Shown here: positions 1 through 47,330 of the stretch, piece by piece
Numbering within the stretch: the stretch's first letter is position 1
How the letters are laid out: each line of letters begins with the position of its first letter
Origin: an uncultured Roseiflexus sp.
GTDB lineage: Bacteria; Chloroflexota; Chloroflexia; Chloroflexales; Roseiflexaceae
Reading direction: 5' to 3'
Assembly: GCA_937935075.1 (NCBI GenBank)
Contig: CALGYB010000162.1
Span: 1-47,330 of the forward strand
DNA length: 47,330 nt
The notes under the pieces: model-generated
Database searches by the model: none
What the model saw: the letters and a program-made list of their open reading frames with translations, nothing else
Told to the model about the DNA's origin: nothing
Translations under genes and position numbers: made by a program

Positions 1-806
1 GCGACCGGCGTCGGCGGCTCCTGGCCCGGCGGCGCAATGAACGTAACAATGAAGGGATCTGCTGAGGGCGTGAACGAGCACATGGCAAATCCGGCAATCG
101 AAACGATGTTCAGGCTCTTTAGCGTGGTGACGCCTGCCATCTCCGGCGGCTCCTCGATCACGACTTCCATATCGGTCAGGGAACCGGATTGGGGAACCGA
201 TGTGGGCACGACATCACCCATTGACGCCGGCGTGAAGGCGATGACGCCGTCCGTCAGGCGCCGACCGATCTCGATCAGCGTCTGCCGTTCGACGCCATAC
301 CCGTACAGCGCGGTGTACCATCCGTTGACGACCATGTACAGCGAGAGATTGCCGCCGCTCTCCTTGATGGCGGCGACGTCGCCCACATTAACGGGTTCGA
401 CCGTATTACCCAATCCCTCCTGTAATTTAATTACCTTATCGTATGCTTCTCTACCGGGATTAAGCAGATCCATCTCGAAATCGACCCGTTTTTGACCATC
501 AAACTCGTATGAACAGGTAAGAATAAACCCATCTTTGAGTGGAACAGTCGTGATCAATGACGAACCGAGGAGGCCCGCAACGGAATCTGCATTCAAGACA
601 GCGCAGGGTTCACTTGTTCGCGGATCGACCGGTCCGGCAGCAACCGGGGCCTGAGTCGGCACGGTCGTTTCAGCGGCAGAAACCTGAGTCGGCACGACAG
701 CAGGCGCAGCGGTAGGGGCACTGCTGGTCGTGTTGCCTGCTGTGCAGGCAGACAGGAAGAGCAGAACCGTTAGCAATAACAGCAGGGGATGAACAATTCG
801 TTGCAT
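1..806 (-). CDS. Putative lipoprotein, 3' end beyond window
   Basis: Translating the minus strand from the ATG at 804-806 gives a hydrophobic leader (MQRIVHPLLLLLTVLLF) followed by the lipobox L-S-A-C with Cys21, so the product should be lipid-anchored outside the membrane. A Thr/Ala/Pro-rich linker follows (about residues 22-55), then a globular domain containing two or three Cys residues. The reading frame stays open to base 1, so the C-terminus lies outside the window. I do not recognise the family; short lipoproteins with this layout in Chloroflexota are usually of unknown function. A -10-like TACAAT lies on the minus strand at 875-880, about 70 bases upstream, with no good -35. Start choice rests on the signal peptide. 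Confidence 0.75.
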   Translation of the reverse strand, partial: MQRIVHPLLLLLTVLLFLSACTAGNTTSSAPTAAPAVVPTQVSAAETTVPTQAPVAAGPVDPRTSEPCAVLNADSVAGLLGSSLITTVPLKDGFILTCSYEFDGQKRVDFEMDLLNPGREAYDKVIKLQEGLGNTVEPVNVGDVAAIKESGGNLSLYMVVNGWYTALYGYGVERQTLIEIGRRLTDGVIAFTPASMGDVVPTSVPQSGSLTDMEVVIEEPPEMAGVTTLKSLNIVSIAGFAMCSFTPSADPFIVTFIAPPGQEPPTPV

Positions 807-1222
807 GCGAGCACCTCTGAGACGATTGATGGCAGGATAATGACCCGGTCGGTTGTTAAAACCGGGCGATCGGTATTGTAGCGATCAAGCGTCCTCATAA
901 CGTCCTCGCCGCCGTTGAGCGCACGCAAGGGGCGCCGCGGGTGAAAGCTGCGGGCTGAAGCCCTGGCTGAGGGCGTGCAAGCCCCTGCGGGGCTGCCCCA
1001 CGGTGCGCCCGGGGCGCTGCGGGCGGCGATCACCCGAGCCCCAACGGGGCTTCCACGTTCTGAGCGAGGGCTTCAGCCCGCTTCATTGCATAACGCATAA
1101 CGCAGCGCATACGGTCCGGGAACGAAAGGATGGACAGGGATGCGACGGATTCACACGGTCCTGCTCGTGATGCAGTCAATCCGAATGAGTCCGTCTCGAT
1201 CCGCGAACATCCATGTTCTCCA
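807..1222. repeat. Intergenic zone with GC-rich dispersed repeat
   Basis: No credible gene. Bases about 930-1090 hold a mosaic of short inverted repeats built on variants of GCGGGCTGAAGCCC and GCAAGCCCCTGCGGGGCT. The same words recur near 5.5, 19.4, 37.1 and 45.3 kb. The open frames here are by-products of the high GC content. Confidence 0.6.
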
Positions 1223-4200
1223 TCACGACGTTTTGCGGCGCTTTCGTGGAGCGGCCACGACCGCCGGTTGCTGTGCGGCAGGTGTGGCATGCAAGCCTGA
1301 GGAGAGGAGGGCATCGAGGCAATACTGGCGCAGGCGCTCGGCGTCGGGCATGCCCAGCGGAGTCGCCAGCGGTGCAAAGTATTGCCGGGCGATAGTCTGC
1401 GCTTCGATCAGTTCCGCGCCAGAGAGTGCGGCGAAACCGAGAGCGGCGCGGATCTGCGTCAGCAGCGCCAGTCCCTCGCCAATCACCGGCTGATCAGGGC
1501 AGGCGCGCGCCAGCATCACGGACTTTTCCGCCGCCTGTGCGGCTTCATCAAGGCGACCGAGCCGCAACAGGCCGCCAGCCCGCGCCAGCCAGCCCAGGGA
1601 TTGCACCGGCAGTTCACCGGCGACGCGCGCCTGCTCGATGATCTCGTCTGCTTCAGCCAATGCATCGTCAGCGGGCGCTGCCCACAATCGGTCACAAAGA
1701 TACTGGGCGCGGGCGTGCAGGATAAACGATGGCACATTTGCTGTCTGCGCCGCACGCAGTGCTCGTTTGTGCATGTCCATCGCCTGTTCGACATCACCCA
1801 GCAGGCGCCAGAGTTGACCCGACAGCAAACCGGTCGCGTACACCACCGGCTGAACCTGCGCCTCATCGGCGCGCGCCATCAGTTGCGCCAGCGACATCGT
1901 GGGCGACGTTCCCTGCGCGAGAACGACAAATGTCAGATAGGTCTGCATGAGCAGCGCGCCGTACTGACTGTTCACGTGAGTTGCTATCTGCAGCCCCTGG
2001 GCAAAGTCGTGCTGTGCCGCGGCAAGCTCGCCAGTACGCAGATGCGCCCAGCCACGCCCGGCATATTTGCCCCACATGCCTGGGAGGTATGACACACCCG
2101 CCACCTCGATTGACCGGGTGTATACCCGGATCGCTTCGTCATAACGACCACAATTGAGCATTATCTGGCCGATCATGGTCAGCGCCGCGGCCTCTACCCG
2201 GGGCAAACCGCTGCGTTGCGCCAGCGCAACCGTCTGGTCGAGAACCTCCCGCGCCTGTGCGTACTCCTGGGCAAAGACCAGCGCGGTTCCGAGATGGTTC
2301 AGGCTTTGCGTCGTCTGAACAATCGCATGGTGGACATCGGCGTCGCCCTGCTGGATCTGGCCGGTGAGCGTACAGGCGCGTCGCAGGTCATCAACGGCTT
2401 CGCGCACCTGTCCTAGCATAAGGGCGCTGACGCCGCGGATATTGAGCGCACGCACGGCGCTGGATGCATCGTGTAACGACAAGGCCAGTTCAAGCGCCTG
2501 CGATGCGGTGGCGCGGGATTCTTCGGCGCGGTCGCACGTATAGAGTGCGTGGGAGTGCGCCACCAGCGCCTGGATGTAGAGCGCCGGAAACTCACGGCTC
2601 GCGCCAACGGCGTGGTGCAAAAGCGACAGCGCGAGGACAGACTCACCCTGGTAGAGCGCAATAAGGCCGCGCTGCACGGCGGCCTGCGCCCGGAGTTCAC
2701 GCACATCACGATCTGTGCCATCGAGAAGCGACTCGGCGCGCGCAATGCTGTCCAGGGCCTGCTCGAAGGCCGCCAGGTCGGCGCTTTCACGGGCGTGCTC
2801 CAGCCAGAAACGCGCAGCCGGGTGCGCAGATCCCGCCATCTCATAATGCACGGCAATCCTGGCAGCGTGCCCCCGTTGACCGGCATGCAGCGCCTCCAGA
2901 CTCCGGGCGGCCCGCTGGTGCAGCATCCTGGCACGTTCGGCGGAAACGTCGCTCAGAAGAATCTCGTGAATGAGGTGGTGTGAAAAGGCGTAATCGTCGG
3001 CGCCATGGGTAACGGTATCGATCAATAATCGTCGGGCATGCAGATCGTCCAATGCCGACGCATACACCGACAGAGTCCAGCCGAGCATCTGCTGCAATTC
3101 TTCATCGGCGAATGAAAACCCCAGGATCGCCGCGGCTTCCAGCATCTGCCGGTTGCGCTCGCCAATGTCGCGCAAGCGCATTCTGAGCGAATCCCGCAGG
3201 CCTCGCAGCCCGCGCTTTTGCAGGTGATGCGACTGGCGCAGGCCCTCGGCGGCCTCGCGCAGCAAAAGCGGTAAACCGCCGGTATATCTTCTGATTTCTT
3301 CTATGATCTGAATATTGATCGTATCTATATTCAATTCATGCTCAATAAAAAGATCTATATCTAAAGTCGTAAACGGTTGGAGATGGACGTCAAGCGCGCA
3401 GCGCTGGCGGCGCATCGTTCGCTTTGCGGAGAGCAACGTTGGGGTCACAGCGCCGGAGCGATGGGTCACAATGATTAGCAGCGAAAGGGAGAGACAGATA
3501 TCTGCCAGTTCGATCAGGGTTTCGAGCGACCAGGTGTCGATCCAATGCGCATCTTCGATGATCAGAACCAGCGGTTGATGCAGGGCAAGCGCCTGTATGC
3601 CCTGCCGGATGGCAGAACGCAGCGCCGCTGCATCCGGTTGCGACGGTGCAACCAGATCAGGACGCAACGCGATCAAATCGGGAACCAGGGGCGCCAGACG
3701 ACCGAGCCAGTCGGCGGCGCTCTGAAGCAGGCGCGGCGCGGCGGCAGTAAAAATGTGTCGCCAGGGCAGGTAGGGATGGCGCTCTCCGACATTCCTCGAT
3801 GGCTGACAATACCCCCAGAACACGCGCGGTTCCGACGTGCTGTCCATAGCGCCGAACCGTCGTACCGCCTCCTGCACCAGCGTGGTCTTTCCCACGCCGG
3901 GTTGCCCGGAAACGAAGACAATCCGCCCGCGTCCTTGCGCGACGCTGCGCATCAGATCGACCAGTTGCTGAAGTTCATCGTCCCGACCGATAAAGAGGGA
4001 CGCCTTCGAGGAGCGATTAGGCGTCATGGAACGCACCAGACGGTGGTGGAGAATATCGTGATAGAGGGTGGTTGTCTCCGGCGCCGGCTGGACGTGCAAC
4101 TCCCGTTCCAGGTCCCGCGCCAGCGCGCAGTACATATCGAGCGCAGCAGTGCGACTGCCCGTAAGCGCCGCTGCGGTCATCGCCAGCCGCACCGCTTCCT

Positions 4201-4762
4201 CGTCCCAGGGGTCGTGTGACACCAGCAGGCGCGCCCACCTCCATGCACGACTCCAATCGCTGCGATCCATCCAGGCGCGCACCAACGATTTGAGTAGAAG
4301 CAGGTACCGCTGGCGCAGCGCTTCGCGCCGAACGAGAATATCATCGTCTGTGTCAATGCCGGGCGCCAGGTCGCCGCGGTAGAGTTCAGCCGCCGCCTCC
4401 ATCTCGTGCAGCGTCGTCCATTCCCGCTCGAAGGCATGCACATCGACCTGACACTCAGGCGGCGCATTCCAGACGATATGTTGAGTTGAAACAACCAGCC
4501 ACTCACGAGCGACAGGGGGCAGGAGGGGGCGGAGCAGATGGAGATGACGGCGCAGATTTGCCAGCGCGTCAGCCGGATCATCGTCGGGCCAGAGGGTGAA
4601 CGCCAATTGTTTGCGGGGAAGCGGCTGGCGCGGCTGAAGCGCAAGACGGGTCATCAACCGCCGCAGGCTCTCGCGTTGCGGCAGATTCGTGCGCGCTTCT
4701 CCGGCTTCGAGGCGAATATCACCCAGGAGAACGATGCGAAGAGGGGATGCAGTCGATTCCAT
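1223..4762 (-). CDS. AfsR-like regulator: wHTH/BTAD, AAA ATPase, TPR
   Basis: A very large (1179 aa) cytoplasmic signal-transducing transcription regulator of the BTAD/STAND type. Residues about 1-100 resemble the winged-helix DNA-binding domain of SARP regulators, and about 105-240 the helical bacterial transcriptional activation domain. Near residue 260 an AAA/STAND module begins with FIGRDDEL, followed by a Walker A motif (GQPGVGKTT) and a Walker B-like LVLIIEDAHW. The C-terminal half is alpha-helical and Ala/Leu/Arg-rich, with TPR-like repeats, typical of ligand or partner sensing. Proteins of this build normally switch on nearby genes after nucleotide exchange. The target here is not evident; the DJ-1/PfpI gene lies 137 bases upstream on the same strand. 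Start ATG 4760-4762 fits the domain boundary and has a GGGAAG upstream. Confidence 0.85.
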   Translation of the reverse strand: MESTASPLRIVLLGDIRLEAGEARTNLPQRESLRRLMTRLALQPRQPLPRKQLAFTLWPDDDPADALANLRRHLHLLRPLLPPVAREWLVVSTQHIVWNAPPECQVDVHAFEREWTTLHEMEAAAELYRGDLAPGIDTDDDILVRREALRQRYLLLLKSLVRAWMDRSDWSRAWRWARLLVSHDPWDEEAVRLAMTAAALTGSRTAALDMYCALARDLERELHVQPAPETTTLYHDILHHRLVRSMTPNRSSKASLFIGRDDELQQLVDLMRSVAQGRGRIVFVSGQPGVGKTTLVQEAVRRFGAMDSTSEPRVFWGYCQPSRNVGERHPYLPWRHIFTAAAPRLLQSAADWLGRLAPLVPDLIALRPDLVAPSQPDAAALRSAIRQGIQALALHQPLVLIIEDAHWIDTWSLETLIELADICLSLSLLIIVTHRSGAVTPTLLSAKRTMRRQRCALDVHLQPFTTLDIDLFIEHELNIDTINIQIIEEIRRYTGGLPLLLREAAEGLRQSHHLQKRGLRGLRDSLRMRLRDIGERNRQMLEAAAILGFSFADEELQQMLGWTLSVYASALDDLHARRLLIDTVTHGADDYAFSHHLIHEILLSDVSAERARMLHQRAARSLEALHAGQRGHAARIAVHYEMAGSAHPAARFWLEHARESADLAAFEQALDSIARAESLLDGTDRDVRELRAQAAVQRGLIALYQGESVLALSLLHHAVGASREFPALYIQALVAHSHALYTCDRAEESRATASQALELALSLHDASSAVRALNIRGVSALMLGQVREAVDDLRRACTLTGQIQQGDADVHHAIVQTTQSLNHLGTALVFAQEYAQAREVLDQTVALAQRSGLPRVEAAALTMIGQIMLNCGRYDEAIRVYTRSIEVAGVSYLPGMWGKYAGRGWAHLRTGELAAAQHDFAQGLQIATHVNSQYGALLMQTYLTFVVLAQGTSPTMSLAQLMARADEAQVQPVVYATGLLSGQLWRLLGDVEQAMDMHKRALRAAQTANVPSFILHARAQYLCDRLWAAPADDALAEADEIIEQARVAGELPVQSLGWLARAGGLLRLGRLDEAAQAAEKSVMLARACPDQPVIGEGLALLTQIRAALGFAALSGAELIEAQTIARQYFAPLATPLGMPDAERLRQYCLDALLSSGLHATPAAQQPAVVAAPRKRRKTS

Positions 4763-4899
4763 CGGCGCTTCCCGTTATGAGTGTAGTTTGTCATAGAACC
4801 GGATACGCGCGGATTGAGACGGACTCTTGCGGATCAGGCGATGCGCTCCTGGCTTGCGATGGCATACGGATGCGCACAGACCAAGCCAGGTTCGATGGC

Positions 4900-5424
4900 T
4901 TATACCTGTTCGACCAGCGCCGCCATCAGTTCCCGGCAGAAGGCGGGGATGTCGGCGACCACCCGCCCCCAGACCAGGTTCCCGTCGCGAAAGGCGGCTT
5001 CATCGACCCAGATGGCGCCAGCGTTGATCAGGTCGTCTTTGATACCGAGCGAGCCGGTCGCTCGGCGACCACCAACGATCCCCGCCGAGATGGCAATCGA
5101 TCCGCCGTGGCAGATGATTCCGATCACCTTGCCAGCCGCATGCATCGCCTGCACCAGGTCGGTCACCGCCCGATAGCGGCGGAGTTTATCCGGCGCCCAA
5201 CCGCCGGGCAGCACCAGTGCGAAAAGATCATCGGCGCGCAGTTCGGCAATCGTAGTCGTCGGCGTGATCTCCAGCCCATTCTTCCCGCGCACCGGGCGCA
5301 GATCCAGACCGGCCGCCACAACCTCGGCGCCTTCTTCCTGCAACCGCATCATCGGCACATAGAACTCGAGGTCTTCGACGCCTTCCGCCAGCAGAATTGC
5401 AATGCGCTTCCCGGACAGTCGCAT
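4900..5424 (-). CDS. DJ-1/PfpI family protein
   Basis: A 174-aa single-domain protein of the DJ-1/PfpI superfamily, which includes glyoxalase III or deglycase-like enzymes, chaperones and intracellular proteases. The nucleophile elbow is at residues 102-107, with Cys105 in GIICHGG, and the acidic partner lies in the N-terminal EGVEDLEF segment. The length matches the PfpI/YhbO subfamily. The frame extends upstream to 5469, but I place the start at 5424 because a GGAG lies about nine bases before that ATG and homologous proteins begin with a short basic strand of this type. It is transcribed in the same direction as the large regulator downstream. The actual substrate cannot be told from sequence. 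Confidence 0.85.
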   Translation of the reverse strand: MRLSGKRIAILLAEGVEDLEFYVPMMRLQEEGAEVVAAGLDLRPVRGKNGLEITPTTTIAELRADDLFALVLPGGWAPDKLRRYRAVTDLVQAMHAAGKVIGIICHGGSIAISAGIVGGRRATGSLGIKDDLINAGAIWVDEAAFRDGNLVWGRVVADIPAFCRELMAALVEQV

Positions 5425-5837
5425 AGTGTCGTCTCCTTCACTATTTGTGAACGATTCATTGTACCGCATTTCGCGGGAAGGAAGGGTGGATGCGGGGTCA
5501 TCATATTGGAGAGGATGCCGTCCGCGCTACGGGCGGAAGCCCGCACTACGGACGTGCAAGCCCCCAGTGCGGGCGCAAGCCCCCGCTGCGGGCGGCCGGG
5601 CAGTGGCGAGAACCCCGGAGTGCTGCGGGCGCACGAGACCGCACTACATTAGACAATCGCACGGGTGAGCGAGAGAGAATGGTTCTCCGGTTATATTGAC
5701 ATATAGTACTCATATGCGCTAAGGTTTCAAAAAAGGGTTGCTACGGTTACAACACCCCTTTCTGCACAGGACTAAAGGTGTCGTCGGGCAATTCACGTAA
5801 GCGCGCAAGTTTATCACAATCTACAGGGATCACATCA
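5425..5837. repeat. Intergenic GC-rich repeat block plus AT-rich leader
   Basis: Bases 5515-5650 are an imperfect array of GC-rich words (for example GCAAGCCCCCGCTGCGGGC) related to the dispersed repeat at 0.9-1.1 kb. From about 5690 the sequence becomes AT-rich and leads into the TerB-domain gene. A TTGACA occurs at 5696-5701 but has no convincing -10 at the right spacing, so no promoter is called. Confidence 0.5.
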
Positions 5838-6857
5838 ATGACAAGCGATTTTTCGAAACAAATGACGGATAAACTGATAGATGCGCTTGATCAGGTTGTT
5901 TCGGAGCGCAGGAAATACTTTTCTGAACATCCCGAAAATATCCCCGAAAGAACATCTGTTCCTCACCTCATAGATTCGTATTCCAGGAATAACGCACTCA
6001 TTTCAGGAGGAGCGAGCCTCATCCCAGGTCCTTGGGGAATGCTCGCAATACTTCCTGAAATAATCGCAGTTTGTCGGAATCAAATTGCATTGATCTACGA
6101 TATTGGTATGGCCTATGGAAAAAGAGATGTATTGACAAAAGAACTCATCGTCGGCATATTCCTTACTGCCCTTGGCGAAAGCGCCATATCAGTCATTGTC
6201 ATAAAAGGAAGCAAGGTTTTAGTGCGTCGTGCCAGTTTGCGCGTATTTCAGAAGATAGTCGCTCTCCTGGGAGGGAGAATCACTCAACGGGCATTGAAAG
6301 CGTCCATTAGCAAATGGGCGCCGGGCATCGGCGCAGGCGCCATGGCTCTTTGGTCACACCATCAAACGAAGCAGATCGGGAAAAAAGCGGTGGAGATCTT
6401 CGAGAAAGACATAGTACTGTCGGGTAGTGCAGAACCTCCTGATGAAGGATCGTCGATTAACGGAGTGGATTCAGCAAGAAGTCTCGAAATGCTGAGATTG
6501 CAAGCCATGATTAACCTGATGAAGGCTGATGGTATAGTCCGAGCCGAGGAGCGTGAGTTCATGCGAATTATTATTAGCAATACAACGTTAACCGAGGAAG
6601 AGAAGAGTCTTCTCATCAATCATATAGACATAGGAGAGAAGTTTACTATAGATTATGCCGCTATTGCAGATTCGCCCGAAGATACCGTAGGCTTACTCAT
6701 TGACCTGATAACACTCGCAAAATGTGATGGAAGCGTTCATGTTGCGGAGAAAATGTATATCAAACAGGTTGGCAGGTTAATGGGGTTTTCTGATCACGAT
6801 ATTGAGGAAATGCTGGAGTCTGTCAACAACCAGGATCGGTCACATATCAGTACATGA
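5838..6857 (+). CDS. TerB-domain protein with hydrophobic N-terminal domain
   Basis: A 339-aa protein of unknown role. The C-terminal about 110 residues resemble the helical TerB/tellurite-resistance fold, with two copies of the hallmark pattern of a hydrophobic helix followed by an acidic D-G turn (MKADGIVRAEE and AKCDGSVHVAE). The N-terminal half contains a Gly/Pro-rich hydrophobic segment (SLIPGPWGMLAILPEI) and a second hydrophobic helix, reminiscent of EcsC or DUF697-like membrane-associated domains. Base composition is visibly less GC-rich than the neighbours, which suggests recent acquisition. I prefer ATG 5838 because AGGGA lies about eight bases upstream; a GTG at 5778 would add 20 residues. 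Flanked by repeats on the left, with no operon partners. Confidence 0.7.
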   Translation: MTSDFSKQMTDKLIDALDQVVSERRKYFSEHPENIPERTSVPHLIDSYSRNNALISGGASLIPGPWGMLAILPEIIAVCRNQIALIYDIGMAYGKRDVLTKELIVGIFLTALGESAISVIVIKGSKVLVRRASLRVFQKIVALLGGRITQRALKASISKWAPGIGAGAMALWSHHQTKQIGKKAVEIFEKDIVLSGSAEPPDEGSSINGVDSARSLEMLRLQAMINLMKADGIVRAEEREFMRIIISNTTLTEEEKSLLINHIDIGEKFTIDYAAIADSPEDTVGLLIDLITLAKCDGSVHVAEKMYIKQVGRLMGFSDHDIEEMLESVNNQDRSHIST

Positions 6858-6966
6858 CGCGTTTTGGCATGGAGGGGCAAGGGTGCGCCTTGCCCCAACC
6901 CTCTTCTCCCTGTAAGGAAGAAGGGGGATGAGGGGAAAACGGGCAGGAGGACACCGCAAACGCACA

Positions 6967-7170
6967 TTACCTCTCTGCGCCTTCCTCCTCCTCCGCCGCC
7001 AGCAACCCCAGGCTATCGTCGGGGTGCAGGTGGTGGATGACCAGGCGCAGTCTCCCCGGCGGCGTACCCAGCACCTCCTGAAAAATGGCGACGGCTTCGC
7101 GCGCAAAGGCGCGACGGCGCTCCGGCGGCAGCGGTTCTTCGGCAGCGTAGAGTACTTCGAGCAGTGGCAT
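6967..7170 (-). CDS. Tautomerase-superfamily subunit with Pro-1
   Basis: A 67-aa protein with the beta-alpha-beta pattern of 4-oxalocrotonate tautomerase (4-OT) subunits. After Met removal the N-terminus is Pro, the catalytic base of the superfamily, and the LRLVI strand carries the equivalent of 4-OT Arg-39. The segment that normally holds Arg-11 (EGR) reads EEP, so that substrate-binding Arg is absent. The C-terminus is acidic and longer than usual. It is the last gene of the meta-cleavage cluster, separated from the hydratase by a repeat array. A second subunit with the opposite residue pattern lies at 10421-10633, and the two may assemble together (see findings). The pathway step would be 2-hydroxymuconate to 2-oxohex-3-enedioate. 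Confidence 0.7.
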   Translation of the reverse strand: MPLLEVLYAAEEPLPPERRRAFAREAVAIFQEVLGTPPGRLRLVIHHLHPDDSLGLLAAEEEEGAER

Positions 7171-7206
7171 CGTACATCCTCCCCTTCAGCCCTTCTCGCA
7201 ACGCTC

Positions 7207-7458
7207 GCCTCGAAGCGTCCTCCGGCGGACCGCAGGCGTTGGCTGCGACAGGCTCAGCCAACGCCACCCGCATTCAGATCGTCCGCTATGCCTCGTCCGG
7301 CGGACCGCAGGCGTTGGCTGCGACAGGCTCAGCCGACGCCACCCGCATTCAGGCTGCGACAGGCTCAGCCAACGCCACTCGCATTCAGATCGTCCGCTAT
7401 GCCTCGTCCGGCGGACCGCAGGCGCTGGCTGCGACAGGCTCAGCCGACGCCGCGAGAA
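7207..7458. repeat. Direct-repeat array, about three units
   Basis: Three copies of a unit that begins near GCGTCCTCCGGCGGACCGC or CCTCGTCCGGCGGACCGC and runs through GGCTGCGACAGGCTCAGCC, ACGCCACCCGCATTCAG and ATCGTCCGCTAT. The second copy has an internal partial duplication (CAGGCTGCGACAGGCTCAGCC) and the last is incomplete. The ACAGGCTCAGCC core is shared with the array at 11.2-11.4 kb and, more loosely, with 47.05-47.15 kb. It fills the gap between the tautomerase and hydratase genes. Confidence 0.85.
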
Positions 7459-7463
7459 ACGCG

Positions 7464-8267
7464 CTACACAAATCGCATGCTCACCGGCGGCTGCCCGTGG
7501 ATTTCGAGCGTGAACAGGTCGCCGGGGCGCGCGGGAATGGCAGGACCGAGTGAGCCGGACAGAACGATGTCGCCGGGTTCGAGGCTAATGCCGAACGAAA
7601 TCATTTTGTTCGCCAGCCAGGCGACGGCGCGCGCCGGGTGCCCCAGTGCCGCTGCGCCAATGCCCTGAACGGCGGGTTCGCCGTTGTGGTGGAGCAGCAT
7701 GCCCATCGTGCGCAGATCGACGTGGCGCAGGGCGCGACTCCAGGGTCCCAGCGTAAAGCCGCCGTATGATGCGTTGTCGGCGACGGTATCGACCAGTGTG
7801 ATGCGCCAGTCGGCGATGCGGCTATCGACGATCTCGATGGCGGCGGCGATCGCGTCGGTGGCAGCCAGCACGTCGTGCAGGGCGACCCCCGTTTCGCGCA
7901 GCGGACGCCCGATGAGAAACGCGAGTTCCCCCTCGACGCGCGCTTGCAAAAACAGGTCTGCCGGCACATCGACATGCCCGCCGGTCAGCGGGAAGTAGCG
8001 CGATGCCCACAGGCTGCCGTAGTCCGGTTCGTTGACTCCGAGTTGTTGCTGGATGGCGCTGCTGGTCAGCCCGATCTTGCGCCCGATGATCCGTTCACCG
8101 CGCGCCAGGCGCATCTCCGTCCAGCGCGATTGAATAGCATACGCCTGTTCGGGCGTCAGCGCCATGCTCTCGCTCAACGGCGCCAGCGGCTGGCGCTGCT
8201 CCCAGGCATCGTCGAGGCGCTGCGCCACGGCGTCGATGTTCACCCCGCCTACTGATTGCTCAGGCAT
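7464..8267 (-). CDS. mhpD: 2-hydroxypenta-2,4-dienoate hydratase
   Basis: A 267-aa member of the hydratase/decarboxylase family (MhpD, DmpE, DmpH). It adds water to 2-hydroxypenta-2,4-dienoate to give 4-hydroxy-2-oxovalerate, using a divalent metal. Family marks include IGRKIGLTS near residue 62, the metal-ligand region VEGELAFLIGRPL, EIVDSRIADW, and the final sheet GDIVLSGSLG. Two family members sit in this cluster. I assign this one as hydratase and the 9703-10437 protein as decarboxylase, by resemblance and by order, with moderate certainty for which is which. Its ATG overlaps the end of the dehydrogenase gene by 19 bases, indicating co-translation, and GGAGG precedes it. Both ends are normal, with the stop just before the repeat array. 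Confidence 0.8.
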   Translation of the reverse strand: MPEQSVGGVNIDAVAQRLDDAWEQRQPLAPLSESMALTPEQAYAIQSRWTEMRLARGERIIGRKIGLTSSAIQQQLGVNEPDYGSLWASRYFPLTGGHVDVPADLFLQARVEGELAFLIGRPLRETGVALHDVLAATDAIAAAIEIVDSRIADWRITLVDTVADNASYGGFTLGPWSRALRHVDLRTMGMLLHHNGEPAVQGIGAAALGHPARAVAWLANKMISFGISLEPGDIVLSGSLGPAIPARPGDLFTLEIHGQPPVSMRFV

Positions 8268-9703
8268 ACCGTCTTCGCCTCCGTGAAAAACTCAAGGCTG
8301 TGGCGCCCGCCTTCGCGCCCGATGCCGCTCTGCTTCATGCCCCCAAACGGCACGCGCAGGTCGCGCACAAAGAAGTCGTTGACCCAGACGGTGCCAGCAT
8401 CAATGGCGCCGGCCACGCGCACGGCGCGTCCCAGGTTGCGCGTCTGCACAACCGCCGAGAGACCATACGCAACGCCGTTGGCAATGGCAATCGCTTCGTC
8501 CTCACCGTCGAACGGCGCAACCGTGACGACCGGACCGAAGATCTCCTCCTGGCAGACGCGGTCCTGCGGCTGAACGCCGACGATGATCGTCGGGTTGAGG
8601 AAATTGCCGCGATCAAACGGCGCCGACAGGTCGGGCTGATCGCCGCCGAGGACGATTTCCGCCTGCGTGCCGCGCGCAATGTCGATGTAACTGCGCACCC
8701 GCTGTAGATGCTCTGGCGCAATCAACGCCCCCACGGTCGTCTCCGGATCCATCGGATCGCCGACGCGCAACTGCTGCGTGGCGGCGATGAACCGCTGCAA
8801 GAACTCGTCGTAGATCGGGCGCTCGACCAGCAGCCGTGGACCGGCAAGGCAGAACTCTCCCTGGTTGAAAAAGGAAGAGCGCAGGCTGATCGCCACGGCG
8901 CGATCCAGGTCGGCATCGGCGAAAATGATATTGGCGCCCTTGCCGCCCAACTCGAACGACAGGCGCTTGAGGGTGTGCGATGCCGCGCCCATGATGATTT
9001 TGCCGGTCGTGCTCTCGCCGGTGAACGAGATCAACTGTACGCCAGGGTGCTGCGTCAGCAACGCGCCTGCCGACTCAGGACCAAACCCGTGGACAACGTT
9101 GAGCACCCCCGGCGGCAGACCGGCGCTGTGCGCGATCTGTGCCAGTTTCCACGCCCCGATCGGCGTCAATTCGGCGGGTTTGAGGACGACGGTATTGCCA
9201 AAGGCAAGCGCCGGACCGATCTTCCATGTCGCCTGGAGCATGGGAACATTCCAGGGAGTGATCAGCGCCGCCACGCCAACCGGCTGGCGCAGCACATAAT
9301 TAATGTAGCCGTTGTCCATGGGATAGGCTTCGCTATCGTGGGTGACGGCAAAATCGGCGAAGAACTCGATGTTGGCGGCGAGGCGCTGCACGTATCCGGC
9401 GCGGTTCTCGCGGATCGGTCTGCCGACATCCCAGGTTTCGATCTGTTCGAGTTCTTCCGTGTGCGCGCGAATTGCATCGGCGAACGCCTTCAACACCCGC
9501 CGCCGTTCGGCAGCGCCAGCGCGCCTCCATACGGCAAAGGCGCGCGTCGCCGCCTGCACCGCTGCATCGACTTCATCGGCGTGACCTTCCGGCGCCGTGC
9601 CGATGACTTCATTCGTCGCCGGGTAAAAAATCTCGAAGCGGCGCGTTCCTTCAACAAATGCGCCGTCGATGTAGTGTTGCACATGAAATGAAGGGATCTG
9701 CAT
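8249..9703 (-). CDS. 2-hydroxymuconate semialdehyde dehydrogenase
   Basis: A 484-aa NAD-dependent aldehyde dehydrogenase with catalytic Cys285 (NQGEFCLAG), general base Glu251 (ELGGKG), and the ITPWNVP and FTGESTTGK nucleotide-binding segments. It is the DmpC/XylG/HpaE type and should oxidise the dioxygenase product, 2-hydroxymuconic semialdehyde, to 2-hydroxymuconate. The long frame runs upstream to 10123, but that extension only shadows the decarboxylase gene. The ATG at 9701-9703 shares one base with the TAA of the upstream gene (TAATG), giving a normal N-terminus for the family. It is embedded in a tightly overlapping run of meta-pathway genes. An HpaE role (homoprotocatechuate pathway) is less likely because the downstream enzymes are of the catechol type. 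Confidence 0.88.
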   Translation of the reverse strand: MQIPSFHVQHYIDGAFVEGTRRFEIFYPATNEVIGTAPEGHADEVDAAVQAATRAFAVWRRAGAAERRRVLKAFADAIRAHTEELEQIETWDVGRPIRENRAGYVQRLAANIEFFADFAVTHDSEAYPMDNGYINYVLRQPVGVAALITPWNVPMLQATWKIGPALAFGNTVVLKPAELTPIGAWKLAQIAHSAGLPPGVLNVVHGFGPESAGALLTQHPGVQLISFTGESTTGKIIMGAASHTLKRLSFELGGKGANIIFADADLDRAVAISLRSSFFNQGEFCLAGPRLLVERPIYDEFLQRFIAATQQLRVGDPMDPETTVGALIAPEHLQRVRSYIDIARGTQAEIVLGGDQPDLSAPFDRGNFLNPTIIVGVQPQDRVCQEEIFGPVVTVAPFDGEDEAIAIANGVAYGLSAVVQTRNLGRAVRVAGAIDAGTVWVNDFFVRDLRVPFGGMKQSGIGREGGRHSLEFFTEAKTVCLSNQ

Positions 9704-10437
9704 TATTCTCGCTCCAATCGCACAATCAGGCAGTTTGCGTCTGGTCCGATCACTTCCAGCGTTCCCGGCTCGGCTGGCGTCGCTGCCGACGGTGAGCCGA
9801 AGAAGATGATCTGACCCGCGCGCAAACCGCCGGTCATCGTTGCCAGCCAGCCCAGGCGCGTGTACAGATTGCCAAGGGTGCGCAGGTCTCCCTCGGCGCG
9901 GAGCGTGCCGTTGAGGTAGAGACGCAGCATGCCGTCGGGCGGGTGATCGATCATGCGCACGCCGAGCAAGAACCCGCCGCCCGAACTGTTGTCGGCGACG
10001 ACTTCGGCAGCGCTGAAGCGATACCCCTCCCAGACGCTGTCCAGCACATCGACGCCGAGAAACCACCCGCCGACCGCGGCAGCGGCTGCGCCAGGAGCGG
10101 CGCCCGGCGCCAGCGGCGCACACAGCACAGCGGCGAGTTCCGGTTCGACGCGCGGCTGAATGAACCGGCTGAGCCGCACCGGGCTTTCCAGCATCATGTC
10201 GGAGAAAATGCGCCCGTAGACCGGCTCGGTGATGCCCATTTGCTGCTGTTTTGCCGGGCTGAGCAGCCCCAGTTTGTACCCCTTAATTGGCTGACCTTCG
10301 CCCAATGCCGTCTGAATGGCATACGCCTCCGCCAGCGTCACCTGACGCGCGTTTCCACGACTGGCAATCGCGCGGCGACTCGCGCGCGCCTGGCGAATTT
10401 CTTCCAATAGCGCCAGCGCATCAGCGCTCAGTTCCAT
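9703..10437 (-). CDS. 4-oxalocrotonate decarboxylase
   Basis: A 244-aa protein of the same fold family as the MhpD-type hydratase, assigned to 4-oxalocrotonate decarboxylase (DmpH/XylI type): 2-oxohex-3-enedioate to 2-hydroxypenta-2,4-dienoate plus CO2. Recognisable segments are IKGYKLGLLSPAKQQQMG, the acidic metal-binding region PRVEPELAAVL, and GGFLLGVRMID. In known systems decarboxylase and hydratase form a complex, which fits their closeness here. The start is ATG 10437 with AAGGAA about eight bases upstream; the longer frame to 10503 lies inside the tautomerase gene. It overlaps that gene by 17 bases and the dehydrogenase by one. A short Ala/Gly/Pro-rich stretch (around residue 110) is unusual but in frame. 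Confidence 0.78.
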   Translation of the reverse strand: MELSADALALLEEIRQARASRRAIASRGNARQVTLAEAYAIQTALGEGQPIKGYKLGLLSPAKQQQMGITEPVYGRIFSDMMLESPVRLSRFIQPRVEPELAAVLCAPLAPGAAPGAAAAAVGGWFLGVDVLDSVWEGYRFSAAEVVADNSSGGGFLLGVRMIDHPPDGMLRLYLNGTLRAEGDLRTLGNLYTRLGWLATMTGGLRAGQIIFFGSPSAATPAEPGTLEVIGPDANCLIVRLERE

Positions 10438-10633
10438 GGCTCGTTCCTTCACGCTCTGCCAGTGATCGCCCCCCAACGCCCCAGTGGGTTTTGGGGATTT
10501 CATAGATCACCAGGCGAACCTCTTCCAGCGGCAGATCGAAGTGGCGCGCGGCGCACTCCGAGAGGCGGCGCATCAGCGTTGCGCGCTGCTCATCCGTGCG
10601 CCCTTCGACCATTGTGACCCGCAATACCAGCAT
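10421..10633 (-). CDS. 4-oxalocrotonate tautomerase-like subunit lacking Pro-1
   Basis: A 70-aa tautomerase-fold protein that aligns closely with classical 4-OT: VEGRTDEQ (Arg-11 position), EEVRLVIYEI (Arg-39 position) and THWGVGG (Phe-50/Gly loop). The residue after Met is Leu, not the catalytic Pro, and no other in-frame start supplies a Pro. It may therefore be a non-catalytic or binding-site-donating subunit that partners the Pro-1 protein at 6967-7170. It overlaps the decarboxylase start by 17 bases, so the two are translationally coupled. The upstream neighbour is the flavin reductase, 12 bases away. Confidence 0.8.
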   Translation of the reverse strand: MLVLRVTMVEGRTDEQRATLMRRLSECAARHFDLPLEEVRLVIYEIPKTHWGVGGRSLAEREGTSHGTER

Positions 10634-10645
10634 GGCACGCTCTTT

Positions 10646-11200
10646 CTACCAGAGATACCAGAACGGACCCTCCGCGCCGGCGTCGCTGACCGTCTCCATC
10701 CGACCGTACTTGCCGGCAAAGAAGAGCAGCGGCGGTCCGTCGCGGCTGGCAAGGTATTCGACTTGCCCGATGTACAGCGTGTGGTCGCCTGCCGGGTGTG
10801 CATCGACCACCCGTGCAACGACGTGCGCCAGCGCGTTGTCGATCAGCGGCACACCATGCTGCCAGACGAATGGGATGTGCAATCCCTCGATCGGACGGCC
10901 CGCAAAATGCCGGCTGAGCGCCTCCTGGTCGTCTGCCAGCACGCTCACGCCGTAGCGACATCCTGGCGCCAGCAACGCATGCAGGCGCGCGCGCGCCGCA
11001 ACCGACACCAGCACCAGCGGCGGGTCGAGCGACACCGACAGGAACGAGTTCGCCGTCATCCCATGCGACTGCCCCTCGTGATAGGTCGTCACAATCGTGA
11101 CGCCGGTAGCGAATTTGCCCATCGTCATACGAAACTGGCGCGAGTCGAACGGCACAGGCGCAACAGTCGCCCCATCGGTTGGTACGGTCATGATGGTCAT
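10646..11200 (-). CDS. Flavin reductase, partner of the hydroxylase
   Basis: A 184-aa member of the flavin-reductase (HpaC/PheA2/FRP) split-barrel family. It uses NAD(P)H to make reduced flavin that diffuses to the oxygenase component, here probably the HpaB-type hydroxylase at 15259-16824. Family segments: MGKFATGVTIVTT, GMTANSFLSVSLDPPLVLVS, and the C-terminal GPPLLFFAGKYGR. Two ATGs (11200 and 11191) are possible; the second has GGAG nine bases upstream. It is separated from the oxygenase by five genes, unlike the adjacent hpaBC or pheA1A2 arrangement, but remains in the same transcription direction. The repeat array 11.24-11.40 kb lies upstream. Confidence 0.85.
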   Translation of the reverse strand: MTIMTVPTDGATVAPVPFDSRQFRMTMGKFATGVTIVTTYHEGQSHGMTANSFLSVSLDPPLVLVSVAARARLHALLAPGCRYGVSVLADDQEALSRHFAGRPIEGLHIPFVWQHGVPLIDNALAHVVARVVDAHPAGDHTLYIGQVEYLASRDGPPLLFFAGKYGRMETVSDAGAEGPFWYLW

Positions 11201-11237
11201 CTCCAGCCTTAATGGGATACGGATTTACGCGGGTGCG

Positions 11238-11405
11238 ACGGATCTGCTGTTGGCTTCGACAGGCTCAGCCAACGTCAGCCCCTCCTGGAACTGTCTTGCG
11301 GCTGCCGCTGGCTTCGACAGGCTCAGCCAACGTCAGCCCCTCCTGGAACTGTCTTGCGGCTGCCGTTGGCTTCGACAGGCTCAGCCAACGTCAGCCCCTC
11401 CGTAG
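11238..11405. repeat. 59-bp tandem repeat, about three copies
   Basis: Units begin with TTGGCTTCGACAGGCTCAGC and continue through CAACGTCAGCCCCTCCTGGA and ACTGTCTTGCGGCTGCCG. Copies start near 11250, 11309 and 11368 (spacing 59). The array runs into the 3' end of the aldolase gene, whose last two dozen codons and stop are made of repeat sequence. Confidence 0.9.
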
Positions 11406-12411
11406 ATTGCTCTCGTTTGCGCACCAGTTCGAGCGCTACATCCAGGATCCAGTCTTCCTGCCCGGCGACCGTCTGGCGCCGCCCTAATTCGATCAGAATG
11501 GCGCGCGGATCGATCCCCAATTGCTCGCCCACCCGCCTGGCATGCAGCAGAAACGTCGAGTAGACCCCGGCGTATCCGATGATAATGGCATCACGGTCGG
11601 GGAAGGGCTGGAAGGGCATAATCGGCGCCACCACATACTCGGCGGCGTCCATGAGCGCCAGTACGTCCAATCCTGGATTGACGCCCAGCCGGTCGAGCGC
11701 CGCCGCCAGCAACTCGGTGGCGGCGTTGCCCGCACCGGCGCCCAACCCGCGAAGACATCCATCGATCTGGTCGGCGCCCGCTTCCAGCGCCGCCAGCGTA
11801 TTGCCGATCCCCAAACCCAGGTTGTTATGCGCGTGGAAACCGACCTGCACCCGCAGCGCGGCTTTGAGCGCCCGCACCCGCGCCGCTGCGTCGTGCGGCA
11901 GCATCGCGCCCGCCGAATCGACCACATAGACGCAGTCGGCGCCATACGACTCCATCAGGGCTGCCTGCTCCGCCAGAAACTCAGGAGGCCGCATATGGGA
12001 CATCATGAGGAAGCCGACGGTTTCCAGCCCCATGTCCTTCGCCATCTTGAAATGCTCCTCGCTGATGTCCGCTTCGGTGCACTGGGTGGCGATCCGCAGC
12101 ACCTGCACGCCGCGTTCGACGGCGGCCTTCAACTCGCGGCGCGTTCCGATGCCGGGAAGGAGCAACGCCGCAATCCGCGCCCGTTCCGCCGCTTCGCGCG
12201 CCTCGGCAATCAGGTCGAGGTCGGGTGTGAGCGAGAAGCCGTACTGCAACGACGATCCTGCCAGCCCATCGCCGTGCGTCACCTCGATCACCGGCACACC
12301 GGCGCGATCCAGTGCGGTCACAATGTCGCGCACGTGCTGGCGGGTGAATGTATGCCGCATGGCGTGCGATCCATCGCGCAGGGTCGTATCGGTCAGGCGG
12401 GGCGCATTCAT
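11323..12411 (-). CDS. mhpE: 4-hydroxy-2-oxovalerate aldolase
   Basis: A 362-aa class II (metal-dependent) aldolase of the MhpE/DmpG/BphI type that splits 4-hydroxy-2-oxovalerate into pyruvate and acetaldehyde. The HMGL-like TIM barrel opens with [14 protein letters not shown] (Arg and Asp of the active site), carries [10 protein letters not shown] (metal-binding His pair), and ends with the DmpG communication domain. The ATG overlaps the stop of the acetaldehyde dehydrogenase (ATGA), as expected for two enzymes that channel acetaldehyde. Oddity: after about residue 336 (KREQSTEG) the sequence [19 protein letters not shown] is encoded by the 59-bp repeat, so the natural C-terminus has been replaced or extended by repeat DNA. 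The catalytic part looks intact. Confidence 0.92.
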
Positions 12412-13325
12412 ACCATCACCTCCCGACGACTCAGCAGATGTTGGGCAAAGACTTCGCCAACCCGCCGCGCAGAGGCCGTCATGATGTCGAGATTGCCAGC
12501 ATACGGCGGGAGGAAATGCCCCGCACCCTCGACCTCCAGCAGCACCGTCACTACTGGTTTACGCCCCCACGGCGTGTCGCGCATGTCGAACACCGGCGGA
12601 TTCTTCAGCCGGTAGCCAGGAACATACTGCTGCACCTCGGCAACCATCGCCTCGACAGAGTCGCGCACCTGCGCCGGGTCGAAATCGCCTTCCGGGATGG
12701 CGTAGACCGTATTGCGCATCAGGATCGGCGGTTCCGCCGGGTTGAGGATAATGATCGCCTTCCCCTGCTGCGCGCCGCCAATGACTTCCAGACCGTGCGC
12801 CGTGGTAAAGGTGAACTCGTCGATATTCTGGCGGGTGCCCGGTCCGGCGGATCGGCTGGCGACCGTGCTGACGATCTCAGCGTAGCGCACCGGCGTCACA
12901 CGGCTGACGGCATACACCAGCGGAATCGTCGCCTGACCGCCGCAGGTGATGAGGTTGACATTCGACGCATCGAGGTGCTGCCGGAGATTGACCGGCGGCA
13001 CAACATAGGGTCCACGCGCAGCCGGCGTCAGGTCAATGGCGATCCTGCCGGTCTCGTGCAAACGTTTTGCGTGGCGCACATGCGCTTTGGCGCTGGTCGC
13101 ATCGAAGACGATCTGAATCTCGGGGCGCTCCAGCACGGCATCGATGCCCTGTGCGCTCGCCGCCACCCCCAACGCGCGTGCGCGCGCCAGACCTTCGGAG
13201 TGGGGGTCGATCCCTGCCAGCAACACCAGTTCCATCGAACCGGGGCGATCAAGAAGTTTGTACATCAGGTCGGTTCCGATATTGCCGGAGCCGAGGATGG
13301 CCGCTTTTATCGTTTCATTGCCCAT
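12408..13325 (-). CDS. mhpF: Acetaldehyde dehydrogenase (acetylating)
   Basis: A 305-aa CoA-acylating aldehyde dehydrogenase (MhpF/DmpF/BphJ). It turns the acetaldehyde released by the aldolase into acetyl-CoA with NAD+ and CoA. The N-terminal Rossmann motif is [11 protein letters not shown], and the catalytic Cys128 sits in [12 protein letters not shown]. The length is typical. The start codon lies within the last codons of the IclR gene (19-base overlap) and the stop overlaps the aldolase ATG. This gives a coupled IclR-mhpF-mhpE block and completes the route from catechol to central metabolism. Confidence 0.95.
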
Positions 13326-14083
13326 CGAGGCATTCCTCTATGGTAGCCCAGGTTTTCGGAAACACGCTGAGCCGCCTCTACAATCAGAGCGACATAACCG
13401 GCGCGCTGCGCCTGAAAGCGGTGCGTCGGCAACGAGATGCTCATTGCCGCAATCACGCGACCTTCAAAGTTGTAGATCGGCGCCGCCACACAGCAGAGAC
13501 CGATCGATACTTCTTCCTGATCACAGGCATAGCCGCGCTGCCGCACCAGTTCCAATTCGCGCGCCAGGTCTTCCGGCGTGGTGATCGTATGAGGAGTAAA
13601 GGCGTGCATGCCCTGCTGTTCGAGAATCTGCGCAACCTCGCTCCAGGGCGCGTGCGCGAGCAGCACCTTGCCGACGCCGCTACAGTGCGCCGGCAGCCGC
13701 GCGCCGACGCCCGACAGCGAGATGTGGACGGCGTGCGTTCCTTCGAGTTTCTCGACGTAGATCACCTGACCGTTCTCCAGCACCGCCAGGTGCATCGTTT
13801 CGCCCCAGCGCGCCACGACTTCTTCCATCACCTGGCGCGCCTCGGTGCGAAACTCGGTGGTTTTGAGCAGCGTCTGCCCGAATTCGAGCAACCGCCACCC
13901 CAGCCGATAGCGCCCCGGACCGGTGCGGCGCAATAATCCCTGCCCTGCCATGCTACTCAACAACTCCGACGTGCTCGATTTGGGCTGATCGAGTGCGCGC
14001 GCAATGTCGCCAACCGTCCACTCAGGGTGCGCCGGCGAGAACAGGTTCAGAACCTCGACCGCTTTCTGGAGTGTTTGAAGCAT
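13307..14083 (-). CDS. IclR-family transcriptional regulator
   Basis: A 258-aa IclR-type regulator with an N-terminal winged helix-turn-helix (residues about 1-65, [20 protein letters not shown] as recognition region) and a GAF-like effector domain ending with [15 protein letters not shown]. IclR proteins often control aromatic catabolism by binding an aromatic acid or ring-cleavage intermediate. Position within the cluster, overlapping mhpF, suggests it is autoregulated with the pathway and is its local regulator. GAGG precedes the ATG by eight bases. No operator could be picked out with confidence. Whether it activates or represses cannot be told from sequence. Confidence 0.9.
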
Positions 14084-14224
14084 GGCATACCTCGCTGGGG
14101 CAGGTCGCTGACCTGCCCTTACGGTACGCTACCAGACCCGCCAGGGCAGGTCTCAGACCTGCCCCTCCTTGTCTCCCCTCTCCCGCAGTACAGGAGAGGG
14201 GCAGGAGGGTGAGGGCCAACCGAA
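14084..14224. repeat. Short palindromic repeats between regulator and dioxygenase
   Basis: Bases 14098-14170 carry GGGGCAGGTCGCTGACCTGCCC and GGGCAGGTCTCAGACCTGCCCC, members of the GGGTCTGAGACCC-like palindrome family seen at 26.8, 27.9 and 41.4 kb. A second inverted pair follows, CCCCTCTCCCGCAGTACAGGAGAGGGG (about 14176-14202). Confidence 0.8.
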
Positions 14225-15232
14225 TCAACTCGCTCCGACCAGCTCTTCCTCGGTGCGCGCCTGCGCTTCCTTCTGCACCGGCGGCGTGCCGTACATAAAG
14301 TACTCGGCGGGCAGCGGTGAACCGAACCAGATAATCCCCTTCGCCAGGTTCGACTCATGCCAGGTGATCGGCTTCCAGTCCGGATCGAAGATCAGGTAGC
14401 CAGCGTCGCCGAACAGTTCGACGCGGTTGCCGCCCGGCTCGAAGACGTACATGAAGAGCGCCTGGCTGATGCCGTGCTTGCCCGGTCCCGCCTCAATTGT
14501 AATGCCATAATCGGAAAAGACATCAGCAATGTCCGACAGGTGCTGCGGGATGCCGTACCAGTAGCAGATGTGGTGCAGGCGCCCCTTCGCGCCGGTGGCG
14601 TCGCGCATGGTTGCCACTTCGTGGACGAGCGGGCTGACGCTAAGCCACGCGCCCGCTTCGGAACCGTCGTTCAGAATGATGTGTTCCCGCAGCCGGAACC
14701 CGAGTTGATCCATCATAAACTGCTTGTTGGGCGTGACGTTCTGGCACAGCAGGTTCACATGGTCGATGCGGCGCACCGGCACGCCGCGCAGCGGCCGCTT
14801 CTGCGGGCGGTTGAGCAGTTCGGTGCGCATCGCTTCGGGCGCCTGGTAGTACTCCACGTCCCAGAACAGTTCCATCAGGTGACCATCAGGCGTGGTGAAC
14901 TGATAGGCGCGCCCATGCCCGTGGTCGCCGTCGATCCAGCCGCGCCCCAGGCCAACCGCCTCAATCGCCTGTACGCGGCGATCGAGCGCCTGCGGCGACG
15001 TCGTGCGCCAGGCGACATGCCCCAGACCCGGCTGATCCGCCTCGGTGACCTTCAGGCTGTGATGGTAATAATCCTCATACGCGCGCAGATAGACCGATTT
15101 CCCCGACCGCTCGGTTTCCTCGAGGCCGAGCAGGTCCTTGAAGAACCAGAGGGTGTCGTTCAATTTCGGCGTCAGGATTTCGACGTGCGCCAGTTGCGCG
15201 ACATCGAAGATCGGCTCTTTGTAGTCCGTCAT
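14225..15232 (-). CDS. Extradiol ring-cleavage dioxygenase (catechol 2,3-dioxygenase type)
   Basis: A 335-aa type I (vicinal oxygen chelate) extradiol dioxygenase. It opens catechol next to the hydroxyls with O2 and Fe(II), giving 2-hydroxymuconic semialdehyde. The second VOC domain supplies the iron ligands: His158 ([13 protein letters not shown]), His220 or 221 ([11 protein letters not shown]) and Glu272 (NRVELFGD). Length and C-terminal tail agree with catechol 2,3-dioxygenases and 3,4-dihydroxyphenylacetate 2,3-dioxygenases. The lower-pathway genes favour catechol as substrate. A strong AAGGAGG lies seven bases before the ATG, and the gene starts 26 bases after the hydroxylase stop, so they are probably co-transcribed. 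Confidence 0.9.
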
Positions 15233-15258
15233 GGCTCATCCTCCTTCTTTGCAGGATT

Positions 15259-16824
15259 TTACTTGCCGTTGCCAAACCGTCGTAGGATGACATTCACATC
15301 ATCGGGGTTGATCAGATCGGGAACCGTCCAGCCATCGAGATCGTACTCGCCGAGGCAGCGTTCGGCGAACCCTTTGTACTGATCAGCGGCGCCGGTCGCC
15401 ATCGCTGTCAGCAACACCTCGAGGCGGATGTTCTCGTGATTGCCAGCATAGTTGCGCTCGTACAGTTCGTGGCGTCCGCCGAACTCGGAACCGATCGCAT
15501 CCCACAGCAGTTTCATCAGTTTGACGCGATCAAGCGACGAGTAGCCGTTCGAGCCGCGCAGATACTTGTCGAGATAGCCGCGGATTTCGGGGGTCTTGAA
15601 ATCGACGGCGTGCGAGTTGAGGTAGATCAGCGCACTAGCGACATCGCTCTCGATCAGTTCCTTGACGCGCGGGTACGCCATCGTTGCAAACACGCGGTAC
15701 GCCAGGCCGTAATCGAGATTCGGCAGCACTGCGCCGTCATTCCAGGGGATCGGCGCGCGCGCCATCGCATCACTGATCGCCCAGAACAGGTTGCGCCACG
15801 CAAGCACCTCGCCGACGCGCGCCTGCACGCCACGGAACTCCTTCGCGCCCGTCGCCTCGACCGCTTTCAGGAACAGACCGGCGATAAAGTCGAGTTTGAC
15901 CGCCATGCGGGTGCAGCCATGGAACGTAAAGCGCGGAATGAAGCCGGAAAGCGGGAAGAAGGCATTGACCTTCTCGACATCGCCGTAGACGAAGACATTC
16001 TCCCAGGGGATCAACACCTGGTCGAAGATCATCACCGAGTCGTTCTCATCGAGGCGGCTCGAAAGCGGATAATCGAACGGGCTGCCCATGACCTCCGCCG
16101 CCATCTCATACGACGGGCGGGCGATCAACTTGATGCCGGGCGCGTCCATTGGCACAATAAAAATCAGGGCGAACTCTTTGCTCCTGATCGGCAGCGGACC
16201 GTAGTGCGCAATGAAGTTGTAGTGCGTCAATGCCGAACCGGTAGCGACGACCTTCGCGCCGCTGACGATCAGACCGGCGTCGGTCTCGCGCTCGACATGC
16301 ATGTACACATCACGGATTTCGTCCGGGGGACGGTTGCGATCAATCGGCGGGTTGACGATTGCGTGGTTGAAGTAGAGCACCCGCTCCTGTGATTCGCGGT
16401 ACCAGCGCCGCGCATTCTCCTGGTAGGGGGAGTAAAACTCCGCATTCGCGCCAAGCGTTGCCAGAAAAGCGGCTTTGTAATCAGGACTGCGCCCCATCCA
16501 GCCGTAGGTCAGCCGCGACCACTCAGCGATTGCATCACGTGCGCCAACCAGGTCATCGGCGCTGCGCGATGCGCGGAAGAACTTGTGGGTGAAACCGCCG
16601 TTGCCGGTATCGGTGGGGCAGGTCAGAACCGATTGCTTCCCAGGGTCGTGCAGTGCATCATAGAGGCGAGCAACCATGCGGGTGGCGTTGCGGAACGCCG
16701 GGTGGACGGTAATGTCCTTGACGCGCTCGCCATAAATCCAGATTTCACGTCCATCACGCAGGCTTTCCAGATACTCCTCGCCGGTGAGGGGCACGATCGT
16801 TTTCGCTACAGTCTCGACGGTCAT
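15259..16824 (-). CDS. HpaB/PheA1-type flavin-dependent aromatic hydroxylase, oxygenase component
   Basis: A 521-aa FADH2-dependent monooxygenase of the 4-hydroxyphenylacetate 3-monooxygenase large-subunit family (acyl-CoA dehydrogenase fold). It inserts one O atom ortho to a phenolic OH, using reduced flavin from the reductase at 10646-11200. Family segments: [20 protein letters not shown] at the N-terminus, [30 protein letters not shown] and [10 protein letters not shown]. The family includes HpaB and the two-component phenol hydroxylases (PheA1 of thermophilic bacilli). Since the rest of the cluster degrades catechol and not homoprotocatechuate, phenol-like substrates are the better guess. 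GGGAGG precedes the ATG. It is the first gene of the cluster. Confidence 0.9.
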
Positions 16825-17202
16825 TCGTTGACCTCCCTTTGCTTCGTGCTATTGCCATCGACGCCGTTCATAAGAAAACACCCATCATAGCCGCCTGCCA
16901 TGCGGCCCTGTGTCACCTCCTTACTTCTCCTGCCTGTTGCGAATTGCCGGATGCGGAGACGATTGGTTGAAACAACGTTATCGTGATGGCTTAAGGCTAC
17001 CACTGATACGAAGAAACTTCCAGACCGATTTTCGGCATAGCCGAACGGCGTCTTGATTTGTCGAATGATTGTGGTGAACAGGTTGTGTGGGCGTGTATCA
17101 TAAGGGGGACACGGATCCACACGGAGGCGGACGGTCGGCGGCAGGCCCTTCAGGGACGATTGAAATCGCTGGCAGCCGCTGCATCCAGCCAGCGCCGTTC
17201 AG
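16825..17202. other. Intergenic leader region upstream of hydroxylase operon
   Basis: No gene of convincing quality. The minus strand holds an AAGGAGG near 16917 followed by a small frame (ATG about 16901 to stop at 16821, 26 codons) whose TGA overlaps the hydroxylase ATG. It might be a leader peptide but shows no conserved features. No clear promoter was found for the minus strand. Confidence 0.3.
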
Positions 17203-17231
17203 TTGCAATAGTAGTACGTTTGCTCTACAAT
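17203..17231 (+). promoter_or_regulatory. Sigma70-like promoter
   Basis: TTGCAA (17203-17208), a 17-base spacer and TACAAT (17226-17231). It points toward the nucleotidyltransferase remnant and the NurA-like gene. Both hexamers match consensus at five of six or four of six positions with ideal spacing. Confidence 0.6.
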
Positions 17232-17268
17232 GGTGCGTAGTCACCATGTGACAGGAAAGGCCAACTCA

Positions 17269-17382
17269 ATGTCGCTCCAGATCGACATTCCGCACGATGA
17301 CATCGCCGCCTTCTGCCAGCGCTGGCGGATCAAGGAACTGTCGATCTTCGGCTCGGCGCTGCGGGACGACTTCCGCAGTTGA
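17269..17382 (+). pseudogene. Remnant of minimal nucleotidyltransferase (MNT) gene
   Basis: An ATG frame of 37 codons whose product matches the N-terminus of small MntA-like nucleotidyltransferases: the helix before [16 protein letters not shown] and the first GS motif. The family then continues with D-S-D-I-D, the metal-binding pair, but here the frame hits TGA right after DFRS and the rest is missing. The next bases do not restore the domain in any frame. Such genes normally sit next to a HEPN partner as the HEPN/MNT toxin-antitoxin module; none is visible. It lies just downstream of a good promoter that may now serve the NurA-like gene. Confidence 0.7.
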
Positions 17383-17460
17383 TTGCTCTTCTGGAGCCTC
17401 TAATTCCGCCGCTTCCTCCTACGGAAGAGACTGAAGCGCAAGTATCCGCTTGACGGTGCC

Positions 17461-18570
17461 ATGTCTACACCTCCTGCAATTGAGTCCTTACTCACCACTG
17501 CCGATCTGCCGGCATCCATCCTGAGCGCGATCGACGCATGCGCTGAGGCGTGCCGCGCCACCCTGGTCCGGCTCGCAGGCGACCGCGACCGCCTGCGTGA
17601 TGCGCTGGCGCGCCGCATTCATCCCGCACCCGACGGTCCTGTGCGGCGGTTGTGCGCCGTCGATGGCGCGCATGCAACCGTGCCCGCTGCTGGCGCCACC
17701 TTTGCTGCCATTGCCGCCGTTGCGGTCGAAGATGCGGAACTGACCGATCAGGACGTGCTGGTGCAGTTGATGCCGCCAGTCGAAGAACTGGAGACGATCA
17801 TCAGCGGCGCGCGCACAGTGATGGAACTGCGCCTGCTGGCAAAGCGCATTCGCGCAACAAGCAGCGGGCTATTTGTACTCGATGGATCGTTCTATTCGGT
17901 GCTGCTGGAGATCAACCGCCTGCTGGTGCGCCACGCTCAAGACGCGCGCAGCGGACGGATGGCGACGTGGTGGAAGTCGTTCGATGATCTGCTCGAAGCC
18001 TTCTTCGCCGGTGAAGACTGGCGACTGGTCCTTTCGTCGCGGCGAGTGATCGCCCATCCCAAACTGGCGACCGCTGCCGACGATGTGGCGCACCTCGCAC
18101 CGCACCTGTCAGGAACGGTGACTGACCGGATGTTGTGGAGCACCGTGCTGGAACCGGGGGAGTATGCGTTGCCTGCGCCGCTCATCCGCCGCGACCGGCC
18201 CCATCTGCTGACCGGGTACCGTTCGCCGCGCCTGAAAGATTTTGGCGAGCGCCGGGCTGCAATTGAGCAGGGCTATGGCCAGTTGTACGTCATCTATTAT
18301 CGGCCCGACGCGGCGGCGCCAGCCTACCGCATCGAACTGCCATCCGCCCTGATCGCGCGTGAGCCGCTCGGCGCGGTGCTGGCGACGTTCCGAGCGGCAT
18401 TGCGCACTGGCGCACTCCAGGAACCACTGCCGCAGTTTCTGGCGGATGCCATCTGCCGCCAGACCGGGCGCGCACTCGAAGCAACCGCTGAAGGCGCACG
18501 CACGGCATTGCAGAACGAATTTGGTCTGAACCTGGTGCAACGCTACCTGGGACCGTATCGGACAAGATGA
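17461..18570 (+). CDS. NurA-domain nuclease-like protein
   Basis: A 369-aa protein resembling the NurA family of 5'-3' DNA nucleases, which in archaea and some bacteria work with HerA helicases in DNA end resection. The two conserved acidic motifs are RRLCAVDGAHAT near residue 68 and LFVLDGSFYS near residue 142. A Lys/Arg-rich middle and a C-terminal region with LLTGYRSPRLKDFG and YVIYYRP agree with NurA-type beta strands. No HerA gene is in the window, so the partner must be elsewhere if it exists. ATG 17461 is the first suitable start after the MNT remnant. Assignment is from motif pattern, moderate confidence. Confidence 0.6.
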   Translation: MSTPPAIESLLTTADLPASILSAIDACAEACRATLVRLAGDRDRLRDALARRIHPAPDGPVRRLCAVDGAHATVPAAGATFAAIAAVAVEDAELTDQDVLVQLMPPVEELETIISGARTVMELRLLAKRIRATSSGLFVLDGSFYSVLLEINRLLVRHAQDARSGRMATWWKSFDDLLEAFFAGEDWRLVLSSRRVIAHPKLATAADDVAHLAPHLSGTVTDRMLWSTVLEPGEYALPAPLIRRDRPHLLTGYRSPRLKDFGERRAAIEQGYGQLYVIYYRPDAAAPAYRIELPSALIAREPLGAVLATFRAALRTGALQEPLPQFLADAICRQTGRALEATAEGARTALQNEFGLNLVQRYLGPYRTR

Positions 18571-18583
18571 TCGGCTCTGGCGA

Positions 18584-18901
18584 CTACCGGCTTTGTTCTG
18601 GATAAACATGCATTCCGTCCCATTGCGCCGCCTGCCAGAGTTCACGGTCGAAGGTCGCCAGAGCGACAGGTTCTACCAGCATTTCCTGCCACGTTCGTGC
18701 AGCGGCAAGATGCACTGCGTCATACGTTTGAAGATGATACCGACGTGCCAGCGAGACAGCGCGTTCCACTATTTCTGTTGAAATCAGCAGAACATTGATA
18801 AGTGACCAGTCATTCTCGAAATCTTTCCAGAACAGCGCTCCATTGTGTTCGGACACCTGACCTGCCCGGATCAGACGCGACATAGCAGAGGCCATTTCCA
18901 C
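18584..18901 (-). pseudogene. PIN-domain toxin (VapC-like), N-terminus deleted
   Basis: The frame encodes the C-terminal about 105 residues of a PIN-domain ribonuclease: the conserved Glu in TKVEMASAM, the YDAVHLAAA Asp motif and the final LATFDREL Asp. Reading upstream in frame through the nominal GTG to about 18985 gives further PIN-like sequence (TGSREIAADVRGWIQHADAIGTVEI), but the first strand with the catalytic Asp (xLDxSALVK) is missing. That upstream stretch overlaps the antitoxin gene in another frame, the signature of a deletion joining the two genes. Without the first Asp the nuclease should be inactive. Confidence 0.75.
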
Positions 18902-19161
18902 CTTCGTGATCTCAACCGTGCCAATCGCATCTGCGTGCTGTATCCATCCTCGTACATCAGCGGCAATTTCCCTTGAGCCCGTCTGAGGAGTCCAGCCGCT
19001 TCCAGAGCGCGCATACGCTCTTCGAGCGAAGGTGCTACGGACGTGAGATATCCTATCACTTTGCCATGCTCCGTGATCATCACCGTTTTCCCGGACTTGA
19101 CCATGCTCAAATACGAACTCAGCCGGCTCTTAAGTTCACGAACGCCTGCTTTGATTGCCAT
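18871..19161 (-). pseudogene. Phd/YefM-like antitoxin with aberrant C-terminus
   Basis: A 96-aa product that starts as a normal Phd/YefM-family antitoxin: MAIKAGVRELKSRLSSYLSMV, KTVMITEHGKVIGYL, and a helix ending at EAAGLLRRAQGKLP. After that point the frame continues through PIN-domain DNA in the wrong frame and yields an Arg-rich tail. The DNA-binding half could still fold and autorepress, while the toxin-neutralising tail is lost. ATG 19161 follows a GGGG/TGG stretch; the TTG further up is not needed. See the toxin entry and findings for the deletion model. Confidence 0.72.
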
Positions 19162-19274
19162 CGTGCCACCCCATGGATGATGCAATGATACCGATCGATG
19201 TGGCTACATGATACGCTACGTGTGGACACTTACGATTGTGAGTAACTGTTCACCGAAGTCGTCGCCTATGCATT

Positions 19275-19366
<92 letters not shown>

Positions 19367-19369
19367 TAT

Positions 19370-19582
19370 ACTAATACGCGGTCACACTATTGCTGGAGCG
19401 CTGCGGGCGAAAGCCCTCGCTGAGCACGCGGTTCGACCGTGCTCACCGCACGTGCAAGCCCCGTCGAGGCTGCTGATGCCAGGGCGCAGTCATGCGCCCA
19501 CAACCGCCAACGCATAGTGTGGATCGTTACGCCGTGCGCACCGGGCGCTCGAACGTCTTGTCTGACTGACCGCGCATTTAGT
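19370..19582 (+). repeat. Dispersed ~200-bp element, copy A
   Basis: Begins ACTAATACGCGGTCA and ends near TTGTCTGACTGACCGCGCAT, the two ends sharing an inverted GGTCA/TGACC core. The interior has GCGGGCGAAAGCCC and GCAAGCCCCGTCGAGGCT stem-loop words, then GGCGCAGTCATGCG. Related copies are at 28.8, 37.1, 40.1 and 45.3 kb. Confidence 0.75.
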
Positions 19583-19594
19583 TATAACAACCGA

Positions 19595-19760
19595 AAGGCG
19601 CCGGCATGCTAGACATTGCCCCTCTCCCCGGCGTGCAGGGAGGGGGGCGCATTGCGGGCGAGACGCCCGCGCTCCTGCGATCGCCACCGCGTTGCATGCG
19701 GTCGAGACGCCCGCGCTGCCGGGGACCCTCTCCCCGGCATGTGGGGAGAGGGGTGAGGGG
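19595..19760. repeat. Inverted-repeat rich intergenic end of ABC operon
   Basis: Contains CCCCTCTCCCCGGC/GGGGAGAGGGG pairs and a duplicated CGAGACGCCCGCGCT. It lies just 3' of the ATPase gene (minus strand) and may serve as its transcription end, although no T-tract is seen. Confidence 0.5.
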
Positions 19761-20870
19761 CTACGTTGTCGCCGTTGTGGTCGCCGGCACAGGCGCCTGG
19801 CGCTTGGGAAGTTCGATAAGCGGGATTTCGTTCAGGCGCGACACGCCCTGCAACTGGAGCTTTTCGGCAAAGTGACAGGCAACCCAGTGCTCGCCGCCGA
19901 TGTCGCGGAGCGGCGGTCGCTCGACCTTGCAGATGTCCTCGGCATAGCGGCAACGCGGATGGAAGTAGCACCCGGATGGCGGGTTCGCCGGGCTGGGCAC
20001 ATCGCCGGGGAGTTTGATCGGCCGCGTGCGCTTGCGTGGGTCGGGCTTCGGGATAGCAGCAAGCAGCGCCTCGGTGTACGGATGTTTGGGGTGATAATAG
20101 AGATCCTCGGTGCTTGCCATTTCGACGATGTACCCGACGTACATCACCGCCACGCGGTCTGAAATGTGCTCGACGACGCTCAAGTCGTGCGCAACGAAGA
20201 GGTAGGTCAGGTCATACTTCTCCTGCAAGTCTTCGAGGAGATTGAGCACCTGCGCCTGGATCGACACATCAAGCGCCGACACCGGCTCATCGCAGACGAT
20301 CAGTTTCGGGTTGAGCGCCAGGGCGCGCGCAATGCCGATACGTTGTCGCTGCCCGCCGGAGAAGGCGTGCGGATAGCGTGTCATATTCTCGGGACGGATG
20401 CCGACTTCCTGGAGCAACTCAGCGACGCGATCCCTGAGCGCCTGACCGGAGGCGACTTTCTGGATTTCGAGCGGTTCGCCGACGATCTGCCCGACTGTCA
20501 GGCGCGGGTTCAGCGACGAGAAAGGGTCCTGGAAAATAATCTGCATATTTGGACGCACCCGCTTGAGTTGGGAGCGGTTGAGTTTTGCCAGGTCCACCTT
20601 GCCGATATTCGGATCATCGAAGATAACCTCACCCGCAGTCGGATCGAGAAGGCGAAGAATCGTGCGCCCGGTTGTACTCTTGCCGCACCCCGACTCACCG
20701 ACGAGGCCGAGAGTCTCGCCCTTCTTGATATAGAAATCGATGCCATCGACGGCTTTGACATACCCGGTCACGCGCCGCAGGAAACCGCTCTGGATCGGGA
20801 AATGCTTCTTCAGCCCACGGACCTCGAGCAAGATCTCGTCTGATTTGCCATTCTTCTTTGCGGTATCCAT
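19761..20870 (-). CDS. Oligopeptide ABC importer, ATP-binding protein (OppF/DppF type)
   Basis: A 369-aa ABC ATPase, second of the two ATPase subunits. Walker [13 protein letters not shown] near residue 57, Q-loop in [12 protein letters not shown], signature [10 protein letters not shown], Walker [13 protein letters not shown] and the switch His in LFVAHDLSV are all intact. The C-terminal extension with Cys-containing [15 protein letters not shown] followed by Cys-His near the end is the oligopeptide-transporter [Fe-S]-binding-like region of the OppD/DppD group. Last gene of the operon, ten bases after the preceding ATPase. AGAGGAG precedes the ATG. Confidence 0.95.
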
Positions 20871-20879
20871 AGCGCTCCT

Positions 20880-21929
20880 CTACGTGTACAAATGACAGCG
20901 AACCGTATGCGTGCGCGATCCGGCGACGAACGTCTCATCCGGCATCACCGCATCGCACAGACCAGGAATAGCCGCCGGGCAACGCGGATGGAACGGACAG
21001 CCGGGCACCGTTGAATACGGATCGGGCACAGTCCCCTTGATCGACTCGAGTTTCTGACCACGAGCGACGCCAAGGCGCGGAATCGAGCGCAGCAGCGAGA
21101 TCGTATACGGATGCTTCGGGTCGTAGAAAATATCGTCAACGGCGGCGCGTTCGATGATCCGTCCCAGATACATCACGGCGACTTCATCGCACATCTGCGC
21201 AACCACGCCCATATTATGGGTGATGAACATGATCGACGTGCCAATCTCGTTCTGAAGGTCGCGCATCAGATCGAGGATCTGCGCTTCAGTCGTCACATCA
21301 AGCGCTGTCGTCGGCTCATCGGCGATCAGCAGCGTTGGCGTACAGGAGAGCGCCATGGCGATCATCGCGCGCTGCCGCATCCCGCCAGACAGTTGGTGCG
21401 GATAACTGTCGGCGATACGTTCCGGGTTCGGCATGCCGACCTTGCGCAGAATATCGACGGCACGGCGGCGCGCTTCCGCTTTATCCTGCGTCTGATGCAG
21501 CAGAATGGCTTCCTCGATCTGATAACCAACGGTGTAACAGGGATTGAGCGAGGTCATCGGCTCCTGGAAGATCATCGAGATATGGTTGCCGCGAATTTTG
21601 CGCATTTCGGGACCATTTTTCTCGAGTTTGGTAATATCGACCACTTCACTGGTATTGAATTCGCGAAAGAGAATGCGCCCACCCTCGATGCGTCCAGGAG
21701 TCAACTGCATAATCGACAGGCCGGTCTGACTCTTGCCACACCCCGACTCGCCGACAACGCCGAGCACCTTGCCGCGCGGAATATTGAACGACACGCCATT
21801 CAGTGCGCGGACAACGCCGAGCGTGGTATAGAAACTGAGCCTCAGATCTTCAACGCGCACAACATCGTCTTCGCTGACAATCTGAGTGCCAGTTGCTGCC
21901 GTGCCTGTCCCGGTTGCCACATTCGTCAT
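20880..21929 (-). CDS. Oligopeptide ABC importer, ATP-binding protein (OppD/DppD type)
   Basis: A 349-aa ABC ATPase with Walker [28 protein letters not shown]-loop, [11 protein letters not shown] signature, [14 protein letters not shown] Walker B and MFITHNMGV switch His. The C-terminal [16 protein letters not shown] segment with its Cys residues is the typical OppD/DppD extension. It forms the ATPase heterodimer with the next gene product. The start is preceded by AAGGAG. Family members move di- or oligopeptides, nickel or sugars, so substrate cannot be decided from the ATPases alone. Confidence 0.95.
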
Positions 21930-21953
21930 GGAAAAGCTCCTTCGCCTTCTGCA

Positions 21954-23081
21954 TTACGCATACGGATCGACCGCATCGCGCACGCCATCGCCAAGCAGAT
22001 TGAACGCCAGCACCGTAATGATCAGCAGGGCTACCGGAATAAGCAGCCAGGGATAGGTCACGACCGCCTGCACTGTCTGCGCATCACGGAGCAGAATACC
22101 CCAGCTGACCGCCGGCGGCAGAATGCCCAGCCCCAGGAAACTCAGCGCCGTCTCCAATCCAATTGCGCCAGGGATCGCCAGCATGCCAACCACCACAATA
22201 TGGCTCATCGCATTCGGCATCAGGTGGTGGGTAATGATATGCCAGTGTGACGCGCCGGCGGCCATTGCGGCAGCCGTGTAATCCGCACTGCGGAATGCCA
22301 GCACTTTTCCGCGCACCTCGCGCGCCAGACCGGTCCATCCAATCACGGCGATAACCACCGTAATCATAAAGTAGCGCACGGTGATCGGCACATTGAGCGG
22401 CACTGCCGCAGCCAGCGCCATATAGAGCGGCAGGTCGGGAAACGACCGGATCAATTCGATCAGGCGCTGGATCAGATTATCGAGCGCACCGCCGAAATAT
22501 CCCGACGCCGTTCCGACGATCGAGCCGATAACGACAAACAGGAAGACGCCAAAGAAACCGAGCGTCAGCGAGACCTGCGAACCCTTCAACACCCGCGAAA
22601 AGAGATCGCGGCCTTCTTTGTCCGCCCCCCAGAGAAAGATTCTGGCGTTCGACTCAGGCGGTGCATCAACGCCAAACAAATGTAATCGCGACGGGAACAG
22701 TCCCAGAAAAGAATATTCGTGCCCCTGAACAAAGAAGCGGATCGGATAAATCACGCTGGTGTCGGGCGTGTAGATCCACTGGAACCGCTCCATGTCCAGT
22801 TCCTGTTTCAACCCGTAAATGCCTGGACCTTCCGAACCCCAGACAATCTGCGTCGGCGGCGCAAACGCATTGTTCGAGTCGAGCACATCGTGCGGATAGG
22901 GGGCAATGAAATCGGAGAGAATCATGATCGTGTACATAATCCCTAACACGATCAGAGCGCCGACCGAGAGTTTACTCTGGCTGAAGCGCCGCACCATCAG
23001 TTTCCACTGCGGAATCTGGCCGACGTCTTCCTGCTTTTTGCCTTTGGCTACTTTGGGCAGTTCACCTGCGGCTGTTGCCAT
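21954..23081 (-). CDS. Oligopeptide ABC importer, permease (OppC/DppC type)
   Basis: A 375-aa inner-membrane permease. It has an N-terminal cytoplasmic tail, a first membrane helix (SVGALIVLGIMYTIMIL) near residue 45, a long extracytoplasmic segment and then five membrane helices. The EAA loop appears as YTAAAMAAGASHWHIITHHLMPN. The extracytoplasmic insert between the first two helices (about residues 65-160) is longer than in E. coli OppC and contains FRSRLHLFGVD-like sequence, a variation common in this subfamily. GGAAGGA lies before the ATG. It pairs with the permease encoded just upstream. Confidence 0.93.
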   Translation of the reverse strand: MATAAGELPKVAKGKKQEDVGQIPQWKLMVRRFSQSKLSVGALIVLGIMYTIMILSDFIAPYPHDVLDSNNAFAPPTQIVWGSEGPGIYGLKQELDMERFQWIYTPDTSVIYPIRFFVQGHEYSFLGLFPSRLHLFGVDAPPESNARIFLWGADKEGRDLFSRVLKGSQVSLTLGFFGVFLFVVIGSIVGTASGYFGGALDNLIQRLIELIRSFPDLPLYMALAAAVPLNVPITVRYFMITVVIAVIGWTGLAREVRGKVLAFRSADYTAAAMAAGASHWHIITHHLMPNAMSHIVVVGMLAIPGAIGLETALSFLGLGILPPAVSWGILLRDAQTVQAVVTYPWLLIPVALLIITVLAFNLLGDGVRDAVDPYA

Positions 23082-23125
23082 GGTTCTATCCTTCCGGTAA
23101 CACTCAGCGCACCACGTCCAGCGTT

Positions 23126-24109
23126 TTATTCAAGCCGCACACGCGGATCGACCCAGGCGAGCAGCAGATCGGCGATAAGATTGCCGACCAGCAGCAATGC
23201 CGACAACATGACCAGGATTGTGCCTGCCAGATACATATCCTGCGAGCGGAGCGCGTCGAGATAGAGAGGACCAATAGTCGGCAGGCTCAGAATGATCGCA
23301 ATCAGCGTCTCACCGACGACCAACGCCGGCAGCAGCGTACCGAGCGACATGACCAGCGGGTGGATGGCGTTGCGCACTGCATGCTTCCAGATGACAGTTG
23401 ACTCCTTTAACCCCTTCGCGCGCGCCGTCTGGATGTACTGCATATTCAGCACGTCGAGCAGATTGGCGCGCATCACGCGGGTTAATCCAGCCGTTGCCCC
23501 AATCGCCAGCACGACAATTGCGATCCAGACGTGGCGAATGAAGTCCCACAGTTTGGCAAGGCTCCAGGGCGCATCGGCATACTGCGGCGAGAAGAGACCG
23601 CCTATCGGTTGGTCCCACAGGCGCGACGCCGTAATAAGCAAAATCAGCGCCAGCAGGAAGCCAGGAATCGAGAGACCTAAAAACTGAACAAAGGTAATGA
23701 GGTAATCGGGCCAGCTGTAACGATGAGTTGCAGAATATACGCCGATCGGAATCGCAACCAGCCATGTAAAGAGCAGCGCCGTCAACGACAACCCAAACGA
23801 AATCCCCAACCGGTTATAGATGCGCTCTGCAACTTTCTGATCGGTCTCGAACGATGTGCCAAAATCACCTTGCAGCGAACGCGAAATCCACTTCCAGTAC
23901 TGAATATAGAAGGGGTCATCGACGCCATAGCGATCACGCAGCGCCTGGATCATCGACTCGGGAAGGTTGCCGCCCTGCATCCGCAGACGCTGGATCTGCA
24001 CGTCGAGAATCGATCCAGGGGGCAACTGAATGATCCAGAAGCCCACGAAGGAAACAACGATCAACAGAAAAAACATGTTGACCAGGCGTCGAGCAATGAA
24101 GTTGAGCAT
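23126..24109 (-). CDS. Oligopeptide ABC importer, permease (OppB/DppB type)
   Basis: A 327-aa membrane permease. The N-terminal helix is MLNFIARRLVNMFFLLIVVS, followed by a roughly 85-residue periplasmic-side loop and five more helices. The EAA motif reads IQTARAKGLKESTVIWKHAVRNAI, diagnostic of the DppB/OppB group. The open frame reaches 24145, but ATG 24109 has GAGG seven bases upstream and gives the family N-terminus. It lies 206 bases downstream of the binding-protein gene, with a stem-loop in the gap that could lower expression relative to the binding protein. Confidence 0.93.
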   Translation of the reverse strand: MLNFIARRLVNMFFLLIVVSFVGFWIIQLPPGSILDVQIQRLRMQGGNLPESMIQALRDRYGVDDPFYIQYWKWISRSLQGDFGTSFETDQKVAERIYNRLGISFGLSLTALLFTWLVAIPIGVYSATHRYSWPDYLITFVQFLGLSIPGFLLALILLITASRLWDQPIGGLFSPQYADAPWSLAKLWDFIRHVWIAIVVLAIGATAGLTRVMRANLLDVLNMQYIQTARAKGLKESTVIWKHAVRNAIHPLVMSLGTLLPALVVGETLIAIILSLPTIGPLYLDALRSQDMYLAGTILVMLSALLLVGNLIADLLLAWVDPRVRLE

Positions 24110-24267
24110 CTTCGCCTCACTTTGCCTGAGCGCCCATCCGCACAACCCTGTGCTGCTGTCATTGTGAAGAGCGCAAACGACGAAGCAATCGTCTGCTGAG
24201 CGGGGAGATTACTGTGCTCTACTCACAACGACCGGTCTTTCCTGGCCATTTGGATGGGCTTCAGGTG

Positions 24268-24304
24268 GTACCCCTCGCGCAGGCGTGCAACCTGCGCGAG
24301 GTAC
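24268..24304. terminator. Stem-loop between binding protein and permease genes
   Basis: CTCGCGCAGG and CCTGCGCGAG form a 10-bp stem around a CGTGCAA loop, extended by GTAC/GTAC with a two-base bulge. There is no T-run. It is likely an attenuating or mRNA-protecting hairpin just after the binding-protein stop codon. Confidence 0.5.
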
Positions 24305-24315
24305 ACGGATGCACG

Positions 24316-26499
24316 CTACGCCGTATGCGCCTCGGGGTTATCCCAGTACCACGTCTCCGGATCATAGGTGGCCGGCGACGGGATGATCCACGGGTTGACG
24401 AAGCCGCCCAATCCTTCCTTCAACAGGTCGTCGCGGGTCGGCACGTTCATCAAGCCTTTCTTGACCAGAATGATGCGCGGCGGGTTGGCGATCGTTCCGG
24501 TGAAGAACGGACCCTCCTCGATGTGGACTTTGATCATATCCCACACGAGCTGGTGGCGCTTCATCGCGTCCGGCTCCACCTTGCTCTTGTCGAACAGTTC
24601 GTGAAGCTTGCCAATCGCCGGCATGTAGTCAGGCTCGCCGCGATTGATGCGCGGCGGGTTGCGGTCCCACGGGTTCTTATCCAGTTCCTCCTTCTCCGAC
24701 GCCGTGCCCCGCAGGGTGTACCCACGACCGTGGAGTGGCGCCCAGCGCTCGGTCTCATCTGCCACCAGCCAGGAGGGGAACACCAGGTGGTTCGGACCAT
24801 CACCGACCTCCCAGGTGGTCTTCATCGGCAATTCGCCGGCGCGCCACTTCTCGTCGGCGCCCTCCCCCGGGATTGGCGTCAGCACCGCATCGATGCCAAT
24901 CGCCTGCCAGTCGCGCGCCAGGCGCTCGTTCTTCGACAGGTGCTCACCGCCAGGCGCCTGATCCGCGCCATAGGTGATCTGAATCTGCAACGGGCTGCCG
25001 TCCGGCATGGTGCGCTTGCCATCGGGACCCTTCTTGTAGCCTGCTTCGTCCAATATCTGCTCAGCCAGCGCCGGATCGTACTTGACGTAGCTATCGCGCC
25101 AGGCCGCATACACCTGCTTGCCCTGGTCGTTGATGTTGTACTCGATCGCCTTCGGGCTGAAGGTGCCGGTCGTCAGTTCGCCAAGACCGAAGTAGACCGC
25201 CTTCTGCACGTCGGCGCGGTTGTAGGCATGCGACAGCGCCTGGCGGAACTTCGGATCGCGGAACACCGCGCGCATCTTCGGGTCTTTAAAGTCCATGTTG
25301 AAGAAGTAGAGCGAGCCAGTGCCCGAACCGGAGTCCCAGAAGCGAACCTCGAGACCGCTCTTGGCTTCCGCATCGCGCAGCGACTGCACGTCCGCCAGAC
25401 CCTGGCTATGGAAGTGCGCATGGTCGGCGCGTCCCTCGGTGTATGCCAGCTTCTCGATTTCCTTGTCCTTGACCGCCGTCACAATGATCTGGTCGATATA
25501 CGGCAGTTGGTTCCCTTCTTTATCGACTGCCCAGTAGTAGGGGTTGCGCGACCAGACGGCGCGGACGCCTTCCTCAAAGATGTCCAGTTTCCAGCCGGTC
25601 AGGCGCGGGCAGTCGGGGTTGTTGTGATTGAACTTGCGCTGATGCTCTTCCCAGTCCTTGTACTTATCGGGGTTGAGCACCGGGTTGAACTGCTCCATGT
25701 AGTGGCGCGGCATCACCCAGGCCGGACCGATGAACATATTGACCCACATCGCCAGTCGGTCCGCCGTCAGCGGCGCCGGCGCGTCGAACACCATCTCGAA
25801 GGTATAGTCATCTGGTGCATTGACAGTCATCAGGGTGCCGGTGCCGGAGCGCGCCTCATCAGGCGGGCTATTGATCGGCTTGAGGCCGGCGGGGTACTCC
25901 TTCTCTTTGCCGTTGCCGCCAACCGTGTACTCCCACCAGTACATGATGTCCTTGGTCGTGAACGGCTGGCCATCGCTCCACTTGATCCCTTCGCGGATCT
26001 TGAACGTCCACTTGCTCGCGTCTGCATTCGACTCCCAGCTTTCGACGAAGCCCGGACCGATCGCCAGACCATCCTTGAGCCAGCGCAGCGGCGAGGAGCC
26101 GTACTGCATCTCGTGGATAAAGCCGGTGATACCCCAGTTGTTGTTGTAGGTCTTCTTCAACACGCCGCCGTACTTGCCAACTGTGAGCCACGGATGTGGC
26201 GGAGTGTACGGGTTCTTCGGCAGGCGCTCATCGACCGGCGGCAGTTTACCTTCCTGCACCAGTTTTGCCAGCATGGGCGCTTCTTTGTACTGGGTCGTTA
26301 CGGGAGGAACAGCCGTCGCAGCGGGAGGCGTGGTAGGGGCAGGCGCCGCGGGCGCCGTGGTCGGTGCAGGCGCTGCGGGCGCGGCTGTGGGACCGGCGGC
26401 TGGCTGACCGCCGCCACAGGCGGCGATCGCGGCGCTGGCCGCCGTCACTGCGGACAGGCGCAGGAATGTGCGCCGGTTGAGCTTTCGAGCGTTGCTCAC
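24316..26499 (-). CDS. ABC importer substrate-binding lipoprotein (SBP family 5)
   Basis: A 727-aa extracytoplasmic solute-binding protein of the peptide/nickel (SBP_bac_5) family, longer than the usual 500-600. From GTG 26499 (AAGGAGGT five bases upstream) the leader has a twin-arginine pattern (NRRTFLRLS) and a lipobox ending at Cys28 (AAIAAC), so it may be exported folded by Tat and lipid-anchored. A Pro/Ala/Thr linker of about 45 residues separates the anchor from the domain. Family segments are WTFKIREGIKWSDGQPFT and the later RQALSHAYNRADV. Its long C-terminal section suggests a large peptide or glycan-derived ligand. First gene of the five-gene operon. Confidence 0.93.
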   Translation of the reverse strand: MSNARKLNRRTFLRLSAVTAASAAIAACGGGQPAAGPTAAPAAPAPTTAPAAPAPTTPPAATAVPPVTTQYKEAPMLAKLVQEGKLPPVDERLPKNPYTPPHPWLTVGKYGGVLKKTYNNNWGITGFIHEMQYGSSPLRWLKDGLAIGPGFVESWESNADASKWTFKIREGIKWSDGQPFTTKDIMYWWEYTVGGNGKEKEYPAGLKPINSPPDEARSGTGTLMTVNAPDDYTFEMVFDAPAPLTADRLAMWVNMFIGPAWVMPRHYMEQFNPVLNPDKYKDWEEHQRKFNHNNPDCPRLTGWKLDIFEEGVRAVWSRNPYYWAVDKEGNQLPYIDQIIVTAVKDKEIEKLAYTEGRADHAHFHSQGLADVQSLRDAEAKSGLEVRFWDSGSGTGSLYFFNMDFKDPKMRAVFRDPKFRQALSHAYNRADVQKAVYFGLGELTTGTFSPKAIEYNINDQGKQVYAAWRDSYVKYDPALAEQILDEAGYKKGPDGKRTMPDGSPLQIQITYGADQAPGGEHLSKNERLARDWQAIGIDAVLTPIPGEGADEKWRAGELPMKTTWEVGDGPNHLVFPSWLVADETERWAPLHGRGYTLRGTASEKEELDKNPWDRNPPRINRGEPDYMPAIGKLHELFDKSKVEPDAMKRHQLVWDMIKVHIEEGPFFTGTIANPPRIILVKKGLMNVPTRDDLLKEGLGGFVNPWIIPSPATYDPETWYWDNPEAHTA

Positions 26500-26607
26500 G
26501 TGGTACCTCCTTGTCAGGGCATCTGTAGTTTGTTGACCTTGAACTGTGGAATAGAATCCGAGGACTGATGCTCGCCGTCGGCGGAGCACACACACCAAGT
26601 GAGGGAT

Positions 26608-26616
26608 TTACGCCAT
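26608..26616 (-). other. Two-codon upstream ORF (ATG-GCG-TAA) in the leader
   Basis: The minus-strand leader reads GGAAGGGGGTAACAATGGCGTAA: a strong ribosome-binding sequence six bases before an ATG that is closed after one further codon. It lies inside the predicted transcript of the binding-protein operon. Its function is unproven and it may be a chance match. Confidence 0.3.
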
Positions 26617-26657
26617 TGTTACCCCCTTCCAGGTTTTGTGCACGGCATTCATGAGGT

Positions 26658-26686
26658 ATTGTATCGCTGTTTTGAAGGACTGTCAA
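26658..26686 (-). promoter_or_regulatory. Sigma70-like promoter of ABC importer operon
   Basis: On the minus strand TTGACA (26686-26681) is followed after exactly 17 bases by TACAAT (26663-26658). It is the best promoter match in the window, about 160 bases upstream of the binding-protein start. Confidence 0.78.
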
Positions 26687-26754
26687 ACTGAACCGGTCAA
26701 CCTGCAGCGGGATCAGGGATTCGCCGCCTATGTTCGACATCAAACGCACATCCC

Positions 26755-26832
26755 GCGTGGGCGCGCCATCGGTCCGGGCGGGACGCGGACCCGCCGGTCG
26801 TCCGGACGGGTCTGAGACCCGCCCCTACACGC
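26755..26832. repeat. Palindromic GGGTCTGAGACCC repeat
   Basis: GGTCCGGGCGGGACGCGGAC is followed by GGACGGGTCTGAGACCCGCC and CCTAC, a member of the palindrome family found also at 14.1, 27.9 and 41.4 kb. It sits 3' of the duplicated small membrane-protein gene. The rest of the 26500-26860 gap holds the ABC operon leader and promoter. Confidence 0.8.
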
Positions 26833-26860
26833 ATGCCACCGGCGCCCCCGCGTTCAACGT

Positions 26861-27289
26861 TCAACGTAACGGCACACGTTCAGCCAGGCGTTGCACCCAT
26901 GCCATCCACGGCAGCGGTCGCATGGCGCTGATATCGGGAATTGGCTCGCGGTCGATCTCGAGGCGCGCAATGGTCACCCGGCAACGACGGCGATCATCGG
27001 CGCATTCGAGGCTGCCAGGAAGGACTTCGCCGCTGGAGAGCGTCACGCTCACTGTGGCGCTGTACGGGTAGACCGACGGTCCATAGGCGTAGTAGTTGAC
27101 CGCCGAGGGCCAGACCTATGCGGTAACGATGCGTTCATGCGCAATCCCGCGCTGTTCGAGTATGACGGCGATGGCGTCCGCGTGGCTGGTGATGGGGCGT
27201 GGACGAAGGGCGAACAGCAACGCTCCCGTAAGCACGCAGGCGGCGGTCGAGGCGACAAGCAGGATGAGGATGTATCTGGGGAGTCGCAT
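26861..27289 (-). pseudogene. Small membrane protein, tandem copy 1, internal amber codon
   Basis: Translating from ATG 27289 gives MRLPRYILILLVASTAACVL, one hydrophobic helix, then a domain that matches the next gene along its length (EQRGIAHERI vs EQRGVAYENI; IDREPIPDI vs IYREPLPEL; LPWMAWVQ vs LPWAAWIE). Codon 58 is TAG (27116-27118), and the frame is otherwise open for 142 codons. The stop lies where the paralogue has Arg just before Ser-Trp-Pro, so a single substitution seems to have broken it. Family unknown; the product would be an anchored, outward-facing small protein. A truncated peptide of 57 residues could still be made. Confidence 0.8.
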
Positions 27290-27354
27290 GTGATTGAGAA
27301 CCGAGAACTGAGAACCAGAAATAGTCAGGAGTCAACCATCCCGCCTGCCATCTG

Positions 27355-27780
27355 TCACGTTCCCGTCCACAAACTCAAAATCTGACGTATGCCAGGCGCC
27401 TGTTCTATCCAGGCGGCCCACGGCAGTCGTCGTTGCTCCGTCAGTTCAGGCAACGGCTCACGGTAGATCCCGAACTCGCGCACGGTGAAGAAACAATCCG
27501 TCTTCCAGCCGCGACAATCGAGTCGTCCCGTCACTGTTCTCGTATCAGGGGTCACGATCAGCAGATTGGCGCCGTAGGTGATATCGTTGACAGTATCGGG
27601 CCAGGAGCGTTCGACGAAAATGTTTTCGTAGGCAACGCCGCGCTGCTCCAGCATATACCCGATTGCGTCGGAGAACGTAGTGAAACTGCGCGGGCGCAGG
27701 GCAATCAGTACCACCGCTGCAAGGATGCAGGCGGCGGTCGAGGCAGTGATCAGGATGAGGGCGGATCTGGAGAGGCGCAT
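27355..27780 (-). CDS. Small membrane protein, tandem copy 2
   Basis: A 141-aa protein of no recognised family. It has an N-terminal membrane helix (MRLSRSALILITASTAACILAAVVLIAL) and a soluble domain of about 110 residues with two Cys (LDCRGWKTDCFF) that could form a disulfide outside the cell. It is the intact duplicate of the gene at 26861-27289; both share the sequence CAGTTCTCGATTCTCAT-like just upstream, so the duplication included the 5' flank. ATG 27780 and ATG 27786 are both possible; neither has a strong ribosome-binding site. The frame extends to 27861 but without support. Confidence 0.65.
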   Translation of the reverse strand: MRLSRSALILITASTAACILAAVVLIALRPRSFTTFSDAIGYMLEQRGVAYENIFVERSWPDTVNDITYGANLLIVTPDTRTVTGRLDCRGWKTDCFFTVREFGIYREPLPELTEQRRLPWAAWIEQAPGIRQILSLWTGT

Positions 27781-27891
27781 GGTCATGAGAATCGAGAACT
27801 GAGAACCATGAACCGGCGTTACGTTCCTAACCTTACACCCTTCGCACCTGTAATCTTCCACATTTGCACGTTCAACATGCGTGCCGCCTCG

Positions 27892-27962
27892 CGGTGGAAT
27901 CCGGGCGGGTCTCAGACCCGCCCCTACCGTCTGTCCGGGCGGGTTTGAGACCCGTCCCTACG
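27892..27962. repeat. Paired GGGTCTCAGACCC palindromes
   Basis: Two units in tandem, CCGGGCGGGTCTCAGACCCG and CCGGGCGGGTTTGAGACCCG, each followed by CCCTAC-like sequence. The block lies between the 3' end of the 27966-28550 gene and the start of the small membrane protein, and could act as a bidirectional transcription barrier. Confidence 0.85.
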
Positions 27963-27965
27963 TTG

Positions 27966-28550
27966 TTATTCATCTTTCGCGCGGCCACGCCTGACCGTTT
28001 CCTTCTTCGGCAGACCGGTCTTCTTTGTGAGGTCACGGTCGGTGGCGAACCAGAGTTCGGGCGGGATATTGAAGAGCGCGAAGGCGTAATTGCCCATGGG
28101 CAGCCAGTACTCCCATTCTTCCGGTGTGCGCCCCTGGTAGGTCAGCACAATCTGCCACTGCGCGACATACATGATCCACACCTTGCGCTTGCGTGTTTCG
28201 TCGCCGTCGCGAAAGGTGTAGATCCGCTCGAACTTGATCAGATTGCCGTATGTGTCGTCCGAACTCGACTCGACGACGCATTGCGGCAGTTGCGCCAGCC
28301 CTTCGGCGACGCCTTTCTGCAACAGCGGCAGGTCTTCGGCGACCGCTTCGGCCTCGAGCCGGCGCACCCATGCGGAGAAGAAGGTCTGCGGATTCTCGCG
28401 TTCAGGTGAAAACAGAACCCCTTCGAGACCATTGTCAAGCTCGAAGCGATACCAGTCAGAGGGGTAACGAAACGTAAAACGCCCATGCGGGTCGGCGTAG
28501 GTGTCGACGCCAATAAAGCGCGGGCGCGGCGGACGTTCAGTGCTGGTCAT
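27966..28550 (-). CDS. Conserved-looking hypothetical protein, PsbP/DUF1795-like pattern
   Basis: A 194-aa soluble protein without signal peptide. The opening (DPHGRFTFRYPSDWYRFEL) resembles the first strands of PsbP/DUF1795-type domains, which often start with a phrase like F-x-YP-x-W. This is followed by alternating strands and helices and a basic tail (KKETVRRGRAKDE). No catalytic motif is evident. I choose ATG 28550; the frame continues to 28583 without better start signals. It is transcribed toward the duplicated membrane proteins, with palindromes in between, so a shared operon is uncertain. Function unknown. Confidence 0.65.
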   Translation of the reverse strand: MTSTERPPRPRFIGVDTYADPHGRFTFRYPSDWYRFELDNGLEGVLFSPERENPQTFFSAWVRRLEAEAVAEDLPLLQKGVAEGLAQLPQCVVESSSDDTYGNLIKFERIYTFRDGDETRKRKVWIMYVAQWQIVLTYQGRTPEEWEYWLPMGNYAFALFNIPPELWFATDRDLTKKTGLPKKETVRRGRAKDE

Positions 28551-28722
28551 AGGACTGCTCGTTTCTTTCTTTGGGCAGCGCATGTGCTGCGCGTCGTGCC
28601 ATGTGGTATGGGGTAAAAGTCTCGGTAGAAACGTATGCTACCATGAAAATCGGCGCCGGGCAAACACGCAAGGGCGCAGAGGGCAGTCATGATTTGCCAG
28701 GAAACGCCGTATCGCTGAATAC
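28551..28722. other. Intergenic, nothing clear
   Basis: No gene or RNA recognised. It contains a GCAAACACGCAAGGGCGCAG segment that looks like a fragment of a dispersed repeat. Confidence 0.4.
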
Positions 28723-28794
28723 GAATTGGGTAGCGAAGGCAATGCCTTCGCCTTCCTGGTCGCACTTCAGTCAGCGATTTTTCGGATAGGCTCT
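28723..28794. repeat. MITE-like element, truncated second copy
   Basis: Matches the right three quarters of 19275-19366 (palindrome GCGAAGGCAATGCCTTCGC, then CGCACTTCAGTC, GCGATTTTTCGGATAGGCTCT). The left inverted repeat is missing. Confidence 0.75.
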
Positions 28795-28999
28795 AATGGC
28801 TTTTGAGAAAATAATCCGGCATCGCCTGGTTAAGCCCGCTCAGGCGGGCTTTGCAGCAGTAGCCCGCAGCTTTAGCCACCGGGCGGGCTGATGCCAAGGC
28901 GCAGTCATGCGTCCGCAACACGCCTGCGAGTGCGTGTTGACCGTTGCACCTTACAAAACGAACGTTCGAACATTTTGTCCGACTGACTGCAAGTTAGTG
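28795..28999 (+). repeat. Dispersed ~200-bp element, copy B
   Basis: Starts with TTTTGAGAAAATAATCCGG-type sequence, carries GCCCGCTCAGGCGGGC and GCCCGCAGC..CCGGGCGGGC stems, then GGCGCAGTCATGCGTCC, and ends ACATTTTGTCCGACTGACTGCAAGTT. It directly adjoins the truncated 92-bp element, as copy A does. Confidence 0.72.
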
Positions 29000-29113
29000 T
29001 AAGAATTGAGTCCGGTAGAGCCTGCGAAGGCAGGCTTCGAACCCATAGCCTGCGGCTTCAGCCGCCGGACGCAGAGCGCGCGGGAACAGGGAGCGTTGGA
29101 AGGATGCGGAGCG

Positions 29114-29260
29114 CATGGAGAGCGGGACGGCGGGACGGGCGAAGCGTTGCATGGGCACAAGGAGCAGTAGGAGAATGCAGGGCGCACGGGGAGCGGAACG
29201 GGCGAAGCGTCGCATGGGCACAAGGAGCAGTGGGAGAATGCGGGGCGCACGGGGAGCGGG
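29114..29260. repeat. 63-bp tandem repeat, just over two copies
   Basis: Unit GCGGGACGGGCGAAGCG, GCATGGGCACAAGGAGCAGT and GGAGAATGCGGGGCGCACGG, repeated at a 63-base interval (GGGCGAAGCG at 29137 and 29200). The period is a multiple of three, so long but meaningless open frames appear. Confidence 0.8.
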
Positions 29261-29340
29261 ACGCCGACAACGCACGTCGATCTCCCACACTTGAGAGGCA
29301 AGGGAATAAGAAAGAGGCACACGGCGTCGCGAAACGCTCC

Positions 29341-29509
29341 TCACCCCTCACCCCTCACCCCTCACCCCTCACCCCTCATCCCTCATCCCTCACCCCTCAC
29401 CCCTCACCCCTCACCCCTCACCCCTCACCCCTCACCCCTCACCCCTCACCCCTCACCCCTCACCCCTCACCCCTCACCCCTCACCCCTCATCCCTCACCC
29501 CTCACCCCT
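29341..29509. repeat. 7-bp minisatellite (TCACCCC)n, about 24 copies
   Basis: Near-perfect head-to-tail TCACCCC with three variant TCATCCC units (near 29377, 29384 and 29489). The minus strand is (GGGGTGA)n, giving dozens of evenly spaced GGGG runs able to form G-quadruplexes. The array ends three bases before the -35 box of the rpsU promoter. Confidence 0.95.
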
Positions 29510-29511
29510 AT

Positions 29512-29540
29512 TTGCACAATCCCTATCCAATGTGTATACT
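29512..29540 (+). promoter_or_regulatory. Sigma70-like promoter of rpsU
   Basis: TTGCAC (29512-29517), 17-base spacer, TATACT (29535-29540). The start would be near 29547, leaving a leader of about 110 bases before rpsU. Confidence 0.7.
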
Positions 29541-29659
29541 AACAGTGTGCAAGCGGCGCCAATGCCGATATGCGCCGTAATGTTGCGCCGGGAGGGGGGT
29601 GAACGGGTCATTCTTCCGCGCCGAAAGAAAAAGCCGGTGCGCGTAGATATGCCAGATCT

Positions 29660-29854
29660 ATGCGAGTAGAACGACGTGACGGTGAAACTGTAGATCAATT
29701 GCTTCGTCGCTTCAACAAAGTTGTTGTTGCTGAGCGTATCACCAAAACGTTCCGTGAAAAGATGCACTTTGTTTCCGAAAGCGAAAAGCGCAAAGAAAAA
29801 CGTCGCCGCGCCGAGCGCAATCGCCGCAAGAAGGCATTGCAGCAGGGCCAGTAG
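29660..29854 (+). CDS. rpsU: 30S ribosomal protein bS21
   Basis: A 64-aa, very basic protein with the bS21 pattern: an N-terminal strand with ERRDGETVDQLLRRFNK, a helix running to TKTFREKMHF, and a highly Arg/Lys-rich tail (RKEKRRRAERNRRKK). bS21 binds near the anti-Shine-Dalgarno end of 16S rRNA and helps start translation. The length is normal. The gene has its own promoter beside the minisatellite and ends shortly before a strong hairpin, so it is probably transcribed alone or with read-through to prfA. Confidence 0.95.
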   Translation: MRVERRDGETVDQLLRRFNKVVVAERITKTFREKMHFVSESEKRKEKRRRAERNRRKKALQQGQ

Positions 29855-29874
29855 GAGCGGCGTGCGACACGACG

Positions 29875-29905
29875 CAGAGCGCCGGGTTGTGTGCCCGGCG
29901 CTCTG
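29875..29905. terminator. Strong stem-loop after rpsU
   Basis: A perfect 12-bp stem, CAGAGCGCCGGG against CCCGGCGCTCTG, with a seven-base loop TTGTGTG. No T-run follows, so termination may be partial or use Rho; it may also stabilise the rpsU message. Confidence 0.65.
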
Positions 29906-29920
29906 TGCTGCCTGATGGAT

Positions 29921-29930
29921 ATGCTATAAT
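29921..29930 (+). promoter_or_regulatory. Extended -10 promoter of prfA
   Basis: ATGCTATAAT contains the extended -10 TGnTATAAT with a perfect TATAAT at 29925-29930. No good -35 at 17 bases. It would start transcription about 14 bases before the prfA ATG. Confidence 0.6.
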
Positions 29931-29950
29931 GCTACGAATGGTAAGAAACT

Positions 29951-31045
29951 ATGGCTGATGCTCTGATCGACAAACTTGCCAGTGTTGCGGCACGCTACGA
30001 TGAACTGTTCGATCTGATGGCGCAACCCGACGTCGCCACCGACCCGGTGCGATTACAGCGGTACGTGCGCGAGCAGCGCGAACTCGAGCCGCTTGTCGAA
30101 GCATATCGCGCATACCGCGACGTGGAGCGTCACATCGAAGATACGCATTTCCTGCTCGAACACGAGACTGACCAGGACGTGCGTCAGCTGGCGCAGGAAG
30201 AACTCGATCATCTACTGGAACGGCGCGCACAACTCGAGCAGGAGATCAAAGTCTTATTGCTCCCACGCGACCCGAACGACTCGAAGAATGCCATTATGGA
30301 ACTGCGGCAGGGCGAAGGCGGCGATGAAGCCGCGCTGTTCGCCGCCGACCTGTTCCGTATGTATACGCGCTACGCCGAGCAACGCGGGTGGGACATCGAG
30401 GTCATCAATGCCACCGAAAACGGACCCGGCGGCTATAAGGAGATCATTTTCGAGGTCAGGGGCGAAGGCGCCTACAGTCGCCTCAAGTATGAAGGCGGCG
30501 TCCATCGCGTGCAGCGCGTGCCGGCCACCGAAGCGCGCGGGCGCATCCATACCTCGACGGCGACGGTTGCTGTGCTGCCCGAGGTCGAAGAGACCGACAT
30601 CGAGTTGAACCCGTCCGACTACCGGGTCGATGTATTCCGTTCGGGCGGGCATGGCGGACAGGGCGTCAATACGACCGACTCGGCGGTACGGATTGTCTAC
30701 AAGCCCGGCACGCCGGAAGAGATCGTCGTCACCTGCCAGGATAGCCGTTCGCAGTTGAAGAACAAGGCGTCGGCGCTGGCAGTGCTGCGCGCGCGTCTCT
30801 TTGCTCGTGAAGAAGAGAAGCGCCGTAAGGAATTGGGCGAGTCGCGTCTGGCGCAGGTCGGCGCCGGTGAACGCGCCGAGAAGATTCGCACCTACAACTT
30901 TCCCCAAGATCGGGTGACCGACCATCGCATTGGACAGAATTTTTCCAATCTTCCGGGTATTCTCGATGGCGACCTTGATCGCTTGATCGACGCGCTGATC
31001 ATTGCCGACAATGCCGAGCGCCTCGAGGCCGTCGCCGCTCGATAA
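29951..31045 (+). CDS. prfA: Peptide chain release factor 1
   Basis: A 364-aa class I release factor that ends translation at UAA and UAG. The peptidyl-tRNA hydrolysis motif GGQ is at residues 235-237 (GGHGGQGVN), and the stop-codon reading tripeptide of the RF1 type (P-A-T, 191-193) precedes EARGRIHTS. Length and N-terminal helical domain are normal. ATG 29951 has only GGTAAG as a weak ribosome-binding site and a very short leader. The usual downstream partner prmC, which methylates the GGQ glutamine, is not next to it; adenosine deaminase follows instead after 14 bases. Confidence 0.97.
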   Translation: MADALIDKLASVAARYDELFDLMAQPDVATDPVRLQRYVREQRELEPLVEAYRAYRDVERHIEDTHFLLEHETDQDVRQLAQEELDHLLERRAQLEQEIKVLLLPRDPNDSKNAIMELRQGEGGDEAALFAADLFRMYTRYAEQRGWDIEVINATENGPGGYKEIIFEVRGEGAYSRLKYEGGVHRVQRVPATEARGRIHTSTATVAVLPEVEETDIELNPSDYRVDVFRSGGHGGQGVNTTDSAVRIVYKPGTPEEIVVTCQDSRSQLKNKASALAVLRARLFAREEEKRRKELGESRLAQVGAGERAEKIRTYNFPQDRVTDHRIGQNFSNLPGILDGDLDRLIDALIIADNAERLEAVAAR

Positions 31046-31059
31046 AAGATGAGGTGACT

Positions 31060-32115
31060 GTGAGCACCCAACAGCAACTCATCTCTGCGCTCGACGAGTT
31101 CATTGTTCGCATGCCGAAAGTCGAACTGCACCTGCACCTGGAAGGCGCCATTCAACCTGCCACGTTGCTGGCGCTCGCGGAGCGCAACGGCGTTGATCTG
31201 CCGGCGCGCGACGAGGCGGGGGTGGCGCAGCTCTTCCGCTACCACAATTTCCACGAATTCCTCACCGTCTTCATGGTCCTGACGCGATCCCTGGCGACCG
31301 GTCGCGATTTCGAGCAGGTCGCATATGAACTGGGCGCGCATCTGGCGGAACAGCATGTGCGCTACGCTGAGGTTATGATTTCGCCGGTGCAGTATCACCG
31401 ACGAGCGCTCGATCTCGATGAGGTGGTGCAGGGAACGGCTGCCGGCTTTGCCCGTGCTGCGCGCGAGTACAATGTGCGCGTTGGACTGGTGTTCGACTAT
31501 GGCAGGCAGTTTGGCGTCGATCTGGCGTGGCGCCTGCTGGAGAGCGCCGTTCGCAACATGAAGTACGGCGTGGTTGGCTGGTCGATTGGCGGCGATGAGA
31601 TCAACCACCCGCCGGAGCCGTTCGCCGGCGTCTTCGCCGCTGCCCGTCGCGCCGGATTGCAGGTGATGGCGCATGCTGGCGAAGTCGTCGGTCCTGCCAG
31701 CATCTGGGGCGCCATCGAAGCGCTCGGCGTTCGCCGCCTGGGGCATGGCATTCGCAGCATCGATGATCCGGCGTTGCTTGCCTACCTGCGAACCCACGCC
31801 ATCGTGCTCGATGTGTGCCCGACCAGCAATATACGGACGGGCGCCGTTCCTGCGCTTGATGCACATCCGCTGCGTCGCCTCTTCGATGCCGGCATACCGC
31901 TAACGATTAACACCGATGATCCGGTGTTTTTCGGAACGACCCTGTGCGACGAGTATCGCCTGGCAGTCCGGCAATTCGGTTTCACTGCCGATGATCTGGT
32001 GCAACTCACACTGACCGGCGCACGCGCGGCGTTCCTGCCCGAAGCGGATCGCCTGGCGCTGGCGCGTGAACTCGAAGAGGAGAGCGCAGGTCTGCGTGCA
32101 GCGTTGGGCGTATAA
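31060..32115 (+). CDS. add: Adenosine deaminase
   Basis: A 351-aa zinc hydrolase that converts adenosine (and deoxyadenosine) to inosine in purine salvage. The zinc ligands His24 and His26 lie in KVELHLHLEG, followed by the HAGE motif (MAHAGEVVG), the LGHGIRS His, and NTDDPVFF with the final Asp ligands. Two GTG starts occur, 31054 and 31060. I take the second because GAGG lies five bases upstream; the first overlaps that site. It probably shares the prfA transcript. A related adenine- or aminofutalosine-specific deaminase is possible but less likely from the motifs. Confidence 0.9.
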   Translation: MSTQQQLISALDEFIVRMPKVELHLHLEGAIQPATLLALAERNGVDLPARDEAGVAQLFRYHNFHEFLTVFMVLTRSLATGRDFEQVAYELGAHLAEQHVRYAEVMISPVQYHRRALDLDEVVQGTAAGFARAAREYNVRVGLVFDYGRQFGVDLAWRLLESAVRNMKYGVVGWSIGGDEINHPPEPFAGVFAAARRAGLQVMAHAGEVVGPASIWGAIEALGVRRLGHGIRSIDDPALLAYLRTHAIVLDVCPTSNIRTGAVPALDAHPLRRLFDAGIPLTINTDDPVFFGTTLCDEYRLAVRQFGFTADDLVQLTLTGARAAFLPEADRLALARELEEESAGLRAALGV

Positions 32116-32137
32116 TGTTCGCCTCGACAGACGTTGC

Positions 32138-32635
32138 TCAGGAATTGCCTGGCTCGTACAACTTCACCTGAGCAGCGTCATCAACGTTCGCAAGTAATTG
32201 GGAGACGGTATAGTAAAGAACTGGATGCATCAGGTTCGGCGCGAGTTCGGCGAGCGGCTTCAGCACGAATGCACGTTCAGCCAGACGCGGATGCGGGATG
32301 GTCAGTTCGAGCGACTCCATCTGCACGGCGCCATAGAGGAGAATATCGAGATCGATAGGCCGCGGACCGTACTGAATGCCTCGACGCCGCCCCATCGCGC
32401 GCTCGATCTTCTGCAGTTCGGCAAGGAGGTCGAGGGGTTTGATCGCAGTGCGCCCTTCGACGACCGCGTTGATAAATGCGTCATCGCTGACGTAGCCGAG
32501 CGGTGCGTGAACATACAAACGCGAAACGCGAGTCACAGCGATGATCTGGCTCAAACGCACAACAGCTTCTCGCAACCGCGCAACACGATCGCCAAGGTTG
32601 CTGCCAAGCCCGATGTAGATAGTTGCACTGCGCAT
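32138..32635 (-). CDS. folK: HPPK, folate biosynthesis pyrophosphokinase
   Basis: A 165-aa 2-amino-4-hydroxy-6-hydroxymethyldihydropteridine pyrophosphokinase. It transfers pyrophosphate from ATP to the pterin before dihydropteroate synthesis. Signature parts are YIGLGSNLGDR at the N-terminus, the substrate loop, and YGPRPIDLDILLYG with the Mg-binding Asp pair, then IPHPRLAERAFVL. The length is typical of monofunctional enzymes. It is convergent with adenosine deaminase (22-base gap) and divergent from the SRPBCC-pyr operon. Confidence 0.95.
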   Translation of the reverse strand: MRSATIYIGLGSNLGDRVARLREAVVRLSQIIAVTRVSRLYVHAPLGYVSDDAFINAVVEGRTAIKPLDLLAELQKIERAMGRRRGIQYGPRPIDLDILLYGAVQMESLELTIPHPRLAERAFVLKPLAELAPNLMHPVLYYTVSQLLANVDDAAQVKLYEPGNS

Positions 32636-32798
32636 CGTAACTCAGACGCCCGGAATGCCTTCGAATCGCTTACGCCGGCGACTGTCGATTCATTAGACCA
32701 ATGTTACATTATAACCGGGATGTCGCGGCAATGGGGCGCCTGCGCTACAACGCCGCCAAACGCAGCACACGCTGCTATCAGTCAAAAGGAGGCGAACG

Positions 32799-33796
<998 letters not shown>

Positions 33797-33806
33797 GGAG
33801 TTTGTT

Positions 33807-34763
33807 ATGAGCGCGCCTGCAAGTGCGGCAACCGCCAGAGGACGCCGGCGCCACGTGCTCGATCTCGACGATTTTTCCACACAAGAGATCGATGAGATCC
33901 TCGACACCGCCGTCAGTATGAAAGAAGTGCTCGGGCGAGCGATCAAGCAGGTGCCGACCCTGCGCGGCAAAACGATCGTCAATATGTTCTTCGAGGATAG
34001 CACCCGCACCCGGATTTCGTTCGAACTTGCCGGGAAAGCGCTCTCCGCAAATGTCGTGAACTTCACGGCGCGCGGCAGCAGCGTCGAGAAGGGCGAGTCG
34101 CTGATCGACACGGTGCGAACGCTCCAGGCGCTCGGCGCCGATATGCTGGTTATGCGCCATAGCGAGTCGGGCGCACCGTATCTCGTTGCGCAGCACTTTC
34201 ACGGATCGGTCATTAACGCGGGAGACGGACGGCACGCACATCCGACCCAGGCGCTGCTCGACCTGTTTACCGTGCGACAGCGGTTGGGGCGGATCGAAGG
34301 GCTAAAGGTCGTGATCGTCGGCGATATTCTGCATAGTCGGGTCGCCCGCTCCAACCTGTGGGGGTTCACCCGGATGGGCGCATCGGTCACCCTCTGTGCG
34401 CCACAGACGCTGATCGGTCCCGAGTCGTTCTGGAAGGCGACCTGGCCCGATCTGACGATCACCAGCAACCTGGATGAGTGTATCATGGGCGCCGATGTCG
34501 TCATGACGCTGCGGTTGCAGAAGGAACGGATGGAGGGCGGGTTGATCCCTTCGCTGCGCGAGTATAGCCGCTTCTTCGCCCTTACCGCCGAGCGGGTGGC
34601 GCGCGCTGCGCCGCATTGCCTGGTGATGCACCCCGGACCCATGAACGAAGGCGTCGAGATCATGCCCGATGTCGCCGTCTCGACGCAATCGGTCATCGAA
34701 GAACAGGTCGCCAATGGCGTGGCGGTGCGGATGGCGCTGTTGTACCGTCTGTCCGGCGAGTAG
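33807..34763 (+). CDS. pyrB: Aspartate carbamoyltransferase, catalytic subunit
   Basis: A 318-aa enzyme that joins carbamoyl phosphate and L-aspartate, the first committed step of pyrimidine synthesis. Carbamoyl-phosphate motif FFEDSTRTRISFE, the Lys of the 80s loop in SSVEKGESLIDT, HPTQALLDLFT, and VMTLRLQKERM are present. A short N-terminal extension (about 15 residues, Ala-rich) precedes the usual start. AAGGAG lies before ATG 33807, ten bases after pyrR. No pyrI regulatory subunit is seen, as in many Gram-positive-like operons. Confidence 0.96.
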   Translation: MSAPASAATARGRRRHVLDLDDFSTQEIDEILDTAVSMKEVLGRAIKQVPTLRGKTIVNMFFEDSTRTRISFELAGKALSANVVNFTARGSSVEKGESLIDTVRTLQALGADMLVMRHSESGAPYLVAQHFHGSVINAGDGRHAHPTQALLDLFTVRQRLGRIEGLKVVIVGDILHSRVARSNLWGFTRMGASVTLCAPQTLIGPESFWKATWPDLTITSNLDECIMGADVVMTLRLQKERMEGGLIPSLREYSRFFALTAERVARAAPHCLVMHPGPMNEGVEIMPDVAVSTQSVIEEQVANGVAVRMALLYRLSGE

Positions 34764-34774
34764 AGAGAATGTGT

Positions 34775-36268
34775 ATGCGGTATCTGATCAAAAATGGTTC
34801 GATCATCGACCCGGCGCGGCGTGTCGCCACGATTGGCAATGTGCTGGTTGAGGATGGCAAAGTCGTTCAGGTCATCGACCTTGCCGACCTCACCCTGGCG
34901 CCAGAGCCGCTTAATGAACACACCGAGGTTATCAATGCACGCGGCGCGGTAATCGCTCCTGGATTCCTCGACCTGCACGCCCACGTGCGTGAACCGGGCG
35001 ATGAACACAAGGAAACGATCGAAACCGCCGCCAAAGCGGCAGCGGCGGGCGGATTCACAACGTTGTGCGTCATGCCGGACACGCATCCGGCAATCGACTG
35101 CGCCGCCGTTGCGCGCCAGGTGCGCGACATTGCCCGGCGCCGCGCACTGGTGCGTATCGAGCCGATTGGCGCGATCACACTTGGACGCGCCGGTCAGACG
35201 CTTACCGAAATGGCTGAACTGGTCGAATCGGGATGTGTCGGTTTCTCCGACGAAGGCAACACCGTGGCGGATGCGGCAGTGATGCGCAATGCGCTGGCAT
35301 ATGCGGCGATGCTCGATGTGCCGATCATGGCGCATTGCGAAGATACACGCCTGACTCGCGGCTGGGGCATGCACGATGGCGCGGTCAGCATTCGCCTGGG
35401 GTTGCCAGGGTACCCGGCTGCCGCAGAAGAAGTCATTGTTGCGCGCGACATCGCACTGGCTGAAATGACCGGCGCGCATCTGCATATCTGCCATGTCAGC
35501 ACTGCCGGGAGCGTGGCGCTCATTCGCGCCGCCAAAGCGCGCGGCGTGCGGGTGACCGCCGAAGTGACGCCGCATCACCTGACGCTCACCGATCAGTGGG
35601 TGCTCGGCAATCTCGCAGCAGTGCGTGTCGAAGGAAAATCACTTCACCGCAGCGGACGTGATCGCGCCGAAATCAATGATGAAGGACTCGATCTCCCATC
35701 CCGCCTCAAGCCGACCCTTCTGCCGCCCTACCATCCATCAACCCGCGTTCGTCCGCCGCTGCGCACGGAGCAGGATGTCGAGGCGCTGATCGAAGGATTG
35801 CGCGACGGCACGATCGATGCCATCGCTTCCGATCACGAACCGCAGAGCGCCATCGATAAAGAGTGCGAGTATCGCCTGGCAGCGCCGGGAATCAGCAGCC
35901 TCGAAACGGCGCTGGGACTGGCGCTCACCCTTGTCCATCGCGGCAAGCTCGACCTGGTCGATCTGGTCGCCAAGTTCACCGAAGGCCCGGCAACGGTGCT
36001 GGGTCGTGCACCGGCTACCCTGCGCCCCGGTTCACCCGCCGATATTGTCATTTTCAACCCGGACTCGCTGTGGACGGTCGATCCGACAAAGTTCTTCTCG
36101 AAGGGACGCAATACGCCGCTTGCCGGACAGCAGCTCAAGGGGCAGGTGATGCTGACGATGTGCCGGGGGCAGATTGTCTTCCGCCGCGGCAACTTCGGCG
36201 TCGGCACGGGCGCATTGCAGCAGGCGTCGCGGCTGGAAGGCATTCTCGGCAGCGAAAACGAGGAATAA
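34775..36268 (+). CDS. pyrC: Dihydroorotase
   Basis: A 497-aa zinc amidohydrolase that cyclises carbamoyl aspartate. Metal ligands are in DLHAHVREPG, with further HCEDT, HICHVST and IASDHEP motifs. It is about 60 residues longer than standard class I dihydroorotases. Much of the excess is an insert between the HHLTLTD strand and RPPLRTEQD (around residues 280-315, Arg/Asp/Leu-rich). ATG 34775 follows GAGAG; the in-frame ATG two codons upstream is less well placed. It follows pyrB by 11 bases and overlaps the next gene as TAATG. Confidence 0.94.
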   Translation: MRYLIKNGSIIDPARRVATIGNVLVEDGKVVQVIDLADLTLAPEPLNEHTEVINARGAVIAPGFLDLHAHVREPGDEHKETIETAAKAAAAGGFTTLCVMPDTHPAIDCAAVARQVRDIARRRALVRIEPIGAITLGRAGQTLTEMAELVESGCVGFSDEGNTVADAAVMRNALAYAAMLDVPIMAHCEDTRLTRGWGMHDGAVSIRLGLPGYPAAAEEVIVARDIALAEMTGAHLHICHVSTAGSVALIRAAKARGVRVTAEVTPHHLTLTDQWVLGNLAAVRVEGKSLHRSGRDRAEINDEGLDLPSRLKPTLLPPYHPSTRVRPPLRTEQDVEALIEGLRDGTIDAIASDHEPQSAIDKECEYRLAAPGISSLETALGLALTLVHRGKLDLVDLVAKFTEGPATVLGRAPATLRPGSPADIVIFNPDSLWTVDPTKFFSKGRNTPLAGQQLKGQVMLTMCRGQIVFRRGNFGVGTGALQQASRLEGILGSENEE

Positions 36269-37059
36269 TGGCACGTCAGCACACGGTTGAAATCGCCGAT
36301 CATCGCCAGGTGACGCCGCGTCTCCGCTGGCTGGCATTGCACGCCCCCGATCTCGCGCAGGATGTGCGTCCCGGTCATTCGCTGCTGGTGTGGTGCAACG
36401 ATCCTGGCGACCCCTATCGGTTGCTGCGCCGACCGCTCTTCGTGGCAGCGGCACGCCACGAACTGGGGCAGATTGCGCTCCTCTACGCGCCGGATGAGCC
36501 GGGTCTGGCGTGGCTGGCGCGGCGCATCCCCGGCGACTCGCTCAATGTGATCGGACTGTGCGGACGTGCTCTCCCGTTCGCCGATCGCCAGCATAATCTG
36601 CTGCTGATCGGCGCAGGCGCCGGGCTTGCGGCGTTGATCTTCGCTGCATGCGCCGCTCCACCCCATACCATAGTGACCCTGATCGCCATCGCCGGTGATC
36701 AGGAGGGGCTGCCGCCGCCTTTCCTGTTGCCCTCCGCAGTTGAGTACGAAACGATTGTGAGTGCAGACCTGACCACGGCGGTTGCCGGGGCGCTGCAACC
36801 GGCAACCGGACCTTCGCCGCTGGCGTGGGCTGATGCGGTGGTCGCAGCATTGCCGCGCGCGGCGCTGGCAACGCTTGTACAGGTTATTCGGGCAGTGCGT
36901 CTGCGCCATCTTCCCGGGTTTGCGCATGCGCTCATCGGCGCGCCGCCAGGATGCGGGTTCGGCGCGTGTGGCGTGTGCGCCATTCAATTGAGCAGCGGAG
37001 TGCGCCTGCCGTGCGTCGAGGGTCCGTGGTTCGATGTGCGCGAGGTGAGGGGTAGTTAA
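36268..37059 (+). CDS. pyrK: Dihydroorotate dehydrogenase electron-transfer subunit
   Basis: A 263-aa ferredoxin-reductase-like protein with FAD-binding barrel (RLLRRPLFVA near residue 51), a nucleotide-binding region (LLLIGAGAGLAAL) and a C-terminal [2Fe-2S] site with Cys229, Cys234, Cys237 and Cys249 (CGFGACGVC then LPCVEGPWF), matching PyrK. PyrK carries electrons from class 1B PyrD to NAD+. The start shares one base with the pyrC stop. Oddity: the only PyrD in the window is of class 2, which does not need PyrK. A dispersed repeat begins immediately at the stop codon. Confidence 0.88.
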   Translation: MARQHTVEIADHRQVTPRLRWLALHAPDLAQDVRPGHSLLVWCNDPGDPYRLLRRPLFVAAARHELGQIALLYAPDEPGLAWLARRIPGDSLNVIGLCGRALPFADRQHNLLLIGAGAGLAALIFAACAAPPHTIVTLIAIAGDQEGLPPPFLLPSAVEYETIVSADLTTAVAGALQPATGPSPLAWADAVVAALPRAALATLVQVIRAVRLRHLPGFAHALIGAPPGCGFGACGVCAIQLSSGVRLPCVEGPWFDVREVRGS

Positions 37060-37250
37060 TATGCGCGGTCATTCGTACCACACTGCCGGGGCGCTGCGGG
37101 CTAAAGCCCTCGCTGAGGCACGTGAAAGCCCCGCCGGGGCTGCTGATGCCACTGCGCAGTCATGCGTCCATGGCTGCTGGTGCGCGTTGTGGATCGTTGC
37201 GCCGTGAGAACCGGGCGCGCAAACATCTTGTCTGACTGATCGCAAGTTGA
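37060..37250 (+). repeat. Dispersed ~200-bp element, copy C (left flank of RM genes)
   Basis: Starts ATGCGCGGTCATT at the pyrK stop, has GCGGGCTAAAGCCC and AAAGCCCCGCCGGGGCT stems and GCGCAGTCATGCGTCC, and ends ACATCTTGTCTGACTGATCGCAAGTT. Its core resembles copy A. Same orientation as copy D on the other side of the restriction-modification genes. Confidence 0.8.
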
Positions 37251-37263
37251 AGAATGGCTGGCA

Positions 37264-37370
37264 TGACTTCACTGAAGCGAACCACGAAGGTCACAAAGGG
37301 ACACAAAGGAAATGCGCTTCCACCCTCGTGCGCTTCGTGTCCTTTGTGGTTAAGCCTTTTTGCAGTGGAC
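37264..37370. repeat. AACCACGAAGG palindromic repeat
   Basis: TGACTTCACTG, then AACCACGAAGGTCACAAAGG and, inverted, CTTCGTGTCCTTTGTGGTT (about 37334-37354). The same left part recurs at 45457-45510. It gives a spurious 41-codon extension upstream of the restriction gene. Confidence 0.75.
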
Positions 37371-37376
37371 TCTGGC

Positions 37377-38336
37377 ATGAAAATGCAAAGAATCAATGCC
37401 GATAAGCCTCATCGCTGGAAAGCAGACATTGCTGCCTCTGTTGATCGCTTCAATCAGTGGTTTATGGATTTTGCCCCCGACACATTTCGGTCTGCACGGG
37501 TTGAAACCACCGAACATGTCAGGAAGGCGCTTCTTGCGACCAGCAACCTGCGAGCCCTGAATGCAGCCACGCTGAAGGCAAACCCCGGCGTGCTCCCGAC
37601 CCTGCGCATGTGCACCGCACCGCCGCTTGCCGTCGACCGACTCGTCGGTTTGGCAGGTTCAAGCAAGAATCTCGTTGGACGAATGGAGAAAGGTAAGCTG
37701 CCAACCAAGATGGCGGCTACCGTCCTCGACACGGAGCTGACAAAGATCTGCAGCATTCTCTCACGACTCTTGGACCGGGACATTTTCCCATGGCTGGACA
37801 ATCGCAAGGGTCCAACAGATCATGAACGCGACCGGGCCTTAACGATCGTTGCCGACCGGCTTTGCAGCGCGGTAGCGAATCCCATTATCCGTAACGCTCA
37901 GGAGCAACGGCAGCTTGCCCTAATCGGCGACTATCTCGATCAGCTTGGTTATCGAAAACAATACCATCTATCAGACAAACCGCTTACGGATATGGAACCG
38001 GGGACGTATACCTTCCGTTTGAATGTGCCCGTCGGAAGGACGCGTAGGGTCAATATCCCGATCGATGTTGTCATCCAGCCCAAGAAACCGCGCAAGGACC
38101 GGCTGCCAATCTTTATCGAAGCCAAGTCAGCAGGTGATTTCACAAACACAAACAAGCGGCGCAAGGAAGAGGCCGCGAAGATTCATCAGCTACAGGCAAC
38201 CTACGGGGATACCGTGGTTTTCGTGCTATTCCTTTGCGGATATTTTGGCAGCGACTATCTCGGTTACGAAGCTGCGGAGGGGATCGACTGGGTGTGGGAG
38301 CACAGGATCGACGATTTGAAACAACTGGGGTTGTAG
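37377..38336 (+). CDS. XamI-like type II restriction endonuclease
   Basis: A 319-aa protein that I match to the XamI restriction endonuclease family, whose founding member cuts GTCGAC. Supporting segments are the N-terminal KPHRWKADIAASVDRFNQWF and, in the last third, a PD-(D/E)xK-type site: IPIDVVIQPKK followed by LPIFIEAKSAGD. It ends six bases before an N6-adenine methyltransferase gene, the normal pairing of a restriction-modification system. The frame is open from 37254, but the first 41 codons lie in a dispersed repeat, so I start at ATG 37377 (37383 also possible). Codon use is less GC-biased than in the pyr genes, suggesting acquisition. Confidence 0.72.
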   Translation: MKMQRINADKPHRWKADIAASVDRFNQWFMDFAPDTFRSARVETTEHVRKALLATSNLRALNAATLKANPGVLPTLRMCTAPPLAVDRLVGLAGSSKNLVGRMEKGKLPTKMAATVLDTELTKICSILSRLLDRDIFPWLDNRKGPTDHERDRALTIVADRLCSAVANPIIRNAQEQRQLALIGDYLDQLGYRKQYHLSDKPLTDMEPGTYTFRLNVPVGRTRRVNIPIDVVIQPKKPRKDRLPIFIEAKSAGDFTNTNKRRKEEAAKIHQLQATYGDTVVFVLFLCGYFGSDYLGYEAAEGIDWVWEHRIDDLKQLGL

Positions 38337-38341
38337 GATCG

Positions 38342-40003
38342 ATGCTGGCGAAACACGAGCATGCCGTTGAAGTGCGGCGACAAGCCATCCAAGCGGCGCT
38401 CGACTCAAGCAAGTCTGCTGCTGAGAGGAACCGTCTGGGCCAATTTGCGACTCCGTATGCCCTTGCAGTGGAGATTGCTCGCTATGTCGAATCTATTGCC
38501 GGCAATCGACTACGAGCGATTCGGTTTGCCGATCCTGCGATTGGCGCCGGTAGCTTTTACTCGGCTGCGCTTGAGGTGTTCGGCCTAGCGCGGATCGAAA
38601 GCGCTATTGGTGTGGAGATTGATACTGCGTTTTGCGATGCCGCTCGTGATTTGTGGGCATCGTTCGGTCTCGAGGTGGTGCAAGGCGATTTCACACGCCT
38701 CGTCGCCAGTTCGGGCTGGTCGGCGGCGCCAAATCTCATCCTGACAAATCCACCGTATGTGCGACATCACCACATCGATCGCAAGGAGAAGGAACGCCTG
38801 CAATCGCTGGCGTACCAGATGGCTGGCGTCAACGTCAACGGTCTTGCGGGCCTGTATGTCTACTTCTTGCTCCTCGCCACAACGTGGATGGAAGACGGCG
38901 GCTATGCGGCGTGGCTTGTGCCGTCAGAGTTTATGGACGTTAATTATGGTATTGCTCTGAAGCGATACCTTACGAATCGCGTCACGCTTATCCGAGTCCA
39001 CCGCTTTGATCCGCACGATCTCCAATTCAACGATGCACTGGTTTCTTCGGTTGTGCTCGTGTTCCAGAAAACTCCGCCTCACGCTGAGCATCGTGTTGAG
39101 TTTACCTTCGGAGGAGGCATGTTGAATCCGCTTGCAAGCGACTCGGTCACTCTGGAGCAGTTGCACGACTTGCGCAAGTGGACGGTATACCCGCGTCATA
39201 CGCGCAACGATAGACGAACGTCGAGCGCCGGTAACGATGTGGCGCTCGGCGATCTCTTTCGTATCCAACGAGGTATTGCGACAGGCAACAACAGGTTTTT
39301 TATCCTCGAACGCCGGGACGCTGAGCGGCGCGGTTTCCCAATGCACTGCCTTCGCCCCATCCTACCTGCTCCACGTTTTCTCAAAACGACTGTTATTGCG
39401 GCAGACCAGGACGGCTACCCATGCATCGAACCTCAACTGTGCGTCATCGACTGTGACCTGCCCGAGGCAGTCCTGCGAGTCCAACACCCGGACCTCTGGG
39501 AATACCTGCAAACCGCCGAGACGCTGGGCATTAAGAATGGCTACCTGATCGGCAAGCGCAACCCATGGTATCGACAGGAGCAACGTGATCCGGCGCCGTT
39601 CCTGTGTACGTATATGGGGCGCGGCACAGAAGAGAAGCGACCGTTTCGGTTCATCTGGAATCAGTCGAGCGCCATCGCAACGAATCTCTATCTCATGCTC
39701 TATCCAAAGGGCGGTTTAGCGTGGCTTTTGCGGGAACATCCTGAGTATTGCGCCGATGTGTTTGCGCTGCTTGAGCAGGTGACCGGCCACGAACTTCGTG
39801 GCGAGGGGCGCACCTACGGGGGTGGCCTTCATAAGATTGAACCGAGCGAACTTGCCCGTATTTCTGCGTCGGCGTTTACTGACAAATGGCCCGAGATCAG
39901 AAGCGCAGTGTATCGCCAGTGGGGGTTGTTTGATGGAGTGTCCCGTGCATCGGACATCGAACAGCCGGTTCCGTCGGACGGGTTGCACGCGGCCCGCCGC
40001 TGA
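38342..40003 (+). CDS. N6-adenine DNA methyltransferase (TaqI/Eco57I-like)
   Basis: A 553-aa class gamma-like DNA methyltransferase. Motif X GQFATP lies at 33-38, motif I DPAIGAGSF at 64-72, and the catalytic NPPY at 136-139 (LTNPPYVRHHH), placing it with adenine-N6 enzymes. A C-terminal half of some 300 residues should hold the target-recognition domain. It would protect host DNA against the endonuclease encoded just upstream. TAGGA precedes ATG 38342 and the genes are probably co-transcribed. The start inside the endonuclease frame is rejected because it lacks motif-bearing sequence. The recognition sequence cannot be read from the protein. Confidence 0.88.
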   Translation: MLAKHEHAVEVRRQAIQAALDSSKSAAERNRLGQFATPYALAVEIARYVESIAGNRLRAIRFADPAIGAGSFYSAALEVFGLARIESAIGVEIDTAFCDAARDLWASFGLEVVQGDFTRLVASSGWSAAPNLILTNPPYVRHHHIDRKEKERLQSLAYQMAGVNVNGLAGLYVYFLLLATTWMEDGGYAAWLVPSEFMDVNYGIALKRYLTNRVTLIRVHRFDPHDLQFNDALVSSVVLVFQKTPPHAEHRVEFTFGGGMLNPLASDSVTLEQLHDLRKWTVYPRHTRNDRRTSSAGNDVALGDLFRIQRGIATGNNRFFILERRDAERRGFPMHCLRPILPAPRFLKTTVIAADQDGYPCIEPQLCVIDCDLPEAVLRVQHPDLWEYLQTAETLGIKNGYLIGKRNPWYRQEQRDPAPFLCTYMGRGTEEKRPFRFIWNQSSAIATNLYLMLYPKGGLAWLLREHPEYCADVFALLEQVTGHELRGEGRTYGGGLHKIEPSELARISASAFTDKWPEIRSAVYRQWGLFDGVSRASDIEQPVPSDGLHAARR

Positions 40004-40053
40004 ACCAGAGCGCGAGGTCACCCTAGTACGCTCGTTGTGCCGTATAATGTCAT

Positions 40054-40271
40054 ACTAATACGCGGTCATCTGAACAATAATGGTTTCTGAGCACATCATC
40101 CGGTCTCGCCCGATGCAGCCCGCGCAGGCGGGCTTGGCGCCCGTAGCCCGCGGCTTCAGCCGCCGGGCGGGCTGGGGTTGCGCATGCCAACTGCGGTCCA
40201 CGACACGCCTGCCGGCGCGCCTTGCGAACCAAACCCTCGAACATCTTGTCGGATTGACCGCACGTTCGTAT
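40054..40271 (+). repeat. Dispersed ~200-bp element, copy D (right flank of RM genes)
   Basis: The most complete copy: ACTAATACGCGGTCA at the left, AATAATGGTTTCTGAG, GCCCGCGCAGGCGGGC and GCGGCTTCAGCCGC stems, and CTTGTCGGATTGACCGCACGTTCGTAT at the right. The core resembles copies B and E. Same direction as copy C. Confidence 0.82.
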
Positions 40272-40319
40272 CAGCATCCATGACGCGGCGCTTCCGGGAA
40301 CCCGTCTTTGCCGGAGACT

Positions 40320-41405
40320 ATGACTCTGCTCTACCATCTCCTCCGCCCGCTCCTGTTCCGGCTCGATGCCGAACGCGCGCACGATGCGGTGACGGCGATG
40401 TTCCGCGCTGCGAGTCGGATGCCGCTGCTGCCCCGGCTGATCGGCGCGCTCTATGCTTACGACGATCCCAAACTGGCGGTTGAATGGGCGGGGTTGCGTT
40501 TCGCGCATCCGCTTGGCGTCGCGGCAGGATTCGACAAACGCGCCGATCTGGTCGATGCGCTGGCACTGCTCGGTTTCAGCCATGTGGAAGTCGGCACCGT
40601 CACACCGCGCCCGCAGCCGGGCAATCCGCGTCCGCGCCTCTTCCGCCTGCCGGAAGACACGGCGCTGATCAACCGCCTCGGCTTCAACAGCCCTGGAATG
40701 GTCGCTGTGGCTCAGGGGCTGCGCGCACGCCGGTCGCGCAATGTGATCGTCGGTGTCAATATCGGCAAAAACCGCGATACGCCGCTGGAGCGCGCGGTCG
40801 AAGACTACGCAGCGACCTTCGTGGCGCTGGCGCCGCTCGCCGACTATGTGGCGGTCAATATTTCATCGCCGAATACGCCGGGGTTACGTCGCCTCCACGA
40901 ACGCGCAGCGCTCGAGGATCTGCTGCGCGAACTGATGCGCCTCAACCGTAACCTGCCGCATCCGCGCCCAATTGCGCTGAAGGTCTCGCCGGACGAAACC
41001 CCGGAGCAGATCGAAGCAGTGGTACGCGCCGGGTGCGAGGCGGGCGTGGCGGCTTTCATCGCAACCAACACCACCCTCGTGCGCGAAGGATTGCACAGCC
41101 CGCTGGCGAGCGAAACCGGCGGGCTGAGCGGACGTCCACTGGCGCCGCGCGCGCGCCAGGTCATCGGCGCCATCTACCGCCTGACCCGCGGTGCGCCGCC
41201 GGTGATCGGCGTCGGCGGCATTCTGACTGCCGAAGATGCCTATTTGCACATTCGCGCAGGAGCGCGCCTTGTCCAGCTCTACACCGGCATGGTGTACGCT
41301 GGGCCCGCCATTGCCCGTGACATCAAGCGTGGTCTGGCGCACCTGCTGCACCGCGACGGGTTTGCAAGCGCGGCAGAGGCAACGGGGGCTAATGCCGCCT
41401 CGTAA
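40320..41405 (+). CDS. pyrD: Dihydroorotate dehydrogenase, class 2 (quinone)
   Basis: A 361-aa FMN enzyme that oxidises dihydroorotate to orotate. The N-terminal LLYHLLRPLLFRLDAERAHD is the membrane-associating helix pair of class 2 enzymes, which pass electrons to quinone. AAGFDKRADLV and VEVGTVTPRPQPGNPRPRLF are class 2 hallmarks, and the NISSPNTPGLR loop carries the catalytic Ser used by class 2 in place of Cys of class 1. ATG 40320 follows GGAG. It is cut off from the pyr operon by the restriction-modification island and two repeats. A short Ala-rich tail follows the last helix. Confidence 0.94.
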   Translation: MTLLYHLLRPLLFRLDAERAHDAVTAMFRAASRMPLLPRLIGALYAYDDPKLAVEWAGLRFAHPLGVAAGFDKRADLVDALALLGFSHVEVGTVTPRPQPGNPRPRLFRLPEDTALINRLGFNSPGMVAVAQGLRARRSRNVIVGVNIGKNRDTPLERAVEDYAATFVALAPLADYVAVNISSPNTPGLRRLHERAALEDLLRELMRLNRNLPHPRPIALKVSPDETPEQIEAVVRAGCEAGVAAFIATNTTLVREGLHSPLASETGGLSGRPLAPRARQVIGAIYRLTRGAPPVIGVGGILTAEDAYLHIRAGARLVQLYTGMVYAGPAIARDIKRGLAHLLHRDGFASAAEATGANAAS

Positions 41406-41500
41406 GGCGGGTCTCAGACCCGTCCCCACCGCCCCCCTAAGCGCCTTCCCGCCCTGCGGGCTGAGCGTCACCTGCGGGTGGGTCTGAGACCCACCCTCAA
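41404..41500. repeat. Palindromic GGGTCTCAGACCC pair after pyrD
   Basis: GGCGGGTCTCAGACCCGTCC and GGGTGGGTCTGAGACCCACCC flank GCCCTGCGGGC. It sits between the convergent pyrD and DUF4058 genes, so a bidirectional terminator role is plausible. Confidence 0.75.
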
Positions 41501-41526
41501 TGATGGCGCTATTGAGCAGGTTGGTG

Positions 41527-42315
41527 TCAAGCGCCCCGGACTCCGTGCGAACGCAGCAGTGTCTCAACCCATGCTGCATCCTCGTCGCTCAACGGTTGTT
41601 CTGGCGGCTGGCGGTAATCGATCAGCAGATCGCAACCCAACAGGTCGTAGGTGGCATCGAATGCCGCCTGTAGCGCCAGCGGCAGGTCATCGTCGCCTGC
41701 AAGCAGCGGGATGGGCACGATCGGCAGTCTATCGCGCAGCGTCAGGGGCCAGACATCGACGAGCGGGCGTTTTTCCGCCCGGCTGAGCACCACGAAGTAG
41801 TGCGCTGGAGGCAGCGGTTGCTGCATCGGCACACGCTCACCGCCGCGCAACAGGTCGATTTCGATCAGATGCGCGCTACTCAACAATAATCGTCGTCGTT
41901 TTGCCAGATATTCAGCGCGCCCTTCGCCGCGCTCATTTGTTGACGATACTATTTCGATTGCCGTGACCAGACGACGTTGCGCAACATCACGGATTTCGAT
42001 GCTTACATGCGGCACGGCTTGCGGCACAACCGTCGCCATCTGGAGCGGCGGCGCCAGTACAGGTGACGCTCCGCCCGTTGTCGACTCTGGCGGCAGCGAC
42101 GATGAGACGACGCTGACATCCGGGTAGAGCGACGCAGTTGTCACTGCAACGTCGGTCACTTCTTCAAAAACCACCCGCTCGACCGGCAACGCCAGGTAGC
42201 GCGGACGCAGTTGAGGGGCGATCTGACGCACAATTTCGATTGCGAACGTAGCATGGAACGCGGTCCAGAGCGAACCTTCGAGATATGGGTCCATTCCTGG
42301 AAACGGCGATGGCAT
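41527..42315 (-). CDS. DUF4058 family protein
   Basis: A 262-aa protein with the signature opening of DUF4058 (PSPFPGMDPYLEGSLWTAFH). A central segment, VTAIEIVSSTNERGEGRAEYLAKRRRLL then HLIEIDLLRGGERVP, resembles PD-(D/E)xK nuclease-like cores seen in this uncharacterised family. Such genes are abundant in Chloroflexota, cyanobacteria and planctomycetes, often in several copies; function unknown. I start at ATG 42315 because AAGGATGAG lies upstream. The OSBS-like gene ends five bases before it, so they share a transcript. The middle contains a Ser/Pro/Thr-rich loop (about residues 75-95) that may be disordered. Confidence 0.82.
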   Translation of the reverse strand: MPSPFPGMDPYLEGSLWTAFHATFAIEIVRQIAPQLRPRYLALPVERVVFEEVTDVAVTTASLYPDVSVVSSSLPPESTTGGASPVLAPPLQMATVVPQAVPHVSIEIRDVAQRRLVTAIEIVSSTNERGEGRAEYLAKRRRLLLSSAHLIEIDLLRGGERVPMQQPLPPAHYFVVLSRAEKRPLVDVWPLTLRDRLPIVPIPLLAGDDDLPLALQAAFDATYDLLGCDLLIDYRQPPEQPLSDEDAAWVETLLRSHGVRGA

Positions 42316-42320
42316 TGGTC

Positions 42321-43433
42321 TCATCCTTCCCCGATGGTCGCCTCACGCACCTGTACCTCACGCAGGCGCTCCGGCAACACGGCCACGCCTGTGCCCGGCG
42401 CGTCGGGCACGGTAATGGTCGAGTCATCGTTCAGCACGAAATCGGGCGCAGCGATGTCGTGCCGGTAGTAGCGCGCCGACGCTGAGATGTCGCCGGGGAG
42501 GGTGAAGTTGGGGAGCGCCGCCAGCGCCAGGTTCACCGCGCGCCCAACATTCGTTTCCAGCATACCGCCGCACCAGACCGGTACGCCCCGTTCGGCGCAC
42601 AGGTCGTGAATCTGACGCGCAGCGGTCAGCCCGCCGACCCGCCCGATTTTGATATTGATCACCCGGCAGGCGTCGATGTCGAGCGCCCAACGCGCGTGCT
42701 CCGGCGAGTGAATGCTTTCGTCCAGGCAGATAGGGGTGCGGATCTGCGCCTGCAACCGCGCATGGTCTACAATATCGTCGTGGTGAAGCGGCTGCTCGAT
42801 AAGCAGCAAGTTCATGGCATCCAGTTCACGGAAGATCGATGCATCGTTCAGAGTGTAGGCTGAGTTGGCATCCACCTGCAACGCAATGTCGGGCCAGCGT
42901 TCGCGCACGGCGCGTGCCACGGCAACATCCCATCCCGGCTTGATCTTCAGTTTGATGCGCGCGTACCCCGCAGCGACAAACCGCTCAATGCTCGCCAGTT
43001 GCGCTTCGAGCGTCGGTTCGATGCCGACGCTCACGCCAACTGCCACACGATCGCGGGTGGCGCCGATGAGCCGCGCCAGTGAGACGCCCCGCGCCTGTGC
43101 GTAGAGATCCCAGAATGCGGCTTCAACGGCGGCGCGCGCCATCGGATGCCCGCGCACCGGCGCGAAGCGTGCCGCGATTTCCCCCGGCTCGTCGATCTCC
43201 TGCCCCACGATTATGGGCGCCAGAAATTCGCTGATGATGTGCCAGGCCGTCCCGATCGTTTCATACGCATACCAGGGACCCGCGCCGGCGACGCATTCAC
43301 CCCAGCCGGTCAACCCGTCGGCGCGCATCTCGACCAGAATGCAGGGACGGTGCGTCTCGCGCCCAAAACTTGTCTCGAAGGGCGTGACCAGCGGCATGTC
43401 GATATGGTGCAGAGTGATTGTCTCGATCTTCAT
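42321..43433 (-). CDS. o-Succinylbenzoate synthase / N-succinylamino-acid racemase family
   Basis: A 370-aa enolase-superfamily enzyme. The KxK site is at Lys163/Lys165 (IKLKIKPGW), metal ligands are Asp188 (DANSAY), Glu213 (EQPL) and Asp238 (CLDES), and the opposite base is Lys262 (INIKIGRVGG). This pattern fits the MenC (OSBS) and N-succinylamino-acid racemase (NSAR) subgroup. OSBS acts in menaquinone synthesis; NSAR works in D-amino-acid conversion. Its ATG overlaps the stop of the GNAT gene, and no other men gene is near, which favours NSAR or a dual function. The N-terminal 13 codons of the longer frame are not needed. Confidence 0.85.
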   Translation of the reverse strand: MKIETITLHHIDMPLVTPFETSFGRETHRPCILVEMRADGLTGWGECVAGAGPWYAYETIGTAWHIISEFLAPIIVGQEIDEPGEIAARFAPVRGHPMARAAVEAAFWDLYAQARGVSLARLIGATRDRVAVGVSVGIEPTLEAQLASIERFVAAGYARIKLKIKPGWDVAVARAVRERWPDIALQVDANSAYTLNDASIFRELDAMNLLLIEQPLHHDDIVDHARLQAQIRTPICLDESIHSPEHARWALDIDACRVINIKIGRVGGLTAARQIHDLCAERGVPVWCGGMLETNVGRAVNLALAALPNFTLPGDISASARYYRHDIAAPDFVLNDDSTITVPDAPGTGVAVLPERLREVQVREATIGEG

Positions 43434-44281
43434 ACAATGCTCCAGTGCCGGCGTAACAGATAGTAACTGCACGCACCTTCGGAAAGAACATCAACCACAG
43501 TATACCCGCCGGCAAAGGCGGCTTCGCACAGTTCGCGCACCTGCATGCGCCAGGTCAGCGCCTCATTCGGGCGCATGTGCTTGACGGTCTGAATATCCGT
43601 CGGAAAGCGGATGAGCACGCAGTCGCCCGACGGTGTGCGACAGACGCTCGCTGGCGTATCGGCGGCGGCGCCGGGAGGCGCTTCGTTCAGCACCGAAACA
43701 CCTTGCGCAATAAGCGCAACAAGCGACGGCGCCGGTTCAGCGCGCGCCAGGCGCCGCTCGACATAGTGCGACGCCAGATGCCACTCGACCTCGAAACGAT
43801 CACTGGGAACGCCCGCGTTCAACCGGTCGCTCATCGTTCCATACAGGTTGCGCGCATACGTATGACACACCGCGCCGAGTTTCCGAATGTTGAGGCGCGC
43901 ATTGCGGCTCTGGAGCGGATCGAAGGTCCAGGTCATCAGCGTGATGCCCTGCGCCAGCACGTATTCCCGCTGGCGACGCTTAAGTTCTTCGCCAATCCCG
44001 CGATCCCGGTAGTGCGGCAGCACGCCGAGCATGTGCGAGCAGTGCTTCACCTGACCTTCCGCCGTGAGACCGACAAAACCGAATACGAAACCGACCAGAT
44101 CATCTGGCGGCGTCAGGTCCGTATCGAAGGCGCCGAGCGTCACACCGCCGTTCTTGCCAGCGGTCAGCAGGAGGTGGAGCGGCACGATGTCGCGCACATC
44201 ACTCCCCCACACCTGCGCCTGAAGGTCTTCTACGGCACGATAGTCCTCGTGGGTTTCGATACGGCGATACACAATGGCCAT
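43430..44281 (-). CDS. GNAT-family acyltransferase (COG3375-like)
   Basis: A 283-aa protein with a GNAT acyl-CoA binding core in its N-terminal half: SHMLGVLPHYRDRGIGEELKRRQ is motif A, and TWTFDPLQSRNARLNIRKLGA follows. The C-terminal half is an unfamiliar domain ending in YYLLRRHW. In Geobacillus a GNAT of this class encoded beside an NSAR is an N-succinyltransferase acting on amino acids, so the same pairing here suggests succinyl-CoA as donor. That is inference from context. The ATG immediately follows the TAA of the upstream hydrolase gene, with GGAGACG as ribosome-binding site, and the stop overlaps the OSBS-like start. Confidence 0.8.
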   Translation of the reverse strand: MAIVYRRIETHEDYRAVEDLQAQVWGSDVRDIVPLHLLLTAGKNGGVTLGAFDTDLTPPDDLVGFVFGFVGLTAEGQVKHCSHMLGVLPHYRDRGIGEELKRRQREYVLAQGITLMTWTFDPLQSRNARLNIRKLGAVCHTYARNLYGTMSDRLNAGVPSDRFEVEWHLASHYVERRLARAEPAPSLVALIAQGVSVLNEAPPGAAADTPASVCRTPSGDCVLIRFPTDIQTVKHMRPNEALTWRMQVRELCEAAFAGGYTVVDVLSEGACSYYLLRRHWSIV

Positions 44282-45145
44282 TTACGTCTCCAGAAACGCT
44301 TTCATCGCGGCATTGACCTCTTTCGGCGCCACCTGCTGCACCCAGTGCGATGCATGCGGAAGGCGACATATGCGCAGATCGGCAACAAACCGTTCTGTGC
44401 CATGCACCACCTCTGGCGCAAATGCAATGTCCTGTTCGCCCCAGATCAGGAGGGTCGGGACACGGACCCGCATCCCTGTGCCGCGGAAGAGATCGCCAGC
44501 GCCGTGGCGACCGATTGCGCGGTAGTAGTTCAGCGCAGCGGTCAGCGCGCCAGGACGCGCCATTGCCTGTTTGTAGCATCGAATGGTTTCCTCATCGAAC
44601 ACTGTGCGATCCACCGGCGTCGCGCGAAAGATACGGTCGAACGCAGCGCCGTTGTTCGCGCGCAGGAGCGCCTCCGGGAGCCAGGGAAATTGAAAGAAGG
44701 CGATGTAGCGCGAGCGCCGTCGCTGCTCCGGGTTGCACCGCAGTTCCTCATAGAAACGCGCCGGATGCGGCATATTCAGCGCGATCAGCCGCTCGACCCG
44801 TTCAGGGCGCGCAATTGCCAGCGACCAGGCGATCATGCCGCCCCAATCATGCCCGGCAACATATGCGCGCTGAAAGCCGAGCGCCTGGATCAGTTCGACA
44901 ACATCCTGCACCAGCACGTGGAGTTCATAACCGCGCGCCGGTTTCTCGGTTTCGTTATAGCCGCGCAGATCAGGCGCGACAACGGTGTAGTCATCGGCAA
45001 ACGCCTCGATCTGATGCCGCCACGACCACCAGAATTCAGGGAAGCCGTGCAGCAACACCAACAGTTTGTCGCCGACGCCGGCGCGAACCATGTGGAAACG
45101 GATGCCATTCACGCGCAGATAGTGATGTTCGAGCGGCGCCGACAT
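44282..45145 (-). CDS. Alpha/beta hydrolase, epoxide hydrolase/haloacetate dehalogenase type
   Basis: A 287-aa alpha/beta-hydrolase. The oxyanion-hole motif is HGFPEFWWSW, the nucleophile is Asp100 (GHDWGG), and the catalytic His is in LPHASHWVQQ. An Asp nucleophile marks epoxide hydrolases and dehalogenases, and rules out a MenH-type (Ser) role beside the OSBS-like gene. Cap-domain Tyr residues (for example in TIRCYKQAM) could activate an epoxide. GGAGAAAAGG lies before ATG 45145. First gene of the hydrolase-GNAT-OSBS-DUF4058 run. The substrate is unknown. Confidence 0.88.
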   Translation of the reverse strand: MSAPLEHHYLRVNGIRFHMVRAGVGDKLLVLLHGFPEFWWSWRHQIEAFADDYTVVAPDLRGYNETEKPARGYELHVLVQDVVELIQALGFQRAYVAGHDWGGMIAWSLAIARPERVERLIALNMPHPARFYEELRCNPEQRRRSRYIAFFQFPWLPEALLRANNGAAFDRIFRATPVDRTVFDEETIRCYKQAMARPGALTAALNYYRAIGRHGAGDLFRGTGMRVRVPTLLIWGEQDIAFAPEVVHGTERFVADLRICRLPHASHWVQQVAPKEVNAAMKAFLET

Positions 45146-45264
45146 TCCTTTTCTCCTGGAGGTGACCGCCTGTGCGTACCGCCATTATACTCCAGGGAAA
45201 CTGACGCACACAAAGCGCGAGAAGCACGCGCCAGACCTGCCGGCGTCCGACCGGTCATCCCGGA

Positions 45265-45455
45265 TCTAATACGAACTTGCGGTCAGTCAGACAAGATGTT
45301 TGAGCGCCCGTTTTACAAGGCGCAACCGTCCACAACGCGCGTTAGCAGTCCGCCCGGCAGTTCACCCGGCGGCTGAAGCCGCGGGCTACGGGCGCCAGGC
45401 CCGCCTGCGCGGGCTGCACCGGGCGAGACCGGATTATTTTCTCAAAAACCATTAT
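45265..45455 (-). repeat. Dispersed ~200-bp element, copy E (inverted)
   Basis: Reads in reverse: CTAATACGAACTTGCGGTCA, GACAAGATGTT, GCGGCTGAAGCCGCGGGC, GCCCGCCTGCGCGGGC, CGGGCGAGACCGGATTATTT, AACCATTATTG. It lacks the outer GGTCA end present in copy D. The stretch 45146-45264 before it has no gene. Confidence 0.78.
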
Positions 45456-45456
45456 T

Positions 45457-45520
45457 GACTTCACTGCAAAAAGCAACCACGAAGGTCACAAATGGACACA
45501 AAGGAAATGCTCTTCATTTT
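45457..45520. repeat. AACCACGAAGG repeat, second copy
   Basis: TGACTTCACTG, then AACCACGAAGGTCACAAATGG and ACACAAAGGAAATG, matching 37264-37315. It directly precedes the surviving part of the LacI-type pseudogene and probably marks the breakpoint. Confidence 0.75.
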
Positions 45521-45529
45521 TATGAACCG

Positions 45530-46497
45530 GCGACTGCATCGCGTGTGCTCAATGGCAGCGCGCGCGGTCAGCGAGGACATGCGCGCGCGTCACCGCTGCT
45601 GCACGCGAGTTGAACTATGTGCCCAATGCGCACGCACAGGCGCTGGTGCGCGCCACAACGCGCACGGTCGGCGTGATCGTGCATGATGTCAGCGATCCGT
45701 ACTTCGCCGAGATTCTGCGTGGCATTCAGCGCAGCGCCGCCGACGCCGGCCGGTTGATGATTGTGTGCAACACGTTCCGTGAGCCGCAACGCGAACTCGA
45801 ATACGTCCATCTCTTGCAGATGCAGCGCGTGGAGGCGATCATTCTGGCAGGCAGCGGCCTCGATGATCGCGCCTACTGTCGGGCGCTGACCGAGAGCCTC
45901 GACTCATTCGCAGCGCTCGGCGGTCGGGTGGCGGTCATTGGCCGCCATAATATCGCTGCCGATGCGGTCATTCCCGATGATGTCGGCGGCGCGCGCGCGC
46001 TCGCGCGCTACCTGCTCGATTTGGGGCACTGTGCGTTCGGGGTGATCGACGGTCCCCCGCTGCTGACTACCAGCCGCGACCGACGCAACGGCTTTGTACA
46101 AGCGCTTACAAGCAGCGGGGTTGATCTCCCGCCGGAAGCGATCATTCCCGGCGATTTTACACGCGATGGCGGCGCTCGTGCTGCGCTTGCCCTGATCGAG
46201 CGTTTTCCATCACTGACGGCGATCTTCGCGCTCAACGACGTCATGGCGGTCGGCGCGCTCGCTGCGTTGCGCGAACGCGGCATCGCCGTGCCGGATCAGG
46301 TGTCGCTCGTCGGTTTCGACGATATTCCGATTGCCGCTGATGTGACACCAGCATTGACGACGGTGCGCGTTCCGATGAGTCAACTCGGCGTGGAAGCCCT
46401 TGCACTGGCGCTCTCCACTGACGAGACGCTGCATACGGTTCACCTGCCGACCGAGATCGTCGTGCGCCGGAGCACTGCGCCGCCGGCAGCAACGTAA
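45530..46497 (+). pseudogene. LacI-family regulator, 5'-truncated with two frameshifts
   Basis: From TTG 45610 the frame encodes a full LacI-type effector domain (NYVPNAHAQAL hinge, TVGVIVHDVSDPYFAEI, FALNDVMAVGAL, GFDDIPIAADVTPALTTVR). The DNA-binding end survives only as fragments in other frames: ATASRVLNGSAR (frame of 45533), then AVSEDMRAR (frame of 45567), then VTAAARELNYVPN in the main frame. Both shifts fall in alternating GC tracts and each fits the loss of one GC pair. The first helices of the HTH are absent and repeat DNA occupies their place. The protein cannot bind its operator. It probably once controlled a sugar locus with the neighbouring dehydrogenase. Confidence 0.82.
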
Positions 46498-46579
46498 GCG
46501 GCACGTCGGTTATCGTTGAACCAATCGCTCTGGCGCGTCCTGTGTTGTCGTTGCCGCTTTTTGGCAGAAAGGGTGTTCT

Positions 46580-47050
46580 ATGACCATCATTCCAATTGGC
46601 ATCATCATGAACGGCGTCACCGGGCGCATGGGAACCAATCAACACCTCCTGCGCTTGATCGTCGCCATTCGACAGGCAGGCGGCGTCCCCTTCGCCAACG
46701 GCGATATCCTTATGCCGGACCCGATCCTCGTCGGGCGCAATGAGCAGAAGCTGCGCACACTGGCAGAAACCTGCGGCATTGCGCGCTGGAGCGTCGATCT
46801 CGACGCCTGCCTCGCCAACCCTGCCGATATCATCTATTTTGATGCGCAGACGACGCAGCGCCGCGCTGAAAGCATCCGCGCCGCCATTGCCGCCGGGAAG
46901 CATATCTACTGCGAGAAGCCGTCGGCGGCGACGCTGGACGACGCTATCGATCTTGCGCGATGCGCTAAAACTGAGGGAATCGCCGCCATTCTGCCGGATG
47001 CCATCGATCATGGCGTCACGCTAGAGCCTGTTATGTACTTTCGAGCATAA
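46580..47050 (+). pseudogene. Gfo/Idh/MocA-type dehydrogenase, truncated by insertion
   Basis: The first about 148 residues follow the NAD(P)-binding domain of Gfo/Idh/MocA oxidoreductases: PIGIIMNGVTGRMG, DPILVGRNEQKL, IIYFDAQTTQRRAES and the HIYCEKPSAAT Glu-Lys-Pro motif. The substrate-binding domain (200 residues or more) is missing: at CTAG 47021-47024 the sequence passes into an IS end and the frame stops 26 bases later. AAAGGG lies upstream of ATG 46580. Together with the broken LacI gene upstream it is the relic of a carbohydrate or inositol-type operon. Confidence 0.82.
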
Positions 47051-47330
47051 CGGTAATGAACCGCGCTTCGGCAGGCTCAGCGCATCGCGCTTCGACCCGC
47101 TCAGCGCATCGCTTCAGCATGAGCGGTTCGACTGCGCTCACCGTACGCATCGCAAAGGCCAGAACATGCAATCCCGCCAAGGTCTCCGGCAACCGCTCAT
47201 CATCGCGTGCCAGCCGGCGAAAGCGCGCCATCGCTTCGCCTAGCTCAGCGCTTCGCCAGGCGAAGCCTCGCTCAACGACCTAGCGGCGCGGCAGCGGCAC
47301 GAAGCCGCGTTTGGCTTCCGACAGCTTAAC
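47021..47330 (-). mobile_element. IS5-like insertion element, partial, inactivated transposase
   Basis: The end is at CTAG/GAGCCTGTTATG, and CTAG fits the short YTAR targets used by IS5-family elements. Minus-strand translation from 47330 gives the C-terminal signature of an IS5-type DDE transposase: KRGFVPLPRR, then V-V-E-R, GFAW, and ARFRRLARDDERLPETLAGLHVLAFA. The Trp expected after PRR is a TAG (47280-47282), and between FAW and ARFRRL and again after VLAFA there are repeat-derived insertions (GCTGAGC/CGAAGCG words). The element continues beyond the window and is presumably dead. Confidence 0.75.

Follow-up and report, generated by a model that had tools for sequence, protein, structure and literature searches.

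Tandem arrays of seven-base units have been described from the intergenic DNA of several bacterial groups. In Xanthomonas and Nostoc, the heptamers GGGAATC and GGGGA(C/T)T are intergenic and reach up to 26 copies, according to the available parts of the report of Rehm et al. (2015; PMC4692102). In the same parts of that report the G-rich strand is the coding strand near stop codons and the non-coding strand near gene starts, the divergent-gene setting is under-represented, related genomes share sites at which the repeats differ in length and sequence, some repeats come as inverted pairs, a function was not found, and heptanucleotides of Calothrix are mentioned. The TAACTGA repeats of Beggiatoaceae, Cyanobacteria and Bacteroidetes are also intergenic heptamers oriented to genes; as far as the accessible sections of PMC4679880 go, they may overlap stop codons, some lie near ribosomal protein genes, the single invariant unit occurs mostly in 2–6 copies, and in Maribeggiatoa the repeats stand few bases from start codons. 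The positional bias of heptamers was published in 2015. A cause for it has been lacking since then, the leading idea being that quadruplexes form.

The STRR of heterocystous cyanobacteria are likewise dispersed tandem heptamers in intergenic DNA, with unit sequences that differ from those reported here. Phase-variable promoter repeats are short tandem repeats standing beside a promoter, as does the array described below at rpsU.

Chloroflexi were not mentioned in the available parts of PMC4692102 and PMC4679880 when these were searched by term. A literature search, with subscription journals mostly outside its reach, gave no report of heptamer arrays in Chloroflexi, and a search for Roseiflexus with tandem repeat or G-quadruplex returned nothing on point.

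The heptamer array beside rpsU

The window analysed here, 47,330 nt long, is one contig of a Roseiflexus draft genome of 4.85 Mb in 220 contigs (G000). At 29339–29509 it carries a heptamer array with the C-rich strand, (TCACCCC)n, on the plus strand and the G-rich strand, (GGGGTGA)n, on the minus strand. TRF returned a score of 321, a period of 7, 24.4 copies and 97% matches. Counting of the full units gave 24 (21 TCACCCC and three TCATCCC), in agreement with the initial annotation, which had described about 24 copies. A chance origin was ruled out, because the best tandem-repeat score in 40 third-order Markov resamples of the window was only 65. ORFs cross the array on the plus strand, since no stop codon occurs in the unit as read there; coding support was not found, and the array was rejected as translated sequence.

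The minus strand contains 24 runs of at least GGG, 21 of which are GGGG, and its G4Hunter score is 2.29. When the G-rich strand was folded as RNA at 60 °C with quadruplexes allowed, four quadruplexes were predicted, so that the proposed quadruplex-prone nature of this strand holds as a prediction. Under the same settings none was predicted for GGCGAGA, GGCGUGA, GGUGAGA, GGUGUGA or AGGUUGA units. Plain fold prediction, with quadruplexes not enabled, found no structure in the array, an intrinsic terminator scan of it found none, and an Rfam scan of the array and the rpsU leader gave nothing at gathering score.

The last C of the array (29508) is followed after three bases by the rpsU −35 box TTGCAC (29512–29517), as had been annotated. 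The −10 box TATACT was placed by promoter scan at 29535–29540, after a 17-base spacer, and is identical in the six species aligned; the originally annotated interval ended at 29540 and took in this promoter, whereas the array itself stops at 29509. The 5′ leader (29541–29659) is followed by rpsU (29660–29854; ribosomal protein S21, 64 aa, Pfam PF01165, E 9e-11) and prfA (29951–31045; peptide chain release factor 1, Pfam PCRF and RF-1), all on the plus strand. This puts the array at a distance of 3 bp from the −35 box and of 150 bp from the rpsU start codon. On its other side lies a minus-strand gene (27966–28583) without Pfam match, with a gene-finder coding score of 52.9 and a predicted start 753 bp from the array as defined by its skeleton (29337–29509). 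The rpsU array stands between divergent genes, unlike the usual setting in the available account of Xanthomonas and Nostoc.

The promoter TTGCAC N17 TATACT was found in G000, in its relatives G001, G004 and G005 and in the outgroup G009, while G003, a congener assembled as a single contig of 5,801,598 bp, has TTGCGC as −35; the −35/−10 spacer is 17 in all six. The units beside the −35 box vary in number between species, in keeping with the change of copy number supposed in the initial annotation, each species being represented by one genome. There are 24 of TCACCCC type in G000, about three TAACCCC in G005 and about two TAACCCC in G004, the last two sets preceding the same TATTTGCACAATCCC; in G001, G003 and G009 the array is absent though the promoter is kept. 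The rpsU leader region had no match in G002. A tree of the 1 kb downstream placed G000 near G004 and G005, with G001 and G003 apart (one locus, moderate support). Since G000, G004 and G005 carry units at the same junction and group in the tree, it is most simply supposed that the seed beside the −35 box arose once, and that in G000 it grew and switched unit. The genome G033, from another family, has both halves of the placement rule given below within one gap upstream of rpsU (L025): a run of G-rich heptamers comes after a TAG, and a run of C-rich ones reaches up to the rpsU −35 box.

A heptamer class and its placement at gene borders

BLAST with the rpsU array gave 35 matches in G000, and the exact five-unit pattern TCACNCC occurred 48 times in G000 and not at all in five congeners. 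The repeated skeleton CNCCTNN was present with other units in all six relatives searched; its backward-read control gave no match in four of the six, three in G005, and two in G009, more than the single real match there. Units in G000 and its congeners include TCACGCC, TCACACC, TCTCGCC and TAACCCC, with TAACCCC at many sites of G002 and TCTCGCC and TATCGCC types in G003 and G004. Among 60 genomes drawn from the order, 20 had a six-unit skeleton match, the backward control being equally high in several of the 20.

The arrays of G000 were sampled by similarity to TCACCCC, and many more skeleton matches exist in this genome; the G002 sample covered 30 of the 32 contigs with skeleton matches. Gene borders were taken from our own small gene finder, and rpsU, a gene of too little length for this finder, was entered manually. 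In the fetched loci 203 of the 221 arrays found by TRF lay outside predicted genes; the other 18, mostly inside predicted genes, were dropped before the counts. For the purine test, arrays with a purine fraction below 0.6 were also dropped, which left 188 of the 203. The intergenic DNA of the genus contains a class of purine-strand heptamer minisatellites to which the rpsU array belongs, and the class extends with other units to other Chloroflexales. Dozens of arrays occur in the genome, mostly just past stop codons, and a reading of the array as a private device of rpsU finds no support; this points to a general phenomenon of gene borders.

A second heptamer class, GAGAACY/GGTTCTC, lacks G-runs and is also found after stop codons (L172, 1265–1337; L191, L223 and L240).

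The arrays follow a rule of polarity. With its 5′ end, the purine-rich strand abuts a functional border. In most cases this is a stop codon whose gene is read in the purine sense; more rarely, as at rpsU, it is the start or promoter of a gene that points away from the array. Purine-sense stops lay within 30 bp of the array in 75/114 cases (median 2 bp), against 4/67 for pyrimidine-sense stops. Gene starts showed the reverse, with 20/77 in the pyrimidine sense and 6/108 in the purine sense lying within the same 30 bp. When each array was shuffled within its own gap, 25.1 ± 3.8 purine-sense stops were expected against 68 observed, a number reached in none of 2,000 shuffles, while for pyrimidine-sense stops 12.4 were expected and four observed. 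The association on the promoter side is weaker: a strong −10 box within 60 nt was found on 15/45 promoter sides and 6/55 free sides (p = 0.007), and −10 scores as a whole differed between the sides only at p = 0.05. With its C-rich sense toward rpsU, the rpsU array belongs to this minority class. In a replicate set from other genera, mostly of one family (f4), the counts among the matches listed were 15/23 against 4/18 (p = 0.011), 23 of the 68 arrays having been dropped before counting; one replicate genome, G049, broke the rule, with 1/2 purine-sense and 3/7 pyrimidine-sense stops among the matches listed.

Arrays seem to encroach on stop codons. Of the 75 purine-sense cases, 24 have the stop codon within the repeats themselves, and junctions read tag/GAGATAGGAGATAG in G043 and ttag/GGGTTAGGGGTTAG in G002 (the slash marking the end of the stop codon). 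Arrays of at least 100 bp touched the purine-sense stop in 28/31 cases and arrays below 50 bp in 25/49 (length against distance, rho −0.35, p = 1.4e-4); this trend was absent in the other three settings, distance to the start included. Among 16 ortholog sites, arrays were present in both species at eight, with main units differing at seven of these; some of the other eight carry short heptamer runs (L230, L228, L211). The sites persist between species, and unit sequence and number turn over.

Arrays predicted not to form quadruplexes keep the rule (53/80 purine-sense against 2/42 pyrimidine-sense stops), as do arrays without GGG (22/35 against 1/19). Quadruplex formation as the reason for the rpsU array finds no support, and for the class it is ruled out as the common cause of the placement. 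The rule is also independent of stop codons in the unit: it was found with stops in both senses (18/21 against 2/19), in the purine sense only, and in neither (36/62 against 1/23), so that a stop-codon filter alone was ruled out as the source of the polarity; five arrays of odd composition with a stop in the pyrimidine sense only did not follow it (0/3 against 1/5). Both explanations fall for the class because units lacking either property keep the same bias. A general purine excess after stops, of the Szybalski type, was ruled out as well, the purine fraction past the stop codons of 149 genes without arrays being 0.50–0.53. The causes left are directional growth, or the purine strand in combination with the direction in which transcription leaves.

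The arrays resemble the repeats of Rehm et al. (2015), in the available parts of that report, in being tandem G-rich heptamers that are dispersed, mostly intergenic and placed alike, and the orientation described there is seen both in the class and in the rpsU array. The GGGNATC type of that report was not found, the unit here being GGGGTGA and in congeners GGGGTTA, GGCGAGA and others. The accessible text gives a preference for four units; rpsU has 24, and the unit-number distribution of our class has no peak at four, short arrays being removed by the score cut-off. Quadruplex formation, judged for those repeats by circular dichroism, is predicted here for GGGGTGA and not for GGCGAGA, GGTGAGA or GGTGTGA. 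The Chloroflexales units vary within and between species, many are non-quadruplex, and the phylum is another than those of Xanthomonas and Nostoc. To judge from the accessible sections of PMC4679880, the TAACTGA repeats share with the Chloroflexales arrays the intergenic oriented heptamers and differ in being invariant and not G-rich. New here are the occurrence in Chloroflexales, the rule without quadruplex ability and with stop codons in both senses, one sense or neither, and the exchange of units at conserved sites.

Explanations for the placement

The best explanation, which we hold tentatively and short of calling it probable, is that the arrays are R-loop-prone sequences at the exit of transcription that grow by polar slippage at gene borders. 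In both settings transcription that leaves the gene, either by read-through past the stop or divergently from the promoter, would have the purine-rich strand as its RNA-like strand, and it is for this reason that R-loop-driven polar growth is favoured. Purine-rich RNA on a pyrimidine-rich template is expected to favour R-loops; these would stall polymerase and replication forks. Such stalling could cause polar slippage, and the array would advance on its border up to the point at which selection on the stop codon or promoter core stops it. Outward transcription may also be damped weakly by the array. The weaker association on the promoter side, the exception in G049 and the inverted pairs described below count against this explanation. 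At rpsU the core promoter would be affected little if at all, since gain or loss of units leaves the spacing and the adjacent sequence the same, and at most a weaker leftward divergent transcription would be expected. The sign of any such effect is uncertain, because output in T7 transcription rose when the non-template strand was G-rich downstream of the start, as stated in the parts available of PMC7341879.

Nearly as likely, and close behind in rank, is neutral directional growth, in which slippage and template jumping extend the arrays toward the 3′ end of the pyrimidine strand and overwrites the flank until purifying selection on the stop or promoter halts it, with no host function and no role of transcription. 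This possible origin fits the length–distance trend, which appears on the pinned stop side only, the stop codons inside arrays in 24/75 cases, the turnover of units at kept sites and the retention of the rpsU promoter without an array in G001, G003 and G009; however, it gives no reason for growth toward the 3′ end of one strand whatever the direction of the neighbouring gene. It is unlikely, in our judgement, that the arrays are Rho-based insulators, in which incoming transcripts would carry a pyrimidine-rich Rho loading site, so that antisense RNA would end short of the gene end and read-through transcripts short of the promoter. The genome encodes Rho (PF07497, 118.6 bits), the repeat RNA is C-rich in the incoming sense, and the observed polarity fits, being the same anatomy seen from the other side, which suits R-loop-driven exit and a Rho insulator equally; but many units have one or two G per heptamer in the incoming sense (TCTCGCC, TCGCGCC), and Rho would act downstream of its site, within the gene or leader.

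Remnants of small copied mobile elements, composed of array, loop and inverted array and inserting at gene borders, are more improbable still. A related loop between G-rich and C-rich arms does recur at L172, L179, L238 and L239 in G000 and G002, yet most arrays inspected have no inverted partner and their flanks differ. Least probable is the proposal of the initial annotation, a quadruplex-based phase variation or tuning of rpsU. The strong predicted quadruplex potential of the GGGGTGA unit and the change in unit number at the site between species speak for it; against it, non-quadruplex arrays have the same placement and three relatives have no array at the site. Phase-variable promoter repeats change promoter spacing or frame, whereas the rpsU array lies wholly upstream of the −35 box, outside the interval from −35 to the start, with the spacing conserved and a ribosomal protein gene downstream. 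Nor is rpsU known as a typical contingency gene, which also counts against phase variation. Promoter tuning by slippage thus finds no support, because a change in copy number leaves the promoter and the near upstream sequence the same. As a caution, a lone G-rich array at a promoter should not be taken as the switch of that gene.

To return to R-loop-driven exit, a wider form of it, which we regard as doubtful, is that bacterial heptamer arrays, unrelated to one another in sequence, are sequence-agnostic polar border elements that mark the exits of transcription from genes, both past stops and backwards from promoters. If this were true, the purine strand and the seven-base period would count, rather than sequence, quadruplexes or stop codons, and R-loop-driven slippage would make and renew such elements, which would recur in Chloroflexota, Cyanobacteria and Xanthomonas.

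Further features of the window and related loci

At L172, L179, L238 and L239 a G-rich array is followed by a short loop, with ATGAGATCA and ATGA blocks and ATGAGATCAATGA-like sequence, and an inverted C-rich array; L177 and L226 also have a ATGAGATCAATGA-like loop between inverted arms. The loops of the inverted pairs are alike at different loci of G000 and G002; since the loop sequence is related at several loci, the pairs suggest copying of whole elements and not local growth.

In the rpsU leader of the window, a Shine-Dalgarno-like GGGGGTGA ends 57 nt before the start codon. The same motif or GGAGGTGA ends 40–114 nt before the start codon in all 21 rpsU leaders compared (L009–L025, L028, L029, L033 and L149). 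A stem could bring this motif and the start together, the shuffle test being weak (combined p = 0.018, from related sequences). The leader, which has no Rfam match at gathering score, is possibly a regulatory one.

The long spacer to the left of the array contains a 63-bp direct repeat in 2.1 copies at 29130–29263. A CRISPR-DR28 match at 28832–28855 falls on a GCCCGCTCAGGCGGGC palindrome; with a score of 30.2, under the gathering score of 35, it was rejected as CRISPR and looks like a dispersed palindrome. Three units with a common CGACA(G/C)(G)CTCAGC-like core occur in tandem copies at 7241–7451, 11244–11401 and 47062–47112.
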